This document shows positions 1-64,000 of a stretch of 64,000 bases of DNA, one piece after another. Made by a program: the position numbers and the translations under genes. Source of the DNA: Actinomycetales bacterium Actino_02 (GTDB lineage: Bacteria > Actinomycetota > Actinomycetes > Propionibacteriales > Propionibacteriaceae); assembly GCA_001603275.1 (NCBI GenBank), contig LUYM01000006.1:248001-312000 (forward strand), read 5' to 3'. The notes beneath the pieces were generated by a model that saw nothing but the letters and a program-made list of their open reading frames with translations, searched no databases and was not told the DNA's origin. Numbering within the stretch: position 1 is the stretch's first letter; each line of letters begins with the position of its first letter.

Positions 1-144
1 CCGGACGAGGTGATGGAGGCCGACTGGGTGGATTGGGTAACGGTGGTTGACCTGGCCGCCGGAGCTCCGGGGCTGCTCAGCCCATGGAGTGCGGAGCAGA
101 TTCCGCAACTGGCGCAGCAACTGGGAGAGGTGGGAGTGGCATGA
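1..144 (+). CDS. idi: isopentenyl-diphosphate delta-isomerase, C-terminal fragment (gene starts before the window)
   Basis: Frame 1 is open from the first base to TGA at 142-144 and gives the last 47 residues of a protein. The tail contains LLSPWSAEQI, which resembles the SPW-x-x-x-Q end of type I isopentenyl-diphosphate isomerases. That enzyme interconverts IPP and DMAPP, the substrates of the next gene. The stop overlaps the crtE start as ATGA (141-144), so the two genes are translationally coupled and idi is the likely first gene of the carotenoid operon seen here. Only the C-terminus is visible, so the family call rests on this short motif and on context. Confidence 0.68.
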   Translation, partial: PDEVMEADWVDWVTVVDLAAGAPGLLSPWSAEQIPQLAQQLGEVGVA

Positions 145-1262
145 CCCTCGTGGACACCGATCGGCACGGCCGTCACGGCCTGGCCCCGATCTCGGACGAC
201 CAGACGGTGGCCGCCGTCGACCGGCTGATCGCCGACACCATGAGCCGGCTGCGCGCCGACTGGGCTGCATTGTCGGCCGCCGTGGTGCCGCGACCCGACG
301 TCCTGCACACCGACTCGGTGCTGGAACTGCTGTCGGGGCTGTTGGCCACCGGTGGCAAGCGGTTCCGTCCCCGGATGGTGCACTGGGGCTGGCTGGCCGC
401 CACCGGCGGGAACGATCCGGCCAGCTACCATCACGTGCCGCGGATCGGGGCGGCGCTGGAGCTGCTGCACGGCTTCGCACTGATCCACGACGACGTGATG
501 GACGGCTCGGAGACCCGCCGCGGCTACCCGTCGGTGCACGCCCAGGCTCGCCAGCAGCACGTCCGCTGGGGCAGCTTCGGCGACCCGCAGCGCTACGGGG
601 AGAACATCGCGATTCTGGCCGGCGACCTCGCCCACAGTGAGGCGTCGATGATCGCTGCCGAGCTGCCCGCGCACCTGCGGACGCTCTGGCGCACGCTGAG
701 CGTCGAACTGATGATCGGCCAGGGCCGGGATCTGGTCGGAGCGGCCAATGGACGCCGCGACCTCGAGCATGCCCGGCAGGTGGCCCGGGCCAAGTCCGGC
801 GCCTACACGGTGTGGCGTCCGCTGCAGCTGGGTGCCGCCGCCGGTGGGGGCAGCGCCGAGCTGTTTGACGCACTGGAGAGCTACGGCATCGCGGTCGGGG
901 AGGCGTTCGCGCTGCGCGACGACATCCTCGGCGTGATCGGCGACGAGCGGGCCACCGGCAAGCCGGTCGGCGACGACCTGATCGCCGGCAAGCCGACCGT
1001 GCTGCTCGCCCTGGCCACCCAGCGGTTCTCGCCGAAGTGGCAGCGGCTGCTGGCCCGCACCGGCAGCGGTGAGCTGAGCTCCGAAGAGGTCGAGGGGCTG
1101 CGCCAGGAGCTGATCAACTCCGGGGTGATCGACGAGGTCGAGTCGATGATCTCCGCGGCAGTACAGCAGGCGTCCGCCGCGCTGGAGAGCCCGGCGGTGC
1201 ACCCGTCCGCTCGTGAGGGTCTGCTGCGGCTCGCGCATCGGGTGGCCTGGCGGTCTGCATGA
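141..1262 (+). CDS. crtE: geranylgeranyl diphosphate synthase (polyprenyl synthetase)
   Basis: A 373-aa trans-prenyltransferase that condenses IPP with allylic diphosphates, here supplying GGPP for carotenoids. The first aspartate-rich motif HDDVMD lies at about residues 116-121 and the second, DDILGVIGDE, at about 260-269; both bind Mg-diphosphate. The conserved GGKRFRPRM segment near residue 73 is the IPP-binding region. An upstream in-frame ATG exists at 84, but ATG 141 is preferred: it overlaps the idi stop as ATGA, follows a purine-rich GGGAGAGG stretch and removes a low-complexity leader. The stop overlaps crtI (ATGA at 1259). Chain-length specificity cannot be read directly; GGPP is inferred from the operon. 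Confidence 0.93.
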   Translation: MTLVDTDRHGRHGLAPISDDQTVAAVDRLIADTMSRLRADWAALSAAVVPRPDVLHTDSVLELLSGLLATGGKRFRPRMVHWGWLAATGGNDPASYHHVPRIGAALELLHGFALIHDDVMDGSETRRGYPSVHAQARQQHVRWGSFGDPQRYGENIAILAGDLAHSEASMIAAELPAHLRTLWRTLSVELMIGQGRDLVGAANGRRDLEHARQVARAKSGAYTVWRPLQLGAAAGGGSAELFDALESYGIAVGEAFALRDDILGVIGDERATGKPVGDDLIAGKPTVLLALATQRFSPKWQRLLARTGSGELSSEEVEGLRQELINSGVIDEVESMISAAVQQASAALESPAVHPSAREGLLRLAHRVAWRSA

Positions 1263-2734
1263 GTCGGGTTGTCGTGGTCGGGGCTGGCCTGGCCGGGCTG
1301 GCCGCCGCCGCCCAGCTGGTTGGTGACGGCCATCAGGTGATCATCGCCGAGCGGGCCGACGAACCGGGCGGACGCTCCGGCACGCTGGCCGATGCCGGCT
1401 TCACTTTTGACGCCGGGCCGACCGTCTTCACGATGCCGCACCTGCTGGAGCGCGCCTTCGCCCGGCTCGGGCAGAAGATGGACGATCACGTGCACTTGAA
1501 GCGGCTGGATCCGGCCTACCGCGCCCAGTACGCCGACGGTTCGCAGATCCTGGTCCGGGCCGATCGGGACGATCAGCTGGAGGAGTTGCGGCGATCGGTC
1601 TCCGACCGTGATGCGGAGGCTTTCGTGGGCTTCGCCGACTGGGTCGAGAAGCTCTACGACGTCGAGATGCCGCACTTCATCGAGCGGAACTTCGATTCGG
1701 TCCTCGACCTGGTCAACCGTCCGATCGCCGCCGCGAAGCTGGTCGCCCTGGGTGGCTTCGGACGGCTCGGACGTGCCGTCGGCCGCCGGTTCTCCGACGA
1801 GCGACTGAGCCGGCTGTTCAGTTTCCAGGCGATGTATGCCGGGCTGGCGCCGTCCGACGCGCTGGCGATCTATGCGGTGATCACCTACATGGATTCGATC
1901 GCCGGGGTCTACTTCCCCGAGGGCGGCATGCATGCCGTGCCGCGAGCCCTTGCCGGTGCGCTGGCCGATGCCGGCGCCGAGGTGGCTTACTCCAGCCCGG
2001 TCACCGAGATCCTGCGCGACGGACGCGGCCGGGTGGCCGGCGTCCGGGCCGGCGGAGAGCTGATCGCCGCCGACGCCGTGGTGGTGACCACCGATCTGCC
2101 GACCGCCTATACCGAGCTGCTGCCCGACCTGGCCCCGCCGTCGGTGCTGCGCCGGGCCCGCTACTCGCCCTCGGCCGTGGTCTGGCATGTCGGGGTCCGC
2201 GGGCTGCCCAAGCCGGGGCTGGCCCACCACAACATCCACTTCGGCGCGGCCTGGGACGAGTCGTTCACTCAGCTGATCGACCGCAAAGAGCTGATGGCCG
2301 ACCCGTCCCGGCTGGTGACGATCCCCAGCCTGGACGCACCGTCGATGGCCCCTGACGGACACAGCGTGCTGTACGTGCTGGAGCCGGTGCCGCACCTGGG
2401 CGGACGGGTGAACTGGGGCCGCGAACGCGGCCCGATCCGGGAGCGGCTGCACGCCTTCCTGGCCGCCAACGGCTACCCCGACGACATCGTCACCGAGCGT
2501 CTGGTCACCCCGGACGACTGGAAGGCCCAGGGCCTGGCGATGGGGACTCCGTTCAGCCTGGCGCACAGCTTCTTCCAGACCGGGCCGTTCCGTCCGGCCA
2601 ATCGGGAACCGCGGGTGCCGGGGCTGTTCTTCGCCGGCAGCGGCACCACGCCCGGGGTCGGCGTGCCGATGGTGCTGATCAGCGGTGAGCTGGCCGCCAG
2701 CCGCGTCCGCGACTATCTGGGGGCTGCGCGATGA
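1259..2734 (+). CDS. crtI: phytoene desaturase
   Basis: A 491-aa FAD-dependent desaturase of the CrtI family, converting phytoene to lycopene. The N-terminal dinucleotide-binding motif VVVGAGLAGLAAA starts at residue 4 and is followed by the acidic residue and PGGRSGT typical of amine-oxidase-like flavoproteins. The C-terminal signature GLFFAGSGTTPGVGVPMVLI is a close match to bacterial CrtI proteins. It overlaps crtE upstream and crtB downstream by 4 nt each, as expected for a tightly coupled operon. It probably acts at the inner membrane face. No anomaly is seen. Confidence 0.95.
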   Translation: MSRVVVVGAGLAGLAAAAQLVGDGHQVIIAERADEPGGRSGTLADAGFTFDAGPTVFTMPHLLERAFARLGQKMDDHVHLKRLDPAYRAQYADGSQILVRADRDDQLEELRRSVSDRDAEAFVGFADWVEKLYDVEMPHFIERNFDSVLDLVNRPIAAAKLVALGGFGRLGRAVGRRFSDERLSRLFSFQAMYAGLAPSDALAIYAVITYMDSIAGVYFPEGGMHAVPRALAGALADAGAEVAYSSPVTEILRDGRGRVAGVRAGGELIAADAVVVTTDLPTAYTELLPDLAPPSVLRRARYSPSAVVWHVGVRGLPKPGLAHHNIHFGAAWDESFTQLIDRKELMADPSRLVTIPSLDAPSMAPDGHSVLYVLEPVPHLGGRVNWGRERGPIRERLHAFLAANGYPDDIVTERLVTPDDWKAQGLAMGTPFSLAHSFFQTGPFRPANREPRVPGLFFAGSGTTPGVGVPMVLISGELAASRVRDYLGAAR

Positions 2735-3639
2735 GTATCGATCTGGCCGCTGGCTACGCCGAATGCGCCCGGCTCACCCGCGAGTACGGCACCACCTACT
2801 ACTGGGGGGCGCTGCTGCTGCCCCGGCAACGGCGCCGGCATGTGTACGCGATCTATGCGCTGTGCCGGTTGGCCGACGACATCGTCGACGCCGCCGGGGC
2901 CACCACCGACCACGTCGCGGTCACCGAAGCGGCACTGGACGGCTTTGAGGCGCGGTTCCACGACGCGCTGGCCGGACGTCCGGACGACTCCACCATGGCC
3001 GCGATCGCCGCCAGCGTGACCGAGTGCGGGATCGACACCGAGTGCTTCGACCGCTTCTTCGGTGCCATGCGGATGGATTTGAGCGTCGACCACTACGACA
3101 CGATGGCCGACCTGTTCGGTTATATGGAGGGCTCGGCCGCGGTGATCGGGGAGATGATGCTGCCGGTGCTGCAGCCGCTCACTCCGGCCGCCACACAGCC
3201 GGCTCGCGCGCTGGGCTTCGCTTTCCAGCTGACCAACTTCCTGCGTGACGTCGGGGAGGATCTCGACCGCGGACGGGTCTATCTGCCTCGCGACGTGCTC
3301 GCGCAGTCCGGCGCCGACCCGTGGCGGCGCACCGTGGACGATCCGTGGCGAGCGGCGATGCGCGAGCTGATCGCCAGCAACCGCGAGCTGTACGAGACCG
3401 CCCGCACCGGGGTGGCCATGCTGCCGCCCGCCTCAGCCCGATGCGTGGCGACCGCGCTGGCGCTGTACTCGCAGATCCTGGAGCGGATCGAGGCCCGCGA
3501 CTACGACGTGTTCAGCGGACGGGCCCGCGTCCCCACCTGGCGCAAGGCGCTGACCGCGCTCGCCGTGCTGATTGGTGGCAGCCGGGTGGCCGTCGCGCCA
3601 ACCCCGGCACCGTTGCGTCCCGGACGGGCGGAGGCGTGA
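2731..3639 (+). CDS. crtB: phytoene synthase
   Basis: A 302-aa squalene/phytoene synthase that joins two GGPP molecules head to head. The first metal-binding motif is LADDIVD at residues 48-53; the second is within NFLRDVGEDLDRGRVYLP at about residues 170-187. The YYWGALLLP stretch near residue 23 corresponds to the conserved substrate-binding start of this family. ATG 2731 overlaps the crtI stop (ATGA), and the stop shares one base with the start of crtYc (TGATG), so translation continues through the operon. Confidence 0.95.
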   Translation: MSIDLAAGYAECARLTREYGTTYYWGALLLPRQRRRHVYAIYALCRLADDIVDAAGATTDHVAVTEAALDGFEARFHDALAGRPDDSTMAAIAASVTECGIDTECFDRFFGAMRMDLSVDHYDTMADLFGYMEGSAAVIGEMMLPVLQPLTPAATQPARALGFAFQLTNFLRDVGEDLDRGRVYLPRDVLAQSGADPWRRTVDDPWRAAMRELIASNRELYETARTGVAMLPPASARCVATALALYSQILERIEARDYDVFSGRARVPTWRKALTALAVLIGGSRVAVAPTPAPLRPGRAEA

Positions 3640-4112
3640 TGGCATCTGAATACCTGCTGGTGCTGGCCGGCTGTGTGCTGGTCACGCTGCCGCTGGAGTT
3701 CATCCTCGGAGCCCGGGTCTATCGGCGTCCGGCACGGCTGGCCGCGGTGGTGCTGCCGGTGGCGGCGGTGTTCTACGTCTGGGATCTGGTCGCGATCGCC
3801 CGCGGCCATTGGTGGTTCAACCCGGCCCGGACCAGCGGCGTCCTGCTGCCTGGCGGCGTCCCGCTGGAGGAGGCGCTGTTCTTTCTGGTGATCCCGCTGT
3901 GCGGGCTGCTCACCTATGAGGCAGTCGGGGCGGTGCTGGCGCGGCGACGAAGCCGGCGCGTCGAGGTTACAGACCCGGTCGCGGAGCCTGCCAAACCGCT
4001 CGCCCGGCCCACGCACCCGCTCGCTGAGCCTTCCCACTCGCTGGCTGAGCCCTCTTCTCCGCTGGCTGAGCTTGTCGAAGCCCGTCCGCGGGAGGGTGAT
4101 CGCGATGCCTGA
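3639..4112 (+). CDS. crtYc: lycopene cyclase subunit CrtYc, with repetitive C-terminal tail
   Basis: One half of the heterodimeric lycopene cyclase known from Gram-positive bacteria; with CrtYd it closes beta-ionone rings on lycopene. The first ~105 residues hold three hydrophobic segments and the motif PLEEALFF, matching the PxEE motif of this family. Start ATG 3639 overlaps the crtB stop by one base. After residue ~110 there is an Arg-rich patch and then a ~50-residue tail of PLAEPS-like repeats, encoded by tandem CTGGCTGAGC units ending in CTTGTCGAAGCCC at about 4071-4083. From general knowledge, that sequence resembles a dispersed repeat seen in many genomes. The tail is unusual for the family and probably dispensable. 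Confidence 0.88.
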   Translation: MASEYLLVLAGCVLVTLPLEFILGARVYRRPARLAAVVLPVAAVFYVWDLVAIARGHWWFNPARTSGVLLPGGVPLEEALFFLVIPLCGLLTYEAVGAVLARRRSRRVEVTDPVAEPAKPLARPTHPLAEPSHSLAEPSSPLAELVEARPREGDRDA

Positions 4113-4419
4113 GTACACCGTGGCAACGCTCGTCGCAGTTGTGATCGTGGTCGCGGCCGAACTCCTCTGGGCCCGCACCGGCGTCTTCGCCACCGCCAAG
4201 TTCTGGCTGGCTACGGCGATCGTCTGGTTCTTCCAGGTCTGGGTGGACGGCTGGCTGACTCGCTTGCCGGACGCGATCGTCAATTACGCGCCCCGCCAGT
4301 TCCTGGGGATCAGGTTCCCCTTCGACATCCCGATCGAAGACTTCGGCTTCGGCTTCGCCCTGGTCACCGCCGTGATCGTCGGCTGGGAGCTGGCCGCACG
4401 AAGGGAGCAGCAGCAGTGA
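4105..4419 (+). CDS. crtYd: lycopene cyclase subunit CrtYd
   Basis: A 104-aa membrane protein with about three hydrophobic segments, the second half of the heterodimeric lycopene cyclase. The motif PFDIPIEDFGFGF matches the PxE-type motif (P-I-E-D) of CrtYd/YeYf subunits. The open frame extends upstream to 3916, but that part overlaps crtYc. ATG 4105 is chosen because it is preceded by GGAGGG (4091-4096) and gives a family-typical length. It overlaps the crtYc stop by 8 nt, and its own stop overlaps the crtU start as GTGA. No crtEb elongase is present, so a C40 beta-cyclase role is favoured over a C50 one. Confidence 0.88.
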   Translation: MPEYTVATLVAVVIVVAAELLWARTGVFATAKFWLATAIVWFFQVWVDGWLTRLPDAIVNYAPRQFLGIRFPFDIPIEDFGFGFALVTAVIVGWELAARREQQQ

Positions 4420-6011
4420 GTACCTGGCGTCCCGGACGTGACCGCAACGCCGTCCGCCACCCGGGGACGGTTCCATTCCCGTCCAGCCTTGTCGGCGCGT
4501 CCACCCCGGGGACGTCCACCCCGGGGACGGTTCCATTACCGTCCACTCCGGCAGGCGGATCGGCCCTGGGCGGTGGGGCGCCGAAGGTGATCGTGGTCGG
4601 CGGCGGCATCGCCGGCCTGGCCGCGGCTTGCGGGCTGGCCGAGCGCGGCGTCGTCGTCGAGGTGATCGAGGCTGAGCAGTCGCTGGGTGGACGGCTCCGT
4701 GCCTGGCCGTCCGGCCCTGGCAGTCGCACGACGATGAGCCGCGGTTTCCACGCGTTCTTTCGGCAGTACTACAACCTGCGCGCCCTGCTGCGCCGAGCCG
4801 ACCCGACGCTGTCCCGGCTGAAGCCGGTGGCCGACTATCCGCTGGAACTAGCGCCGTCCGGGTCGTCCGAGCCGGTGCGCGACTCATTCGCGAAGATCCC
4901 GCGGACGCCGCCGTGGAACCTGGTCGGCTTCGTGGCGCAGAGCCCGTCCTTCGGGCTCGCCGACCTCACCAAGGTGGACGTCGGCCGCGCCCTGGATCTG
5001 CTCCGGGTGCGGTTCCCGGATACCTACACCGAGTTGGACGGGGTGAGTGCCGCCGAGTTCCTGGACCGGCTGAGGTTCCCCGAACAGGCTCGCCATCTGG
5101 CGCTGGAGGTCTTCGCGCGCAGCTTCTTCGCCGACCCGAACGAGTTCTCCGCCGGTGAGCTGGTGGCCATGTTCCACACCTACTTCGTCGGCTCGGCCGA
5201 GGGGCTGCTCTTCGACGTTCCCACCGACGACTACCAGAGCGCGTTGTGGGGACCGCTGCACGATTACCTGGTCCGACAAGGGGTGACGTTCCGGCTCGGC
5301 ACCCGGGTACACGGGATCGGCGACGGCGCGTCCGGGCTGAGCGTGAGCACCGATGCCGGCGAGTTGGATGCCGATGCGGTCGTACTGGCCCTGGACACTC
5401 GCAGCCTGCAGCGGGTCGTGGCCGCCAGCCCGACGCTGGGCGACTCCGCGTGGCAGCAGGGGATCGCCGCCCTCCGAGTGGCCCCGCCGTTCGGCGTTGG
5501 ACGGCGCTGGCTGGCCGGCCGGTTCCCCCAGATTGAGCCCTTCCTGGGCACCAGCGGCTACGGACCGCTGGACAACCTCAGCCGAGTGGACGCGCTGGAG
5601 GCCGGCGCCGCGAAATGGGCGGCCCGCACCGGCGGCACCGTCGTCGAGGTGCACGGCTACGCCCTCACCGACACCTCGGACGCCGCCCGGGACGAGCTAT
5701 GGCGCCAGGCGGCCCGACTGCACCCCGAGCTGGCCACCGCGCCGGTGCTGGCCGAACAGTGGCTGGTTCGCGACGACTGCCCGCTGGTCGACACCAGCCC
5801 GTGGCGGAACCGCCCGACGGTGACCACCCCGGACTCGCGAGTGATGCTGGCCGGCGATCTGGTCCGCTGCGACTGGCCGATCGCCTTGATGGAGCGGGCC
5901 GCCACCACCGGCTGGCAGGCCGCGAACGCGCTACTGGCCGGGTTCGGACGTCCGGGCCACGAACTGTGGTCGCCGCCGCTGGGCGGGCTGCTGGCCAAGG
6001 CTGCGAGATGA
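4416..6011 (+). CDS. crtU: beta-carotene desaturase/methyltransferase (aromatic ring-forming CrtU)
   Basis: A 531-aa FAD-dependent protein whose core (from KVIVVGGGIAGLAAA at residue 57) matches CrtU of streptomycetes and Brevibacterium, which turns beta-ionone rings into aromatic chi-rings to give isorenieratene. Recognisable segments are SRGFHAFFRQYYNLRALLRR and RTPPWNLVGFV, and a C-terminal VMLAGDLVRCDWP. The start GTG 4416 overlaps the crtYd stop (GTGA). Residues 16-45 are encoded by two copies of the dispersed palindrome (cores 4465-4484, 4525-4544) read in frame as GTVPFPS and GTVPLPS. Either these residues are translated or an internal start such as GTG 4587 is used. The product is inferred from family and operon, not proven. 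Confidence 0.85.
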   Translation: MSTWRPGRDRNAVRHPGTVPFPSSLVGASTPGTSTPGTVPLPSTPAGGSALGGGAPKVIVVGGGIAGLAAACGLAERGVVVEVIEAEQSLGGRLRAWPSGPGSRTTMSRGFHAFFRQYYNLRALLRRADPTLSRLKPVADYPLELAPSGSSEPVRDSFAKIPRTPPWNLVGFVAQSPSFGLADLTKVDVGRALDLLRVRFPDTYTELDGVSAAEFLDRLRFPEQARHLALEVFARSFFADPNEFSAGELVAMFHTYFVGSAEGLLFDVPTDDYQSALWGPLHDYLVRQGVTFRLGTRVHGIGDGASGLSVSTDAGELDADAVVLALDTRSLQRVVAASPTLGDSAWQQGIAALRVAPPFGVGRRWLAGRFPQIEPFLGTSGYGPLDNLSRVDALEAGAAKWAARTGGTVVEVHGYALTDTSDAARDELWRQAARLHPELATAPVLAEQWLVRDDCPLVDTSPWRNRPTVTTPDSRVMLAGDLVRCDWPIALMERAATTGWQAANALLAGFGRPGHELWSPPLGGLLAKAAR

Positions 6012-7210
6012 GTGAGGCGGACGCGTCCGTCCGGCGGGCCGTGGTGGCCGATGAAGCCGACGTCTCCCGGGTGGTCAAGGAGGGCGGCATCTGGCGGATC
6101 CGATCGCTGTCGGCGGCCCGGCAGCTGCTGCGCGCGCGTGGCCAGACCACCCAGGCCGGGTTCACCGCGGAGAGCATCCCGAAGGGCCACTTCCGGCACC
6201 ACCCGATCCTGATCTCCGACGGCCCGCTGCACGACGAGCAGCGTCGCAAGGTCGGACGCTTCTTCGCCCCCGAGGTGGTCTCCCAGCAGTATCTGGGCGC
6301 GATGGAGGAGTGCGCCGACCGGCTGCTGGCCGAGGCCACGGCGTCCGGGCGGGTGCAACTGGACGAACTCGCCCTCCACTACGCCGTCGAGGTGACCGCC
6401 GGGGTCGTCGGGCTCACCCACGCCCCGGTGCCGGCGATGTCGCGCCGACTCGTCCGGTTCTTCAACCAGCCGCCGCTGGATCGCTCCCGGCCCGATCTCG
6501 GCCGCACCCCTCGGCAATGGGCTCAGGCCGCCTGGAACGGGCTGGTGCCGATCGCTGCGTTCTACGTCGCCGATGTACGTCCAGCGATCCGGGCCCGGCG
6601 CAGACAGCCGGCTGGTGATGTGATCTCTCACCTGATCGAACAGGGCTACAGCAATGCCGACATCCTGGTCGAGTGCGTCACCTACGGCACCGCCGGCATG
6701 GTCACGACAAGGGAGTTCATCGCCATGGCCGGTTGGCACCTGCTGACCAACCCGGCCTTGGCGCAGCGTTATCAGGTGGCCGGCACGCAGGAGCGGCTGG
6801 CGATCCTGCACGAACTAATCCGCCTCGAGCCGGTGGTCGGTCACTTGTATCGGCGCACCCAGGACGAGGTGTCGGTCCGCGATGGTGATCAGGAATGGAC
6901 GATCCCCGCCGGCGAACTGGTCGACGTCTGCGTCCGGCAGGCCAATGCCGACCCCGAAGCCGTCGGCCCGGACCCACTGGCCGCCTGCCCCGGCCGCGAG
7001 CTTCCCACCGGGGTGAACCCGACCGGGCTCAGCTTCGGCGACGGTAGTCATCGCTGTCCGGGCCAGCCGCTGGCCATGTATGAGACCGACGTCCTGCTGA
7101 CCCGGCTGCTGCGGCTGCGTCCACGACTGCTGAGCGAGCCGACGATCACCTGGGATCACCTGATCGAGGGCTACCAACTCCGCGGCATCGAGGTCGTAAC
7201 CACGCGCTGA
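6008..7210 (+). CDS. cytochrome P450, candidate carotenoid ring hydroxylase
   Basis: A 400-aa P450 with the haem-ligand motif FGDGSHRCPGQ (Cys350) and an ExxR motif (ELIR, about residue 275). ATG 6008 overlaps the crtU stop as ATGA, so it is the last gene of the carotenoid operon. Brevibacterium aromatic-carotenoid clusters also include a P450, linked to hydroxylation of isorenieratene; a similar role is inferred here. The I-helix segment reads AGMVTTRE, so the usual acidic residue of the AGx(D/E)T motif is valine. No ferredoxin or reductase gene is adjacent, so electron partners must come from elsewhere. Confidence 0.85.
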   Translation: MSEADASVRRAVVADEADVSRVVKEGGIWRIRSLSAARQLLRARGQTTQAGFTAESIPKGHFRHHPILISDGPLHDEQRRKVGRFFAPEVVSQQYLGAMEECADRLLAEATASGRVQLDELALHYAVEVTAGVVGLTHAPVPAMSRRLVRFFNQPPLDRSRPDLGRTPRQWAQAAWNGLVPIAAFYVADVRPAIRARRRQPAGDVISHLIEQGYSNADILVECVTYGTAGMVTTREFIAMAGWHLLTNPALAQRYQVAGTQERLAILHELIRLEPVVGHLYRRTQDEVSVRDGDQEWTIPAGELVDVCVRQANADPEAVGPDPLAACPGRELPTGVNPTGLSFGDGSHRCPGQPLAMYETDVLLTRLLRLRPRLLSEPTITWDHLIEGYQLRGIEVVTTR

Positions 7211-7369
7211 AGCCGGGGTAGTGGCGAGCGAGGGCCGTCCCTGGGTGACCCCTTTGGCGCCCACCGCACCCAAGCGGAGGCGTGCTTCGAGAATCGGCTC
7301 GCCGCCGGGTGCGCTCCGCTTATCCTTACCTCACCGGTTGCCGATGGGGTTCGGAAAGGACGGGGCGTC

Positions 7370-7987
7370 GTGAGCGGCCTCGATGGAATTGCGAAGGTGG
7401 GCTCCGGTGCGCCGGTGACGTGCGTGCGCTGCAGTCACCAGTTCCAGCGGACGTCCTCATGCCCGCGGTGTGGCACACCGGTCGTCCCCGCCGTCGCCTA
7501 TCCACCCACGCCGCCGATCAGTGACAAGACCTCCCTTCATCGGGTGACCCAGCCCGAAGCGCCCTCGCCGGTGAATGCGGTGATGCGATCGGCCGGTCCC
7601 GCCGTGCCGGCAGCGATGGCTCCCGCAGTCCCGCTGCCTCCCGCCCAGCCAGCCGTCAGCGTGCCACCGGTGCCGGCTCCGCCCGCTCCGCCGCTTGCGG
7701 TGAACGCCGCGCAGCGGCCGGCCCCTGACCCCTACGCCGTGCCGGCGCCGGCCCCGGCGCCGACCCCGGCAGTGGCCACCAAATCCGGGCTGGGCACGTT
7801 CGACAAGATCCACAACGGCCTCTACATGGTCAAATGCGTCATCGTCGGGGGCGTGGCGACCTTCGGCGGCGTGATCGGTATCGCGGCGGGTGGCAAGACG
7901 CTGTTCGCCGGCCTGATCGCGCTGGCCTACGGCGTCTGGATCCTTTCCGGGTTGGTGACCGGTGGATGGCGACTGTTCATCTACTGA
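7370..7987 (+). CDS. zinc-ribbon, proline-rich membrane protein of unknown function
   Basis: A 205-aa protein starting at GTG 7370, preceded by AAAGGACGG. Residues ~18-36 form a zinc ribbon (CVRC then CPRC). A long Pro/Ala-rich linker with VPAPPAPP-type repeats spans about residues 40-140. The C-terminal ~60 residues carry two hydrophobic helices (VIVGGVATFGGVIGIAAGG and LIALAYGVWILSGL). I do not recognise a named family. The layout suggests a cytoplasmic metal-binding head joined by a flexible linker to a membrane anchor. Its 3' end overlaps the methyltransferase frame by 26 nt. Confidence 0.7.
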   Translation: MSGLDGIAKVGSGAPVTCVRCSHQFQRTSSCPRCGTPVVPAVAYPPTPPISDKTSLHRVTQPEAPSPVNAVMRSAGPAVPAAMAPAVPLPPAQPAVSVPPVPAPPAPPLAVNAAQRPAPDPYAVPAPAPAPTPAVATKSGLGTFDKIHNGLYMVKCVIVGGVATFGGVIGIAAGGKTLFAGLIALAYGVWILSGLVTGGWRLFIY

Positions 7988-8684
7988 GTTCGCTGTAGGC
8001 GCGCCGAGCGGCGCTGCTGGCGCCCGGTTCTGGGAGCGTTATGCCCGGGTCTATGACCGGATCTGGGATTCGCCGCTCACCGATGCCGTCAACCGGCAGC
8101 TGTGGACGAACCTTCCCGCCGCCGGACAGGCCGTCGATCTCGGTTGCGGGACCGGCTTGAGTTCCGGGCCGCTGCGGCGACTCGGCTGGTCGGTGACCGG
8201 CGTCGATCAGAGCTCGGCGATGCTCGATCGGGCCGTCCAGCACGGCCGGATCACCACTGCCCTGTGCCGAGATGCAGCGAACACCGGGCTGCCATCGGGT
8301 CGCGCAGACCTGGTCCTGGTCAGCAACCTGCTGCATCTGACCGCTGAACCAGTCGCGGTGCTTGACGAGGCATGGCGATTGTTGGCTCCCGCCGGCCTGC
8401 TCGCCGTGGTCTGGCCGGCTTCCGGCGCCACTTTGGGAACGGCCCTGCGGGCGGATCTGCGTGCTGGCCGGGCGTTCGGCCGCAGCCTGGCCGCTGCCTT
8501 CGACCGACTAGGTGTGGGTCTGGCCGGGGTGCGGGTGGGGGCCCGAGCCCACTCCGGCGCTGCGGTCGCCGACGTTGTGGACGCCTGGGTTGCGGCGAGG
8601 GGAGCCGTCGCTGTGCACGCCGGCTCAGTCTTTGACGTCGAGTGCTACCTGGTGGTCAGCAAGCCGGGCAACCACCGCGCCTGA
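7962..8684 (+). CDS. class I SAM-dependent methyltransferase
   Basis: A 240-aa protein with a Methyltransf_11-type fold. Motif I is VDLGCGTGLSSGPL (about residues 58-71), the acidic loop is TGVDQSSAML and a post-motif NLLHLTAEPVAVLDEAWRLL corresponds to motifs III-IV. GTG 7962 lies inside the end of the previous gene (26-nt overlap); a later start is possible because the first ~20 residues are not conserved-looking. The substrate is unknown. It is followed by the repeat-rich region 8724-9139. Confidence 0.75.
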   Translation: MDGDCSSTEFAVGAPSGAAGARFWERYARVYDRIWDSPLTDAVNRQLWTNLPAAGQAVDLGCGTGLSSGPLRRLGWSVTGVDQSSAMLDRAVQHGRITTALCRDAANTGLPSGRADLVLVSNLLHLTAEPVAVLDEAWRLLAPAGLLAVVWPASGATLGTALRADLRAGRAFGRSLAAAFDRLGVGLAGVRVGARAHSGAAVADVVDAWVAARGAVAVHAGSVFDVECYLVVSKPGNHRA

Positions 8685-8723
8685 GTGGGTGGCGTGAGGG
8701 GCCGTCGGAGTGGTGGCGCTCTG

Positions 8724-8875
8724 CTGCCGTGGACCGAAATGGAACCGTCCCCGCTTACCCGAAGTGAGGGCGTTCTGCGACCGTGGACCGAAATGGAACC
8801 GTCCCCGCTTACCCGAAAGGAGGGCGTCTGCTGCCGTGGACGGAAATGGAACCGTCCCCGCTTATCCCGAACTCG
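8724..8875. repeat. three direct tandem copies of the GGACGG-N8-CCGTCC palindrome
   Basis: Palindrome cores lie at 8731-8750, 8785-8804 and 8838-8857, all in the same orientation with starts 54 and 53 bp apart. The surrounding unit also repeats: CTGC..CCGTGGAC before the core and CCGCTTA(C/T)CCCGAA after it. The first two copies have GGACCG instead of GGACGG in the left arm; the third is perfect. Confidence 0.85.
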
Positions 8876-9105
8876 GGGCAGGTCAGGCTCACGGACCGGT
8901 GTCCGGGCTCAGGGCCCGAGCGCGATTGGCGAGCTGTGCGCGGGGTGGGCAGTGGCGTTCGAGCGACGCATCCTTTGAGACCCGCAATTGGCACCCACTG
9001 CACTCGACATAGGGACCCGGCTGTGGTCAGTCCGAGAACGGCACTACCCCACCCCGCTGGGGTGGAGGGCGTGTGAGTTCACAAGGGTGCCGTGTTCGTC
9101 GGGCT

Positions 9106-9137
9106 GGGACGTAACAGGAACCGTCCCCTTGTGTCCC
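9106..9137. repeat. GGGAC...GTCCC hairpin repeat, copy 1
   Basis: The sequence GGGAC-gta-ACAGG-N9-CTTGT-GTCCC forms a two-part stem with a 3-nt bulge and sits just after the stop codon of the DUF4012 gene. A near-identical copy lies at 50661-50692, in the same position relative to another minus-strand gene. It shares the AACCGTCCCC segment with the main palindrome family. Confidence 0.7.
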
Positions 9138-9145
9138 GGAGGAGC

Positions 9146-10918
9146 TCAGCGGGGCGAAGCGGACGAGGCGGACGAGCTGGAGCAGAAGCTGCCGGACAGC
9201 TTCACGTCGGTCCCCTTCACCGAGGGGGTGGCCCACATCTGCAGCGGGCCGTAGCTGCCGGTGCCGCTGAAGGTGGCGGTGATGGTCCGCGATTGCCCGG
9301 GCTTGAGGTCGATCGTGTACGAGGCCACCGGACGATGCAGATCCACGATCACGCCCTTGCGCAGCTTGCCGGTTCCGCTGGGCAAGTCGGCGCCGTCCAG
9401 GGTCGTGCCGCGCGGGCCGTAGATGAACACCTCGGTGCGGAACTTGGCGGCACCCCAGCGTCCGGTACTCACGTAGCCCGGCAGAGCTTTAGCGGTGGCC
9501 TGGTCGAGGTCGAGCTTCAGCGTCGTCGACATGGCGAACTCGGTGCGTCCGGACGCCGCGCAGCGGGCCACCACGGACACCGACGGCTTCATGTAGTAGT
9601 CGATCTTGGTGCCGTTCGAGGCCTCCCGCAGCATCACAGCCACAGCAGTCTCTTTCGTGTTCCGGGTAGGTAGCACCCCGCCGATCCGGGACGCGGCCAG
9701 CCTGTCCTGCAGCGCCGGATCGGCGCTCCAGAACAGCAGGTTGCCGCCACGCACCCCGGTCTGGACGGCAGTGAGCATCTGGGCCGGGTCGAACTCGCCG
9801 CGGGCAACCTTGGTGAAGATCGCCGAGGCGACCTGCTTGAAGTACTGATCGCCGTAGTCAGGATCGTTACGGGCGTACACGTCACTGAGCAGCTTCTTTA
9901 CGGCGTTGCTCGAGGTGACCGTCTCGCCGTCCCCGATGGTGACCCCGCCGGTCGCTTTCAGCACCTGGGCCAGCGCGATCGGGTCGATCGACAGCACCCC
10001 GTCGATCGTGTCGTTGTGGACGTCCCGCTGCCAGAACGCCGCCATCAGTTGGGCCGCCGTCGGGAAGTCCGGACGGCTGGGGGTGGCGTTGATCCGGCGC
10101 AGAATCACGTCGTGGTACAGCCGCACCACATTCTCCGGAACGTCCACCGGCACTGCCAGATTGCGGTAGTCGCCGCTGTCGGCCTGACCCTTCAGGGTGA
10201 TCCGGCCAGCGTCGACGCCGACCAGGGTCTGCGCAGCCGCGCTACCGCCGAGCCCCACCCATTCGGCATTGTTCTGCGCCACCACCAGGTAGTTCTTCGG
10301 GCCGTCCGCGCCCAGCAGTTCGGGGCCGAACCGCACCCCGGTCCGGGCCAGCGACAGCACCGGTGCCAGCTGGTCGATCGCCGAGCGGACCGGCGGCAGC
10401 AGTGCGTCCGAGCGCCTCACGGCGGCCACCTCGGTGTGCAGCTGGTTCACTCGCGGCGCGACTGAGGTCAGGATCGGCACCAGCTTCACCAGGGCCGGCT
10501 GGCCGTCGTGGCTGGCGAAAGCGGCCAGGGCCGGACGGGCCAGCTGAGCGCTCAGCACCTCCAGGCTCTCGGCACCGAGTCGGACGGCGCGCAGATTGTC
10601 ACCCAGCCACGGCGTCACTTCCGCGGCCCGCCACACCGGATCGGACGCGGCGGCGACCGCGTCTTGGGAGTGGGTGGCGATGGTGTCGATCGCGGCGGAG
10701 CCGCCGCCGGACTGGACACTGCTCAGCGCCGACTGGGCGGCTTCCAGTTCGGACTTCACGATCAGCACCCGACTGCCCAGCCAACCGATCACGCCGACCA
10801 GCACCACCACGACGGCCAGCACGATCCACGGCCAGCGGCGCCGCTGCACCCGGCGCGGCGTACTCGCGCGCGGAGACTCCGTCTGCTCGGACGGGTCCTC
10901 GGGGCGCTGTGCGGACAT
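9146..10918 (-). CDS. DUF4012 membrane-anchored protein
   Basis: A 590-aa protein. After a 25-residue charged N-terminus (RRVQRRRWP) a single transmembrane helix WIVLAVVVVLVGVIGWLGS anchors it. The rest is predicted outside the cell and matches the DUF4012 family, for example in YLVVAQNNAEWVGLGG, SRPDFPTAAQLMAAFWQ and DGVLSIDPIALAQVL. DUF4012 proteins are common in actinobacterial surface-polysaccharide loci; their biochemical role is not known to me. The C-terminus is a Ser-rich tail (SSSSASSASPR). It is followed by a glycosyltransferase gene reading the same way. Confidence 0.85.
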   Translation of the reverse strand: MSAQRPEDPSEQTESPRASTPRRVQRRRWPWIVLAVVVVLVGVIGWLGSRVLIVKSELEAAQSALSSVQSGGGSAAIDTIATHSQDAVAAASDPVWRAAEVTPWLGDNLRAVRLGAESLEVLSAQLARPALAAFASHDGQPALVKLVPILTSVAPRVNQLHTEVAAVRRSDALLPPVRSAIDQLAPVLSLARTGVRFGPELLGADGPKNYLVVAQNNAEWVGLGGSAAAQTLVGVDAGRITLKGQADSGDYRNLAVPVDVPENVVRLYHDVILRRINATPSRPDFPTAAQLMAAFWQRDVHNDTIDGVLSIDPIALAQVLKATGGVTIGDGETVTSSNAVKKLLSDVYARNDPDYGDQYFKQVASAIFTKVARGEFDPAQMLTAVQTGVRGGNLLFWSADPALQDRLAASRIGGVLPTRNTKETAVAVMLREASNGTKIDYYMKPSVSVVARCAASGRTEFAMSTTLKLDLDQATAKALPGYVSTGRWGAAKFRTEVFIYGPRGTTLDGADLPSGTGKLRKGVIVDLHRPVASYTIDLKPGQSRTITATFSGTGSYGPLQMWATPSVKGTDVKLSGSFCSSSSASSASPR

Positions 10919-10950
10919 GGGGCAAGGCTACCGGCGCGACACAGCCGCGC

Positions 10951-12465
10951 TCAGCGGGTGCGTCGCCGGCGCTTCCAGCGGAACCGTGAGCCGGGGACGA
11001 CCTGCAACTCAGCCTTGCCGTCCTCGCCGGCGTCCAGGCTGAGCCGGGCCAGCCGATCCCGGACGGCCTCGCCGGCCAGCCACTGCCCGTCCTGATCCGT
11101 CGGACGCCGCAGCCACCGCTCGGCCACCTCGATCCCGGACTGGAACCGCAGCCGCAGCAGATACTGGCCGGCGTCCAGCTTCGGCCAGCCGATCACCACC
11201 TCGCCGAGGCTTTCGGTTCCGTCGACGCCGACCCAGTGGACCGGCGCGGTGAAGGCCACGTCATTGCCGGTGATCCCGAGCAGAGTGGTCTGATCCAGCG
11301 CCTGGCCCGGCTGGACGGCGCCGCGCATCCGCAGCCGGATGGCCAGGCTCACCCCGTTCGGCCCGGCGGCGAGTTCGGTGGCCAGCGCCCGGGTGGCACT
11401 CAGTCGGATCAGCTCCTGATACCGCTCGTCGGTGGGCAGATCGAGGTAGAGGTGCCCACCGCGCAGCGCGATCCGGCTGCTCAGCTCTGGCAGCTGAGTG
11501 AACGAGTCGTAGTCGTCGGTGAACATGGTCAGGTAGCCGGCCCGTTCGGACGGATCCCGGGTGGCCTCGATGATCACCGCCGGATCGAGGCTGGCGATCA
11601 CCGGCCGGGCCCGCTCGTAGAACTCGGGCAGCTGCTCGGCCGCCAGCACCCGCGGCGCCCGCCAGCTGAAGCCTTGGAAGCTGCGCGCGATGAACGCCTG
11701 CAGCAGCCGCTCCCGGCCCGGCGACAAGGACGGACGCAGTTCGTTGAGCTCTTCGATCACCTGCAGATGGTCGAAGTAGTTGGCCAGCCGGGTGTAGTGG
11801 GAGTCCATCACCGAATCGCCTTCGGCGCGTTTGCGGTAGCGATGGACGACCTCGCCGACCAGAGCGAACTTCGGCGCGGCCAGCATGGCCGGCACATTCA
11901 CCACCGTGTCCTGATGGTGGATCCCCTCGGCGAAGCGCAGCCCCAGCGAGCGCAGCCAGGAGGTCCGGTACAGCTTGTTGCAGGTGCGCGCATCGTGGAC
12001 CAGCAGCGGGACGTCCTCGATGGCCACCGGCTCGCTGCGTCCGGGCCGGAAGTAGTCCGACCACAGCCAGCTGCGCGGCTCGGGGAACTGCTCGGTCGCC
12101 CCGACCGCCAGATCCAGCTCGCCACCCAACAGAGGGGCCCGCAGCCGCTCGATGGCACCGGGGGCCAGTTCGTCGTCGCCGTCGAGGAACAGCACGAACT
12201 CGGTCTCGACAAGGTCGAGGCCATGATTGCGGGCGGCACCGGCACCGGGGCCGGCGTTGTCCTGGTGAATCACCGTGATCTGCGGCGAGCGGGTGGCATA
12301 GCCGTCGGCGATGGCACCGGTGTGGTCGGAGCTGCCGTCATCGATGACCAGTACCCGGCAGTCCGGCCAGCAGCTCTGGGTGAGCACCGAATCCAGGCAG
12401 GGCGCCAGGTAGCGCCCGACGTTGCAGGCCGGGACGACGACGGTGACGTCTGTGGGGGTGGTCAC
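10951..12465 (-). CDS. family 2 glycosyltransferase with C-terminal extension
   Basis: A 504-aa GT-A enzyme. The N-terminal domain has TVVVPACNVGRYLAPCL, the nucleotide-binding VIDDGSSDHTG and the metal-binding DxD in FLDGDDELAPG. About 250 further residues follow the catalytic domain and include a beta-rich C-terminus. GTG 12465 is preferred over the longer open frame from 12507 because it begins right before the conserved TDVTVVVPA strand. It probably transfers a sugar during surface-polysaccharide or teichoic-acid-like polymer assembly. The gene is divergent from the RgpF-like gene, so 12466-12560 should hold promoters for both. Confidence 0.85.
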   Translation of the reverse strand: MTTPTDVTVVVPACNVGRYLAPCLDSVLTQSCWPDCRVLVIDDGSSDHTGAIADGYATRSPQITVIHQDNAGPGAGAARNHGLDLVETEFVLFLDGDDELAPGAIERLRAPLLGGELDLAVGATEQFPEPRSWLWSDYFRPGRSEPVAIEDVPLLVHDARTCNKLYRTSWLRSLGLRFAEGIHHQDTVVNVPAMLAAPKFALVGEVVHRYRKRAEGDSVMDSHYTRLANYFDHLQVIEELNELRPSLSPGRERLLQAFIARSFQGFSWRAPRVLAAEQLPEFYERARPVIASLDPAVIIEATRDPSERAGYLTMFTDDYDSFTQLPELSSRIALRGGHLYLDLPTDERYQELIRLSATRALATELAAGPNGVSLAIRLRMRGAVQPGQALDQTTLLGITGNDVAFTAPVHWVGVDGTESLGEVVIGWPKLDAGQYLLRLRFQSGIEVAERWLRRPTDQDGQWLAGEAVRDRLARLSLDAGEDGKAELQVVPGSRFRWKRRRRTR

Positions 12466-12560
12466 TGTCCAACAATGGCGAACCGGAGCGACCGCCACAA
12501 CCGCCACAAGCCGATTTCGCCGGTGCAGACGCCGGATCGTGGATCGGCTCGGCCGCTAAG

Positions 12561-13514
12561 GTGAGCGATGTGACTGCCGACGCGGTGCCGAACCGTCTGG
12601 TCGTGCTGGCCGCCTACGATCCCGATGGTGAGCTGGCCCCGCCGTTGCGGCAGCAGATCACAGCCTGGCAAGGACAGACGTCACGACTGATCGTCGTCTC
12701 GGCCGGCCAGCTGCAGCCGTCGGCTCGGCAGTGGATCAGCGAGCGTGCCGAACTCATCGAGCGCGACAACGTCGGCTATGACTTCCTCAGCTATCGGGTC
12801 GGCCTGAACGTGGCCGGCGACCTGGGTCGCTACGACGAGGTGGTGCTGTGTAACGACAGCGTGATCGGGCCGCTGCGTCCCTACTCCCGGATCTTCGCCG
12901 AGATGGCCGAGCGCCCGGTCGACTTCTGGGGGATCACCGCCAGCCAGCGGATCGAGCCGCACCTGCAGAGCTACTTCCTGGTGTTCCGTCCCTGGGTGGT
13001 GAGTGCACCGTCGTTTCGCCGGTTCTGGGCAGCGCTGACGCCGGTCTCGGAGCGCCGCGAAGTGATCCGCCGCTACGAGATCGGGCTGAGCGCGACTCTG
13101 CGTGCAGCCGGTTTTCGGATGGGCAGCTACTTCGAGCCCACCGTGGCCGAGCAGCGCCGGGCCCGGATCCGGACGGCCTGGTGGATCTCCCGACGCTCCG
13201 ACGCCCCGCGTCGGCTCCGGGAGCTGATCGCCCGTAGCCGGGAGCCGTGGAACCCAACCTATGCGCTGGCAGATGCGGCCTGGGCGGACGGGCGGCTGCC
13301 GGTGGTGAAGCTGGACACGCTACGACTCGACCCCTACGGCCTGGACGCGGCCCGGCTGCTGCGCAGCGGAGGCCGGAGGTTCCCGGAGGCGTTCGCCGAG
13401 GTGCGCGCCTATCTGGCACGCACCGCCGCGCACCATCCGCCACGGCCGAACGAGCGGCTGCGTCGGCCGCGCCGGCTGCTGGCTCCCGTCCAACCCCTGG
13501 TGAGGTACCGATGA
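12561..13514 (+). CDS. rhamnan synthesis F (RgpF)-like protein
   Basis: A 317-aa protein resembling RgpF-family proteins of rhamnose-glucose and related cell-wall polysaccharides. Typical segments are ERDNVGYDFLSYRVGL and VVLCNDSVIGPL; these are the DN(x)G(x)DF and NDS(x)xGP motifs of the family. GTG 12561 is the likely start, with GTG 12570 as an alternative; no strong ribosome-binding site is visible for either. The stop overlaps the next glycosyltransferase start as ATGA (13511). It is inferred to work with that enzyme on the same polymer. Confidence 0.8.
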   Translation: MSDVTADAVPNRLVVLAAYDPDGELAPPLRQQITAWQGQTSRLIVVSAGQLQPSARQWISERAELIERDNVGYDFLSYRVGLNVAGDLGRYDEVVLCNDSVIGPLRPYSRIFAEMAERPVDFWGITASQRIEPHLQSYFLVFRPWVVSAPSFRRFWAALTPVSERREVIRRYEIGLSATLRAAGFRMGSYFEPTVAEQRRARIRTAWWISRRSDAPRRLRELIARSREPWNPTYALADAAWADGRLPVVKLDTLRLDPYGLDAARLLRSGGRRFPEAFAEVRAYLARTAAHHPPRPNERLRRPRRLLAPVQPLVRYR

Positions 13515-15952
13515 CCGGATTGTTCCGCCGCGCGGTTGGCCGGCTCACCCGTCCGCGCCCGACGGGCCCCGGCCAGACCGCGGCCGGGTCGGCGCGGCTG
13601 ATCCCCAGCAGCGCGGCCACCCTCCCGGAGCGGCCGCTGGTCAGCGTGGCGGTCCTCTGGTCCGACGGTGCCAGCGCCCGGCAGTGGGTGGAGTCGGTGC
13701 TGGCCCAGAGCTATCCGGAGCTGGAGGTGCTCGTGGTGGCCGCCGATCCGGACGCCCCGTCCGTGGTCGAGGGGCTGCGGCACTTCGACCCGCGAGTGCG
13801 GCTGGTCGGCCACGCCGACCAGGCCGGGGACGCCCTGGCGCTGGTGCTGGCGCACGCTCGTCCGGGGTTGATCGGCTTCGCCGAGGAGCTCTGGCCGGAG
13901 AGTCGGCTGGCCACCCAGCTGGCCGGGCTCCGCAGCGCCGGCGGGTCGGGATGGGTCGGGGACAGCCTCGGCCAGACGCTGCTGCCCGTGGCGCTCGGCC
14001 AGGAGTTGGGTGTCGACGTCGATCTCGGCGTCGGTGCGGTCGCCGACTTCCTCACCCGGCTGCCCGGGGCCGACGACCGGGCCCTGGCCGCGCTGCCGCC
14101 CGGTGCCCGAGCCCGGATCCTGGCCCGGCGCGAGTTGCGCTGGGATCAGCCCGCGGCAGCGGTGCCTGGACGGGTCAGCCTGATCGTCCCGGTGCGCAGC
14201 GATCTGGCCGGGGCGCGTGACCTGATCGGCGGGCTGGATGAGCTGCCCGAGGCGGAGCTGGTTGTCGTCGGCCTGGCCGGCGACAAGGACGCCGCCGAGC
14301 TGACCGCCTTCGCTGCGGATCGTCGGGTGCGGGTGGTTCGCAGCGCTGCCGACAGCTGGGCGCTGCTGGCCGACCTGGGTGCGCAGGCCAGCACGGGTGA
14401 GGTGCTGGTCTTCGTCGGCCCGGGTGCGGTGATGACCACGGCAGCAGTGCCGGCGCTCACTGACGCCCTGAACGACCCGTCGGTGGCCGTGGCCCAGCCG
14501 CTGAATCAGCGGCTGCATCTGACGGTGGCCAGCGCGGGCGCCTACTTCGCGCCCGGCCAGGTGGTGCCGGTCGAGCTGTTGGCCGGCCACCCGCTGCCCG
14601 ACGCCGAGCGGCTCGGCGATCACCGCCTGCCGGCCGCCTACTCGGCGGTGGTGGCGCTGCGGCGCGACGATTTCTGGAGTCTGCGCGGCTTCGACCCGGC
14701 CTTCGGGAACTCATTGGCCGAGGTCGATCTGAGCCTGCGCGCCGTCCAGGCCGGGCTGGGTGGCGTCCGGCTGGTGAACGCGGCCCGGATCACGGCCCGG
14801 TCCCGGGCCAAGGCCGGTTTCGGCCACGACCTGGCCGCCTCGGCTGCGCTGTTGCGGCAGCGCTGGGCGAACCCGCCGGCCGGGTCGATGGACGTGCTGG
14901 CCGACGCGGGTTTCGCGGTGGCCGGCCACGATCCGCGTCCGCTGACCGGTTCGGCCATCGAGCCGCAGTTCGTGGCCGCGCCGCGGCTGGTGCCGACCCG
15001 CTCGCTGGACGGGCCGCTGCCGAGCTTCCGGTGGGCGATCGACATCGCCGCCACCGCCACCTGGTGGGGTGAGCGCTGGGGGGATCGCTACTTCGCGGCC
15101 TCGCTGGCCGCCGCGTTGCGCCGACTCGGTCAGCAGGTCGCCATCGACCATCGCGAAGTGCGCGACCGGGAGACCCGGGCTCTGGACGATGTGGTGCTGG
15201 TGCTGCGCGGGGTCGACCAGGTGCGTCCGCAGCCGGGGCCGATCAATCTGCTGTGGGTGATCTCGCACCCCGACGAGGTGACTGCGGCCGAGGCGTCCGG
15301 CTACGACCGGGTGTTCGCGGCCGGGCGGCGCTGGGCTGAGGAGCGATCCGCCGAGTGGGGGCTGCCGATCCGTCCGCTGCTCCAGTGCACCGACGCCGAG
15401 CTGTTCCACCCCGGCCGCGCCGAGCAGGGGAGCGGGCAGGTGCTGTTCGTCGGCAATACCCGGGACGGGGCGAGCCGCCCGGTGGTCGATGACGCGCTGG
15501 CCGCCGGCGTCCCGCTGAGCCTGTACGGCACCGGCTGGGAGCACACGGCCGCGGCCGGTCATCGGGTGGCCGAGCTGGTGCCGAATGCCGAACTTGGTCG
15601 GCTCTATGCCGAGGCCGAGGTGGTGCTGAGTGACCATTCGGCAGCCATGAAGCAGGCCGGATTCCCGGCGAACCGGCTCTTCGACGCGGTGGCCTGTGGT
15701 GCCCGAGTGCTCTGTGACCAGGTGGAAGACGTCGAGGAGCTGTTCGCGGGCAGTGTGGCCTGCTATGCCGACTCCGACGAGTTCGCCCGGCTGCTGGCTG
15801 ACCCGGACGTGCACTGGCCCGATCGCGAGCAGCGGCTGGCCACCGCACAGCGGGTGCGCACCGAGCACAGTTTCGACCGGCGCGCCGAGCAGCTGCTGGC
15901 CGCCGCCATCGAGGTCCATCGCCAGCGCGACGCCGGCCTTCAGGCCCGCTGA
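13511..15952 (+). CDS. multidomain glycosyltransferase (GT2-like pair plus CgeB/GT1-like C-terminus)
   Basis: An 813-aa protein. Residues ~45-215 and ~220-500 resemble two GT2 modules; the second has VSLIVPVRSDL and an acceptor-site-like LRGFDPAFGNSLAEVDLSLR. From residue ~505 a different domain begins (RWAIDIAATATWWGERWGDRYFA) that ends in a GT1/CgeB-like fold with VLFVGNTRDG and KQAGFPANRLFDAVACGARVL. ATG 13511 overlaps the RgpF-like stop (ATGA), so the long upstream open frame is ignored. The N-terminal GT2 module lacks an obvious DxD and may be degenerate. It converges with the next gene; the two stops are 26 bp apart. Confidence 0.8.
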   Translation: MTGLFRRAVGRLTRPRPTGPGQTAAGSARLIPSSAATLPERPLVSVAVLWSDGASARQWVESVLAQSYPELEVLVVAADPDAPSVVEGLRHFDPRVRLVGHADQAGDALALVLAHARPGLIGFAEELWPESRLATQLAGLRSAGGSGWVGDSLGQTLLPVALGQELGVDVDLGVGAVADFLTRLPGADDRALAALPPGARARILARRELRWDQPAAAVPGRVSLIVPVRSDLAGARDLIGGLDELPEAELVVVGLAGDKDAAELTAFAADRRVRVVRSAADSWALLADLGAQASTGEVLVFVGPGAVMTTAAVPALTDALNDPSVAVAQPLNQRLHLTVASAGAYFAPGQVVPVELLAGHPLPDAERLGDHRLPAAYSAVVALRRDDFWSLRGFDPAFGNSLAEVDLSLRAVQAGLGGVRLVNAARITARSRAKAGFGHDLAASAALLRQRWANPPAGSMDVLADAGFAVAGHDPRPLTGSAIEPQFVAAPRLVPTRSLDGPLPSFRWAIDIAATATWWGERWGDRYFAASLAAALRRLGQQVAIDHREVRDRETRALDDVVLVLRGVDQVRPQPGPINLLWVISHPDEVTAAEASGYDRVFAAGRRWAEERSAEWGLPIRPLLQCTDAELFHPGRAEQGSGQVLFVGNTRDGASRPVVDDALAAGVPLSLYGTGWEHTAAAGHRVAELVPNAELGRLYAEAEVVLSDHSAAMKQAGFPANRLFDAVACGARVLCDQVEDVEELFAGSVACYADSDEFARLLADPDVHWPDREQRLATAQRVRTEHSFDRRAEQLLAAAIEVHRQRDAGLQAR

Positions 15953-15977
15953 CCAGGACCGGCTCCCGCAGTCGGAG

Positions 15978-18176
15978 TCAGTGGCGCTGCAGGCGGCGAC
16001 GCAGCCAGCGCCGGCCACGTCCGGCGAACCGGCGCAGCCGACGCAGTGGCCCGGCCGGAGGGGGCGGGGCTGGTGCCGGCTTCTTCGGGGCTGCCGGACG
16101 CTGGGTGCGAGCCCGCCGGGCGTCGTCGCGAGCCAGTTGCAGGATCCGGATCACCGCCTGCGCGTCCGGGGACGGATCGAGACTGGCCAGCTCATTGCCT
16201 ACCTCGGGTTCGAGGCGGACGAAGTTCTCCTTGGCCTGTTTGAACGCCTTGAAGGCGGTGGCCCCCACCCCGCGGGAGGTCTGCGGGTCGAAGCGCATGC
16301 CGGCGGTCAGCCGCAGCATCTCGACGAAGCTGAGGTAGTAGCCGCGGGCTGCGGCGGCCCGGCTGCTGCCGGTCACCGTCGAGCCCGGACGCACCCGGCG
16401 GGTGTAGAGGCTGACCAAGCGGTGAGTGGCCCGCTCGGCGCGGAGCAGGCATTCGAAGGTGAACAGGTTGTCCTCGCGGGGCAGATCCGGACGGAACCGC
16501 AGCCTGTGCTGATCCAGGAAGGCCCGGCTGATCAGGTACAGGCACGGCTGTACTCGGTAGTCACCGGCCTGTTTCATGGCGGCCATCAGCTGGGCCCCAC
16601 TGACCAGCTCGGCGTGCTCGCGGGAGCGCTGGTAGTAGTTGAGCCGGTAGGCGGCGATCGTCCGCTCGTCCACCCCGGGCTCGATGATGATCTCGGCGTC
16701 GAAAAGCAGCAGCTCGGCCCCGGTCCGGTCGGCCGCATCGACCAGGCCGGCCAGGGCGTCCGCACTCCAGAAGTCGTCGCTGTCCAGGAGGCAGACGTAG
16801 CGGCCGGTTGCCGCGGCCATGCCGCGGTTGCGGGCCACCGACTGGCCGGCTTCGGACTGGCTGATCACGGTGATCCGCGGGTCGGCTGCGGCGGCCTGCT
16901 CCAGGATCAGTCCGGAGGCATCGGAGGAGCCGTCGTCGACGCAGATCACCTCGATTCGGACGCCGCTCTGCAGCCGGATGCCAGCCAGGCATTGCTCCAG
17001 CCAGGGCGCGGCATTGTGCACCGGAATCACCACCGAAACGTCCGGAGCAGCATCGTCGGCCAGCCGCGGGGACGGCTCGGGCTGCGGCGGCTCCACCGGG
17101 ACCTGCCCGGTGCTGCGGACCGGCTGGCCGGCCACCTCGCGGGCAGCGGCCCGGGCCTCGGCGCGGGCTCGGCGGACCTGGTGGTCCAGCCGGGCCGCCC
17201 GCTCGAAGACGTACTGCTCGGGCCCGGCAGCCAGATAGTCGGCCAGCCGGGTGCCGAGTTCGGGGTTCACGAAGCCGGACGCAGCCCGATCCAGCACGCC
17301 GAGCCGGGCCAGCAACCCGCCGCGCAGGGCCGCGTCGATCTCGACCAGGGCCGGCCAACTCGAGGCCTTGTCCAGGCTGGCCAGGCAGATCTCGACGGCT
17401 TCGGTGGCCACGGCGCCGGCGAAGCGATCGCCGATCCCGGCCTCGTCCAACCTCTTCTGCAGGGCCAGTAGGGCATCGGCGAAGGCCAGTGGCGCCTGAT
17501 CGGTGCTGCCTTGCAGGCTGGCGGAGTTGCCGACCCGATAGTCGACCAGCGCCCGATCGACGTAGCTGAGCCGCTCGGCCAGCGCCAGTGCCGAGAAGGT
17601 GAACGCGACGTCATTGGAGCGGGGCAGTTCTTGGAAGCGCAGCTGGTGGCTGCGAATCAGCTCGGTGCGGAACAGCTTGTTCCAGGCGACCGGCCCGAAG
17701 GCGTAGAACAGGGCGTCACCGACCGCGTCCGGGCGGAACGGGGTGCGGGCCGGGAGGTAGCCGGTACGCAGCCCCCAGTCCATGACGACCGGGTCGGCCC
17801 CGAACTCGTCGAACACCCGGAACCGGGTCACCACCACGTCGGCCTGCTCGGCGACGGCTTTGGTGTACAGCTTGGCCAGGAACGTCGGGGCAAACAGGTC
17901 ATCGGCGTCCAGGAAGGCCAGATACTCACCGTCGGCGATGGCCAGTCCGGCATTGCGGGCGGCGCCCGCGCTGCCGACGGCCGGGCCGGGGATGACCTGG
18001 ACTCGAGGATCGGTGGCCGCGAAGTCGGCGATGAGTTGCGCGCTGGCGTCGGTGGAGCCGTCGTCGACCACGATGATCTGCAGATCGGTCAGGGTCTGCC
18101 GGGCGATGCTGGTCAGGGTCGGGACGAGGTGCGCCTGCGCATTGTGGACCGGCACGATCACCGACACTGCGGTCAT
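15978..18176 (-). CDS. bifunctional family 2 glycosyltransferase (two GT2 domains)
   Basis: A 732-aa protein with two complete GT2 domains in tandem. The first begins at residue 3 (VSVIVPVHNAQAHL) with VVDDGSTDAS and LDADDLF; the second begins at about residue 378 (VSVVIPVHNAAPWL) with VDDGSSDASG and LLDSDDF. Such tandem enzymes often make alternating linkages of a repeat unit. The Arg-rich C-terminus (RRLRRFAGRGRRWLRRRLQ) may bind membrane or polymer. ATG 18176 is preceded by an AGGAG site. A divergent 209-bp region separates it from the GH16 gene. Confidence 0.88.
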   Translation of the reverse strand: MTAVSVIVPVHNAQAHLVPTLTSIARQTLTDLQIIVVDDGSTDASAQLIADFAATDPRVQVIPGPAVGSAGAARNAGLAIADGEYLAFLDADDLFAPTFLAKLYTKAVAEQADVVVTRFRVFDEFGADPVVMDWGLRTGYLPARTPFRPDAVGDALFYAFGPVAWNKLFRTELIRSHQLRFQELPRSNDVAFTFSALALAERLSYVDRALVDYRVGNSASLQGSTDQAPLAFADALLALQKRLDEAGIGDRFAGAVATEAVEICLASLDKASSWPALVEIDAALRGGLLARLGVLDRAASGFVNPELGTRLADYLAAGPEQYVFERAARLDHQVRRARAEARAAAREVAGQPVRSTGQVPVEPPQPEPSPRLADDAAPDVSVVIPVHNAAPWLEQCLAGIRLQSGVRIEVICVDDGSSDASGLILEQAAAADPRITVISQSEAGQSVARNRGMAAATGRYVCLLDSDDFWSADALAGLVDAADRTGAELLLFDAEIIIEPGVDERTIAAYRLNYYQRSREHAELVSGAQLMAAMKQAGDYRVQPCLYLISRAFLDQHRLRFRPDLPREDNLFTFECLLRAERATHRLVSLYTRRVRPGSTVTGSSRAAAARGYYLSFVEMLRLTAGMRFDPQTSRGVGATAFKAFKQAKENFVRLEPEVGNELASLDPSPDAQAVIRILQLARDDARRARTQRPAAPKKPAPAPPPPAGPLRRLRRFAGRGRRWLRRRLQRH

Positions 18177-18385
18177 GGGTTCTCCTGCCTGGTCCGAACC
18201 TGCTGATGCCTATCCTGCCGGGTCCGTGGCCCACCCGCATCGCCGGGCAACCTGGTGAACTGCCGACTTGTGCTGGGTACCCGATCCGCTCACGGGTCGG
18301 ACGTGCCCGGAGCGCGATTGATAGGCTCCTGTCACCCGAATGGGGAGCGGGTGCGAACGAGACGACGACTGGCGGGAGTTTTCTA

Positions 18386-19732
18386 GTGCGCAAGACCCGA
18401 TTGCTGGCGATCGGCCTCGCGGGGGTACTGGTCCCGCTGGCGCTGGCCACCGGCGGGCTGACGCCGCTGGCCGAGGCGGCCGAGCCGACGCCCATTGCGA
18501 GCGTAAGCGAGACGCCGACCCCGAGTGCGAGCGAGACCCCGACCCCGACTCCGAGCCCGGTGGTGCCGGTGGAGGTCGTCCACGCCGGCTCGCTCGCGCT
18601 GAGCCCGGTGGCCAATGCCAGCCGCGGCTCGATCACGGCCACCTTCACCGGTGCGGCCAAGGTGAAATACCGTCCGACCTACCTGTACTCGGCCTCGACC
18701 GCTGACGCCACCACCTGGACCCGGATCAGCTCGAAGGTGAAGCTGAGCTCGTCCGGCGTCGCCGTGTTCAAGGTCACTCCCGTCGCTGGGACCTTCTACA
18801 AGGTCGTCGCGCCGGCCTACCGCTACAAGGTGAAGAAGAAGTACGTGACGGCACTGGAGGCCGACACTGCGCCGCGGCAGCTCTCCGACGACTGGAAGAC
18901 CGACTTCGTCGATGAGTTCAACGAAGGCGCACTCAATCCGACCTACTGGAAGCCCACGGCGCAGGACGAGAACCGGGCCGGAGGCCGCGAGTGCTCGGTC
19001 CCCAAGGACGCAAATGCCACCGTGTCGGGTGGTCAGGCGTGGTTGAAGATGAGCAAGGCGGACCAAGCAACGTTTGACTGGGTGGTTGCTGCCGCCAAGG
19101 CCCGCCAGCAGGCCGCCAAGGATGCCGCGATCAAGGCGGCCGTGACCTCGAAGCAGAAGAAGGCCGCCGCAGCCATCAAGGTGACTGGCTGCCCGAACGG
19201 CGTCTACACCAACGCCCGGGTCAGCACCGAGAACGGCCGCTACCAGATCAAGACCGGCATCGTGGCCACCGAGATCACCTTCCCGATCTACCAGGGCGGC
19301 CACGGCGGAGTCTGGCTGCGCACGGCGAATAACTCCGCAGGGAAGTTCGACGAGATCGACATCGTCGAGGCGTTCGGCTGGAAGAAGGGGATCCAGGCCG
19401 TCCTGCACCTGGGCACCACCACCACCTACGAGACCCCGGAGAAGTCGAAGTGGGTGGCCAAGTCGGCGGTCGGCAAGACCAGCTGGTGGGGCAAGCCGCA
19501 CATCTTCTCGATCGAGTTCACCCGCAGCCAGGTGATCTACCGGCTGGACGGCTCGGTCACCCGCACCGAGAAGCGCAGTCTTCCCGACGCCGAGTACTCG
19601 ATCGTGATGAGCATGCTCAGTTCGGACTGGGAGACGCCGCGGCTGAAGAAGCCGTCCTATGGCGGCAAGAAGGGCGTGAAGCTGCCGATGTCCACCACGG
19701 TGAACTGGATCAAGACCTGGGTCAAGGCCTGA
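18386..19732 (+). CDS. secreted GH16-family glycoside hydrolase (1)
   Basis: A 448-aa exported protein. GTG 18386, preceded by GGCGGGAG, gives a signal peptide (RKTRLLAIGLAGVLVPLALA) followed by a Ser/Thr/Pro linker (about residues 35-65). The GH16 catalytic motif ExDxxE is DEIDIVEAFG, with Glu323, Asp325 and Glu328 as nucleophile, helper and acid/base. A long Ala/Lys-rich insertion (about residues 225-265) is unusual and is shared in shorter form with the next gene. Substrate is probably a beta-glucan, galactan or the self-made polymer of this locus; it cannot be read from sequence. Confidence 0.85.
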   Translation: MRKTRLLAIGLAGVLVPLALATGGLTPLAEAAEPTPIASVSETPTPSASETPTPTPSPVVPVEVVHAGSLALSPVANASRGSITATFTGAAKVKYRPTYLYSASTADATTWTRISSKVKLSSSGVAVFKVTPVAGTFYKVVAPAYRYKVKKKYVTALEADTAPRQLSDDWKTDFVDEFNEGALNPTYWKPTAQDENRAGGRECSVPKDANATVSGGQAWLKMSKADQATFDWVVAAAKARQQAAKDAAIKAAVTSKQKKAAAAIKVTGCPNGVYTNARVSTENGRYQIKTGIVATEITFPIYQGGHGGVWLRTANNSAGKFDEIDIVEAFGWKKGIQAVLHLGTTTTYETPEKSKWVAKSAVGKTSWWGKPHIFSIEFTRSQVIYRLDGSVTRTEKRSLPDAEYSIVMSMLSSDWETPRLKKPSYGGKKGVKLPMSTTVNWIKTWVKA

Positions 19733-19739
19733 GCCGGAC

Positions 19740-20957
19740 GTGACCAGGAGCGCTTCGTGGCGTCCGGCACTGGGCGTGCTCGGGCTGAGCCTGATGCTGG
19801 TGGCCGGGTGCTCCGCTGCGCCGCAGCCGGCCCCGTCCACGCCGGTGGCCGCGCCGACCAGCGCGTCCACCCCAACGCCGAGTTCGACGCCGACGCCGAC
19901 CCCCAGCGCGCCGCTGGGGAAGGTTGCCACCGATCCGTTGGCCACCATGGAGGTCAGCCCGGTGTCCTACGACGGCACCTCGGTGGTGGTCGCCCAGTTC
20001 GGTGACGTGATCGAGGGCCGTCCGGTGTCGCTGCAGAGCAAGACCGACAGTGGCTGGACCGAGGTCGCCACCGGCACTTTGGACGACCAGGGTCGGGTCG
20101 AGTTTCTGCCGCGGACGGCGGAGACCAGCTACCGGGCCGTGGCCCTGGACTACGACGCCGACGGCCTGGCTTTGGCCGCGGCCGCCACCCCGGTGGCCAG
20201 CGCCAAGAGTCAGTGGCGGTTGGCCCACTCCGACGGCTTCGACGGCTCGTCCCTGAAGGCGCCGTGGGCGGTGCGTTTCCCCGGGCTGTACTACGCCAGC
20301 CGCTGGTGCTCGGCGGTGAGCCCCGGCCAGGTCCGTCTGGTCGACGGAAACCTGCGGCTCGGGGTGGCGAAGGTGAGCGCGGCCACCACGGCGAAGGCGC
20401 GGGCCAATGCGGCCAAGGCCACCAAGGTGTCGGTGGCGAAGGCCTGCCCGCACGGTGTCTACGCCAATGGCATGGTCAGCACCGAGGGTCGCTATGCGAT
20501 CACCTACGGCACCGTCGCGGTCCGGATGAAGTTCCCCTATCAGCGCGGCATGCATGCCGGCGCCTGGCTGCAGACCGCGGACGGCTCCGACATCGAGATC
20601 GACTTCATCGAGTCGTTCGGCTACCAGAGCAAGTGGGGCATCCAGAACATGCTGCACCCCAAGGGCTCCTCCGGTAACCGGCTGGACGTGGGCCACTATC
20701 CCGACAATGTGCCCGGCCTGAAGGATCGGGATTGGTGGGATCAGTACCACACGGTGTCAGTGGAGTGGAGCCGGAGCGGCTACGTCTTCCGGATCGACGG
20801 CGTGGAGACCTTCCGGACGTCCAAGGCGTTGTCGAAGAAGCCGCACTTCCTGGTGCTCAGCCTGCTCAGCTCCGACTACGAGACCGACCGACTCAAGCCC
20901 GACCAGCTGCCCGCCCACCTCGACGTCGACTGGATCAAGGTCTGGCAGCCCCGCTGA
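19740..20957 (+). CDS. GH16-family lipoprotein (2)
   Basis: A 405-aa paralogue of the preceding gene, starting 7 bp after its stop. The N-terminus has a lipobox (LMLVAGC, lipidated Cys about residue 24) and a Thr/Pro linker, so it is anchored outside the membrane. The catalytic motif is DIEIDFIESFG with Glu286, Asp288 and Glu291. Both paralogues share ACPHGVYANGMVST / GCPNGVYTNARVST. Having one free and one tethered GH16 next to polysaccharide synthesis genes suggests trimming or release of the polymer. Confidence 0.85.
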   Translation: MTRSASWRPALGVLGLSLMLVAGCSAAPQPAPSTPVAAPTSASTPTPSSTPTPTPSAPLGKVATDPLATMEVSPVSYDGTSVVVAQFGDVIEGRPVSLQSKTDSGWTEVATGTLDDQGRVEFLPRTAETSYRAVALDYDADGLALAAAATPVASAKSQWRLAHSDGFDGSSLKAPWAVRFPGLYYASRWCSAVSPGQVRLVDGNLRLGVAKVSAATTAKARANAAKATKVSVAKACPHGVYANGMVSTEGRYAITYGTVAVRMKFPYQRGMHAGAWLQTADGSDIEIDFIESFGYQSKWGIQNMLHPKGSSGNRLDVGHYPDNVPGLKDRDWWDQYHTVSVEWSRSGYVFRIDGVETFRTSKALSKKPHFLVLSLLSSDYETDRLKPDQLPAHLDVDWIKVWQPR

Positions 20958-20960
20958 CCC

Positions 20961-21025
20961 GGGGACGGTTCCATTACCGTCCACCCTGGTCAGCCCAACT
21001 CGCGGGGACAGTCTCGGTTACGTCC
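20961..21025. repeat. palindrome doublet with 43-bp period, second copy decayed
   Basis: The first core (20963-20982) is a good GGACGG-N8-CCGTCC copy. Exactly 43 bp on, 21006-21025 reads GGACAGTCTCGGTTACGTCC, a diverged copy. The spacer has the family flank CCACCCTGGTCAGC. Confidence 0.75.
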
Positions 21026-21028
21026 CTC

Positions 21029-21060
21029 GGTACGAAATGGGGACGGTTCCATTTCGTACC
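21029..21060. terminator. perfect 12-bp inverted repeat between convergent genes
   Basis: GGTACGAAATGG at 21029-21040 and CCATTTCGTACC at 21049-21060 pair perfectly around the 8-nt loop GGACGGTT. It lies between the GH16 lipoprotein and the convergent Stealth gene, so it could end transcripts from both sides. There is no T-run. The loop and inner arm contain the GGGGACGGTTCCATTT core of the dispersed palindrome, so this looks like a rearranged copy of that element. Confidence 0.6.
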
Positions 21061-21068
21061 ACCCCTCG

Positions 21069-22703
21069 TCAGCGGGCCGCGCTACGAATTCCGGAACCGT
21101 CCCCACGCTCCCAGCGGCTCGGCAGCGGGAAGTACTCCTCGAAGAAGGCGCGCAGCGCGACCTCCTTCGGACGCCGCTGTTCGGCACTGTCCTCGCCGGA
21201 GTCGTTGATACACAAGGCGCTGATCCGCCGCCGGCTCAGCCACACCGCCAGGACGTCCTGAGGCCGGGCCACCCCCAAGTCGAGGTACTCGTAGCGGATC
21301 CGGCCGGTGACGGCTCGTCCGCGAGCGAAGGCGTAGTACTGGTTCAGCGAACTGGGCAGCGAGTAGTCCGAGGGCCGGCGCACCGGGGAGCGCATCACCG
21401 AGTCGAAGACCTCCGGATGCTGAGCCTCGAACTCCTCCAGCACCGGACGCACCTGCGGCTGCGGGGTGTGCCGCAGCTTGTTGGTGATGGTCCGCCCGAA
21501 CTCGGCCTCGATCAGGGCGCGATTGTTCTTGGCGGCCGACGTGACCGCCATGTCGCGCGGGTCGATGGCACTCACATCGAGCAGCGCCAACGACGTGAAG
21601 AACTTGCTGATCCCGTTGCCGTGGAAGAAGTCCTCCGGCTGGACCGGGGCGCCGAACAGCATGTCGTCGTTCAGGTAGAGGTAGTGGTCGGCCAGCCCCG
21701 GAATGTGGTGCAGCTGAGACTCGATCGAGTGCGAGTTGTAGACCGGCAGCACCGACGGGTCGGCGTAGATCTCGCGATGATCGACCACCCGCAGCCGCTC
21801 ATCGCCGATCAGCCAGGAAGGAACCTGCTGGTCGGTGACCACCCAGATCCGGTTCACCCAGTTGGCGAACATCTGCACCGAACGCAGCGAATAGCGCAGT
21901 TCGTCCCGGGGGATGAACCGAGCGTCGATGGCCGCATCGACGCTGGCCTGGGCCATCACCTCGTCGCCGAGCACCTCCGCCCGGCGGCGCAGCCAGACCG
22001 GGTCGGTGCCGTCCACCCAGGTGTAGACCAGATCGACCGGCTCGTTCAGCAGCAGCAGATGCGGCGGACGGGCCGGCAGCCGGAAGTCGTTGGCCTGAAT
22101 CTGGGCCCACAGGCTCGGGTCGGCGTGGTCGAGGACACCGTTGCCCAGCGGCGCCCACAGGGTGCCGGCGGCATGCCAGCCGCCGCCGGCCGCCGGTGCC
22201 TCGGTGAGCTGCGGACGCCAGAACTCCAGCAGGATGCCCTGCTCGCTGTCGAGCAGTTCGACACCGTCCGGGCTGACCAGGTTGCGGGACAGCATCAGCC
22301 CGGTGCGTCCGGGCAGGCCGATCCGCGGCCAGGCCAGCGCGGTCGCCCGTCCGACGCTGGCGTAGTGCGCGGTGGCCGCCCACCAGCGACGACTCTCCGC
22401 GGCCCGGCGCAGCGCGCGGATCGCGGCCCGCGCCTGCCGAGCGTCGATCACGACCCGGGGCGGGTCGAGCAGCCGCTGGTCGAGGATCAGGTGAGCGATC
22501 TGGGCCCGGGCCAGGATCGCCGACAGAGTGCCGATCAACTCCGCCCGGTAGGCGTGGACGTCCAGCTCAGTGACGATGTCGTGGCGGCGATGCAGCCAGC
22601 GCGGCAGCCACCGCCAGCAGAGCCGACGCAGCCGCAGCCGTCCGATCACCGCGGCAGTGCGGACGGCCCGCAGCCGCACCTTCAGCGGCTCGAGCTGGCT
22701 CAC
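21069..22703 (-). CDS. Stealth-family sugar-phosphate transferase (1)
   Basis: A 544-aa protein with the four Stealth conserved regions. CR1 is DLVYTWVDGTDPVW (about residue 222), CR2 spans RDELRYSLRSVQMFANWV to HYLYLNDDMLFG, CR3 is EAEFGRTITNKLRHTPQP and CR4 is CINDSG..EEYFPLPSRW. Family members transfer hexose-1-phosphate to build phosphodiester-linked capsule or wall polymers. It starts at GTG 22703, overlapping the stop of the upstream paralogue (GTGA). The last ~11 residues (GDGSGIRSAAR) are encoded by a fragment of the dispersed palindrome, whereas the paralogue ends in a different short tail. Confidence 0.88.
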   Translation of the reverse strand: MSQLEPLKVRLRAVRTAAVIGRLRLRRLCWRWLPRWLHRRHDIVTELDVHAYRAELIGTLSAILARAQIAHLILDQRLLDPPRVVIDARQARAAIRALRRAAESRRWWAATAHYASVGRATALAWPRIGLPGRTGLMLSRNLVSPDGVELLDSEQGILLEFWRPQLTEAPAAGGGWHAAGTLWAPLGNGVLDHADPSLWAQIQANDFRLPARPPHLLLLNEPVDLVYTWVDGTDPVWLRRRAEVLGDEVMAQASVDAAIDARFIPRDELRYSLRSVQMFANWVNRIWVVTDQQVPSWLIGDERLRVVDHREIYADPSVLPVYNSHSIESQLHHIPGLADHYLYLNDDMLFGAPVQPEDFFHGNGISKFFTSLALLDVSAIDPRDMAVTSAAKNNRALIEAEFGRTITNKLRHTPQPQVRPVLEEFEAQHPEVFDSVMRSPVRRPSDYSLPSSLNQYYAFARGRAVTGRIRYEYLDLGVARPQDVLAVWLSRRRISALCINDSGEDSAEQRRPKEVALRAFFEEYFPLPSRWERGDGSGIRSAAR

Positions 22704-24298
22704 GATCGGCCCCCTTCAAACTCGCTGGGCACCGGGAAGTAGGCCTCGAAGAACTCGATCAACTCGTTGTCGGGTACCGGGGTCTCACCGCCCACGTCGT
22801 TGACGCAGAAGCAGTCGGCGAACCGCGAGGTGAGCAGGGCGGCCAGATGCTCACGGGCCAGCGGCGAGTCGAGCGAGATGTAGCGGTACTCCAGCGAGCC
22901 GGTGACCGCATTCTGGGTGGCGTAGCCGTAGTAGTGGCCCAGTTCGGAGGGCACCGACAGATCGTCCCGGTGCCGGAACTTCGAGCCGGCCAGCCGGGTG
23001 AACTCCTCGGCGGCCGCGCTTTCGAAGGCAGCGAGGGCGCTGCGTCGGTGCGCATGCGGGACGTGCCGGATCCGGTGACTGACCGTCCGCCCGAACTGGG
23101 CCTCCAGCCACTCCTGGCCGCGCCGGGCGGCCAGCACCGCGCCATTGCGGGCCTCGGTGGCCAGATCCAGGTCGATCGCGGTCAGCGAGGTCATCAGCTT
23201 GGGCATCCCGTTGCCGTGGAAGAACAGCTCGGGCCGGACCGGACGCCCGAAGAAGAAGTCGTCGTTGAGGTACAAGAAGTGCTCGGCCAGCCCGGGGATG
23301 TGGTGCAGCTGGGACTCGATGGCATTGGAGTTGAAGACCGGCAGCAGGCTCGGGTCGGCGAAGATCTCGGCCTGGCTGATCACCTGCAGCCGGGGGTTGT
23401 CCGCGGCCAGCCAGGGCGGTACCTGGCCCGAGGTGACGATCCACACCTTGCGGATCCAATTCGCGTACATGTTCAGCGAGCGCAGCGAGTAGCGCAGCTC
23501 CTCGCGATCACGGGCCCGGGCCGGATCGAGGGCGTCGGCGGCCAGCCCGTCCGGTTCGGGCCAATGCGCGGCCCGCTCGGCCTGCCAGGCCGGGTCGCTG
23601 CCGTCGACCCAGGTGTAGACCGCATCGATCGGCTCGGTGACCTCCAGCAGGTTGGCCAACCGCTGAGCCGGCGGACGTGCTTGTGGATGCGCCCGTGCCT
23701 GATCCCACTGGCCGGGCACCAAGTAGGGCGCGACCTGGTTGCGGCTGGGTGGCAGCCGGGTGCCGAGTTCGAGATGACCGCCGTCGGGACGGGTGGTCTT
23801 GGTCCGGGTGGCCCGCCAGAACTGGACGTTCACCACCAGCTCGGGCCCGGCCAGGTACTGCCCGGACGGGGCCCGCAGGTGCCGGAACAGCGCGAACTCG
23901 CGGCCGACGGCTGCGGCGTCCGCATCACCGAGCCGGACCGGTTTGTGCCGCCGCTCGCGGAGGATCCAGTCGGCGGCTTCGGTCTCCTGCAGGGCCAGGA
24001 TCGCGGCCCGACGCTGGCGCAGGTCGACGGCCAACCACTCCTTGCCGGAACGGGACAGCCGGACCACGTCGATCCCGGAACTGCGCAGCACCGCCACTAC
24101 CCGGGAGGCTAGTTCGTCCTGGTTTCGCCAGGCGTCGAAGCTGGTCACCGTCTCGGCCGGCAGCCCGCGAACCCGGGCTTGGGCAGGGGTGCTGACCAGG
24201 GAGCGGATGATCCGGCGGGCCGACGGCGGCAGATCGCGGCCGAGCGAAATCAACAGGACTTTGATTCGCTCGATCGTCCCGCGGTGGGGCCGCCGCAT
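22700..24298 (-). CDS. Stealth-family sugar-phosphate transferase (2)
   Basis: A 532-aa paralogue of the downstream gene with the same order of Stealth regions: DAVYTWVDGSDPAW (about residue 226), REELRYSLRSLNMYANWIRK to HFLYLNDDFFFG, EAQFGRTVSHRIRHVPHAH and CVNDVGGETP. ATG 24298 is chosen. The frame stays open a further 405 nt upstream, but that part reads through two palindromic repeats and lacks conserved-looking sequence. Two Stealth enzymes in one operon suggest two different phosphodiester linkages or a heteromer. Confidence 0.87.
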   Translation of the reverse strand: MRRPHRGTIERIKVLLISLGRDLPPSARRIIRSLVSTPAQARVRGLPAETVTSFDAWRNQDELASRVVAVLRSSGIDVVRLSRSGKEWLAVDLRQRRAAILALQETEAADWILRERRHKPVRLGDADAAAVGREFALFRHLRAPSGQYLAGPELVVNVQFWRATRTKTTRPDGGHLELGTRLPPSRNQVAPYLVPGQWDQARAHPQARPPAQRLANLLEVTEPIDAVYTWVDGSDPAWQAERAAHWPEPDGLAADALDPARARDREELRYSLRSLNMYANWIRKVWIVTSGQVPPWLAADNPRLQVISQAEIFADPSLLPVFNSNAIESQLHHIPGLAEHFLYLNDDFFFGRPVRPELFFHGNGMPKLMTSLTAIDLDLATEARNGAVLAARRGQEWLEAQFGRTVSHRIRHVPHAHRRSALAAFESAAAEEFTRLAGSKFRHRDDLSVPSELGHYYGYATQNAVTGSLEYRYISLDSPLAREHLAALLTSRFADCFCVNDVGGETPVPDNELIEFFEAYFPVPSEFEGGRS

Positions 24299-24457
24299 GT
24301 GCCACTGCCTTTCGCTGCGTCGGCACCGATGGGCCAAGGGATGAAACCGGCTGCTCCGCTGGCCGCCGTCTGGCAGCAGCCTACCTTTCGCCTTGCCGCA
24401 GCGGGGGCGGCCGTCCCGGTTCTGTCCGCCGCGCAACTCCCCGTTCATCCGATCGGC

Positions 24458-24522
24458 GGGGACGGTTCCATTTCCGTCCACCCTGGTCAGCGCGATGGGT
24501 GGGGACGGTTCCATTTCCGTCC
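24458..24522. repeat. palindrome doublet, 43-bp period
   Basis: Two perfect cores, GGACGGTTCCATTTCCGTCC, lie at 24460-24479 and 24503-24522, in the same orientation with starts exactly 43 bp apart. They occupy the 280-bp gap between the Stealth operon start and the SIP gene end; nothing else is seen in that gap. Confidence 0.9.
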
Positions 24523-24578
24523 ACCCTGGCTGGCCGCCGAGCGCTGGAGAGTGCGCCGCGATCGAGCCGAGACGGGTC

Positions 24579-25376
24579 CTAGTCCGCGGCGGCCTTCCAG
24601 AAGCCGGAGAAGGTGATCTGGCTTGTCGGGAGGCCCGCCGTGCGCAGCTGACGCCGGGCGCCGGTGGCCAGTGATGACTCACCGACCAGGTAGGCGTAGT
24701 CATTCGGCTCGACGGCGATGGCGGCCATGGCGGCAGCGACCAGCGAGCCGTGGGGCTGTGAGCCAGACCGTGGCAGCCAGCTCACGTCGATCCCCGGTGG
24801 CGCCACGATCGGACGGACGTCGCCGGCGTCGGGCACCTCAAGGACGGCGAAGCCGGTGGCATCCTCGGGCAGCCCGGCGAGGATGCCGAGCACTCCGGGC
24901 AGTCCGGTCTCGTCGGTGGCCAGCAGCACCCGTCCGCTGCCCTCGGGGGGATCGAACATCAGTCCCTGGTCGAGCAGCCCGACCGGGTCGCCGGGCTGGG
25001 CCTGCGAGGCCCAGCGAGCCACTCGTCCACCCAGTTCGCCGTGATGCCAGTGCAGGACCACGTCGATGTCGAGTTCGCCGGCCTCGCGTCGGAAGCCGGC
25101 GACCGTGTAGTTGGAACAATGCGGACGCTTCGACTCCGGGATCAGCAGGTAGGACGGCCACCAGGACCGACCGGACACCTGGGGCAGCCGCAGTGGCGAT
25201 CCGGACGCGGGCAGGAAGAGGCGATACCAGTGATCGAAGCCCCGCCAGTCGAACTCGGCCAGCTCCGGCCCGCCGATCGTGACCCGTTGGAAGGAGGGCG
25301 ACAGGCGGGTGCTGCGCCGCACGCCGGCGGTGAACAGCTGTGGCTGGGCCGGCATGAGTCGTGGGTAACGGGCCAT
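24579..25376 (-). CDS. siderophore-interacting protein (FAD-dependent ferric-siderophore reductase)
   Basis: A 265-aa SIP-family flavoprotein. The FAD-binding stretch is CSNYTVAGFRREAGELDID (the R-x-Y-T-V-R region of the family), and the NAD(P)H-binding domain has RVLLATDETGLPGVLGIL and YAYLVGESS. The end ITFSGFW corresponds to the family's GYW-type C-terminus. It reduces ferric siderophores in the cytoplasm to release iron. It is divergent from the permease operon, with an iron box at 25392-25410 between them, so co-regulation by iron is likely. Confidence 0.9.
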   Translation of the reverse strand: MARYPRLMPAQPQLFTAGVRRSTRLSPSFQRVTIGGPELAEFDWRGFDHWYRLFLPASGSPLRLPQVSGRSWWPSYLLIPESKRPHCSNYTVAGFRREAGELDIDVVLHWHHGELGGRVARWASQAQPGDPVGLLDQGLMFDPPEGSGRVLLATDETGLPGVLGILAGLPEDATGFAVLEVPDAGDVRPIVAPPGIDVSWLPRSGSQPHGSLVAAAMAAIAVEPNDYAYLVGESSLATGARRQLRTAGLPTSQITFSGFWKAAAD

Positions 25377-25391
25377 CTCGCTCCGATCGAA

Positions 25392-25410
25392 TTAGGTTAG
25401 GCAAACCTTA
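25392..25410. promoter_or_regulatory. DtxR/IdeR iron box, divergent SIP/permease promoter region
   Basis: TTAGGTTAGGCAAACCTTA matches the DtxR/IdeR consensus (compare 28322-28340) at 17 of 19 positions. It starts 16 bp from the SIP start codon and ends 23 bp before the first permease ATG, so one operator could repress both directions when iron is plentiful. Confidence 0.85.
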
Positions 25411-25433
25411 CTAAAACCCGTTAAGGTTCCCGC

Positions 25434-26432
25434 ATGCGCCCATCCGTCCGCCATCGCGGGGCCTTCCTTGGCCTTGTCGGAGCCCTGATGCTGGCTGCCG
25501 TGGCCAGCCTGATGCTGGGCAGCAACCTGATCTCGGCCGGGCAGGTCGTGCATGCGCTGATCGATTCGGCCGCCGATCTGGACGCGATTGTCTGGGGCTC
25601 GCGGGTGCCCCGCACTGTGCTCGGCATCGTGGTCGGCTTCGCCCTGGGCGTGGCCGGTGCCGTCATGCAGGGCCAGACCCGCAACCCGCTGGCCGATCCC
25701 GGGATCTTCGGCGTCTCGGCCGGTGCCAGCCTGGCCGTGGTGGTCGGCGTCTACGTCCTTCGGGTCAACTCGCCGCTGGTCACCTCCGCGCTCGCCCTGG
25801 TCGGGGCCGTCGTGGCCAGCGTGGTGGTCTTCGCGATTGCCACCGCCGGACGCGGCTTGGCCAGCCCGGTGCCGCTGGCCATCGCCGGCACGGCCGTCAG
25901 CGCGCTGCTCGGCGCGATCACGTCCTTCCTGGTTCTGACCGACCAGACCACTTTGGCCGCCTACCGGATCTGGGTGGTCGGGTCGCTGTCCGGACGCAAC
26001 CTGGACGGCACTGCGGCCATGGTCTGCCTGGTGGCAGTCGGACTGGTGCTGGCCGGGCTCAATGCCGGCTCGCTGAACAACCTGGCGCTGGGCACCGAAC
26101 TGGCCCGCGGGCTGGGCGAGAGCCTGTGGCGAGCCCGGCTGGTCGGCTTGGCTGCGATCACCTTCCTCACCGCCGGAGCGGTCTCCCTGGCCGGCCCGAT
26201 CGGCTTCATCGGTCTGACCGCACCGCATCTGGCCCGAGCGCTGGTCGGCGGTGACCATCGCCGACTGCTACCGGCGTCCGGACTGGTCGGCGTCCTGGCT
26301 CTGCTCGGCGCCGACGTGATCGGACGACTGATCGGCGGCCAGGCCGAGGTCGCGGTCGGCGTCGTCCTGGCCACCCTGGGCGGAGTGGTGTTCGTCGTGA
26401 TCGTCCGCCGGGCAAAGCTGGTGGCGCTGTGA
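25434..26432 (+). CDS. iron-siderophore ABC transporter permease (FecCD family, 1)
   Basis: A 332-aa integral membrane protein with about nine hydrophobic helices, one half of the permease dimer for ferric siderophores. Family segments include RVPRTVLGIVVGFALGVAG, MQGQTRNPLADPGIFGVSAG and PIGFIGLTAPHLARALVGGD. The stop overlaps the next permease start (GTGA at 26429). An iron box lies just upstream. Confidence 0.93.
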   Translation: MRPSVRHRGAFLGLVGALMLAAVASLMLGSNLISAGQVVHALIDSAADLDAIVWGSRVPRTVLGIVVGFALGVAGAVMQGQTRNPLADPGIFGVSAGASLAVVVGVYVLRVNSPLVTSALALVGAVVASVVVFAIATAGRGLASPVPLAIAGTAVSALLGAITSFLVLTDQTTLAAYRIWVVGSLSGRNLDGTAAMVCLVAVGLVLAGLNAGSLNNLALGTELARGLGESLWRARLVGLAAITFLTAGAVSLAGPIGFIGLTAPHLARALVGGDHRRLLPASGLVGVLALLGADVIGRLIGGQAEVAVGVVLATLGGVVFVVIVRRAKLVAL

Positions 26433-27496
26433 GCGGGGTCGAGCTGAAGGCGCGCCGGGACGGGATCATGCTCGGCCCGGTCGGGCTGCCGTGGCGTCCC
26501 CGGGTGCTGGCCGCCACCGCGGTGGTCGCGGTTGTGGCTGCACTGGTCTTCGCCGGCGGGATCGCCGCGGGATCGTCCGGCCTCTCGCTGCCCGACGTCC
26601 TGGCGGCGCTGGCTGGGGTCGCCGACTCGGCGACCTCCTTCATCGTCACCGAGCTGCGGCTGCCGCGGGCGGCGGCCGGGGCAGCGGTCGGAGCCTGTCT
26701 GGGCCTGGCCGGGGCGCTCACCCAGACCTTCTCGCGCAATCCGCTGGCCACCCCGGACATCCTTGGCGTCACCTCGGGGGCTGCCGCCGGAGCTGTGGCC
26801 GCGATCGTGCTTGGGGGCGGCGGCTACTCGGTGGGTGCTTCGCTGCTCGGGTTCGGGATCCCGGTGGTGGCCGCCGTCGGCGGGCTTGTAGCCGCCGGCC
26901 TGGCCTACGGACTCGCCTGGCGTGGCGGCGTCGACAGCTACCGGATCATCCTGATCGGCATCGGGCTCACCGCCAGCCTGGGCGGGCTGACCAGCTACCT
27001 GCTGGTCCGCGCTCAGCTCACTCAGGCCAGCGCGGCAAGCCAATGGCTTGTCGGCAGCCTGTCTGGGATCTCGTGGGCCAGCGTCTGGCCGATGCTGGCC
27101 GTGCTGGGCTGCGCGGTTCCGGTGCTGATCACCCAGGCTGCCGGGCTGACCCTGGGCCAGCTGGGCGATGAGTTCTCGGTCAGCCTCGGGCTGGCCGTGC
27201 AGCGACACCGGCTGATCGTGATCGGGGTGGCTGTACTGCTCACGGCGGCCGCGGTGTCTGCGGCCGGCCCGGTGGGATTCATCGCCTTTGTGGCACCGCA
27301 GCTGGCCCAGCGGTTGGCCGGGACGGCTCGTCCGCCGCTGGTCGCCTCGGCACTGACTGGCGCTGTCGTGGTGCTGGCCGCGGACGTGCTCGCCCGCAGC
27401 CTGCTGCCCGGCGAGATTCCGGTCGGCATCATCACCGCGGTGATCGGTGCCCCCTATCTGATCTGGTTGTTGATCCGACGAAAGGACGTCCGATGA
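26429..27496 (+). CDS. iron-siderophore ABC transporter permease (FecCD family, 2)
   Basis: A 355-aa second permease subunit with FecCD segments RLPRAAAGAAVGACLGLAG, TFSRNPLATPDILGVTSG and GPVGFIAFVAPQLAQRLAG. GTG 26429 overlaps the first permease stop and the stop overlaps the ATPase ATG at 27493 (ATGA). It presumably pairs with the first permease to form the translocation channel. Confidence 0.93.
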   Translation: MSGVELKARRDGIMLGPVGLPWRPRVLAATAVVAVVAALVFAGGIAAGSSGLSLPDVLAALAGVADSATSFIVTELRLPRAAAGAAVGACLGLAGALTQTFSRNPLATPDILGVTSGAAAGAVAAIVLGGGGYSVGASLLGFGIPVVAAVGGLVAAGLAYGLAWRGGVDSYRIILIGIGLTASLGGLTSYLLVRAQLTQASAASQWLVGSLSGISWASVWPMLAVLGCAVPVLITQAAGLTLGQLGDEFSVSLGLAVQRHRLIVIGVAVLLTAAAVSAAGPVGFIAFVAPQLAQRLAGTARPPLVASALTGAVVVLAADVLARSLLPGEIPVGIITAVIGAPYLIWLLIRRKDVR

Positions 27497-28335
27497 TCGC
27501 CGTGGAGGCCGAACGGCTGCGCCTGGGCTATGAGCAGAAAGTGGTGTTCGACGGCATCGACCTGCGGATTGCGCAGGGCAGTGTGACCACCCTGATCGGA
27601 GCCAACGGCTGCGGCAAGTCCACGCTGCTCAAGGCCTTCGGCCGGCTGCTCGCTCCGCTGGACGGCCAGGTGCGCCTGGATGGACGACCACTGCGGGCGA
27701 TGTCGACCACTCAGATCGCCCGTCGGCTGGCGATCCTGCCGCAGAAGCCGCTCACTCCGGCCGCGACCAGCGTTCGCGACTTGGTGATGCGTGGACGTCA
27801 CCCGCACCAGAGTCTGTTGCGGCCCTGGACGCCGGACGACGCCGGCATCGTCGATGCGGCCCTGGCTGCGACCGGGCTGACCGAGGTGGCTGACCGGGAC
27901 GTGAACACGCTGTCCGGCGGCCAGCTGCAGCGGGCCTGGGTGGCGCTGGTTCTGGCTCAGCAGACGCCGACGATTCTGCTGGACGAGCCGACCACCTTCC
28001 TCGACCTCAGCCACCAGCTCGAGGTGTTGCGCCTGGTGCGTCGGATCAACGCCGAGCAGGGGACGACCATCGTGATGGTGCTGCACGATCTCAGCCTGGC
28101 TGCGCGTTTCTCCGATCGTCTGGTGGTGCTGCACGAGGGCCAGGTGCTGGCCGACGGGACGCCCTGGCAGGTGCTCACCCCGCAGGTGTTGGCTACCGCC
28201 TTCGGCCTGGAGGCCCAGGTGATCGCCGACCCGGTGACCGGTTCGCCGCTGGTGATCCCACTCGAGCCGTCTGCAGGGTCTCTTGCATCGTCCGTCGTCC
28301 GGGACGAATCCGAGCAACTAGTTAGGTTAGGCTAA
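27493..28335 (+). CDS. iron-siderophore ABC transporter ATP-binding protein
   Basis: A 280-aa ABC ATPase energising siderophore uptake. Walker A is GANGCGKST (residues 36-44), the signature is LSGGQLQRAW, Walker B is TILLDEPTTFLDL and the switch histidine follows in VMVLHDLSLAARFSD. The last codons (VRLG and stop TAA) lie inside the perfect iron box at 28322-28340, so coding sequence and operator coincide. Confidence 0.94.
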   Translation: MIAVEAERLRLGYEQKVVFDGIDLRIAQGSVTTLIGANGCGKSTLLKAFGRLLAPLDGQVRLDGRPLRAMSTTQIARRLAILPQKPLTPAATSVRDLVMRGRHPHQSLLRPWTPDDAGIVDAALAATGLTEVADRDVNTLSGGQLQRAWVALVLAQQTPTILLDEPTTFLDLSHQLEVLRLVRRINAEQGTTIVMVLHDLSLAARFSDRLVVLHEGQVLADGTPWQVLTPQVLATAFGLEAQVIADPVTGSPLVIPLEPSAGSLASSVVRDESEQLVRLG

Positions 28336-28340
28336 CCTAA
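28322..28340. promoter_or_regulatory. perfect DtxR/IdeR iron box overlapping the ATPase stop codon
   Basis: TTAGGTTAGGCTAACCTAA is a full 19-bp palindrome equal to the DtxR/IdeR consensus. It overlaps the TAA stop (28333-28335) of the ATPase gene and ends 4 bp before the ATG of the binding protein. It therefore seems to control a separate, internal promoter for the binding-protein gene, and would also cover its ribosome-binding region. Confidence 0.93.
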
Positions 28341-28344
28341 CCTC

Positions 28345-29352
28345 ATGAACCCACGAACTCTCGCGGTGCTGGCCGCTGCCCTGACGTCCGTCCTCGCCCT
28401 GGCCGGGTGCGCCGCCCCGAGCGCGCCGGCTGCCCAGGCGTCCGGCTCGGCCTCGGCCAGCGGCTGGACCTACACCGACGACATCGGCAACACGGTCACC
28501 CTCGCCCAGCGCCCGACCCGGATCGCCGGCTTCACCGACCAGGCGCTGTCGCTGTTCAGCTACGGGATCACCCCGGTGGCCGTCTTCGGTCGCACCGACG
28601 TGGCCAGCGACACCCGGTTCGGCGGCTTCGACACCAGTGCCATGAAGATCCTCGGCAACAGCTATGGCGAGATCGATCTGGAAGGCCTGGCCCAGGCCAA
28701 GCCCGACCTGATCGTGACCGGCATCTACCCGTCCGACCGCGAGGGCACGATCGACACCACGCAGCCCTACTACGGCTTCAAGGACCTCGAACAGCAGGCC
28801 AAGCTGGCCGCCATCGCACCGATCGTCACCGTGAAGGTGGGCGGCACCGGACTGTCGGTGCTCGAGTCCAACGCGCGGCTGGCGCTGGCCCTGGGTGCCG
28901 ACCAGGCGAAGGTGGACGCCGACAAGGCCACCTTCGAGAAGGTCGCGGCCAACCTGAGCACGGTGGCGAAGGCGTCCGGATTGAAGGTGTCGGCCATGTA
29001 CGCCGATGCCAACGGGATCTACCTGGTCAAGCCCGAGGACGAGCCGGAGACCCAGCTCTACAAGAGCCTCGGCGTGGACTACACCGAGCTCAACCCCGGT
29101 GGCGACTACTACTGGGACATCTACAGCTGGGAGAACGCAGGCAAGGTGAAGGTCGCCGACATCATCCTGCTGTCCGATGAGGGCTTCCAGATCGATGACC
29201 TGCGCAAGCAGAAGACCTTCGCCGACGACCCGGCACTGGTCGCCGGACAGATCTACGAGCGCCGGGTGTCACCGATGAACTACTCGGCTCAGGCCAAGAA
29301 TCTGGACGTCCTGGCCGGCTATCTCTCCTCCGCCAAGAAGGTGACCAGCTAG
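28345..29352 (+). CDS. iron-siderophore substrate-binding lipoprotein
   Basis: A 335-aa periplasmic-binding-type lipoprotein (TroA/FepB class). The lipobox is LALAGC (Cys about residue 22), followed by a Ser/Ala linker. The binding domain contains ITLAQRPTRIAGF-like opening TVTLAQRPTRIAGFTDQALS and LEGLAQAKPDLIVTG. It captures ferric siderophore outside the membrane and delivers it to the two permeases. The consensus iron box 4 bp before its ATG suggests tight iron control, and a strong terminator hairpin follows at 29385. Confidence 0.92.
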   Translation: MNPRTLAVLAAALTSVLALAGCAAPSAPAAQASGSASASGWTYTDDIGNTVTLAQRPTRIAGFTDQALSLFSYGITPVAVFGRTDVASDTRFGGFDTSAMKILGNSYGEIDLEGLAQAKPDLIVTGIYPSDREGTIDTTQPYYGFKDLEQQAKLAAIAPIVTVKVGGTGLSVLESNARLALALGADQAKVDADKATFEKVAANLSTVAKASGLKVSAMYADANGIYLVKPEDEPETQLYKSLGVDYTELNPGGDYYWDIYSWENAGKVKVADIILLSDEGFQIDDLRKQKTFADDPALVAGQIYERRVSPMNYSAQAKNLDVLAGYLSSAKKVTS

Positions 29353-29384
29353 CTCCCGCCGACCCCACCGACCCCATCGACTCC

Positions 29385-29420
29385 GTCGGCCGGCTCCCGC
29401 GCGCTCTGGGACCGGCCGAC
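29385..29420. terminator. bidirectional hairpin terminator
   Basis: GTCGGCCGG (29385-29393) pairs with CCGGCCGAC (29412-29420), and an inner TCCC pairs with GGGA. It lies between the binding-protein gene and the convergent beta-CASP gene. No T-run is present, which is common in high-GC actinobacteria. Confidence 0.7.
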
Positions 29421-29456
29421 GGCCATGTCTGACGGGTGGGACGAAGCGGCTCAGGC

Positions 29457-30836
29457 TCAGGCCAGTTCGACTGTCTGCCCGAGCTCGGGGACGACCACGT
29501 TCAGACCCAGTTGGGAGCGAATCGCCGCGGCCAGCGCACCGGCCGACTCCTCAGTGCCATGGACGGTGAAGACCTGCGCCGGCTTCGGGGTCAGCCCGGC
29601 CAGCCAGTCGAGCAACTCCGAGCGGTCGGCATGCACCGAGAACTCCTCGTCCTGAAGGATCTCCGCACGCACCGGCACCTGACGTCCGTGCATCTTCAGG
29701 TGCTGCGCACCCTCCAGCAGCAGCCGTCCGCGGGTTCCCTCGGCCTGGTAGCCGGCCAGTACCACCGCGTGCCGCGGGTCGGGCAGCATGTGCTCCAGAT
29801 GGTGCAGGACGCGTCCGCCGGTCGCCATCCCCGAGGACGAGATGATGATCGAGGGCACCTTCGGTGAGTTCAGCTGCATCGACTCCTCGGTGCTGCGCAC
29901 CTCACGCAGATGCGGCAGATCGACGAAACTGCCGGCGTCCAGATCGGGACGCAGCTCGTCGGCGAACCGGGCCTCGCGATAGATCCGCAGCGCGGCCAGC
30001 GCCATCGGCGAGTTCACGAAGATCGGCATCGTCGGGATGCGTCCGTCCTTGTGCAGCTGGGTCAGCGTCTGCAGGACGACCTCGGTGCGGTCGACGGCGA
30101 AGGCCGGGATCAGCACCGAGCCGCCACGCTTGGCCGTCCGCCGGATCAGGTCGGCCAGTGGTTCGTGGGCCGCGCCGGCCGGGTCGTGGTGCTCGCGTCC
30201 GCCGTAGGTCGACTCGATCAGGACGTTCCTGGCGCCGTCGGGGAGTTCGCGGGGACGCAGCACGGGGTGCTCAGGGCGTCCCAGATCGCCGGAGAAGACC
30301 ACCGACGTGGACGGGGTGGCCAGCCGGATACTGGCCGAGCCGAGGATGTGCCCGGCCCGGGTCCAGTGGGCCGTCCATCCCGGCCACAGCGGGACGTCCA
30401 CGTCGAAATCGACGACGCGGAACTGGGTCAGCGCCTGCTCGACGTCGCCGATGGTGAACAGCGGCAGTGGCGTCTCGTGCTTGGAGTAGCCCTTCTCGGC
30501 GGCGTGTTCGGCATCGCGCTCGGCGAGGAAGGCCGCGTCGCGCAGGACGATCTCGGCCAGCTCGCAGGTGGCCTCGGTGGCCAGAATCTCGCCGGCGAAG
30601 CCGTTGCGGACCAGCACCGGCAGGTAGCCGACGTGATCGGTGTGGGCGTGCGTGATCAGGATCGCGTCGATGGATTCGGGCGGCACTGGGAACGACTGCC
30701 AGTTCAGCTCGCGCAGGTGCTTCTCGCCCTGGAAGACGCCCGCGTCCACCAGGACCTGTCGTCCGGCTTCGCTCACCAGGTATTTCGAGCCGGTGACCGT
30801 GCCGGCCCCTCCACTGAAGGTCAGGCTGGTTGCCAT
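29457..30836 (-). CDS. metallo-beta-lactamase/beta-CASP family nuclease
   Basis: A 459-aa protein related to CPSF/RNase J-type ribonucleases. The zinc-binding motif is THAHTDHVG (His63, His65, Asp67, His68), with further ligands in AGHILGSASI and FSGDLGR. The beta-CASP part has STYGGREH, SVLIPAFAVDRTE, IISSSGMATGGR and a late VFTVHGTEE of the RMMBL region. ATG 30836 begins the conserved MATSLTFSGGAGTVTGS. The open frame upstream of it reads through palindromic repeats and is not used. It probably processes RNA; the target is unknown. Confidence 0.87.
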   Translation of the reverse strand: MATSLTFSGGAGTVTGSKYLVSEAGRQVLVDAGVFQGEKHLRELNWQSFPVPPESIDAILITHAHTDHVGYLPVLVRNGFAGEILATEATCELAEIVLRDAAFLAERDAEHAAEKGYSKHETPLPLFTIGDVEQALTQFRVVDFDVDVPLWPGWTAHWTRAGHILGSASIRLATPSTSVVFSGDLGRPEHPVLRPRELPDGARNVLIESTYGGREHHDPAGAAHEPLADLIRRTAKRGGSVLIPAFAVDRTEVVLQTLTQLHKDGRIPTMPIFVNSPMALAALRIYREARFADELRPDLDAGSFVDLPHLREVRSTEESMQLNSPKVPSIIISSSGMATGGRVLHHLEHMLPDPRHAVVLAGYQAEGTRGRLLLEGAQHLKMHGRQVPVRAEILQDEEFSVHADRSELLDWLAGLTPKPAQVFTVHGTEESAGALAAAIRSQLGLNVVVPELGQTVELA

Positions 30837-30875
30837 GCCTCCAGCTTGCCCCCGATTTCGGGGAATCGGCGCGAA

Positions 30876-30942
30876 CTGGACGGTTCTTTTGCCGTCCATC
30901 GAAGTCAGCTGGTTCGGTGGGGACGGTTCCATTACCGTCCAA
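30876..30942. repeat. palindrome doublet, 43-bp period
   Basis: Cores lie at 30878-30897 (loop TTCTTTTG) and 30921-30940 (loop TTCCATTA), same orientation, starts 43 bp apart. They lie directly upstream of the beta-CASP gene start. Confidence 0.88.
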
Positions 30943-31054
30943 CTCTCGTGATCTCTCGAGGGTGGCCTTCCCGGAGCGCTCAGCTCGTCGGTGGCTAGCA
31001 AGCGCTCCGCTGTGGGGACGGTGCGAGGGCCGCCCATCAATGCGGCTGGCAAGG

Positions 31055-31121
31055 GTGGACGGTATTGGAACCGTCCCCGGCAGTTGGGCTGGCAAGGGTG
31101 GACGGTAATGGAACCGTCCCC
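31055..31121. repeat. palindrome doublet, 43-bp period, opposite orientation
   Basis: Cores lie at 31057-31076 (loop TATTGGAA) and 31100-31119 (loop TAATGGAA), with the reverse orientation to the doublet at 30878. Starts are 43 bp apart. The two doublets thus face each other in one 290-bp gap, which otherwise holds no gene. Confidence 0.88.
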
Positions 31122-31126
31122 GAGGG

Positions 31127-31843
31127 TCAGCGGGACGGGGCCTGTGGGACGGGCGGGTGCTCGGCCCGGAACCGGTTCACCGGGGCGTCGGAGGGGTAGC
31201 CCAGAGCCAGCCCAGTGATCAGCTTGTACTTCGGGTCGAGCTCGAACTCGGCCTCGAGCGGGCCGCGCCAGGTGGCCAGCTCGCCCATGGCGCAGCTGCC
31301 CACCCCGCGGGCAGTCGCCGAGAGGATCAGGGTCTGCAACATCAGCCCGCCGTCGTGCGCCGAGAACGGCAGCAGATCCTCGTGCACCAGCAGGAACGCC
31401 ACAGTGGGCGCCCCGAAGAAGGCCAGGTTGCGGCGGGCATGCGCGTCGCGTCCGTCCCGATCGCCGCGGACGATGCCGAGGTGTTGGTACAGCCCGACCC
31501 CGACCTTCACGCTGCGGGTGCGCAGCTCGCCGGGGTAGCGCTTCCAGGTCGGGAAATCACCATCCGGCAAGGTGCGACGCAGCCAGGCGCGGAGGAATGC
31601 GCCGCGCTTGCGATGGCGCAGGTCCAGCGACTCGTCGAACCGGGCCAGATAGGCCGCGCGCAGCCGGTCGGCCTGTTCGCCGGAGGCCACTGCCAGCAGA
31701 TAGGGACGAGTGTTGCTCCAGCTCGGCGCATGCCGGGCGTCATCGAGGATGGCGGCCAGGACGTCCGCCGGGATCGGGTCGGGCCGGAAGTCCCGCGCGC
31801 TGTAGCGGGCCTGAATCAACTCGTTGAAGTCCTTGGGCTGCAC
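31127..31843 (-). CDS. nitroreductase family protein
   Basis: A 238-aa FMN-dependent nitroreductase-fold protein. Typical segments are LIQARYSARDFRPDPIP, ARHAPSWSNTRPYLLAV (the PSxxNxxPW-type region) and ARGVGSCAMGELATW near the C-terminal FMN site, then LITGLALGYP. The physiological substrate is unknown; flavin-dependent reduction with NAD(P)H is expected. A ~40-residue middle insertion (RKRGAFLRAWLRRTLPDGDF) is longer than in compact family members. Confidence 0.85.
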   Translation of the reverse strand: MQPKDFNELIQARYSARDFRPDPIPADVLAAILDDARHAPSWSNTRPYLLAVASGEQADRLRAAYLARFDESLDLRHRKRGAFLRAWLRRTLPDGDFPTWKRYPGELRTRSVKVGVGLYQHLGIVRGDRDGRDAHARRNLAFFGAPTVAFLLVHEDLLPFSAHDGGLMLQTLILSATARGVGSCAMGELATWRGPLEAEFELDPKYKLITGLALGYPSDAPVNRFRAEHPPVPQAPSR

Positions 31844-31913
31844 GGCGCTCAGTGTAGGTCTGCGCGGCGGCGAGCCGGCCGCCTCCCAGGCTGCGCGGTG
31901 CTACCGCTTCGTC

Positions 31914-31991
31914 GCGGTGCTACCCGTAGATGGGTAGCGCGGTAGCTGGACGGGTAGCGCGGCGGGCTGGACGGGTAGCGCGGCGACGCGT
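31914..31991. repeat. tandem repeat of about 21 bp (GGGTAGCGCGG units) with small hairpin
   Basis: In the 277-bp gap between the nitroreductase and the L,D-transpeptidase, (C)TGGACGGGTAGCGCGGC repeats about three times, the first copy truncated to TGGGTAGCGCGGT. The array starts with a 7-bp inverted pair, GCTACCC/GGGTAGC, around 31919-31938. Its function is unknown. Confidence 0.6.
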
Positions 31992-32120
31992 GGCGCCACG
32001 GGCTGGGGGAGAGAGGCCGCGCTGGCCGGCGACGGCGTCGAATTGCCCGCTCGGCTGCACCGGCGGCAGGCGGTAGCCTGGCCATGATCGACGGCCGATC
32101 CCGCTTCACGAGGAGGCCCG

Positions 32121-33101
32121 ATGCCACCTACGCCACAACGTTCACCGTTGGCTGGGCTGGTCGCGCCGTTCGCGGTGATGGCGGCGGTGTCGCTGGCCTT
32201 GGGCATGCAGACTTCGCCGCGGGCCGGCGCCGGTTCGCAGGTGCTGGCCGACGGGCCGGTGACCAGCCAGACCGTGGTGCCGTCCCCGTCGTCACAGGCG
32301 GCCCAGTCGGCCCAGTCGGCCCAGCCGTCCGCGAGTCCGACGGCCCCGGCGGTGACGGTCACCCCGGCCCCGCCGCTCCCGCCACAGCTGCCGCCGCTCC
32401 CGGTCGACCCGCTGGAGGGGCTCAGCAAGAAGGAGCACAAGGCATTCACGGCCTGCCTGACCCAGGTGGTGGACGCCCATTCGTCCGGACGATGTGCAGC
32501 GCTGGCCATGTCCCGGCTGAAGCAGGCCGGCTTCAGCCGCTCCTCGGGCTCGAGCGTGGGTGCAGCCGGTGCGAACGCGCTGCTGAACTACCAGCGCTCA
32601 CGCGGCCTGACCGCCACCGGAACCACCACCCGGCAGACCTGGATTTCGCTGGCCACCAAGGCCAAGGCGCTGCAGGTCGAGCTGCCGGCCAAGTGCCTGG
32701 GCGCCGGGGTGAATCTGTGCGTGAACCAGGGTGAGCGCCGGCTCTACTTCCTGCGCGACGGCAAGGTGGAGCGCACCTTCAAGGTGCGCCTGGGCGGCTA
32801 CAACGTCCATCCCAAGACGCACAAGTGGCGGGTGTTCCCGACCGCCAACGGCTCGTGGCGGGTGTTCGACAAGCAGGTGAACCCGAAGTCGGACAATTAC
32901 GGAAGCGGCGCCATGCCGTACTCGGTGATGTTCCACCCGGACATGTACGTCCACTACTCGCCCGGCTTTCACGCTGTTGGCTACGCCAGTTCCAGCCACG
33001 GCTGCGTGAACATCGGCCAGCTCAGCGAGGCGATCTGGATCTACAAGCACACCCCGGTCGGGGCCCGGGTGACGGTTTTCACGCCCAAGGCCGCGGCCTG
33101 A
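32121..33101 (+). CDS. L,D-transpeptidase (YkuD) with peptidoglycan-binding domain
   Basis: A 326-aa exported enzyme that makes 3-3 peptidoglycan cross-links or attaches proteins. An N-terminal hydrophobic segment (LAGLVAPFAVMAAVSLALG) is the signal or anchor, then a Ser/Pro linker. A peptidoglycan-binding-like region covers about residues 110-185 (YQRSRGLTATGTTTRQTW). The YkuD domain carries SSHGCVNIG with His293 and catalytic Cys295. ATG 32121 is preceded by GAGGAGG. Confidence 0.9.
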   Translation: MPPTPQRSPLAGLVAPFAVMAAVSLALGMQTSPRAGAGSQVLADGPVTSQTVVPSPSSQAAQSAQSAQPSASPTAPAVTVTPAPPLPPQLPPLPVDPLEGLSKKEHKAFTACLTQVVDAHSSGRCAALAMSRLKQAGFSRSSGSSVGAAGANALLNYQRSRGLTATGTTTRQTWISLATKAKALQVELPAKCLGAGVNLCVNQGERRLYFLRDGKVERTFKVRLGGYNVHPKTHKWRVFPTANGSWRVFDKQVNPKSDNYGSGAMPYSVMFHPDMYVHYSPGFHAVGYASSSHGCVNIGQLSEAIWIYKHTPVGARVTVFTPKAAA

Positions 33102-33128
33102 TTTCGTCCGCGGTGCCAGGATCGGGGT

Positions 33129-34289
33129 ATGACGACCTTTGATCCGTCCACGATCCTCAGCGATGAGCTGCTGGCCACCTTCCGGCAGCGGGCGGCCCGC
33201 CACGACGCCGAGAACACCTTCCCCGACGACGACCTCGCCGACCTGAAGGCAGCCGGCTATCTGGCGATCCTGGCGCCGGCCGAACTGGGTGGCGGCGGGC
33301 TGGGTCTGGCCGAGGCATCACTGCTGCAGCAGCGGCTGGCCGCGGCCGCTCCGGCCACGGCGCTGGCGGTGAACATGCATCTGGTCTGGACCGGAGTCGC
33401 CAAGGTCTGTGCCGACCGTGGCGTGACCGGCCTGGAGTTCATCAGTCGCGGCGCGGTCGACGGCGAGGTCTTCGCCTTCGGAATCAGCGAGGCCGGCAAC
33501 GACCTGGTCCTGTTCGGCAGCGACACTCAGGCCGTCCCCGCCGAGGACGGCGGCTACCGATTCACCGGCACCAAGATCTTCACCTCGCTGGCTCCGGTGT
33601 GGACGCAGCTGGGCCTGCACGGCTTGGACACCACCAGCCCGGACGCACCGAAGCTGGTCTACGCCTTCGTGCCACGCACCGATGCCGTGGTCACCCGCGA
33701 CGACTGGGACACCCTCGGCATGCGCGGCACCCAGTCCCGCACCACCGAACTGCACGGCGCTGCCGCGCCGGCTGCCGCGGTCGTCCGCCGGGTCGACCCG
33801 GGACCGAACCCCGACCCGATCGTGTTCGGCATCTTCAGCGTCTTCGAATTGCTGCTGGCTTCGGTCTACACCGGCATTGCCGGACGGGCGCTGGAGCTGG
33901 CCGTGGACACCGTCGGACGCCGGCAGTCGAAGAAGACCGGCAAGGCGTATAGCCAGGACCCCGATATCCGCTGGCGGATCGCCGAGATGGCGCTGGCCTA
34001 CGACGCCCTCGGGCCGCAGCTGGCCGCCCTGTGTGCGGACGTGGACGCCATGGCCGACCACGGGGCCCGCTGGTTCTCGCTGCTGGCCGGGATGAAGCAC
34101 CGGGCGGTGACCGCGGCCAAGCGAATCGTCGACGACGCGATCCTGGTGTCGGGCGGCTCGTCCTACTACTCCCGCAATGAGCTCAGCCGGCTCTATCGGG
34201 ACGTCCTGGCCGGCCAGTTCCACCCGTCCGACCCGGAGTCGGTGCACGCCACCGTGGCCACCGCCTGGCTGGGCCCGCTGCAGAACTAG
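33129..34289 (+). CDS. acyl-CoA dehydrogenase family flavoprotein
   Basis: A 386-aa protein of the acyl-CoA dehydrogenase fold. It has an alpha-helical N-terminus (LKAAGYLAILAPAELGGGGLGLAEA), a beta domain with FTGTKIFTSLAPV and LGMRGTQSRTTELHG, and a helical C-terminus with GMKHRAVTAAKRIVDDAILVSGG. FAD-dependent oxidation of an acyl-CoA or similar substrate is expected. The catalytic Glu cannot be fixed by eye. It starts 27 bp after the L,D-transpeptidase but the two are probably unrelated in function. Confidence 0.85.
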   Translation: MTTFDPSTILSDELLATFRQRAARHDAENTFPDDDLADLKAAGYLAILAPAELGGGGLGLAEASLLQQRLAAAAPATALAVNMHLVWTGVAKVCADRGVTGLEFISRGAVDGEVFAFGISEAGNDLVLFGSDTQAVPAEDGGYRFTGTKIFTSLAPVWTQLGLHGLDTTSPDAPKLVYAFVPRTDAVVTRDDWDTLGMRGTQSRTTELHGAAAPAAAVVRRVDPGPNPDPIVFGIFSVFELLLASVYTGIAGRALELAVDTVGRRQSKKTGKAYSQDPDIRWRIAEMALAYDALGPQLAALCADVDAMADHGARWFSLLAGMKHRAVTAAKRIVDDAILVSGGSSYYSRNELSRLYRDVLAGQFHPSDPESVHATVATAWLGPLQN

Positions 34290-34293
34290 TGGC

Positions 34294-34330
34294 CCCGCAG
34301 GAAAAGGGGACTGTCCCCGTCTTCTGCGGG
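34294..34330. repeat. CCCGCAG...CTGCGGG nested hairpin, copy 1
   Basis: Outer arms CCCGCAG (34294-34300) and CTGCGGG (34324-34330) enclose GGGGACTGTCCCC, itself an inverted repeat. It lies 5 bp after the acyl-CoA dehydrogenase stop, where it could also act as a terminator. Other copies lie at 60059 and 61349. Confidence 0.85.
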
Positions 34331-34403
34331 CTGGGCCGGCCATTGCGCGGGACTGGCGAGGCCGTCCTGAAGGTGCTTGGCTGGGCGCCGGAGAGGAGCG
34401 GCC

Positions 34404-35246
34404 ATGGTGCGAGTGCCTCAGCAGCTGTTCGACGCGTATCTGTTCGACCTGGACGGCACGATCTACCTCGGTGATCAGGTGTTGCCCGGGGCGACCCGGC
34501 TGATCGCGGCGCTGCGGCACTACGGACGTCCGGTGCGCTTCCTGTCCAACAATCCGACTCGCGATCCGGCACAGTACGCCGCGAAGCTGGCCGGTCTCGG
34601 CATCTCGGTGCGCCCGGACGAGATCGTGAACACCGTGGTCACCACGGTGTCCTGGCTGAAGGCGCAGCACCCGGACGCGGTGGTCTTCCCGATCGCCGAA
34701 GCTCCGCTGATTCGCGCCCTCACCGAGGCCGGGATCAGGATCAGTGACCGGCCCGAGGAGATCGACATCGTGATCGCGTCCTACGATCGCGGCTTCGACT
34801 ACCGCAAGCTGCAGATCGCCTTCGACGCGATCTGGTTCCACCGCCGGGCCTTCCTGGTCCAGACCAACCCGGACCGGTTCTGCCCCTACCCGGGCGGACG
34901 CGGTCAGCCGGACGCCGCCGCCATCACCGCGGCCATCGAGGCGTCCACACAGACCACCTGCCGACACAGCTTCGGCAAGCCGGACCCGCTGATGATGGAG
35001 ACCGTCCTGGCCACGCTGCCGCCGCTGTCGCCACATCAGGTGGTGATGGTCGGGGATCGGGTGCACACCGACCTCCAGTTGGCCAAGAGCACCGGGGTCT
35101 GCTCGGCCGTGGTGCTCACCGGGGAAGCCACCGCCGGCGAGGTGGACGCCCTGTCGCCGACATCGGCTCCGGACTTCGTCCTGGACCGCATCGACCGGCT
35201 GATCCCGCCCGGCCTGTGGGGCGAGTTCGGCTGGTCCGCCTGCTGA
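34404..35246 (+). CDS. HAD superfamily IIA phosphatase (NagD/AraL-like)
   Basis: A 280-aa HAD hydrolase. Motif I is FDLDGTIYLGD (nucleophile Asp), motif II is RFLSNNPTRD and the C-terminal motif III/IV region is SFGKPDPLMM and VMVGDRVHTDLQLA. Start ATG 34404, preceded by GAGAGGAG, is preferred to ATG 34377. Relatives dephosphorylate sugar phosphates, p-nitrophenyl phosphate or glycerol phosphate; the substrate here is not known. Confidence 0.88.
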   Translation: MVRVPQQLFDAYLFDLDGTIYLGDQVLPGATRLIAALRHYGRPVRFLSNNPTRDPAQYAAKLAGLGISVRPDEIVNTVVTTVSWLKAQHPDAVVFPIAEAPLIRALTEAGIRISDRPEEIDIVIASYDRGFDYRKLQIAFDAIWFHRRAFLVQTNPDRFCPYPGGRGQPDAAAITAAIEASTQTTCRHSFGKPDPLMMETVLATLPPLSPHQVVMVGDRVHTDLQLAKSTGVCSAVVLTGEATAGEVDALSPTSAPDFVLDRIDRLIPPGLWGEFGWSAC

Positions 35247-35287
35247 GTGCGGTCCTCGCCCTCACGCCGCGAGCCTCCTCCCGGCGG

Positions 35288-35339
35288 GGACGGTTCCATT
35301 TCCGTCCATCCTCCGGCGGGGACGGTTCCATTTCAGTCC
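35288..35339. repeat. two palindrome copies 32 bp apart
   Basis: Cores lie at 35288-35307 (perfect) and 35320-35339 (right arm CAGTCC instead of CCGTCC). The starts are 32 bp apart, so the usual 43-bp unit lost 11 bp in the spacer. They lie in the 275-bp gap after the HAD gene. Confidence 0.85.
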
Positions 35340-35521
35340 ACGATTCGCTGAGAGCCACGTCCGGGGTGGCGGTGTTCGCGAGAGCCAGGTGCTCGACGGA
35401 GGTCTCCAGTGCTCGCGTGGGTAATGCTTCCTACCCATTTCTGCGGCCTCCCCGATGCCGCATTTCGCTGGGTAGAGTTCGAGCCCAGCCGGGATCCTGG
35501 TGGATACGTGGGGAGTACCTC

Positions 35522-36436
35522 ATGCAGAAGATCGTTCCGAGCCTTTGGTTCGCCGACAGTGCGGCCGAAGCGGCAGATTTCTACGTGTCGGTATTCCGGG
35601 ACGGCCGCATCGTCGATGTCAGTTGTTACCAGGCCGATGAGCTCAGCCAATATGAGCCTGACTTGGCCGGACGTGAGCTGAGTGTCGAGTTCGAGATCGG
35701 TGGCTATCGGCTGATCGCGATGAATGGCGGTCCGCAGTTCCCGATCAATCATTCGATCTCGCTGATGCTCAACTTCGCCTCGTCCGGACGCGAGGAGCTC
35801 GACCGCGTCTGGTCCGCACTGTCGGCCGACGGCTCAGTATTGATGCCGCTCGAGGCCTATGACTTCAGCCCGTACTACGGCTGGCTGCGCGACCGCTACG
35901 GAATGACCTGGCAGTTGATGCTGCCCGCGCCCGGTGCCGACCCTCGTCCCTTCGTGACGCCGACGCTGCTGTTCGGTGGCCGGGCTCAGAATCGGGCAGG
36001 CGAGGCGCTGGCCTACTACGCGCGCACCTTCTCCGGAGCCCGAGTGGGCCTCCGCGATCGCTACACCGCGCCGGCCGGTCCGGCCGAGCCGGGCAGCCTG
36101 CGCTTCGGGGACCTGCTGGTCTTCGGTCAGTGGCTGGCGTTCATGGATGCCGCCGTTCCGCAGGACTTCAGCTTCACCTGTGGGGTGTCGCTGGTGGTGC
36201 GCTGCTCGGACCAGGCCGAACTCGATCGTTACTGGGACGAGTTGAGTGCGGTCCCGGCGGCAGAGCAGTGTGGCTGGTGCACCGACCGCTACGGGGTCAG
36301 CTGGCAGCTGGTGCCGGCCAATCTGGCCGAGTTGATGGCCCTGCCCGGTGCCTTCGAGAAGCTGACCGGCATGCGCCGCATCGAGATCGACGCCTTCGCC
36401 GAGGCTCCCGAGCAGGAGTGGGTCACCCAGTCCTGA
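35522..36436 (+). CDS. PhnB-like VOC-superfamily protein with two tandem domains
   Basis: A 304-aa protein made of two similar halves of ~150 residues. Each starts like MQKIVPSLWFADSAAEAADFY / TPTLLFGGRAQNRAGEALAYY and ends like DRYGMTWQLMLP / DRYGVSWQLVPA. This pattern matches the PhnB/3-demethylubiquinone-methyltransferase-like VOC family, whose members are often annotated as methyltransferases without evidence. ATG 35522 is preceded by GGGGAG; the longer frame from 35216 reads through repeats. The function is unknown; resistance or small-molecule binding are options. Confidence 0.82.
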   Translation: MQKIVPSLWFADSAAEAADFYVSVFRDGRIVDVSCYQADELSQYEPDLAGRELSVEFEIGGYRLIAMNGGPQFPINHSISLMLNFASSGREELDRVWSALSADGSVLMPLEAYDFSPYYGWLRDRYGMTWQLMLPAPGADPRPFVTPTLLFGGRAQNRAGEALAYYARTFSGARVGLRDRYTAPAGPAEPGSLRFGDLLVFGQWLAFMDAAVPQDFSFTCGVSLVVRCSDQAELDRYWDELSAVPAAEQCGWCTDRYGVSWQLVPANLAELMALPGAFEKLTGMRRIEIDAFAEAPEQEWVTQS

Positions 36437-36438
36437 GC

Positions 36439-36867
36439 TCAGCGCTGGACGAGCCGGCTGAGCACGATGGCTGAGCGGGTGTGGTCGACGCTGGCCGCCG
36501 AGCGAACCCGTTCCAGTGCCTCCTCCAGAGAGGGAATGTCCCGGGACCGGATGTGGACGATCGCGTCCGCCTCGCCGGTGATGGTGGCGGCGTTGACCAC
36601 CTCGGGAACCGCGTTCAGGATCCGGCGCAGATCGGCCGGTGCCACAGTGCCGCGACAGAACAGTTCGACGTAGGCCTCGGTGCCGGACCCGTCCACGTTC
36701 GGGTCGACGTCGATGGTGAAGGCGCGGATCACCTTGTCGGCGACGAGTTTGTCGACCCGTCGCTTCACTGCGGACGCCGAGAGGCCGACGGTCACGCCCA
36801 GATCGGCGAAGCCGGCGCGGGAGTTGAGGCGCAGTCCGTCGATCAGTGCTCTGTCAATGGAATCCAT
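36439..36867 (-). CDS. Lrp/AsnC family transcriptional regulator
   Basis: A 142-aa regulator with an N-terminal helix-turn-helix (DRALIDGLRLNSRAGFADLG then GLSASAVKRRVDKLV) and a C-terminal RAM ligand domain (AYVELFCRG, ATITGEADAIVHI). It is divergently transcribed from a DDAH-like hydrolase across 102 bp, and I recall similar regulator/hydrolase pairs in mycobacterial arginine/ornithine loci. It probably responds to an amino acid and controls that gene. Confidence 0.88.
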   Translation of the reverse strand: MDSIDRALIDGLRLNSRAGFADLGVTVGLSASAVKRRVDKLVADKVIRAFTIDVDPNVDGSGTEAYVELFCRGTVAPADLRRILNAVPEVVNAATITGEADAIVHIRSRDIPSLEEALERVRSAASVDHTRSAIVLSRLVQR

Positions 36868-36917
36868 GTCGACATCCTACGCAATGAAAGCTGTGCCTGA
36901 CCGCTCAAGACGCGTGA

Positions 36918-36931
36918 ATCTTGCACAAGAT
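36918..36931. promoter_or_regulatory. candidate operator palindrome between Lrp and hydrolase genes
   Basis: ATCTTGCACAAGAT is a perfect 6+2+6 inverted repeat in the centre of the divergent intergenic region. Its position suits a binding site for the Lrp-type regulator, which usually recognises short degenerate palindromes. The assignment is inference. Confidence 0.45.
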
Positions 36932-36969
36932 GCACAGATCGGGCAAGGAATCGCTGGAATCATCGAAGC

Positions 36970-37839
36970 ATGACGTTGATCGAGTGCAACCCCGAGAGCC
37001 TGAGCGAGGCCGATTTGTCCCTGGCTGATTCAACTCCCACCGCGCCCCGCGTGCTGATGTGCCGTCCGGAGCACTTCACGGTCAGCTACCGGATCAACCC
37101 GTGGATGTACCCGCAGCAGCCGACCGACACCGCGCTGGCGCTGCGACAGTGGCAGGAGCTGTATCGCACCTACCAGGGTCTGGGCTTCCAGGTGGAGCTG
37201 ATCGATCCCGAGCCGGGCTTGCCGGACATGGTCTATGCGGCCAACGGCGGCTTCACCCTGGACGGCGTCGCCTACACGGCCCGCTTCCGGCACGCCGAGC
37301 GGGCCCCGGAGGGTCCGGCCTACGGCCGCTGGTTCGCCGATCACGGCTTCCGGGTGGCCGAGGCTGCCTGCGTGAACGAGGGCGAAGGCGACTTCATGCT
37401 GGTCGGCGACACCATCTACGCCGGCACCGGCTTCCGCAGCGACGATGCCAGCCACGACGAGCTCCGCTCGATCTTCGACCGCGAGGTGGTCACGCTGCGC
37501 CTGGTTGACCCGCGGTTCTACCACCTCGACACCGCCTTCGCCGTCCTCGATCCGGCCGGCGGCCCGGCGTCGGTGGCCTACCTGCCGTCCGCCTTCGACG
37601 AGGCCAGCCTGGCGATCCTGCGCAAGCGGTTCCCGGACGCGATCTTGGCCACGCAGGCCGATGCCGAGGTGCTCGGCCTGAACTCGTTCAGCGATGGACG
37701 CAATGTCGTGATCGCCAGCCGTGCAGAGACCTTCGCGCGTGATCTGACCGACCGTGGCTTCCAGCCGCACGGGGTGGACCTGTCCGAACTGCTGCGCGGC
37801 GGTGGCGGCGTGAAGTGCTGCACCTTGGTGTTGCGCTGA
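36970..37839 (+). CDS. dimethylarginine dimethylaminohydrolase/amidinotransferase-family hydrolase
   Basis: A 289-aa pentein-fold enzyme. Recognisable catalytic elements are the acidic EGEGDFM, the histidine in YHLDTAFAVL and the C-terminal Cys in GGGVKCCTL (Cys283 or Cys284). Substrate guidance residues are in CRPEHFTVSYRINPWM near the N-terminus. Family members act on N-methylarginines, arginine or related guanidines. The adjacent Lrp regulator supports a role in arginine/ornithine use. Which guanidine is hydrolysed cannot be told. Confidence 0.82.
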   Translation: MTLIECNPESLSEADLSLADSTPTAPRVLMCRPEHFTVSYRINPWMYPQQPTDTALALRQWQELYRTYQGLGFQVELIDPEPGLPDMVYAANGGFTLDGVAYTARFRHAERAPEGPAYGRWFADHGFRVAEAACVNEGEGDFMLVGDTIYAGTGFRSDDASHDELRSIFDREVVTLRLVDPRFYHLDTAFAVLDPAGGPASVAYLPSAFDEASLAILRKRFPDAILATQADAEVLGLNSFSDGRNVVIASRAETFARDLTDRGFQPHGVDLSELLRGGGGVKCCTLVLR

Positions 37840-37840
37840 G

Positions 37841-39451
37841 TCAGGCGCGGCACAAGCCGATGTGGAGGAAGAAGTCCCAGATCAGGACGCAACTGGGTGT
37901 CGGGCTGGGCTGAGGCGTAGCCGTCGTGTCGGGGGGCGCGGACGGCTCCGCTGTCGAGGTCGGGCTGGCTGATTCGGTCGAGGTGGCCGTCTCAGTCGGC
38001 CCGATCGTCGATTCCGGGCTGAGTTGCCCGCTCGGGGTGGGCTCGCTGGACGGCGTCGCAGTCGGCGTCAGGGCCAGCGGGGTGGGTTCACTCACAGTGG
38101 GCGCCGCCTCGCTCGGACTCGGCGAGGTCGACGGCGTGCTGACCGTCTCGGTCGGTTCGCTCGGAGCGGGCGTCGACTCGCTGGGGCTGGGCTCCAGGCT
38201 CGGCGTCGGTGCGTCCGTAGCCTCGGGACTCGCGGTGAAGGTCGGCCACGAACCGAACGGCGGGTAGGTCGGCTCGCTCGGGGTCGGCGTCGGATCGGGT
38301 GCCGGCTGAGCGCGGGCGCCCGTGGTCGGCGATGGCCTGGGTGCGTTCGTCGTGGGCTCCTGGGCCGGAGCCGTGCTCGGAACGGTCACCACGACAACGC
38401 GGGGTTCGGAGAGCGGCTCGACCTCACTGCTTGGCTGGACCAGCAGTGGGGCCAGTGATGGCGACGGCGGTGATCCAGCGGCCGAAGTGGACGGCATCGC
38501 GTGGGCGCCGAGGCTCAGCGAGACCACTCCGACCAGGCCGAGCACTGCCACCAGGCTGATCTGCGGCTGAAGGAGGCCGTGGGACAGCCGGGCTACCCAG
38601 CTGCTCGGCCGCAGCGCCGCAGTGACCACCTTGCCGCCGGCCTCACCGGTGACGAGGCTGCCGGCGGCCAGCAGGCCGGCCGAGGTGCCGGCGGCCAGCA
38701 GCGATACCCGCAGCACCGCGACCACTCGGTCCAGCCGGGACGCCGCCTTGCGGCAGCGGCGGCATTCGTCCAGGTGGATGGCGACGCGCTGCTGCTGGGC
38801 TTCGGGCAGTCGTCCCCGGCTGTACCCGCTGAGGTGCTCCAGCACCCAGCGGCATTCCGGCTCGGCGCTGCGCCGGTCGATGTGCTCGGCCAGCCAGGCA
38901 TTGCGCAGCCCTTCCCGGGCCCGCAGGCACAAAGCCGCCGTGGCGTTGTTCGACATGCCCAGGCGGGCGGCCAGGTCGGCGGTGCTCACTCCCTCCACCT
39001 CGCTGGCCCAGAGCACCTCCTGCCAGCGGGCGGGCAGTCCGCGGAACGCCCGTCCGATCAGCTCGGCTTCGGCGATGGCCAACTCTGTCTCGTCGGCGGT
39101 GTCCATGGTCTCGGCCAGGGTCGCCGGCTCCACCGGGATCTCCCGGGCGCCGCGGCGCCAGTTCAGTGCGATGTTGCGCACCGAGGTGCTCAGGTAGGGA
39201 CGAAACGCGGTGGCCGGGCCGCCGCCGTTGCGCAGCGCTTGCCAGACTCGGGTGAAGGCTTCGGCGGAGACGTCCTCGGGGTCCAGCGACGAGCTGGTCC
39301 GGGCGGCGACCATCATCGCCAACCGGCGGTAGCGACGGAAGAGTTCGGCGAAGGCAAGGCTGTCGCCGCGGCGGCTGCGTTCCAGCAGCTCCGCATCCTC
39401 GGCAGTCCGAAGCTGCTCGGCCGCAGCTTCGGCGTCGAACAGCAGACTCAT
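37841..39451 (-). CDS. ECF sigma factor fused to zinc anti-sigma, membrane and Ser/Thr/Pro-rich extracellular domains
   Basis: A 536-aa single protein. Residues ~20-95 form sigma region 2 (AFAELFRRYRRLAMMVAAR, DPEDVSAEAFTRVWQAL) and ~130-190 region 4 (LPARWQEVLWASEVEGVSTAD). Residues 226-233 are a zinc anti-sigma motif H-x3-C-x2-C (HLDECRRC). Hydrophobic helices follow at about 248-267 and 297-317. Residues 320-520 are a low-complexity Pro/Ser/Thr segment predicted outside the cell. The last residues SCVLIWDFFLHIGLCRA carry two cysteines. The layout suggests a sigma factor held at the membrane by its own anti-sigma part. It ends 2 bp from the convergent hydrolase. Confidence 0.85.
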   Translation of the reverse strand: MSLLFDAEAAAEQLRTAEDAELLERSRRGDSLAFAELFRRYRRLAMMVAARTSSSLDPEDVSAEAFTRVWQALRNGGGPATAFRPYLSTSVRNIALNWRRGAREIPVEPATLAETMDTADETELAIAEAELIGRAFRGLPARWQEVLWASEVEGVSTADLAARLGMSNNATAALCLRAREGLRNAWLAEHIDRRSAEPECRWVLEHLSGYSRGRLPEAQQQRVAIHLDECRRCRKAASRLDRVVAVLRVSLLAAGTSAGLLAAGSLVTGEAGGKVVTAALRPSSWVARLSHGLLQPQISLVAVLGLVGVVSLSLGAHAMPSTSAAGSPPSPSLAPLLVQPSSEVEPLSEPRVVVVTVPSTAPAQEPTTNAPRPSPTTGARAQPAPDPTPTPSEPTYPPFGSWPTFTASPEATDAPTPSLEPSPSESTPAPSEPTETVSTPSTSPSPSEAAPTVSEPTPLALTPTATPSSEPTPSGQLSPESTIGPTETATSTESASPTSTAEPSAPPDTTATPQPSPTPSCVLIWDFFLHIGLCRA

Positions 39452-39816
39452 CGGGGGACCTCTCCCGGCGAAGGGACGCCACCACTCGCCGGAACTGGCA
39501 GGCTATCCCGCCGGCTGGCGGGTGTCGCCCGGAGCGTGCGGGCACCCGCTCACCGCGTGGAGAGCCGCACCGACTGCGCAGCATCGTCCCGGAACAGGGC
39601 GACTGAGCCGCTTTTTCGCGCAGTGATCGGGACGGAAATCGTCCGCTGAGCGCAAACCACCCGGGGTATCGCAACTCGCCCTGACCAGCGGCTGGGTAAT
39701 TGTTTCCACTTCGGCGTTATTGGGAGCACAATGGCCGAAGTTGCCCGCGGCACCGTTGCCGCCCGCAACCCGGCGGAGTCCAGAATCCGCCGTTGAGCGC
39801 ATCGTTAGGAACCTGT
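39452..39816. other. 365-bp divergent gap before the PFOR gene
   Basis: No gene is seen. It should contain promoters for the sigma fusion (leftward) and PFOR (rightward); an AT-rich patch around 39695-39725 is the likeliest core. At 39630-39644 GGACG-gaaat-CGTCC resembles the dispersed palindrome with 5 loop bases deleted. Confidence 0.5.
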
Positions 39817-42800
39817 ATGTCATCGAAGACCTCTACCTACCCAGGCGTGCCCGAGGTAATCAACGGCAATGGCGCTGTGGCCTATGTCATGAAGCACGTC
39901 TGTGGGGGTGTGATCGGCTACCCGATCACCCCGTCCACGGAGATCTCGGAGACTTTCGAAGCTGCCCGTGCCGAGGGCCAGCTCAATGTCTTCGGCAAGC
40001 ACCCCTTCTTCGTCGAGACCGAGGGTGAGCACTCCGCGCAGAGCGGCGCCCTGGGCGCGGCCCTGACTGGTGGCGCGTTCATCTCCAATGCCTCCTCCAG
40101 CCAGGGCATCCTCTACGGCCTGGAGTCGCACTATGTGACCGTCGGCAAGAAGATCGGCGGCTTCGTGCTGCAGGTCGCCGCCCGGGTGGTCACCAAGCAT
40201 TCGCTGAACGTGATGGCCGGCCACGACGACGTCTACGCGCTGCTGCCCACCGGCTACACCATCCTGTTCGGCTCGAACCCGCAGGAGGCCGCCGATCTGG
40301 CCGCCATCTCGTATCGGACCTCTGCGCTCTCGCTGGTCCCGGTCGCCAACGCCATGGACGGGTTCGCCACCAGCCACGTGATGAGCGAAGTGCTGCTGCC
40401 CGAGCCGGAACTGCTGCGCACCTACCTCGGTGACCCGGCCGGACGGATCGCCTGCCCGACCGTGGCCCAGGAGCTGCTCTTCGGCGCCAAGGGACGGCTC
40501 TTCCAGCTGACCGCGTGGCTGGACCGCAACGCGTCCGCCTTCGAGCCCAAGGACCTGACCGCTCTGCGCGGCCACCTGGCCAAGCACGCCGAGGCCGTCG
40601 AGGCCGGCGACGAGGCGCTGTTGGACAAGACGCTGTCCTGGGTCCCGGCCGACAAGCAGGGCCCGTGGCGTCGTCAGTGGCGCAACGCCGAGGCCAAGGG
40701 CACCCGTCAGCTGGTCCCGGCCCTGGTCGACCCGAACAACCCCGGCTTGACCGGTCCGGTGCAGAACCAGCCCGACTTCCAGGCCGGCGCCGCCGACCAC
40801 CGCACCCACTTCGCCAGCGCCGTCCCGGCCCTGGTCCGGCAGGCCATGGCCGAGTACGCCGAACTCAGCGGACGTGAGTACGCGCCGGTCCAGGCCTACG
40901 GCTGCGAGGACGCCGACTACGTGATGGTCGGCATGGGTTCGATCACCGACGATGTCCGAGCCGTGCTGCCCTACCTGCGCTCGCAGGGGATCAAGGTCGG
41001 CGTGGTCTCGGTGAAGCTGCTGCAGCCGTTCCCGGAGGCCGAACTGGTCGCCGCAATCGGCAACGCGAAGGCGGTCACCGTCTTGGAGCGTTCCGATGAC
41101 ACCGCGCTGACCCGGCTGGTCACCTCGGCGCTGTTCCACGCCCGGGCCAATGCCGAAGCCGGCACCGAGCAGTTCGCCGGCGTCCCGGCCCTGGCCGCGC
41201 TGCCCCGGCTGACCACGGCGATCTTCGGCCTGGGCGGCCATGACGTCCAGCCGCGGCACCTCGTGGCCGGCTTCCAGAACATGGTGGACGCCAACCCGTC
41301 CCCGGTGGTCTACCTCGGTTCGCAGTTCTTCACCGCGAACCCGACCCCGGCCGTGTCGGCCATCCAGGATCGGCTGCGCGAGGCCTACCCGGAGACTCAG
41401 GCCATGGCGCTGGCCACCGGCGAGAACCCGAAGGTGCTGCCCGAGGGCTCGCTGCGGATCCGGTTCCACTCGGTCGGCGGCTACGGCACGGTGGCCACCG
41501 GCAAGCTGCTTACCGACCTGCTCAGCTCGCTGCTGGGCATGCACTCGAAGTCGGCACCCAAGTACGGCTCGGAGAAGTCCGGTGCCGCGACGAACTACTA
41601 CATCACCTTGTCCCCGGAGCCGGTGCTGATCACCAACGCCGAGCTCGAGGACGTCGAGGTCGTGGTCGCCCCTGACCACATGGTGTTCTCGCACACCAAC
41701 CCGCTCAAGGGCCTGGTTGCCGGCGGCACCCTGATCATGCAGTCCGATGCCGACCCGCTGACCGTCTGGAAGGGTCTGCCGGCCTTCGCCCGCCGGGCGA
41801 TCCGGGAGCGCAACATCCGCTTCCTGGTGATCGACGCCTTCAAGATCGCCCGCTCGCACGCGCCGAACCCCGAGCTCGAAACCCGAATGATGGGGATCGC
41901 CTTCATCGGCGCCATCCTGGGCAATGTCGAGGGCATCGCCCACCCGGGTGCCGAGGCCGAGACCGCTGATGAGGTGCGTGCCGAGCTCACCAAGAAGTTC
42001 GGACGCCGCGGCGAGAAGGTCGTCGAGGCGAACATGGCCGTCATCCACGACGGGATGAGCGCCACCACCGTGGTCGACTACGCCGATCCGTCCTTCGAGG
42101 TGGCCGAGGCCGAGCAGCTGCGCGAGGCCCGTCCGGCCTTGTCGGCGCTGATGTCGCCGACCGTGGGTGGGGAGCGGACCAGCGGCCTGTTCGACCCGTC
42201 CTACTTCGACGAGATGATGGGACGTCCGTTCCGTGACGGCACCATCGACGAGGCCCCGGTGCTGCCGGGCACCGGCTTGTTCATGCCGGCCGGCAGCGGT
42301 GCCACCAAGAACAAGGGCATCTTCCGGCGCAACGTCCCGATCTTCGATCCGGCCGCCTGCACGGCCTGCATGGAGTGCGCGATCGCCTGCCCGGACAACG
42401 CCATCCCGAACACGGCCCATGAGCTGTCCGACCTGCTGATCGCCGCCATCGAGGCGGCCGGCCTGGTCGAGTCGAAGCGGACGGCCTGGCTCGGCCTGGT
42501 GCCGGCCTGGACGGACGCCATTCGGGCTCGGCTGCTGGCCAACCCGGCGACGTCCGACCTGGCCGCGGTGGCCTCGGCTGCCGCCGAGGGTCTGGAGGTC
42601 CCGCCGATGTGGACCGCCCAGCTCGACCAGATCGCCGCCGCGCTGGCCGCCTTCCCGGTGGCCCGGACCCGTCCGCTGTTCGACGCTGCTGAGAAGACCG
42701 CCCCCGGCTCCGGGGTGCTGTTCTCGGCCGTTGTCGATCCATGGAAGTGCACCGGCTGCCTGCAGTGTGTCGAGGTCTGTGGCCCCGGCGCGCTGAGCAC

Positions 42801-44802
42801 GGTCGAGCAGGATCAGCCGCTGCTGGCCATGCTGGAGACCCGGTTCGAGCGGCTCACCACGCTGCCCGACACCCCCGAGCGGATCACGGCGGACGCCACC
42901 GCGCCCGGCGGCGACGTGAAGCGGATTCTGCTGTCCCGCAAGGACTACTACTCGATGACCGGTGGCCACGGCGCCTGCCGCGGCTGCGGTGAGGTGACCG
43001 CGATCCACCTGTTCACCTCGCTGTCGCACCGGATCGGCGGCGACCAGCGGGCGGCGCACACCGCCGAGCTCGAGCAGCTGCTCGACTCGCTGTCGACGCT
43101 GGCCGACAAGCTGCCCGAGGCCAGCCCGCGGCGGGCCCGAGTGAGCACGGCCATCGCCGAGCTGGAACGCCGGCTGTACCTGTACGAGTCCGGCCCGACC
43201 GGCAACGGCCCGGCCCCGACCGTGATGGCCAACTCCACCGGCTGCTCGAGCGTGTACGCCTCGACCATGCCGAACTCGCCCTACCTCGACCCGTGGGTCA
43301 ACGGCCTGTTCCAGGACGCCCAGCCGCTGGCGGTGGGCCTCTACGAGGGCTTGGTCGCCGGCCTGGTGGACGAGGTGCGCGCGCTGCGCATCGCCAAGCT
43401 GGAGCTGGCCGGCAAGTACGACCCGAGCATCCACGACGCGAAGCTGGCCACCTTGTCGTGGCGCGATTTCACGCTCGAGGAGCGGGCCCTGGTGCCGACC
43501 GTGGTGACGATCAGCGGTGACGGTGCGGCCTTCGACATCGGCTTCGGCGCCATGTCGCGGGTCTTTGCGGCCGGCACTCCGATCAAGTCGCTGGTGCTGG
43601 ACACCGGCGGCTACTCCAACACCGGCGGCCAGGCGTCCACCGCGTCCCATTCGGGCCAGGACGCCGACCTGGCCCGCTACGGTGCGGCCCACGCCGGCAA
43701 GCAGGAGCGGCGCAAGGAGCTCGGCCTGCTGGCCGCCTTCCATCCGAACGTCTACGTCTGCTCGACCTCGACGGCCTACCACGGGCACTTCCTGCGGGCG
43801 GCCGGCGAGATGCTCGGCTACGAGGACGGTGCGGCGCTGATGGTGGCCTACACCCCGTGCGACACCGAGAACGGGCTGCCCGAGGATCGGGCCAACGCCC
43901 GGGCCCGGATGGCCGTGGAGAGCCGGGTCAGCCCGCTGTTCGTCCACGACCCGCGGCGCGGAACGTCCATGTCGACCCGGTTCAGCCTGGAGGGCAACCC
44001 CGAGCCGACCGGCCTGTGGGTGACCACGGCGCTGACCTACCGCGACGAGCGGGGACGGGTGCAGGTGCTCAATCAGCCGTTCACCCCGGCCGATTTCGCC
44101 ATCGGTGAGGGCCGTTTCGCCAAGCAGTTCCGCTGGCTGGCCGCCTACGAGGAGGATCAGGCCATCCCGATCGCCGAGTACGTCGAGCTGCCCGCCGCCC
44201 AGCGGGCCGCCCGGACGCCGTTCGTCTACACCACCGATCGCAAGCAGCGGCTGGTGAAGATGGTCTGCTCGCCGGCCATCGTGGCCATGGTCGAGGATCG
44301 GCGCCAGAACTGGCGGACCCTGCAGTTCCTGGCCGGCCAGTCCGAGGCCCAGCTCAGCGCGGCTCACAAGGTCGAACTGGACGAGTGGACGGCCCGCTAC
44401 GCCGAGGCAGTGGATGCGCGGGAGTCGGCGTTGGACGTGATCGCTCAGGCGATGGCCGATCTGGCCACCTCGTCCGGCGCTCCGGCCGGCAGCCCGCTGC
44501 ATCTGGGTATCGGAATGCTGTCCGGGCCGGCGCCCACGCCGTCCGCTCCGGCGGCCCCGGCCGCCTCAGGGGAGCGTCCGATCTGGCTGGATCCCGAGGA
44601 CGTCACCAAGTGCAACGACTGCGCAACCTGCTACCAGGAGCTGCCGCAGCTGTTCGAGAAGGCCACCATCGTGGTCGACGGTGAGCCCAAGACCGTCGGA
44701 CGGATGAAGGACGGCGTCCTGGACGGCCTGGACGTTTCCGCCGAACTGGCCGCTCGGATCGCCCGGGTGAAGGCCACCTGCGACGCGGAGATCATCTCGT
44801 GA
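39817..44802 (+). CDS. nifJ: pyruvate:ferredoxin/flavodoxin oxidoreductase, very large single-chain form
   Basis: A 1661-aa enzyme that oxidatively decarboxylates pyruvate (or another 2-oxoacid) to acyl-CoA and passes electrons to an iron-sulfur acceptor. In order: domain I (GGVIGYPITPSTEISE), domain II (YVMVGMGSITDDVRAVL), gamma domain (HSVGGYGTVATGKLL), two [4Fe-4S] motifs (Cys848/851/854/858; Cys978/981/984/988), and TPP domain (CRGCGE, SGDGAAFDIGFGAM, GGYSNTGGQAS). Classical NifJ proteins have about 1170-1200 residues; here extra segments lie at about 215-330 and between the cluster motifs. A C-terminal cysteine-rich part (CNDCATCYQELPQLFE) looks like a built-in ferredoxin. ATG 39817 is preferred over 39700. 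The stop overlaps the next gene (GTGA). Confidence 0.9.
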   Translation: MSSKTSTYPGVPEVINGNGAVAYVMKHVCGGVIGYPITPSTEISETFEAARAEGQLNVFGKHPFFVETEGEHSAQSGALGAALTGGAFISNASSSQGILYGLESHYVTVGKKIGGFVLQVAARVVTKHSLNVMAGHDDVYALLPTGYTILFGSNPQEAADLAAISYRTSALSLVPVANAMDGFATSHVMSEVLLPEPELLRTYLGDPAGRIACPTVAQELLFGAKGRLFQLTAWLDRNASAFEPKDLTALRGHLAKHAEAVEAGDEALLDKTLSWVPADKQGPWRRQWRNAEAKGTRQLVPALVDPNNPGLTGPVQNQPDFQAGAADHRTHFASAVPALVRQAMAEYAELSGREYAPVQAYGCEDADYVMVGMGSITDDVRAVLPYLRSQGIKVGVVSVKLLQPFPEAELVAAIGNAKAVTVLERSDDTALTRLVTSALFHARANAEAGTEQFAGVPALAALPRLTTAIFGLGGHDVQPRHLVAGFQNMVDANPSPVVYLGSQFFTANPTPAVSAIQDRLREAYPETQAMALATGENPKVLPEGSLRIRFHSVGGYGTVATGKLLTDLLSSLLGMHSKSAPKYGSEKSGAATNYYITLSPEPVLITNAELEDVEVVVAPDHMVFSHTNPLKGLVAGGTLIMQSDADPLTVWKGLPAFARRAIRERNIRFLVIDAFKIARSHAPNPELETRMMGIAFIGAILGNVEGIAHPGAEAETADEVRAELTKKFGRRGEKVVEANMAVIHDGMSATTVVDYADPSFEVAEAEQLREARPALSALMSPTVGGERTSGLFDPSYFDEMMGRPFRDGTIDEAPVLPGTGLFMPAGSGATKNKGIFRRNVPIFDPAACTACMECAIACPDNAIPNTAHELSDLLIAAIEAAGLVESKRTAWLGLVPAWTDAIRARLLANPATSDLAAVASAAAEGLEVPPMWTAQLDQIAAALAAFPVARTRPLFDAAEKTAPGSGVLFSAVVDPWKCTGCLQCVEVCGPGALSTVEQDQPLLAMLETRFERLTTLPDTPERITADATAPGGDVKRILLSRKDYYSMTGGHGACRGCGEVTAIHLFTSLSHRIGGDQRAAHTAELEQLLDSLSTLADKLPEASPRRARVSTAIAELERRLYLYESGPTGNGPAPTVMANSTGCSSVYASTMPNSPYLDPWVNGLFQDAQPLAVGLYEGLVAGLVDEVRALRIAKLELAGKYDPSIHDAKLATLSWRDFTLEERALVPTVVTISGDGAAFDIGFGAMSRVFAAGTPIKSLVLDTGGYSNTGGQASTASHSGQDADLARYGAAHAGKQERRKELGLLAAFHPNVYVCSTSTAYHGHFLRAAGEMLGYEDGAALMVAYTPCDTENGLPEDRANARARMAVESRVSPLFVHDPRRGTSMSTRFSLEGNPEPTGLWVTTALTYRDERGRVQVLNQPFTPADFAIGEGRFAKQFRWLAAYEEDQAIPIAEYVELPAAQRAARTPFVYTTDRKQRLVKMVCSPAIVAMVEDRRQNWRTLQFLAGQSEAQLSAAHKVELDEWTARYAEAVDARESALDVIAQAMADLATSSGAPAGSPLHLGIGMLSGPAPTPSAPAAPAASGERPIWLDPEDVTKCNDCATCYQELPQLFEKATIVVDGEPKTVGRMKDGVLDGLDVSAELAARIARVKATCDAEIIS

Positions 44803-47531
44803 ACAGCCCATCGTTCACCAACCAGTTGGGCCTGCTGGAGCGGCGGCTCACCGCCGATCCACGGGCCTTCCGGGAGCTGTTCACCGCCGACGGCATGGAG
44901 GCGGTCGCCTGGGAGTTCCGTCAGCCCGAGCTGACCAAGGAGTTCATCACCCAGGTCTGGGACGTGCTCAGCCGCGATGACGACTCCAGCCGGGTGATGA
45001 TGCGGTTCCTGTGGCGGCTCCCGGTCGGCAAGAAGCGGATGTTCATGCGGGCCCTGGACGCCCACCTGTCGGATCGCTACCCGATGTTCGCCGGGCTCAG
45101 CCAGAACTGGCCGGCCGGCAACGCGATCGAGCCTTACATCCGGGAACCAGATGACCGCGCGACCGATTTCGAGCTGGTCAACAAGGGCTACCTGGGCTAC
45201 ATGGATCTGGGCTACACCCGGCGCGACATCGAGTTGTTCGTCTGGCTGGAGGCGCTGCGCGACAAGCAGTGCGCCGAAGCCCCTTGTGAACTCGGTGTTC
45301 TGCTGGCCGGACATCGGGAGCCGCAGGGCGGCTGCCCGGTGCAGATCCACATTCCGGCCATGTTCGAGCTGATCGGCAATGGACGCTTCCGCGAGGCCCT
45401 CGAGCTGCTCGAGTCCTGCAACCCGCTGCCGAACGTGACCGGCCGGGTCTGCCCGCAGGAGCTGCAGTGCCAGGGAATGTGCATCCACCAGCACTCGATG
45501 AGCATCGGCCAGCTGGAGTGGTTCCTCCCGGAGTGGTCGAAGCTGGCCGAGCCCGGCGCCACGAAGGCCCGGTTCGCCGGGATCCGTGACCCGTGGCTGG
45601 CCGCCAAGCGGCCGCCGGTGGCGATCATCGGTTCCGGCCCGTCCGGGCTGATCACCGCCTATCTGCTGGCTGCAGAGGGCTTCCCGGTGACCGTCTTCGA
45701 GGCCTTCCACGAGCTCGGCGGCGTGCTGCGCTACGGGATCCCCGAGTTCCGGCTGCCGAACCAGCTGATCGACGACGTGGTGGAGAAGATCAAGCTGCTC
45801 GGCGGACGCTTCGTCACCAACTTCGTGGTCGGCAAGACCGCCACCTTGGAGCAGCTGACCGAGGCCGGCTTCGTCCGCGCCTTCGTCGGCAGTGGCGCTG
45901 GTCTGCCCCGATTCCTGAACGTCCCTGGCGAACACCTGCTGAACGTGATGAGCGCCAACGAGTTCCTGACCCGGGTGAACCTGATGCAGGGCCACCGGGA
46001 CGACCGGGAGACGCCGTTGCCCGAGGTCAAGGACAAGCAGGTGCTGATCATCGGCGGTGGCAACACCGCCATGGATGCGGCTCGTACAGCTCGGCGGCTG
46101 GGCGGCAACGTCACCATCGTCTACCGGCGGACCCGTTCGGAGATGCCGGCCCGTGTCGAGGAACTTGAGCACGCCTTGGAAGAAGGCATCGAGCTGGCCG
46201 TGCTGCGTTCGCCGGTGGAGTTCATCGGCGACGAGAAGACCCACTTCGTGACCACAGCCAAGGTCGAGATCATGGGCCTGGGTGAGCCGGACGCGTCTGG
46301 GCGGCGGCGTCCGATCGCCACCGGACGGACCACCGAGATGCCGGCCGATCTGGTGATCATGGCGCTGGGCAACTCGGCCAACCCGATCATCAAGGACTCC
46401 GAGCCGAGGCTGTCGGTCTCGCCGTTCGGCACCATCGCTCAGGTCTCCGACGATTCGAAGGAGACCTCGATCGCCGGCATCTTCACCGGTGGCGATGCGG
46501 CCCGCGGCGGCTCGACGGCCATCCGGGCGGCCGGCGACGGCCAGTCGGCGGCCCGCGAGATCGTGGCCACGCTGTCGCAGTTCCCGACCGCGGAGATTCC
46601 CGACCGAGTGGCCCGGGCCCTTGCCTACACCGAGGTGGCCGCCGAGATCCCGGTGATCGTGGCCAAGACCCACCTCAGCGTCGGCATCGAGGAGTTCACG
46701 GTCCGGGCCCCGGTGATCGCGGCCTCGGCGCAGGCCGGCCAGTTCGTCCGGGTGCTGCCGACTGTCGACGGTGAGCTGATTCCGCTCACCCTGGCCGATT
46801 GGGACGCCGCTGCCGGCACGATCACTCTGGTCGTCCAGGCCATGGGCACCTCAACGCTGGGCCTGAACCAGATGCAGGTCGGCCAGGCTTTGGCCGGGGT
46901 GGCCGGGTCGCTGGGACGTCCCAGCGACCTGCACCATTACGGCGAGGGCGACACGGTGGTGTTCACCGCCGGCGGGCTGGGCCTGCCGCCGGTGTACCCG
47001 ATCATGCGCGAGCATCTGCGGCTGGGTAACCACGTCACGCTGATCTCCGGCTTCCGCAGCGCCGACCTGATGTTCTGGGACGGCGAGGACGAGCGGGTCG
47101 GCCGGATTCAGGCCGAGTTCGGCGATCAGCTCGAGGTGATCTACGCCACCAACGACGGCTCCTACGGGATCCAGGGCTTCGTCACCACTCCGCTGGAGGA
47201 GATGCTGAAGGCCAACCAGGAGGGACGCGGTCGCCGGATCGCCGAGGTGGTCACCATCGGGCCGCCGATGATGATGCGCGCGGTCTCCGACCTGACCAAG
47301 GGCTATGGCGTGCCCACAGTGGCCAGCCTGAACTCGATCATGGTGGACGCCACCGGCATGTGCGGGGCCTGCATGGTGCCGGTCACCGAGGACGGAAAGC
47401 TGGTCCGCAAGCACGCCTGCATCGACGGCCCCGAGATCGATTCGCACGCCATCGACTGGGACAAGTTCCTGCCTCGATTCGGGCTGTTCCGCAGCCAGGA
47501 GCAGGCCAGCCGAGTGCGGCACGGGTTCTGA
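44799..47531 (+). CDS. fused NfnB-NfnA-type ferredoxin:NAD(P) transhydrogenase
   Basis: A 910-aa flavoprotein, translationally coupled to PFOR. Residues ~1-130 are an N-terminal segment I do not recognise. Residues ~150-240 are a GltD/NfnB-like iron-sulfur domain (GGCPVQIHIP, VCPQELQCQGMC). A first dinucleotide site AIIGSGPSGL follows at about 274, then a second, VLIIGGGNTAMDAA, at about 412. From ~615 an NfnA-like FAD/NAD module follows, ending in a [2Fe-2S] motif with Cys855, Cys858 and Cys874 (TGMCGAC...KHAC). It probably takes electrons from PFOR to NAD(P), perhaps by bifurcation. The first cysteine motif of the GltD domain carries an insertion. Confidence 0.83.
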   Translation: MNSPSFTNQLGLLERRLTADPRAFRELFTADGMEAVAWEFRQPELTKEFITQVWDVLSRDDDSSRVMMRFLWRLPVGKKRMFMRALDAHLSDRYPMFAGLSQNWPAGNAIEPYIREPDDRATDFELVNKGYLGYMDLGYTRRDIELFVWLEALRDKQCAEAPCELGVLLAGHREPQGGCPVQIHIPAMFELIGNGRFREALELLESCNPLPNVTGRVCPQELQCQGMCIHQHSMSIGQLEWFLPEWSKLAEPGATKARFAGIRDPWLAAKRPPVAIIGSGPSGLITAYLLAAEGFPVTVFEAFHELGGVLRYGIPEFRLPNQLIDDVVEKIKLLGGRFVTNFVVGKTATLEQLTEAGFVRAFVGSGAGLPRFLNVPGEHLLNVMSANEFLTRVNLMQGHRDDRETPLPEVKDKQVLIIGGGNTAMDAARTARRLGGNVTIVYRRTRSEMPARVEELEHALEEGIELAVLRSPVEFIGDEKTHFVTTAKVEIMGLGEPDASGRRRPIATGRTTEMPADLVIMALGNSANPIIKDSEPRLSVSPFGTIAQVSDDSKETSIAGIFTGGDAARGGSTAIRAAGDGQSAAREIVATLSQFPTAEIPDRVARALAYTEVAAEIPVIVAKTHLSVGIEEFTVRAPVIAASAQAGQFVRVLPTVDGELIPLTLADWDAAAGTITLVVQAMGTSTLGLNQMQVGQALAGVAGSLGRPSDLHHYGEGDTVVFTAGGLGLPPVYPIMREHLRLGNHVTLISGFRSADLMFWDGEDERVGRIQAEFGDQLEVIYATNDGSYGIQGFVTTPLEEMLKANQEGRGRRIAEVVTIGPPMMMRAVSDLTKGYGVPTVASLNSIMVDATGMCGACMVPVTEDGKLVRKHACIDGPEIDSHAIDWDKFLPRFGLFRSQEQASRVRHGF

Positions 47532-47555
47532 TTCCGTCGCGCTGACAGCGATCGA

Positions 47556-47588
47556 GCGGCCGTCCGGCAGAGCCGGGCGGCCGCTTTC
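47556..47588 (+). terminator. strong intrinsic terminator after the PFOR-Nfn operon
   Basis: GCGGCCG-t-CCGGC (47556-47568) pairs with GCCGG-g-CGGCCGC (47572-47584), giving a 13-bp stem with one T-G wobble and a 3-nt loop, followed by TTTC. It starts 25 bp after the stop codon. Confidence 0.85.
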
Positions 47589-47729
47589 GCAATCTCGTCC
47601 CTGGCTTGGGGGGACGTCCCGCGCGGGGGACGAGAGGGCACCCGCTCATGACGGGCTGAATTCCCCTGCCGCGGTGGTTGACTCGGCCTCAGAAAAACCG
47701 CTTTGCCCCCTCCCAAAGGTTGGTACCCC

Positions 47730-48164
47730 ATGACCTCCCTTCCTCGTCGTGCCGCAGTGGACGATGTCGTTCCACTGGATGTCGAGATCGCGCCCCGGCG
47801 ATTCTTCGATGGCGGCCCGGACCTGGCCTATCGGCTCGATCCGGCCTTCTATGAGGAGCTTGTGCAGACTCCGGTCCCGGCTCCGGTGCCCAGCGCTCTG
47901 CCGGCCCGGCTCTCGCCCGAGTCTCCGCAGACCCCGGTAGCTCCGGTGATCGGCTTCGTCCGTCCCGGCACGATCCAGCCGTTCACTGCGCAGACCTGCC
48001 CCGAGTGTGGGGCGCCGATGGTTTTGCAGCAGGCGCTGCGGGCCGAGTTCGCGGGCGGCAGCTTCTGGGGATGCGTGCGGTTCCCGGTGTGCGACGCCGT
48101 GGTGCCGGCCCGGGTGCCGGGCCTCAGCAACGGCGTCAGCCAGGTGTCGCCGTTCGTGGCGTGA
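47730..48164 (+). CDS. small protein with topoisomerase-type zinc ribbon
   Basis: A 144-aa protein. The N-terminal ~95 residues are Pro-rich and not recognised. The C-terminal part has CPECGAPMVLQQAL...GGSFWGCVRFPVCDAVV, matching the CxxCG...F-x-GC-x-x-x-P-x-C zinc ribbon found at the end of topoisomerase I and in some nucleases. Here it stands alone. ATG 47730 is preceded by AAAGG (47714-47718). A DNA- or RNA-binding role is inferred. Confidence 0.72.
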   Translation: MTSLPRRAAVDDVVPLDVEIAPRRFFDGGPDLAYRLDPAFYEELVQTPVPAPVPSALPARLSPESPQTPVAPVIGFVRPGTIQPFTAQTCPECGAPMVLQQALRAEFAGGSFWGCVRFPVCDAVVPARVPGLSNGVSQVSPFVA

Positions 48165-48188
48165 GGTTCGATCTGGCACGCTGGAGGA

Positions 48189-49001
48189 GTGAGTAGCTTC
48201 TTCCCAGCCAGTGGCAGCGCCGATCCCTGGTTCCGGGTGGGCCGGCTGGAGGTCGGCACCACCGTCGCGGTGGCCGCCACAGTGGTCATGTCCTGGATCG
48301 CCTGGGTGGTTCTCGGTGACGGCCTGGGGGCGGCACTGGGGTACTACCCGGCGATTCTGGGCAGCGGCCAGGTCTGGCGGCTGTTCACCTGGCCGTGGGC
48401 CAACTCGCTGGACTTCTGGTCAGTGCTGACGCTGTTCTTCTTCTGGTACTTCGGCTCGGAACTGGAGGCCGCCATCGGGCGGGTCAAGATGGCCTGGCTG
48501 CTGGTCGGCATCTGGGCGTCCCTCACCGTGGCGGTGAGCCTGGTGGGGTTGCTCTTCCCCGGTCCGCTGTACGGGATCGGGATGATCGAGTTCATGCTGC
48601 TGCTGGTCTGGATTGCCGAGTACCCGACCCGCCGTTTCTTCTTGGCGATCCCGGCCTGGATCTTCGGGCTGGTCCTGGTCGCACTCCAGATCTTCCAGTC
48701 GCTCGGCTATCGCGACTTCGCCCCCTTGTTCAGTCTGCCGCTTAGTCTGGTCCTGGTGGCTCTGGTGGCTCGTCGGGTCGGCTTGCTCACTGACTACGCC
48801 TGGATCCCGGGAGCTCCGGGACGCCGCCGGCCGCGGCCGACGCCCACTCGCCGTCCTGATCGGGAGCATCAACGCCGAACCAGCGACCGGGCCCGGCTGG
48901 ACGAGCTCCTCGACCGGATCAACGAGACCGGCCTGCATGGCCTCACCGATGCCGAGAAGCGTGAGCTGAAGAAGCTCTCCGAGCGGCTGCGCGCCCGCTG
49001 A
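48189..49001 (+). CDS. rhomboid-like membrane protein lacking the catalytic serine
   Basis: A 270-aa protein with about six transmembrane helices and rhomboid-fold hallmarks: GQVWRLFTWPW (WR motif) and FFFWYFGSELEAAIG after helix 2. The place of the catalytic GxSG motif reads YGIGMIEF, so the serine is missing and proteolysis is unlikely. The cytoplasmic C-terminus has a basic linker and a helical LDELLDRINETGLHGLTDAE segment of the kind found at the end of such proteins. GTG 48189 is preceded by GGAGGA. It may bind membrane proteins like other pseudo-rhomboids. Confidence 0.78.
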   Translation: MSSFFPASGSADPWFRVGRLEVGTTVAVAATVVMSWIAWVVLGDGLGAALGYYPAILGSGQVWRLFTWPWANSLDFWSVLTLFFFWYFGSELEAAIGRVKMAWLLVGIWASLTVAVSLVGLLFPGPLYGIGMIEFMLLLVWIAEYPTRRFFLAIPAWIFGLVLVALQIFQSLGYRDFAPLFSLPLSLVLVALVARRVGLLTDYAWIPGAPGRRRPRPTPTRRPDREHQRRTSDRARLDELLDRINETGLHGLTDAEKRELKKLSERLRAR

Positions 49002-49017
49002 GCACCCTCGCCGGGGA

Positions 49018-49827
49018 TCAGCCCAGCGATCCGATTCGGAACTGCCTGAGTTGATCGGCCGGTTCGGCCTGACCCTGGTGCTGGGCGTTGAAGGCGGCGG
49101 TGGCGTCGGTCCCGCAGATGGCCAGGATGCGCTGCGGCCCGCCCGGGTGGGCGTTGATCCACTCGGTCAGGTCGTAGACCGAGCCATTGATGATAACCCA
49201 GCAGGATTTTGCGTCGCGATGGGTGGCCACATCACTGGCCAGGTAGAGCGCCTCGGCGACGCTGGTGGTCGCTGGGCCGGCCGGAGTGGAGGGGCCGGTG
49301 GCCGGTGCAGAGGTCGTCGGCGAGGTGGCCGCGGTGGCACTCGGGGCCGTCACTGCGGTGCCGGACCAGACTGCGGTGGCGCCGCTATGCCCGACCAGGA
49401 TCGTCAACGCCACGGTGACCAGGGCCACGGCGGCGGTGAGCAGGGCGCCGCCGATGGTGGCGGCGGAGCGTCCGCGCTTGGCCCGCCGGTCGGCGCGATG
49501 AAGCAGATACCAGACAACGGCCACCACCCAGAGTCCGGCGGCGACCCAGGGCAGCAGCGAACCCCAAGTGGCGTGCTCGGCCGGACGTCCGAGCTTGGCG
49601 GCCAAGTCCTCTCCGGACTCCTTGGCCACGAAAGCTGCGGCGACTCCGACGGCCAGTACCAGCAGGGTCAGCACGGCGAACCGGTCGGCGAGCTTGCCGA
49701 ACAGCACCAGCAACAGCAACCCAAGTGCTGCCACCGGAACCAGCACGACGGCGAAGTGGACGACCAGCGGATGCAGCGGAAGTCCGCCGAGGAACGAGGA
49801 GAGGTCCATGCCGAAAAAGTAGTCCAT
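49018..49827 (-). CDS. DUF2231 membrane protein fused to a cytochrome b5-like haem domain
   Basis: A 269-aa protein. Residues ~10-165 form four to five membrane helices beginning with LPLHPLVVHFAVVLVPVAAL, the histidine-containing signature of DUF2231. A Ser/Thr/Ala-rich linker follows (about 165-200). The C-terminal ~70 residues are a cytochrome b5-type fold with WINAHPGGPQRIL (first haem His) and a second His in FNAQHQGQ. This suggests a membrane electron carrier. The convergent rhomboid-like gene ends 16 bp away. Confidence 0.82.
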   Translation of the reverse strand: MDYFFGMDLSSFLGGLPLHPLVVHFAVVLVPVAALGLLLLVLFGKLADRFAVLTLLVLAVGVAAAFVAKESGEDLAAKLGRPAEHATWGSLLPWVAAGLWVVAVVWYLLHRADRRAKRGRSAATIGGALLTAAVALVTVALTILVGHSGATAVWSGTAVTAPSATAATSPTTSAPATGPSTPAGPATTSVAEALYLASDVATHRDAKSCWVIINGSVYDLTEWINAHPGGPQRILAICGTDATAAFNAQHQGQAEPADQLRQFRIGSLG

Positions 49828-49876
49828 GCGTCACAGATCGGCAGCGATTCCTCGGTGCGAGCCTCTACCCACCTGG

Positions 49877-50619
49877 GGACGGTTCCATTTCCGTCCGCCC
49901 TGGCCAGCGGGTTTGGTGGCCCGGGTGTTGTCGCCGGGTCGGGGAGACCATTCTCGAACAGGGTGGTCGGGTTCGGTGGTCGGGTGCGGTCGGGTGAGAC
50001 TCGGGCTTCCCTTTAGGTTCTTCGAACGGTCTCCCCGACCCGACTCCCTTGTTCGTCAACCGGCTCCAGCCGGGCGGGCTTGATGGGGACGGTTCCATTT
50101 CCGTCCGGCCTGGCCAGCGGGTTTGGTGGCCCGGGTGTTGTTGCCGGGTCGGGGAGACCGTTCTCGAACATGGTGGCTGGGTTCGGTGGTTGGGTGCTGC
50201 TGGGTGGGGTTCGGGTCTTCCTTCAGGTTCTTCGAACGATCTCCCCGATCCGGCTCTGGCTTGATGGGGACGTGGCTTGATGGGGACGGTTCCTTTTCCG
50301 TCCGGCCTGGTCAGCGGGTTTGGTGGCCCGGGTGTTGTTGCCGGGTCGGGGAGACCGTTCTCGAACATGGTGGCTGGGTTCGGTGGTTGGGTGCTGCTGG
50401 GTGGGGTGCGGGTTTTCCTTTACGTTCTTCGAACGGTCTCCCCGATCCGGCTCTCTTGTTCGTCAGACTGCCTTGAGCTGGGTGGGGTATTCGGTAGCCC
50501 GGGTGTTGTCGCCGGGTCGGGGAGACCATTCTCGAACAGGGTGGTTGAGTTCGGTGGTCGGGTGCTGCTGGGTGGGGTGCGGGTCTTCCTTGAGGTTCTT
50601 CGAACGGTCTCCCCGTCCC
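49877..50619. repeat. array of four composite units: palindrome plus long hairpin with 70-nt G-rich loop
   Basis: Hairpin arms (18 bp; left GGGTCGGGGAGACC[A/G]TTC) lie at 49936-49953/50024-50041, 50146-50163/50234-50251, 50343-50360/50431-50448 and 50514-50531/50602-50619. Each loop is exactly 70 nt. The first three hairpins follow a palindrome (cores 49877, 50087, 50284), whose start is always 59 bp before the left arm; the fourth has lost it. Loops contain GGGTGCTGCTGGGTGGGG followed by a further GGG in units 2-4. Unit starts are 210, 197 and 171 bp apart. No known family is recognised. Confidence 0.85.
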
Positions 50620-50660
50620 GGCTCCCGTGTACGCCGAGGCCCCCGACTGGGTGGGGTCCT

Positions 50661-50692
50661 GGGACGTAACAAGAACCGTCCCCTTGTGTCCC
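50661..50692. repeat. GGGAC...GTCCC hairpin repeat, copy 2
   Basis: GGGAC-gta-ACAAG-N9-CTTGT-GTCCC has a perfect 5+5-bp stem with a 3-nt bulge. It lies after the stop of the flavoprotein gene, the same placement as the copy at 9106-9137 after another minus-strand gene. Confidence 0.72.
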
Positions 50693-50724
50693 GGGGCGGC
50701 GATCGAGGGGAGGGGTTCGCCGGG

Positions 50725-52161
50725 TCAGCGGCGCTGGCACCAACCGGCGGCGTGCTCGGCGGCCAAGAGCCCGGACGTCAGCGCGAAGCCGGCAGGGGCC
50801 CCGCCGATGGTGGTGGTTGCGGCCTTGCCCCAGGCTCCGGCCGCGTCGTTGCCGGCCGCGTACAGCCCGCCGATCGGGTTGCCGAAATGATCCAGGACGC
50901 GCAGGAACTCATCGACCTCGATCGCCCCGGTGGTGCACAGGGCCACCGGCTCCATCCGGATCGCATAGAACGGCGGATGCAGGAGTGGCTCAAGATTCTG
51001 AGTCTTGAAGAAGCGGCGGTCCATGCCTTCCGCGCACGCGTCGTGATACTGGCTGACCTCGTCGATGAAGGACGAAACGTCCACGCCGATCAGGCCGGCC
51101 AGCTCCTCCAGGCTGTCAGCTCGGAAGGCAGTCTCGCCTTGGTCCAGATCCTCTTGAAGCTGTTCACGCAACTTGGTCAGCTTGGTGCCGGGCAGCACCG
51201 CGGACCCCATCCCACGCCGGGCGCCGGAGTGGGTCAGCTTGTCGATCTGGCGCTGGTCGAAGATGGACCAGGCGTAGCCCTGGCCGAGCCGCGCCACAAT
51301 GTCGCCCACCCGATACAGGGCCAGAGCCATCGCCTCGTTGCAGAAGCGGCGCCCCGACTGGTCGACCCACAGGGTGGGCTGGACGGCAGTGCAGCTCACG
51401 TGGTCGGTGAGCGGACGTCCGTTGGTGGTGGCGGCCACCAGCACGGCTCCGATCAGGCTGGACGCGTGGCCGCCGGCCGTCGTGGCCAGGGTCAGTCCGT
51501 CCCCGGTGTCCGAGCCGATCCCGGCGCTTGCGACCGAGAAGAGCCCGGCGTAGCGCCGCAGCAGCTGCGGGTTCGACGCATAGCCACCGGTGGCGATCAG
51601 CGCGGCCGCGGGTTGGATGAATAGCTCGGCTCCCCCGTCGTTTCTGGCCCGGACAGCGCTGATCGCACCAGCAGCCACCTCCAACTCCTCGGCGCGATAG
51701 CCGCGGTAGATCCGTACGCCGAGCCGCTCCAGTTCGGCGCTCAGCGCCTCGACCACTGCACGCATCCGTCCAACCGGCAGGTGCGAAGTCGCAAGTTGAT
51801 GCACGGGATCGATGGCGATCACCTTGTCGTAGTGGACGCCGAGGGCGAGCAGCCGATCCACGACCTCGGAGCTGCGCTCGACGAATCTGCTCAGCAAAGA
51901 CGGACTCGCCTTCCAGTCCGACATCTCCAGCAGAGCCTGGTATCCGGCGTCTTTGGTCAGCGGGACTCGGCGGGCCCGCTGCTCGGCCGATTCGAAGGCC
52001 GCGTGCCCGGCTGCCTGGGCCACATTGCCGCCGAGTTCGTCGCGCCGGTCCACCACGATGACGTCGAGTCCACGTCGCGCCGCTTCGAGTGCGGCCATCA
52101 GTCCCGCGGCGCCGCCACCGATTACGGCGAGCTGGCACCGTAGCGTCTCGCGCTCGGCCAC
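50725..52161 (-). CDS. FAD-dependent oxidoreductase (fumarate reductase/ketosteroid dehydrogenase-like)
   Basis: A 478-aa flavoprotein of the FAD_binding_2 class. The FAD site is CQLAVIGGGAAGLMAALEAARRG at the N-terminus; ALIATGGYASNPQLLRRY, GDGLTLATTAGGHAS and a C-terminal GLYAAGNDAAGAWG are typical of fumarate reductase/flavocytochrome c relatives. GTG 52161, preceded by GGGAG, is preferred to the longer frame whose first 57 residues look non-coding. The substrate is unknown. It is followed on the same strand by repeats and preceded by a two-component system reading the same way. Confidence 0.82.
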   Translation of the reverse strand: MAERETLRCQLAVIGGGAAGLMAALEAARRGLDVIVVDRRDELGGNVAQAAGHAAFESAEQRARRVPLTKDAGYQALLEMSDWKASPSLLSRFVERSSEVVDRLLALGVHYDKVIAIDPVHQLATSHLPVGRMRAVVEALSAELERLGVRIYRGYRAEELEVAAGAISAVRARNDGGAELFIQPAAALIATGGYASNPQLLRRYAGLFSVASAGIGSDTGDGLTLATTAGGHASSLIGAVLVAATTNGRPLTDHVSCTAVQPTLWVDQSGRRFCNEAMALALYRVGDIVARLGQGYAWSIFDQRQIDKLTHSGARRGMGSAVLPGTKLTKLREQLQEDLDQGETAFRADSLEELAGLIGVDVSSFIDEVSQYHDACAEGMDRRFFKTQNLEPLLHPPFYAIRMEPVALCTTGAIEVDEFLRVLDHFGNPIGGLYAAGNDAAGAWGKAATTTIGGAPAGFALTSGLLAAEHAAGWCQRR

Positions 52162-52389
52162 CGTTGACTCCCGTCGCACGTCACTAATGCCAAGGGACGG
52201 ACCCGAGGCCCGCAGCGGCTGGGGGGGGGTGCCGGTCGCTGCGCGAAGGCTCGGCCCGGGGAGACTATTGGCGGCTGCTCTACCCGGAGGTCCTGGCGGG
52301 GCCAGCCTCGGCCCGTCCCAAGGCCCAGCCAACCACGGCGAGTGTGACGAGGTAAGTGGCCGCCTGGCTCCAGTTGGGTAGCCGATCGG

Positions 52390-53040
52390 CTACTCGACGA
52401 TCCCCTCTCGGAGACCCATCACGGCCACCTGGACCCGATTGCGGACGTGCAGCTTCACCATGATGCTGCCCAGATGCTTCTTGATGGTGGCCTCCGACAA
52501 GTGCAGCTGGCCGCCGATCTCCTCGTTCGAGAGTCCGTCGACCAGCAGCCGCAGCACCTCGCGCTCTCGGTCGGTGAGCCGTTCGTGCAGCGGGCCTTCG
52601 GAACTGCGGGCCGGCATGCCGAACTCCGCCAGCACCTTGGCGGCGATCGCCGAGGACAGCACCGCTTCGCCGCGGAGCACCCCTTGGAGGGCGTCGTGCA
52701 GTCGATCGCCGGGCATGTCCTTGCTGAGATAGGCGTGGGCGCCGTTGCGCAGCGCCTCGTAGACGTCCTCGCCCAGGGTCGACATGGTCAGCATGGCCAC
52801 CCGGACGTGTGCGTCGGCCGCCGTGATCTGTCGGGTGGCCAGCACCCCGGACAGCCGCGGCATCCGGACGTCCATCAGGATCAGGTCGGGGTGGAGCGCG
52901 GCCGCCTGAGCGATGGCCTCTTCGCCGTCCGCTGCGCTGCCGATCACTTCGAACTCCGGCCATCGCCCGATCAGGGCAATCAGGCCGTCGCGGACCAGGG
53001 CGTGGTCGTCGACGATCAGGACTCGGGCGCGTTCATTCAT
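52390..53040 (-). CDS. NarL/FixJ-type response regulator
   Basis: A 216-aa regulator. The receiver domain has acidic DD at 11-12, phospho-acceptor Asp57 in LILMDVRMP and Lys near 107. The LuxR-type helix-turn-helix is LTDREREVLRLLVDGLSNEE and LSEATIKKHLGSIM. ATG 53040 overlaps the kinase stop by 8 nt (ATGAATGA), so the pair is co-translated. A start at 53061 would add seven residues that are not family-like. The target genes are unknown; the downstream flavoprotein is the nearest candidate. Confidence 0.92.
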   Translation of the reverse strand: MNERARVLIVDDHALVRDGLIALIGRWPEFEVIGSAADGEEAIAQAAALHPDLILMDVRMPRLSGVLATRQITAADAHVRVAMLTMSTLGEDVYEALRNGAHAYLSKDMPGDRLHDALQGVLRGEAVLSSAIAAKVLAEFGMPARSSEGPLHERLTDREREVLRLLVDGLSNEEIGGQLHLSEATIKKHLGSIMVKLHVRNRVQVAVMGLREGIVE

Positions 53041-54205
53041 TGCGTACCACCGTTCGCTCAAGCAATGGCCGGGAGTCGGCCTGGATCGGGGCCTCGGCAG
53101 TCACCATCGTGCCCCCGCCGTCGGCCGGCTCGAGCGATACTCGCCCACCGATCAGGGCCATCCGCTCCGAGATCACCCGCATGCCCAGGTTGTCGCTCCT
53201 CAGCCGATCCGGATCGAGCCCCACGCCATCGTCGACCACGGTGAGGCGCACCACGGTTCCCGGCAGGCTGAGCTGGACCTGCACCTTGGTGCAGTCGGCG
53301 TGCAGACAGGCATTGGCCAGCGACTCCTGCATCACTCGGACCAGCTGGGCGGCGATCTGGATCGGCACCTTCTCAGCCTCGGGCGGGCAGCTCAGCTCGA
53401 TCGGCATCTGGTAGCGGGCCCGGGCGGCTTCGATGTGCCCTTCGAGAGTGTGGGTCAGACCTTCGCGGATAAGCGCTTCATCCTGGCGCAGGCCGAGCAT
53501 CCGCGAGCGCAGACTCCGCTTGATCCCGTTCACCAGGTGATCCACGATCGCCAAATCCTGGCTGGCCTGCTCCGGGTCGCCCAGGTCGAGGCGGAGCGTC
53601 TGCAATCGCAGACTGAGTGCTGTCACCTGCTGGGAGAGGTCGACGTGCAGCTCCTCGCTGATCCGGCGGCGCTCCTGGAGGGCGCCCAGTTCGTGTTCGC
53701 GGGACGTCTTGAGCCAGCGGTACCAGTAGCGGCCGAGGACTCGTCCGACCAGGTCCAGGTAGACCCGGGTCGGCTCGTCCAACCGCCAGCCTTCGTCGAA
53801 GGCCAGCATGACAACGCCAAGGTGGCGGTAGTCGGCGTGCACCGGGACCACCACGCCCGGTGGACGGAAGGCCTTGCGGAACTTCGGCGCGAGCGCCCGC
53901 CACGCTGGAGTCTCGTCCGGCACCTCGACCAGGTGGGGTGCCTGCCCGACGAACGCGCGCCCGTTGCGGTTGGTGAGTTCGATGGTGGCCAGCTCGGGGC
54001 CGATCAGCGCCCGCTCCTCGGGGGTGGCGATCAGGTCCTGGTGGGTTACCTGATCGTCCAGGAGATAGGCAGGGGCCATTTTCGCCCCGGTGGTTTCGCG
54101 CACAATCCGCAGCGCCTCGAGAAAGGCTTCGGTACGGTCGCCGGACCAGACGAGGGCGTCGCTGATACTGGTCAGGCTGACCAGGTGGCGGTAACTCTGG
54201 TCCAC
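53033..54205 (-). CDS. GAF-domain sensor histidine kinase (HisKA_3)
   Basis: A 390-aa soluble-looking kinase with no clear membrane helix. Residues ~10-165 form a GAF-like sensor domain. The dimerisation/phospho-acceptor motif is RRISEELHVDLSQQV with His187; the ATPase domain has an N-box (ESLANACLHAD) and TVVDDGVGLDP. GTG 54205 is chosen because it starts the conserved-looking part; the frame is open much further upstream but antisense to glycerate kinase. A 14/19 iron-box match touches this start codon (54206-54224), so iron control is possible. Confidence 0.85.
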   Translation of the reverse strand: MDQSYRHLVSLTSISDALVWSGDRTEAFLEALRIVRETTGAKMAPAYLLDDQVTHQDLIATPEERALIGPELATIELTNRNGRAFVGQAPHLVEVPDETPAWRALAPKFRKAFRPPGVVVPVHADYRHLGVVMLAFDEGWRLDEPTRVYLDLVGRVLGRYWYRWLKTSREHELGALQERRRISEELHVDLSQQVTALSLRLQTLRLDLGDPEQASQDLAIVDHLVNGIKRSLRSRMLGLRQDEALIREGLTHTLEGHIEAARARYQMPIELSCPPEAEKVPIQIAAQLVRVMQESLANACLHADCTKVQVQLSLPGTVVRLTVVDDGVGLDPDRLRSDNLGMRVISERMALIGGRVSLEPADGGGTMVTAEAPIQADSRPLLERTVVRNE

Positions 54206-54224
54206 GGAGATTAGCCTAACCAGA
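54206..54224. promoter_or_regulatory. weak DtxR/IdeR box match at the sensor kinase start
   Basis: On the minus strand TCTGGTTAGGCTAATCTCC matches the iron-box consensus at 14 of 19 positions, including an 11-base run. It directly abuts the kinase GTG start and lies in the divergent region to glycerate kinase. It is a candidate only. Confidence 0.4.
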
Positions 54225-54379
54225 AAGCACCCCCTCAGTGCGGGACGGTCGGCAATTAGGGCGCGCCGGACTAGCGGATTTGCTGCGTCCGCTGGGCACG
54301 CTCCTGCGTGTTTGCGCAGATTCGCGCAGCGGGGGCCTAGCCTTTTGGCTATCCGCCACCTCCCGGAAGGGGCAGCCGG

Positions 54380-55507
54380 ATGCGCATTGTCTGTGCACCC
54401 GATTCCTTCAAAGGCTCGATGAGTGCTCTCGTCGCCGCGCAGGCCATGCGCGACGGCGTGCATCGTGCCGTCCCGGCAGCCGAGTGCGTGCTGGTGCCGA
54501 TGGCCGACGGAGGCGAGGGGACGGTGGCCGCGCTGGCCGCGGTCGTGGGAGCCGAGCTGTTCACGGTGACCGCCACCGATGCGCTGGGACGTCCGGTTCG
54601 CGCCGAGTACGCCTATCTCGAGTCCAGTCGACTGGCCGTGATCGAGGTGGCTGCGGCTGCCGGTTTGGCCCTGCTGCGGCGCAATGAGCTGGACATCGCC
54701 CGAGCGTCCACCTTCGGGGTTGGGGCGATGGTGTTGGACGCGTTGGATCGCGGTGCCCGTCGGCTGATCGTCGGATTGGGTGGCTCGGCCACCAATGACG
54801 CCGGCAGTGGATTGATGACCGCGCTGGGTGCTCGTTTCCTGGATGCGGACGGGGTGGAGTTGGCTCCCGGTGGGGCCGCCTTGGCTGGGCTCGAGCGAGT
54901 GGACTTGTCCGGGCTTGACCCGCGGGTGGCGACACTCCAGGTGCAGGTGGCCTGTGATGTCGAGAATGCGCTTCTCGGACTGCGTGGCTGCAGCGCGGTG
55001 TTCGGCCCGCAGAAGGGCGCCACTATCAGTGAGGTGCACGCGCTCGACGCCGCGCTGACCCGCTGGGCCGATGTGGTGGAACCGCTGGTGGGGCGTCGAG
55101 TCCGGGATCTGCCGAGCTCGGGAGCAGCCGGCGGTCTGGGGGCCTGCCTGGCCGCCTTCTTCGACGCCGAGCTGGTCGGTGGCGCGGGACTGGTCGCCGA
55201 CACTGTGGGGCTGGCCTCGCAGCTGAGTGGTGCGGACTGGGTCTTCACCGGCGAGGGCACGGTGGACGCTCTGACCATGTCCGGCAAGACGCCCTGGGGA
55301 GTGCTCGAGGTGGCTCGCTCTGCGGGGGTTCCGGTGGTCATCTTCGCCGGTCGGGTGGCCCCGGACGCCAGTGCTCTGCTCGCCTATGGGGTGACCGCCC
55401 TGGTGCCGATCACCCCGGACAATCAGCCGCTGAGTGCGGCCCTCGCTGCCGGCCCGCAGAACCTTGCCAACGCCACAGAGCGGGTTGCTCGCCTGCTTTT
55501 GACCTAA
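54380..55507 (+). CDS. glycerate kinase
   Basis: A 375-aa type I glycerate kinase (GarK/GlxK family), phosphorylating D-glycerate. Characteristic segments are the N-terminal CAPDSFKGSMSA, PMADGGEGTV, LGGSATNDAGSG and GAAGGLGACLAAF, with a C-terminal FTGEGTVDALTMSGKTPWGV. ATG 54380 is preceded by GGAAGGGG. Its length is normal. It is divergent from the two-component system. It would feed glycerate into lower glycolysis. Confidence 0.93.
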   Translation: MRIVCAPDSFKGSMSALVAAQAMRDGVHRAVPAAECVLVPMADGGEGTVAALAAVVGAELFTVTATDALGRPVRAEYAYLESSRLAVIEVAAAAGLALLRRNELDIARASTFGVGAMVLDALDRGARRLIVGLGGSATNDAGSGLMTALGARFLDADGVELAPGGAALAGLERVDLSGLDPRVATLQVQVACDVENALLGLRGCSAVFGPQKGATISEVHALDAALTRWADVVEPLVGRRVRDLPSSGAAGGLGACLAAFFDAELVGGAGLVADTVGLASQLSGADWVFTGEGTVDALTMSGKTPWGVLEVARSAGVPVVIFAGRVAPDASALLAYGVTALVPITPDNQPLSAALAAGPQNLANATERVARLLLT

Positions 55508-55515
55508 CCCACCTG

Positions 55516-55584
55516 CGGCCGACCCGGGACGCGGGGACCCGCCCGCGGCCGACCCGGGACGCGGGGACGGTTCCTGTTTCGTCC
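55516..55584. repeat. 24-bp direct repeat and a single palindrome copy
   Basis: GCGGCCGACCCGGGACGCGG occurs twice, starting at about 55516 and 55546, followed directly by a palindrome core at 55565-55584 (loop TTCCTGTT, right arm TCGTCC). They lie just after glycerate kinase. Confidence 0.7.
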
Positions 55585-55698
55585 CGCACTCACGGTCGCC
55601 CCGTCCCGCCTCGCCGAGAGCCTCCTTGCCGGTCGAGGGCTTGTGCCTGGGCGCAGGCTCTTGGCGAGGAGGCGAGCCCTCGATGGATCTATTTGTAA

Positions 55699-55708
55699 TG
55701 ACCGGTCA
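55699..55708. promoter_or_regulatory. TGACCGGTCA palindrome, candidate TetR operator
   Basis: A perfect 10-bp palindrome within AT-rich TTTGTAATGACCGGTCAG, 38 bp before the GTG of the ATPase gene that opens the YhgE operon. TGACCGGTCA-type sites are common TetR operators, and the last gene of this operon encodes a TetR regulator, so autoregulation is likely. Confidence 0.6.
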
Positions 55709-55745
55709 GTTCAACTACATTGGAGGTGTCGAGAGAGGAAGCGCA

Positions 55746-56489
55746 GTGAACACCCTGACGCAGGTCGCCCCGGAAGCGACGACCACCACCGAGTTGGCCA
55801 TCGAGGCCACCGCCCTCCAGCTGGACGGACGCCGCGGCCGGATCTTCGGACCGGTCGACCTGGCGATCGAACCCGGCACCTTGAATCTGATCACCGGCCG
55901 CGCCGGCAGCGGCAAGACCTCCCTCCTGCTCACCCTGGTGGGACGAATGAAGCCCAACCGCGGCAGCAAGCTGACCGTCCTCGGGCGTCGGCTGCCGGCC
56001 CGCGCCGCCGGCGTCCAACACCGCAGCGCTGCCGTCGGCATCCACGGACTGGACGATCTGGACGAGGAAGTCACCATCGGAGCCACCGTCCGCGAACGAG
56101 AGGCGTGGCTGGCACCCTGGTACAAGATCGTCCGCACACCGGACGACCGGCGGATCGCCGAGATCTGCGCTCCGGTGTTCGGGGACACTCCGACTCCGCG
56201 GGCCAAGCAGTTCGTCCATGAGCTGGACGAGGCCGACAATCTGTTGCTTCGGATCGCGCTGGCGCTGCTCAGTGAGCCCGAACTCCTCGTCATCGACGAC
56301 ATCGACGCCCTGCATGACACCGACTCCCGCCGCCGAGTGTGGGAGGCGCTGCACGGCCTGACTGACTCCGGCCTGACCATCCTGGTCTCGGCTGCTGGTG
56401 CCGGCGAGCTGTCCCGGCTCGGCTGGGCCGTTCTGCCCACCCACGTCCGACTGCCTGATCCGCCGACGCATCCGCGCGCTCGCCGCTGA
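55746..56489 (+). CDS. ABC-type ATPase-like protein
   Basis: A 247-aa P-loop protein. Walker A is GRAGSGKTS (about residue 51) and Walker B is LLVIDDIDAL. A canonical LSGGQ signature is missing; the corresponding region reads VHELDEADNLLLRIALALL. GTG 55746 follows GAGAGGA. It is the first gene of a three-gene operon with a YhgE/Pip membrane protein and a TetR regulator. Together they may form a transport or export system; the substrate is unknown. Confidence 0.8.
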   Translation: MNTLTQVAPEATTTTELAIEATALQLDGRRGRIFGPVDLAIEPGTLNLITGRAGSGKTSLLLTLVGRMKPNRGSKLTVLGRRLPARAAGVQHRSAAVGIHGLDDLDEEVTIGATVREREAWLAPWYKIVRTPDDRRIAEICAPVFGDTPTPRAKQFVHELDEADNLLLRIALALLSEPELLVIDDIDALHDTDSRRRVWEALHGLTDSGLTILVSAAGAGELSRLGWAVLPTHVRLPDPPTHPRARR

Positions 56490-56547
56490 CCAGTCGCCCA
56501 CCACCCGCCATCGGATATCCATCCGCCGCTGAAAGACGAATCGAAGA

Positions 56548-59448
56548 ATGTTTGCATGGACTTCGCACGGAACTGAGCTGAAGAGGTTCTTCCGGCAACC
56601 GATCACCCGCGCCGCCATCGCGGTGATGCTGTTGATTCCGCTCCTCTACGGGGCGATGTACGTGTGGGCCTTCTGGGACCCCACGATCCACATGAACGAG
56701 CTCCCGGTCGCGCTGGTGAACACCGACGTGGCCAAGACCGACGATGACGGCGTGCTGCGCCACTACGGCAAAGACGTTGTGGACGAGCTTGTCGACGACG
56801 CCTCGGTCGGCTGGGCCCAGGTGGACGCCGCCACCGCGGAGGCCGGCGTCGAGTCCGGCAAGTACTACTTCGCGGTGACCATCCCGGCCAACTTCACCGA
56901 CTCGATCCTGTCGATCGGCGACGATCACCCCAAGGCCGCCCACATCAACGTGACCTACGACGACTCCAACTCCTTCCTGGCCTCCACGCTGGGCAAGACC
57001 GCGATGATGGAGGTCCAGAAGGCCGTCGACGCCAAGATCAGCAAGCGCGCAGTGAACACCTTGTTGATCGGGGTCGGCGATGCCCGGCACGGCTTCTCGG
57101 TGGCCTCCGATGGTGCCTTCACGCTGCGTGACGGCCTGGTCGAGGCCGAGGACGGCGCTGACCAGCTCAACGTCGGTGCTCAAGACCTGCGGGCCGGTGC
57201 CATCAAACTGGCTGCCGGCTCCGGTGACCTGGCGGCCGGCACCGCGTCGGCCGCGGCCGGCACCGAACCGCTCGCCGCGGGCGTCAGCGCGCTGGATACC
57301 GGCGCCGCCCAGTTGTCCACCGGGTTGGACGCGCTGAAGACCTCCATGCCGACCCTGACCGGTGGTCTGGGCCAGCTGGCGGCCGGGACCACGTCCGCCG
57401 CCTCCGGTGCCAGCTCGCTGAACACCGGAATGACCGCCTACCTGGCAGGCGTCCAGACCGCCGGCACTGGCGCCCAGCAGGTGGCCGCGGGGGCGTCCGG
57501 CCTGACCGCGCTGACCGACGGCCTGACTGCGGCGGCCGACCCAACCACCGGGGCGCCGGCCCTGGCCAGTGGCGTCCACCAGCTGGCCGGCAACCTCGGC
57601 ACGCTCACCACCGGGGCGCGCAGCTTCGCTGACGGCTCCGACGAGTTCGCCACCGGTGCCGGCACCTGGGTGGACGGAGCGAAGTCCTGGCTGTCCGGGG
57701 CGTCCAGTGCCACCGGCGGTTCGTTGCTCACCGGAGCGCAGCAGGTCGCAGACGGTGCGTCCGACCTGGCCAGCGCCACTGCCGACAGCGGCGATCTGGC
57801 CAAGGGTGCGGCATCGCTGCAGAGCGGAAACACCGCACTGTCCGGCAAGCTCGGCGACCTCGACGACGCGCTGGCTGCCGTGCAGGCTTCGCTGGCCAGT
57901 TCCGATCCGACCGCGGCAGCTCAGCTCGGCGATATCCGCTCCGGCCTGGGCCAGGCCAAGAGCAGCTCGACGGCACTGGCTGCCGGAGCCGGTCAGGTCG
58001 TGGCGGGAATCTCGGACGCGCATGACGGTGCCACCCAGGTGTCGACCGGCGCCGGCCAGCTGAAGACGGGCTGGACGACGATCCACGGCGCCCTGGTCTC
58101 GGGAGGATCTCTCGCCGACGGGGTCAGCCAGCTGGCCGCCAGCCAGCAGGAGCTGGCCAGCGGTGCGTCCTCGCTGGATGCCGGAGCGTCCACCCTGGCC
58201 GACCCGACCACGACTGCCCAGGTGGCCGCCCTGGTCGACGGAGCCGATCACCTTTCCACTGCGTTGACCACCATGAAGACTGCCGCGACCAGCACCACCA
58301 CCGGCATTCCGGCACTCCAGGCCGGGGCCGCTCAGCTGGCGGCCGGCTTCACCAGCACCGACCCGGCTCACCCGGGTCTGATCGCCGCGGCCACCCAGCT
58401 GCAGGCCGGGACGTCCTCGCTCTCCTCGGGTCTGGACACCCTCTCGGCGGGTGCGGCGACCGCGGTGACCGGCGCCGCCCAGATGGCCGACGGTGTGGAC
58501 GCCCTGGATGCCGGTGCGACCGCACTGCGCGACGGCACCGGGCAGCTCAATGCGCAGGTTCCGGCCCTGGTCGACGGGGTGCAGGCGCTGAACTCTGGTG
58601 CACATCAGCTCGCGGCCGGCACTCAGACCCTGGCCGAGGGGACCGACAAGCTGGCCGCGAACACTCCGGCGCTGGCTTCGGGTCTGACCGACGCCCGCAA
58701 GGGAGCCGGAAAGCTGGGCAGCAAGCTGTTCGACGGGGCCAAGGAGATCCCGAACGACAGCGTCGAGATCCGGCACGACCGGGCCAAGACCGTGGCCACC
58801 CCGGTGACTCTGAAGACCGAGCATGTCTGGGAGGCGGACTCCTGGGGCGAGGGCTTCGCGCCCTTCTTCATCTCGCTGGCCCTGTGGGTCGGTGCGCTGA
58901 TCACCTGGCTGCTGCTGCGTCCGCTGCAGACCCGGGCGCTGATGACCTCGGTGAACGGCTTCCGGATGGCCTGGGGCTCGCTGAACTCCGCCCTGCTGCT
59001 CTCGCTGGGCCAGGTGACGATCATGCTGACCGTGATGCACTTCGCCATCGGGCTGAACCCGAAGAACGTCATGGCTACCTTCTGCTTCACCATGCTGGCC
59101 GCGGCCGCGTTCTTCGCCCTGCAGCAGCTGTTCCAGGTGACCTTGGGCTCGGCGGTCGGCAAGGTGGTGATCATCGCTCTGCTGATGGTCCAGCTGGCCT
59201 CGGCCGGCGGCACCTACCCGATCCAGACCACGCCCTGGTTCCTGCAGGCGATCAGTCCCTACCTGCCGATGACCTATGTGGTCGCCGGGCTGCGGGAGGC
59301 GATCACTGGTGGGATTGAGACCCGATTCTGGTTCGCGGTGCTGGTGATGGCCGCTATCTTCTTCGTGTCGCTCGCACTGACCTCGATCGCCTCGGCCCGC
59401 AAGCGGGTATGGACGATGTCGCGGCTGCATCCGGCACTGAGCATCTAG
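56548..59448 (+). CDS. YhgE/Pip-family membrane protein
   Basis: A 966-aa protein. One transmembrane helix near residues 23-45 (AIAVMLLIPLLYGAMYVWAFW) is followed by a YhgE/Pip N-terminal domain (LPVALVNTDVA, YYFAVTIPANFTDSIL). Residues ~190-740 are a long run of degenerate LAAGTxxLxxG repeats, predicted as an extracellular helical rod. From about residue 764 five or six helices form the C-terminal ABC-2-like domain (PFFISLALWVGALITWLLL). Related proteins include phage receptors and components near type VII secretion. With the upstream ATPase it may work as an exporter. Confidence 0.88.
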   Translation: MFAWTSHGTELKRFFRQPITRAAIAVMLLIPLLYGAMYVWAFWDPTIHMNELPVALVNTDVAKTDDDGVLRHYGKDVVDELVDDASVGWAQVDAATAEAGVESGKYYFAVTIPANFTDSILSIGDDHPKAAHINVTYDDSNSFLASTLGKTAMMEVQKAVDAKISKRAVNTLLIGVGDARHGFSVASDGAFTLRDGLVEAEDGADQLNVGAQDLRAGAIKLAAGSGDLAAGTASAAAGTEPLAAGVSALDTGAAQLSTGLDALKTSMPTLTGGLGQLAAGTTSAASGASSLNTGMTAYLAGVQTAGTGAQQVAAGASGLTALTDGLTAAADPTTGAPALASGVHQLAGNLGTLTTGARSFADGSDEFATGAGTWVDGAKSWLSGASSATGGSLLTGAQQVADGASDLASATADSGDLAKGAASLQSGNTALSGKLGDLDDALAAVQASLASSDPTAAAQLGDIRSGLGQAKSSSTALAAGAGQVVAGISDAHDGATQVSTGAGQLKTGWTTIHGALVSGGSLADGVSQLAASQQELASGASSLDAGASTLADPTTTAQVAALVDGADHLSTALTTMKTAATSTTTGIPALQAGAAQLAAGFTSTDPAHPGLIAAATQLQAGTSSLSSGLDTLSAGAATAVTGAAQMADGVDALDAGATALRDGTGQLNAQVPALVDGVQALNSGAHQLAAGTQTLAEGTDKLAANTPALASGLTDARKGAGKLGSKLFDGAKEIPNDSVEIRHDRAKTVATPVTLKTEHVWEADSWGEGFAPFFISLALWVGALITWLLLRPLQTRALMTSVNGFRMAWGSLNSALLLSLGQVTIMLTVMHFAIGLNPKNVMATFCFTMLAAAAFFALQQLFQVTLGSAVGKVVIIALLMVQLASAGGTYPIQTTPWFLQAISPYLPMTYVVAGLREAITGGIETRFWFAVLVMAAIFFVSLALTSIASARKRVWTMSRLHPALSI

Positions 59449-59457
59449 GAGGGCGAG

Positions 59458-60039
59458 ATGTCGACTCCGGTCAAGACGGATGGGCGGGTGGCCCGTCGAG
59501 TGGGCACCCGCGAGGCCATCATGGGCGCCGCTGCCGAACTGTTCGCGGTTCGCGGGGTGACCTCCACCTCGATCGACGAGATCGCCGAGAAGGCCGGGAT
59601 CGCCAAGGGCTCGATCTACTACAACTTCGAGTCCAAGGCGGGCCTGGTGGAGGCCGTGATGGTGCACGCCGGCGAGGTGATGGCCGAGACCATGGCCCAC
59701 GCGTCCGCCGGTCGGCATGGGATCGAGCTGCGGGCCGCCGTCGTCCGGGCCCTGCTGGCGCTGGTCCGCGATCACGTCGCCGAGGCTCGGATGATGGTGA
59801 CCGAGCTGTTCCGCACCGACCGCAGCTGGCGGGAGTCGATCGAGGCCTGGCGAGCCATCACCGTGGCCCCGCTGGTGCACGATCTGGAGGCGTCCGGGGT
59901 CGGACCGGCTCAGGCCCGGCTCCAGGCTGCGGCCATCCTCGGAGCGACCCTCACCGCGGCCATGGAGTGGCTGGTCTTCCACCCCGAGTACGACTATGAG
60001 GACGTCTCTGGTGCCGTCCTGGCCACTCTCGGCCACTGA
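59458..60039 (+). CDS. TetR family transcriptional regulator
   Basis: A 193-aa regulator with an N-terminal helix-turn-helix (IMGAAAELFAVRGVTSTSID, AGIAKGSIYYNFESKAGLVE) and a helical ligand domain. It starts 9 bp after the YhgE gene, with AGGAGGGCG as ribosome-binding site. It is inferred to repress its own operon through the TGACCGGTCA site at 55699. The ligand is unknown. Confidence 0.93.
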   Translation: MSTPVKTDGRVARRVGTREAIMGAAAELFAVRGVTSTSIDEIAEKAGIAKGSIYYNFESKAGLVEAVMVHAGEVMAETMAHASAGRHGIELRAAVVRALLALVRDHVAEARMMVTELFRTDRSWRESIEAWRAITVAPLVHDLEASGVGPAQARLQAAAILGATLTAAMEWLVFHPEYDYEDVSGAVLATLGH

Positions 60040-60058
60040 CGTCTGCGTCTCGTCGAAA

Positions 60059-60094
60059 CCCGCAGAAAAGGGGACAGTCCCCTTATTCTGCGGG
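60059..60094. repeat. CCCGCAG...CTGCGGG nested hairpin, copy 2
   Basis: Outer arms CCCGCAGAA (60059-60067) and TTCTGCGGG (60086-60094) form a 9-bp stem around GGGGACAGTCCCC. It lies 20 bp after the TetR stop and probably doubles as a terminator. Confidence 0.87.
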
Positions 60095-60114
60095 GATGAG
60101 TCGCGCTGACAAGG

Positions 60115-60181
60115 GTGGACGGAATTGGAACCGTCCCCGGGAATTGGGCTGACAAGGCTGGACGGTATGGGAACCGTCCCC
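60115..60181. repeat. palindrome doublet, 43-bp period
   Basis: Cores lie at 60117-60136 (loop AATTGGAA) and 60160-60179 (loop TATGGGAA), same orientation, starts 43 bp apart. The spacer CCCCGGGAATTGGGCTGACA resembles that of the 31057 doublet. They fill the gap between TetR and the convergent YbjQ gene. Confidence 0.88.
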
Positions 60182-60189
60182 TGGATCGG

Positions 60190-60564
60190 CTAGCGCTGGG
60201 CGGCCTGCTGCGCTGACTGGTCGGTGGCACCGGGCTCACCGGCCGGGATGGGTACCACGATGACGGCCGTCCCGTAGGCGCACACCTCAGAGAACGACTG
60301 GGCGATGTCGCCGGTGTCGAAACGCATGGCGGTGATGGCGTTGCCGCCGCGCGAGACGGCCTCCTGCCACATTCGGTTCATCACCTCTTGCCGGCTGTCG
60401 TAGACCAGCTTGGTGTACTCGGTCACTTCGCCGCCGCCCAGGGAGCGGAAGCCGGCCACGATGTTCGCCCCGATGTTGGCGCTGCGCACGGTCATCCCCA
60501 TCACCTCACCGAGGACGGCCACGATCCGGTAGCCCGGGATGTCATTGCTGGTCACGATCAACAT
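60190..60564 (-). CDS. YbjQ/UPF0145 family protein
   Basis: A 124-aa protein matching the UPF0145 family: LIVTSNDIPGYRIVAVLGEV at the start, TVRSANIGANIVAGFRSLGGG and RGGNAITAMRFDTG. The members form oligomers and have no firmly known function. It has no signal peptide. It is 12 bp downstream of the DUF4203-like gene on the same strand and probably co-transcribed. Confidence 0.9.
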   Translation of the reverse strand: MLIVTSNDIPGYRIVAVLGEVMGMTVRSANIGANIVAGFRSLGGGEVTEYTKLVYDSRQEVMNRMWQEAVSRGGNAITAMRFDTGDIAQSFSEVCAYGTAVIVVPIPAGEPGATDQSAQQAAQR

Positions 60565-60576
60565 GAGAGTCTCCGA

Positions 60577-61203
60577 TCAGCGCCGATAAGCGGCGCGTAG
60601 GGTCCGTTGTGATTTGCCGCGCTGCTGCACGATGGCACCGCTCACGGCCAAGAGAAGGAAGCCGCCCAGCCAGATCGCCTGGAGCAATGGCTCGAGTCCC
60701 CACGCACCCGGGTCGAGCCAGCTGATCCGGGAGCCGAGCAACTCGGCCGCACCGCTGACCACCGCGCCGGCGCCGAGCAGTGCGGTGGTCACGATCAGCA
60801 GCAGTCGTGGCAACTCCAGCACCCAACCGGCCACCACGGCCAGCCCGGCCACCAGGGCGCTGATCCCGAAGGCCGTGGCCCCGGACAGGTGCAACGAACC
60901 GCTCATCAGCGCGCCCAGGCTCCAGCCCAGGGAACCCAGCGCCACCAGCACTCCGACCCAGTAGTAGGCGAAGGCCAGCCAGGCCATGACGACGGCCACC
61001 ACGATCACGATCACGTAGTGCAGCCACGGTTGGGTGGCCAGGTAGGCGATCCGCTCGCTCAGCCAGCTGTCCACCATGCCGCCGAGCAGCAGTCCGATCG
61101 CCGCACCCCACAGACCGATCACGGTGCGGGCAGCGGTGTAGCCCACGTAGCAGAAGATCAAGCCGAGCCCGATTTCGACCCAGGCCTGTACGACTGGAGT
61201 CAT
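60577..61203 (-). CDS. multi-pass membrane protein, DUF4203-like
   Basis: A 208-aa protein with about seven hydrophobic helices (for example LGLIFCYVGYTAARTVIGLWGAAIG split by glycines, and WLHYVIVIVVAVVMAWLAFAY). The Gly-rich helix pattern resembles DUF4203/TMEM198-type proteins. It ends with a basic tail (QQRGKSQRTLRAAYRR). The function is unknown. It precedes ybjQ in the same direction. Confidence 0.68.
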   Translation of the reverse strand: MTPVVQAWVEIGLGLIFCYVGYTAARTVIGLWGAAIGLLLGGMVDSWLSERIAYLATQPWLHYVIVIVVAVVMAWLAFAYYWVGVLVALGSLGWSLGALMSGSLHLSGATAFGISALVAGLAVVAGWVLELPRLLLIVTTALLGAGAVVSGAAELLGSRISWLDPGAWGLEPLLQAIWLGGFLLLAVSGAIVQQRGKSQRTLRAAYRR

Positions 61204-61348
61204 GCGTTGAGACTAGCAACGCGCTGTCCGGCCGCGTAGGTCCATCCTCAGCTTCCCGAGGCGCGAGGTCGCGACGAGGTGGCGCCGTTCCCGCTCGTCC
61301 ACTGCCGATCCGCGACGAGCTCGCACCCGCGTCCACCCCTTCGGTCCG

Positions 61349-61384
61349 CCCGCAGAAAAGGGGACTGTCCCCGCTAGCTGCGAG
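61349..61384. repeat. CCCGCAG...CTGCGAG nested hairpin, copy 3
   Basis: Arms CCCGCAG (61349-61355) and CTGCGAG (61378-61384, one mismatch) enclose GGGGACTGTCCCC. It lies in the 303-bp gap 61204-61506, in which I see nothing else clear apart from the promoters this divergent gap should hold. Confidence 0.82.
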
Positions 61385-61506
61385 ACGCGTCGGAGGGCTG
61401 GACGCCTGACCAACCGAGCCCGCACATCCCGCACGTCTTCGCAAGTTCGGAGCGGTCCCGGCGAGACCGAATCGCCCGGTTTGCTGAATCGTGGTCAGAA
61501 TGGGGT

Positions 61507-64000
61507 ATGGCCATCAATCAGACCGCCGCGATCAACCTCCGCTTGGCCCAGCTCGGCCTGCCCGTTCCGTCCCGCTTCCAGAACGACGACGGCGCCCGGC
61601 TGGTCGCCCCCATCCTGGCCCGGCAGCGTGAGCTCAGCCGTCGGCTCGCCGACCGCCTGTGCGCCGCGGACGCGCGGATTCAGGCCTGGTTGGACGACTA
61701 CCTGGCCGAGACCGGACTGACCCCGAGCCTGCCCCGCCGCACCCTGGTCCTGGACGAGCCCGGATTGGCGCGCACTCTGTCGCTGCCACTGGACTCTGAT
61801 GAATTCTCCTCGCCGCTGCTGAGCAGCTACCGGCTGGCCAACGGCGTCCTGCACAACCCGGCCAACGATCGGCGCACCACGGCCGGCGTCTTCCACATCG
61901 CCGAGGGCGGCCTGCCGATCCCGGACGACAAGATCGCCGTGACCAAGTCGGTCTTCGCCCGGCTGCTCGCACTGGCCTTCCAGCCGCCGGCCGATGCCCT
62001 GGTCCTGCCCTACGGCTCGGGCTCTGAGCAGCCGGCGGCCTGCTTCGTGTCGCTGCTGCTGCGTCCGCTGGTCTCCCCGGCTGTGCCCGGCTGGGTGCGC
62101 GAGAAGCGGATGGAGACCCGGTTCATCGTCCCCGGCGGCCTGGTCGCGAACCTCGACTTCGTCGAAGGCATCTTCGGCAACGGCGGTGACCCGTACCTGC
62201 CCGAGAACGACGCGTCGCTGGCGCCGCACACCTGGACCGGCCACACCGGTGCCGTGATCCTGGCCCCGCACCTGACCTCGATCACCAAGAAGGAACTCGG
62301 TCTTCCGCACATCAACGAGGCCACCGACCGGCAGCGCCGCGACGGCCAGTGCTGGGAGAGCCCGGACGAGCTGTACAACGGCGGCCAGGCGTTCAAGATC
62401 TGCGCCCGCGATGAGCGCGGCGTGATTGTCACCGTGATCGCCGACAACTACTTCGGCTACTGCAAGAAGGAGGTCAAGACCCAGATCTCCTACTCGGCGA
62501 ACCTGTTCGGCAATGCCGAGGAGGAGCACGCCGGTGGCGCGCTGGTGTTCCCCTCCTACAACCTCGGCCAGGAGTACACGGTCAGCGCCCCGGACGGCTA
62601 CGTCCTGGCCGATGTCGTCGCCCGCAATCCCGAGCGGTTCGCCCCGCAGCCGGAGGGCTATGCGCTCGACCTGGCCCAGCCGCACATCGTGCTGGTGCCG
62701 GCCGGCGCCAACTTCTCGCTGCGCACCATGACGGTCACCTGGGAGAACCCGGACGGCTCGGAAGGCAGCCTGCGGCTGCGAGCTGACAAGGTCTATCTCA
62801 CTCCGACCGGTTACCGAGTGCAGATGCTGCAGCAGGCTGCCGACCGCACCCAGTGGAGCCTGATCGGCACCACGGCCACGGCCACCAGTTGCCACAAGCC
62901 GGCCACCGTGTCCGGCGGCGGCAAGTCCGAGATCTCCAAGGCCATCACCGACGCCTTCATCTTCGGGAATGCCTACTCACCCGACTACGACGCCGACATG
63001 GACGCCGTGGCCGCCATCCTGGCCCACGACTTCTCCAACCGCTTCGCCGATCCGGCCGATCGCGGCTACGACCAGCGGGCGGTGCTGTCCGATGATCGCT
63101 CGATCGGCTCGGTGATCAAGCTGCTCACTCCGTCGGCCAAGGACTACTCGCCGGAGTACAACGCCTGGCTCGACTCGATTCCCCAGCACATCAAAGAGCT
63201 CGTGTACGTGGTGAAGCGGTTCTACCGGCCGGAGTGGGGCACCGACTGGCGCTCGCATTTCACCGTGGGGATCATCAACGGCCGTCGCGGCAACAACCTG
63301 CGCCTGGACGGCGAGAAGATCATGGTGAACATGCTGCGGGTCGGTTTTGAGGCCGACGGCAGCTGGCGACTGTTCGGTTTGCGTCACGACTTCAGCCCGG
63401 CCGTGAAGGTGCAGACCGAGGACGACATCACCGCGTCGGTGGTGATTTCCGGCAAGATGCTCGGCCTGGATCCGTCCCGCTCGTACAAGCTGGTGGAGAA
63501 CTGCGAGGAGTTGCTCTTCCAGCGTCCGGACGACGCCATTCACCGTGGCTACGACAAGCAGGCCGAGGCTGACATCGCCGGTCCGGACACCTTCTTGTCG
63601 AACTTCCAGCCGCTCACGCAGGCCGATGCTGTTGAATTGCGTGACGACGCCGTGGCTTTCAGCCAGTTCACCGCTCCGATGCAGGAGCTGATCTCGCGCC
63701 AAGCCGATGCCGCGCCGGGCTCCTCGCCGGAGTTCTTCGTCTGCTCGGCCAACCCGCGGCTGGTCAACGGGTCTCCCAGCAAGAACCCGCGCTACCTGCA
63801 GCGCCGTCCGGACCGGACGAATGCCGAAGCCACCGCCGTGGCCGACCTGGCCTCGCACCTGGCCCGCAAGCTGCCCGCGGACGCTCCGCTGCCGCTCCCG
63901 GTGGATGTGGTGGCCGCCGGCCGCCGCAACAACCCGCCGGACGGGCCGGTGCCCGCGCTGTGCTCGTACAACCCGCTGCACTACATGGAGCTGCCGGAGC
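61507..64000 (+). CDS. large protein, candidate PPi-type phosphoenolpyruvate carboxykinase (3' end outside window)
   Basis: The frame from ATG 61507 is open to the last base, giving 831 residues. I read it directly from the sequence. Features include a P-loop-like SGGGKSEIS at residues 469-477, YFGYCKKEVKTQISYSANLFG near 317, and FYRPEWGTDWRSHFTVGIIN near 575. The size (over 830 residues), P-loop and host type fit the ~1100-residue PPi-dependent PEPCK known from Propionibacterium, which interconverts oxaloacetate and PEP with pyrophosphate. I recall the family only in outline, so this is a candidate call. No strong ribosome-binding site precedes the ATG. Confidence 0.55.
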   Translation, partial: MAINQTAAINLRLAQLGLPVPSRFQNDDGARLVAPILARQRELSRRLADRLCAADARIQAWLDDYLAETGLTPSLPRRTLVLDEPGLARTLSLPLDSDEFSSPLLSSYRLANGVLHNPANDRRTTAGVFHIAEGGLPIPDDKIAVTKSVFARLLALAFQPPADALVLPYGSGSEQPAACFVSLLLRPLVSPAVPGWVREKRMETRFIVPGGLVANLDFVEGIFGNGGDPYLPENDASLAPHTWTGHTGAVILAPHLTSITKKELGLPHINEATDRQRRDGQCWESPDELYNGGQAFKICARDERGVIVTVIADNYFGYCKKEVKTQISYSANLFGNAEEEHAGGALVFPSYNLGQEYTVSAPDGYVLADVVARNPERFAPQPEGYALDLAQPHIVLVPAGANFSLRTMTVTWENPDGSEGSLRLRADKVYLTPTGYRVQMLQQAADRTQWSLIGTTATATSCHKPATVSGGGKSEISKAITDAFIFGNAYSPDYDADMDAVAAILAHDFSNRFADPADRGYDQRAVLSDDRSIGSVIKLLTPSAKDYSPEYNAWLDSIPQHIKELVYVVKRFYRPEWGTDWRSHFTVGIINGRRGNNLRLDGEKIMVNMLRVGFEADGSWRLFGLRHDFSPAVKVQTEDDITASVVISGKMLGLDPSRSYKLVENCEELLFQRPDDAIHRGYDKQAEADIAGPDTFLSNFQPLTQADAVELRDDAVAFSQFTAPMQELISRQADAAPGSSPEFFVCSANPRLVNGSPSKNPRYLQRRPDRTNAEATAVADLASHLARKLPADAPLPLPVDVVAAGRRNNPPDGPVPALCSYNPLHYMELPE

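Follow-up and report, generated by a model that had tools for sequence, protein, structure and literature searches.

Results

A four-unit array of long hairpins

The question raised by this locus is what kind of element a tandem array of four long hairpins represents, and which part of it is under constraint. The array occupies positions 49875-50683 of the window (the whole 64,000-nucleotide stretch of DNA analyzed here), with all four hairpins on the + strand, between a gene for a cytochrome-b5-like membrane protein that starts at 49827 (-) and a gene for an FAD-dependent oxidoreductase that ends at 50725 (-). Remeasurement of the array agrees with a preliminary description of this DNA, which had reported four units with 18-bp inverted arms, 70-nt loops and unequal spacing. 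The left arms begin at 49936, 50146, 50343 and 50514, giving start-to-start distances of 210, 197 and 171, and each unit runs from GGGGAGACC to GGTCTCCCC (in unit 2, GATCTCCCC) over 96 nt, with 70 nt between the 18-bp arms. The palindrome described earlier as preceding three units, GGACGGTTCC(A/T)TTTCCGTCC, is found at 49877, 50087 and 50284, exactly 59 nt ahead of the left arms of units 1-3; unit 4 lacks it. The arms of the window units extend to 21 bp, followed by a 4-bp inner helix (Table 1). The 64-kb window contains no tRNA and no Rfam family (Rfam 15) at gathering score. It does contain one divergent hairpin of the same long hairpin (LH) family, flanked by three of the palindromes, hereafter REPs, on one side and by one on the other.

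Table 1. Coordinates of the hairpins and palindromes discussed in the text. Positions refer to the window unless a locus is named; R1 and R3 are covariance models.
Feature	Position	Strand	Remarks
Long hairpin unit 1	49933..50044	+	arms 49933-49953 / 50024-50044; inner helix 49956-49959 / 50017-50020; 136 bits with R1
Long hairpin unit 2	50143..50254	+	136.8 bits with R1
Long hairpin unit 3	50340..50451	+	139.1 bits with R1
Long hairpin unit 4	50511..50622	+	137.3 bits with R1; without preceding REP
REP palindrome ahead of unit 1	49875..49896	+	GGGGACGGTTCC..CCGTCC
REP palindrome ahead of unit 2	50085..50106	+	
REP palindrome ahead of unit 3	50282..50303	+	
REP in reverse sense, at the end of the array after unit 4	50661..50683	-	GGGACGTAACAAGAACCGTCCCC
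Divergent LH-family hairpin	8936..9059	-	45.1 bits, E 3.7e-6 with R3
Palindromes flanking the Y1 gene of L010	L010 1302-1338 / 2265-2301		
Palindromes flanking the Y1 gene of L113	L113 1048-1084 / 1972-2002		

The hairpin belongs to a dispersed family

A BLAST search of the array region against its own genome (G000) returned 86 matches, among which, besides the self-match, ten long ones are further hairpins; the remainder include many of ~25-65 nt, mostly on the REP. Other places in G000 match the array at E values of 4e-188 (BLAST) and 1e-21 (covariance model). A search of the genome and its relatives by covariance model, proposed in the preliminary description, uncovered further copies in G000, in G015 and in four other genomes of the family. 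Briefly, model R1, trained on 18 own-genome units including the window's four, locates 12 G000 sites with 24 hairpins in all and, among 59 relatives, finds matches in two (G015 and G012). Model R2, built from 40 copies and run over 30 genomes of the genus, finds 24 copies in G000, 15 in G015 (at eight sites) and one in G012, after removal of antistrand echoes (1 of 16 matches in G015 and 2 of 26 in G000); over 198 genomes of the family it adds single hits in G108 and G158. Model R3, built from 23 diverse copies and run over 391 genomes of the order, places LH in six, all of one family; apart from G000 and G015 these are G012 and G108 (two copies each), G158 (three) and G157 (one). R3 also supplies the thirteenth G000 site, namely the divergent hairpin of the window. 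Since these genome searches used a fast first look, with 9-150 candidates per genome scored, absences from them are weak evidence.

The distant copies differ from those of the window in their stems. In five of them (one from G012, two each from G108 and G158) the stems span 26-33 bp, with at most one mismatch in four copies and four mismatches in the fifth. The two G108 copies have part of the outer arm in common, and the G157 copy resembles the first G158 copy; within G158 the outer arms differ, and an inner GAAAC/GTTTC and the 3' end of the loop are common. By eye, the loop ends 3' in TAGG or TACG in all seven distant copies, mostly as CAAGGGATA(G/C)G or (C)ATCTTAGG, and the 5' motif GTGGYCGG is clear in only three of the seven. 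In G108, G158 and G012, two LH copies lie close together in opposite orientation. Pattern scans of genome-contig and viral-contig collections, which may lack records close to the window's own genome, gave seven stretches and one stretch, respectively, that by eye are not LH and yield no R2 score at E <= 1, and blastn against phages and plasmids gave no match to LH.

Several other repeats were seen at these loci. Adjoining the G012 hairpin pair, two GTTTCACGTGAAAC sites (L075 7692 and 7823), which we take to be parS-like, lie beside a ParA-like gene. Short-loop hairpins with a common TTCCGGTCAAACGC form another repeated hairpin in the genus (L075 16449-16524 in G012; L087 2120-2187 in G018). 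Finally, L013 5034-5160, 10910-11050 and 11243-11473 belong to further repeat families, whose many short matches are spread over the whole G015 chromosome and are not confined to its origin half.

Covariation supports one long stem

The LH element is a hairpin of ~110-125 nt. Over 40 copies its stem comprises 25 bp in two helices (21 + 4 bp) with a 2-by-3 internal loop between them that all 40 aligned copies retain, and the loop within the inner helix measures 47-61 nt, mostly 56-61 (57 in 16 copies), with conserved ends. The fixed 70-nt loop of the preliminary description thus holds for the array and fails as a rule for the family, since the arm-to-arm span is 86 and 95, not 96, in two other G000 units.

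The arms were examined for covariation, as had been proposed, in a MAFFT alignment (A4) that was not fitted to structure; it took 40 of 56 matches, the others being the divergent copy of the window and 15 antistrand echoes, in which the same palindromes were matched again. In the stem, 92.0% of 1000 cells are paired, and compensatory change of both sides occurs in 16 of the 25 pairs, in 95 cells. None of 500 shuffles scored as high on any of five measures, and sliding one side of the stem by 1-3 columns left at most 54.8% of cells paired and at most 14 cells changed on both sides. Unguided, RNAalifold predicted 17 pairs belonging to this stem, and 12 of these show double changes. The long-range GAAC/GTTC pairing between the arms shows 12 cells changed on both sides and 99.4% pairing. 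The small local GTTC-N2/3-GAAC hairpins noted earlier within each arm appear incidental, with one double-changed cell in the 40 copies and 85.9% pairing vs 85.7% in shuffles.

Thus the letters of the outer stem differ widely among copies and the arms stay complementary through compensatory change, which argues that the folded single strand is what is kept. The loop is marked by GTGGYCGGGT near its 5' end in many copies and by ..CAAGGGATAGG or ..CTTAGG at its 3' end. One unit, L015 5146-5262 (-) (the same unit as L007), is chimeric, with a left arm of the GGATGGACC type and a right arm of the GGTCTCCCC type, and sits between one unit of each pure stem type.

Hairpins persist at orthologous spacers while their flanks diverge

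Four intergenic spacers carry hairpins in both G000 and G015: one between pdxT-like and terC-like genes, one between mshA-like and MFS genes, one upstream of a marC-like gene and one beside a Dyp-peroxidase-like gene (gene names read from translations). Eight unit pairs from these spacers, and hence four independent cases, have hairpins that are 71-91% identical. Their 100-nt flanks are only 40-56% identical in 14 of 16 comparisons (shuffles 49-55%), the other two reaching 71 and 82%. Because the hairpins are alike over diverged flanks and their stems covary, constraint acts on the hairpin and not on the unit as a whole, which is what the preliminary description had suggested from the inner geometry of the array. 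Conservation at orthologous spacers also suggests long residence rather than frequent movement. At 14 other pdxT-like loci of the genus the best R3 score is at most 14.4 bits, vs 102.7-122.2 bits for the five G000/G015 hairpins there; this absence is taken from the R3 search, the hairpin finder having missed three G000 hairpins in L076.

Other sites differ between the two genomes. Four G000 sites (the window array, L002, L013a and L013b) have no hairpin in G015. Of the corresponding G015 spacers, two hold just a REP, one has nearly closed up and one has neither element. The reverse case is a G015 hairpin (L052) whose counterpart in G000 holds several REPs (window 30886-31123). At these differing sites the G000 and G015 spacers are too diverged to fix exact element ends or a target-site duplication.

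The preceding palindrome is a REP that flanks a Y1 transposase gene

The palindrome 59 nt ahead of the hairpin has the properties of a REP: it is short, present in high copy and flanks a Y1 transposase gene. There are 300 copies of its core, GGGGACGGTTCC, in G000 and 74 in G015, vs 0 and 1 for the reversed control. The same REP flanks a Y1_Tnp (IS200-like) gene in G000 (L009 1075-1863, -) and in G015 (G015:C1:2707373-2707699). Two further Y1 genes, in L010 (G000) and L113 (G012), are flanked by palindromes (Table 1) that share the core AAAGGGGACAGTCCCCTTT and differ in their outer arms, each being self-complementary; this free-stem, fixed-core pattern is also that of the long hairpins. The short palindromes beside the L009 and L010 genes contain GGGGACGG and GGGGACAG.

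No LH lies within ~1.5 kb of any of five Y1_Tnp genes (two in G000, two in G012 and one in G015). The best model matches near them reach 16.4 and 10.2 bits (E 0.05 and 0.92), and the repeats flanking four of the five are palindromes other than LH. Y1_Tnp is present in the LH carriers G000, G015 and G012; none was found in the carriers G108 or G158, the latter assembly being 90% complete in 610 contigs.

An expanded lineage behind the REP and its orientation to replication

One LH lineage in G000 comprises 16 copies at six sites (the window, L002, L003, L013a, L013b and L014) and includes a 181-nt repeat. The lineage was defined by site, two REP-less copies included, and some of the "other" G000 copies (L011 and one L015 unit) have its arm type. 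From REP start to hairpin match the distance is 55-57 nt in 11 of the 16 copies, 60 in one and 76 in two (inside L003); no REP precedes window unit 4 or the first copy of L013a. Reverse-REP matches inside L014 are the hairpin's own right arm, not REPs. Between-site identity averages 84.6% in this lineage (105 pairs), 67.0% among other G000 copies (25 pairs) and 65.6% in G015 (94 pairs). Four of the six sites have no hairpin in G015, two of them holding a lone REP there; the other two sites were not placed. The G015 array L055 has a unit of its own, in which three of the four copies have a REP start 40 nt ahead of the hairpin. At the other seven G015 sites no REP lies within 300 nt; with a REP at only one site in eight, LH evidently exists without it. 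The pattern looks like hairpins spreading once located behind a REP.

Sampled GC skew (20 stretches) brackets the G015 origin at 2.946-3.097 Mb and points to a terminus at about 1.2-1.3 Mb. At nine of nine placeable sites (six in G015 and three in G000 by synteny) the hairpin strand follows the direction of fork movement, a count in which L055 enters by three of its four copies, the fourth being opposite, and from which sites at 2.998, 3.068 and 3.098 Mb, in or at the edge of the bracket, and the unplaced G000 loci L003, L011, L014 and L048 are left out. Seven of the eight G015 sites fall within 0.44 Mb of the limits of the origin bracket and the eighth is 0.74-0.89 Mb from them. Of the 74 REP cores, 72 fall, together with all eight LH sites, in an origin-containing half of 1.64 Mb whose limits were chosen post hoc. 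These counts of fork orientation and origin proximity lend the mobility account described below support that is suggestive only.

Discussion

The preliminary description had offered a structured RNA, a recombination target or a non-autonomous mobile element as possible identities of the array. The last of these fits best, with RNA retained as a rival. Specifically, we favor, tentatively and at somewhat less than even confidence, the reading that the array consists of dispersed LH copies and that the REP-LH unit moves as single-stranded DNA through a Y1 protein acting in trans, as a REPIN-like non-autonomous element. A Y1 transposase (IS200-like, RAYT/TIRYT-like) flanked by the same REP would act on the unit, probably on the lagging-strand template, with LH occupying the place of a REPIN's second REP; tandem growth within arrays could then proceed by ordinary replication slippage or recombination. 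According to PMC8266576 and PMC6006769, Y1 proteins of this kind cut and join REPs in vitro as single strands, and related transposases prefer the lagging-strand template. Against this account stand the five Y1 genes without LH, the carriers G108 and G158 in which no Y1_Tnp was found, the seven G015 sites with no REP nearby, the 5 of 16 lineage copies without a REP at the usual distance, and the long residence suggested by the orthologous spacers.

REPINs offer the closest comparison. As described by Bertels and Rainey (2011; PMC3116915), they are, like LH, intergenic, dispersed and clustered, and form hairpins with compensatory changes; their inverted arms enclose a spacer, with inter-REP spacings of 71 and 110 bp in SBW25, similar to those of LH; and their movement in trans by a Y1 protein has been proposed. 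LH has this architecture of two inverted arms and a spacer folding into one covarying hairpin. In contrast, the same study (PMC3116915) identifies the conserved 16-mers of REPINs with the REP that lies next to the transposase gene and describes a less conserved spacer. In LH it is the loop ends that show conservation and the outer arms that vary. LH was accordingly rejected as a REPIN proper: its arms are not the REP that flanks the Y1 gene, none of the five Y1 genes having LH within the distance searched, and its outer arms are not strongly conserved, with most stem pairs changed on both sides. In two carriers, G108 and G158, no Y1 gene was found, though one may have been lost there. Judged from its sequence, LH would work like a REPIN without being one.

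Two other systems invite comparison. The BIMEs of E. coli are described in PMC6006769 and PMC8266576 as mosaics of REPs with other segments, much like the REP-spacer-LH arrays here, in which the spacer is usually constant in length and of which two (window and L002) end in a REP of opposite orientation; relative to BIMEs as described there, the second motif is here a 110-nt hairpin family that is also found alone. The motifs GGGGACGG and GGGGACAG at L009 and L010 are close to and within, respectively, the consensus GGGG[AT][CG]A[CG] that PMC6006769 gives for TIRYT (Y1 subclass 2.1). The same work detected no REP-like repeats close to genes of this subclass, and the Actinobacteridae in its sample are reported to carry only another Y1 subclass; the GGGGACGG repeat, by comparison, has 300 dispersed copies here. 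The likeness lies in the flanking motifs and bears on the REP and its Y1 gene; it does not extend to LH. In the open-licence literature, to the extent that its text was available, we recognized no described element as LH.

LH may instead form a separate class of mobile hairpin, in which the loop is recognized, the stem can be nearly any pairing sequence, the enzyme is not yet known, and the element is older than and independent of the REP/Y1 system that it exploits here. We consider such a class somewhat unlikely, though a credible contender.

A functional RNA is possible and is the main rival to mobility. LH would then be a structured RNA with a cellular role (a terminator, a 3'-end stabilizer or a small RNA) that multiplies solely by tandem duplication and by hitching with the REP. 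Strong covariation, conserved loop ends and the retention of LH at orthologous spacers across diverged flanks are what such a role would leave behind. The letters after the stem are vaguely terminator-like as well, with a pyrimidine at +4 in 14 of 14 non-redundant copies and at +1 to +3 in 12, 10 and 11 of the 14. Wobble gains can in principle tell which strand is selected as RNA, and the preliminary description had left the strand unsettled; so it stays, because on a tree of the 40 copies G.U gains (20) balance A.C gains, which are G.U on the other strand (21), leaving no sign of one strand selected over the whole stem. Within the inner stem alone the gains number 10 for G.U and 3 for A.C, a subdivision made post hoc. 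The genomic setting argues against the RNA reading: by a simple ORF picker, LH sits in all three kinds of spacer between ordinary genes (convergent, co-directional and divergent), and the window units are antisense to both neighboring genes. A terminator role for all copies conflicts with the divergent spacers and is possible for some copies. Presence is also patchy, in 6 of 391 genomes of the order by the fast first look. No Rfam family reaches its gathering threshold in the window, and a lax search there gave sub-threshold hits only, of microRNA type on the hairpins and of c4-a1b1 on the REP and spacer ahead of units 1-3 (E 0.15-0.87, 15-17 bits vs a threshold of 46.7).

The quadruplex pattern previously read from the loops fits units 2-4 of the window and not unit 1 when spacers of 1-7 are allowed. 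Across the family it fits 24 of the 40 aligned copies, vs a mean of 6.3 in dinucleotide shuffles, the copies being related and not independent. Two G158 loops have at most two GGG runs, so that capacity for a quadruplex is common in the family without being a feature of it. A functional RNA is unlikely in our estimation and still to be weighed first against the mobile reading.

The likeness of the arms could also have a purely mechanical origin, with replication template switching (quasi-palindrome correction), not selection, keeping them alike and LH itself inert. Such correction is expected to produce long stems that contain few mismatches and whose sequence varies among distant members, and one unit with chimeric arms (L015 5146-5262) is in keeping with it. 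Template switching alone would not protect the asymmetric 2-by-3 loop kept throughout the alignment, or a loop 3' end recognizable between genera, and mismatches persist uncorrected, as does A.C at column pair 21-105 in 20 of the 40 copies. We regard this explanation as improbable.

A classical MITE, whose terminal inverted repeats are recognized as double-stranded DNA by a DDE transposase, would likewise be small, intergenic and multi-copy with inverted ends. Conserved terminal inverted repeats were sought and not seen: the outer ends of LH differ between lineages yet stay complementary, and no flanking letters are clearly conserved beyond the weak pyrimidine tail, all of which makes a MITE very improbable. 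Finally, a local, neutral tandem duplication, which the tandem layout might suggest and which the preliminary description had reserved for the case of no other copies, no transcript and arms drifting without compensation, is for practical purposes eliminated by copies at 11 further G000 sites and in five other genomes, with compensatory change in their stems.

REP-type repeats are usually recognized by conserved sequence. LH, in contrast, is kept by its fold, with variable stems and a more conserved loop, and so offers a natural way to ask whether selection on bacterial repeats takes single-stranded structure as its unit. Older conserved copies can be set against a recent burst behind the REP, in two close species with and without that burst, a contrast that makes mobilization in trans by a Y1 enzyme testable between close species.
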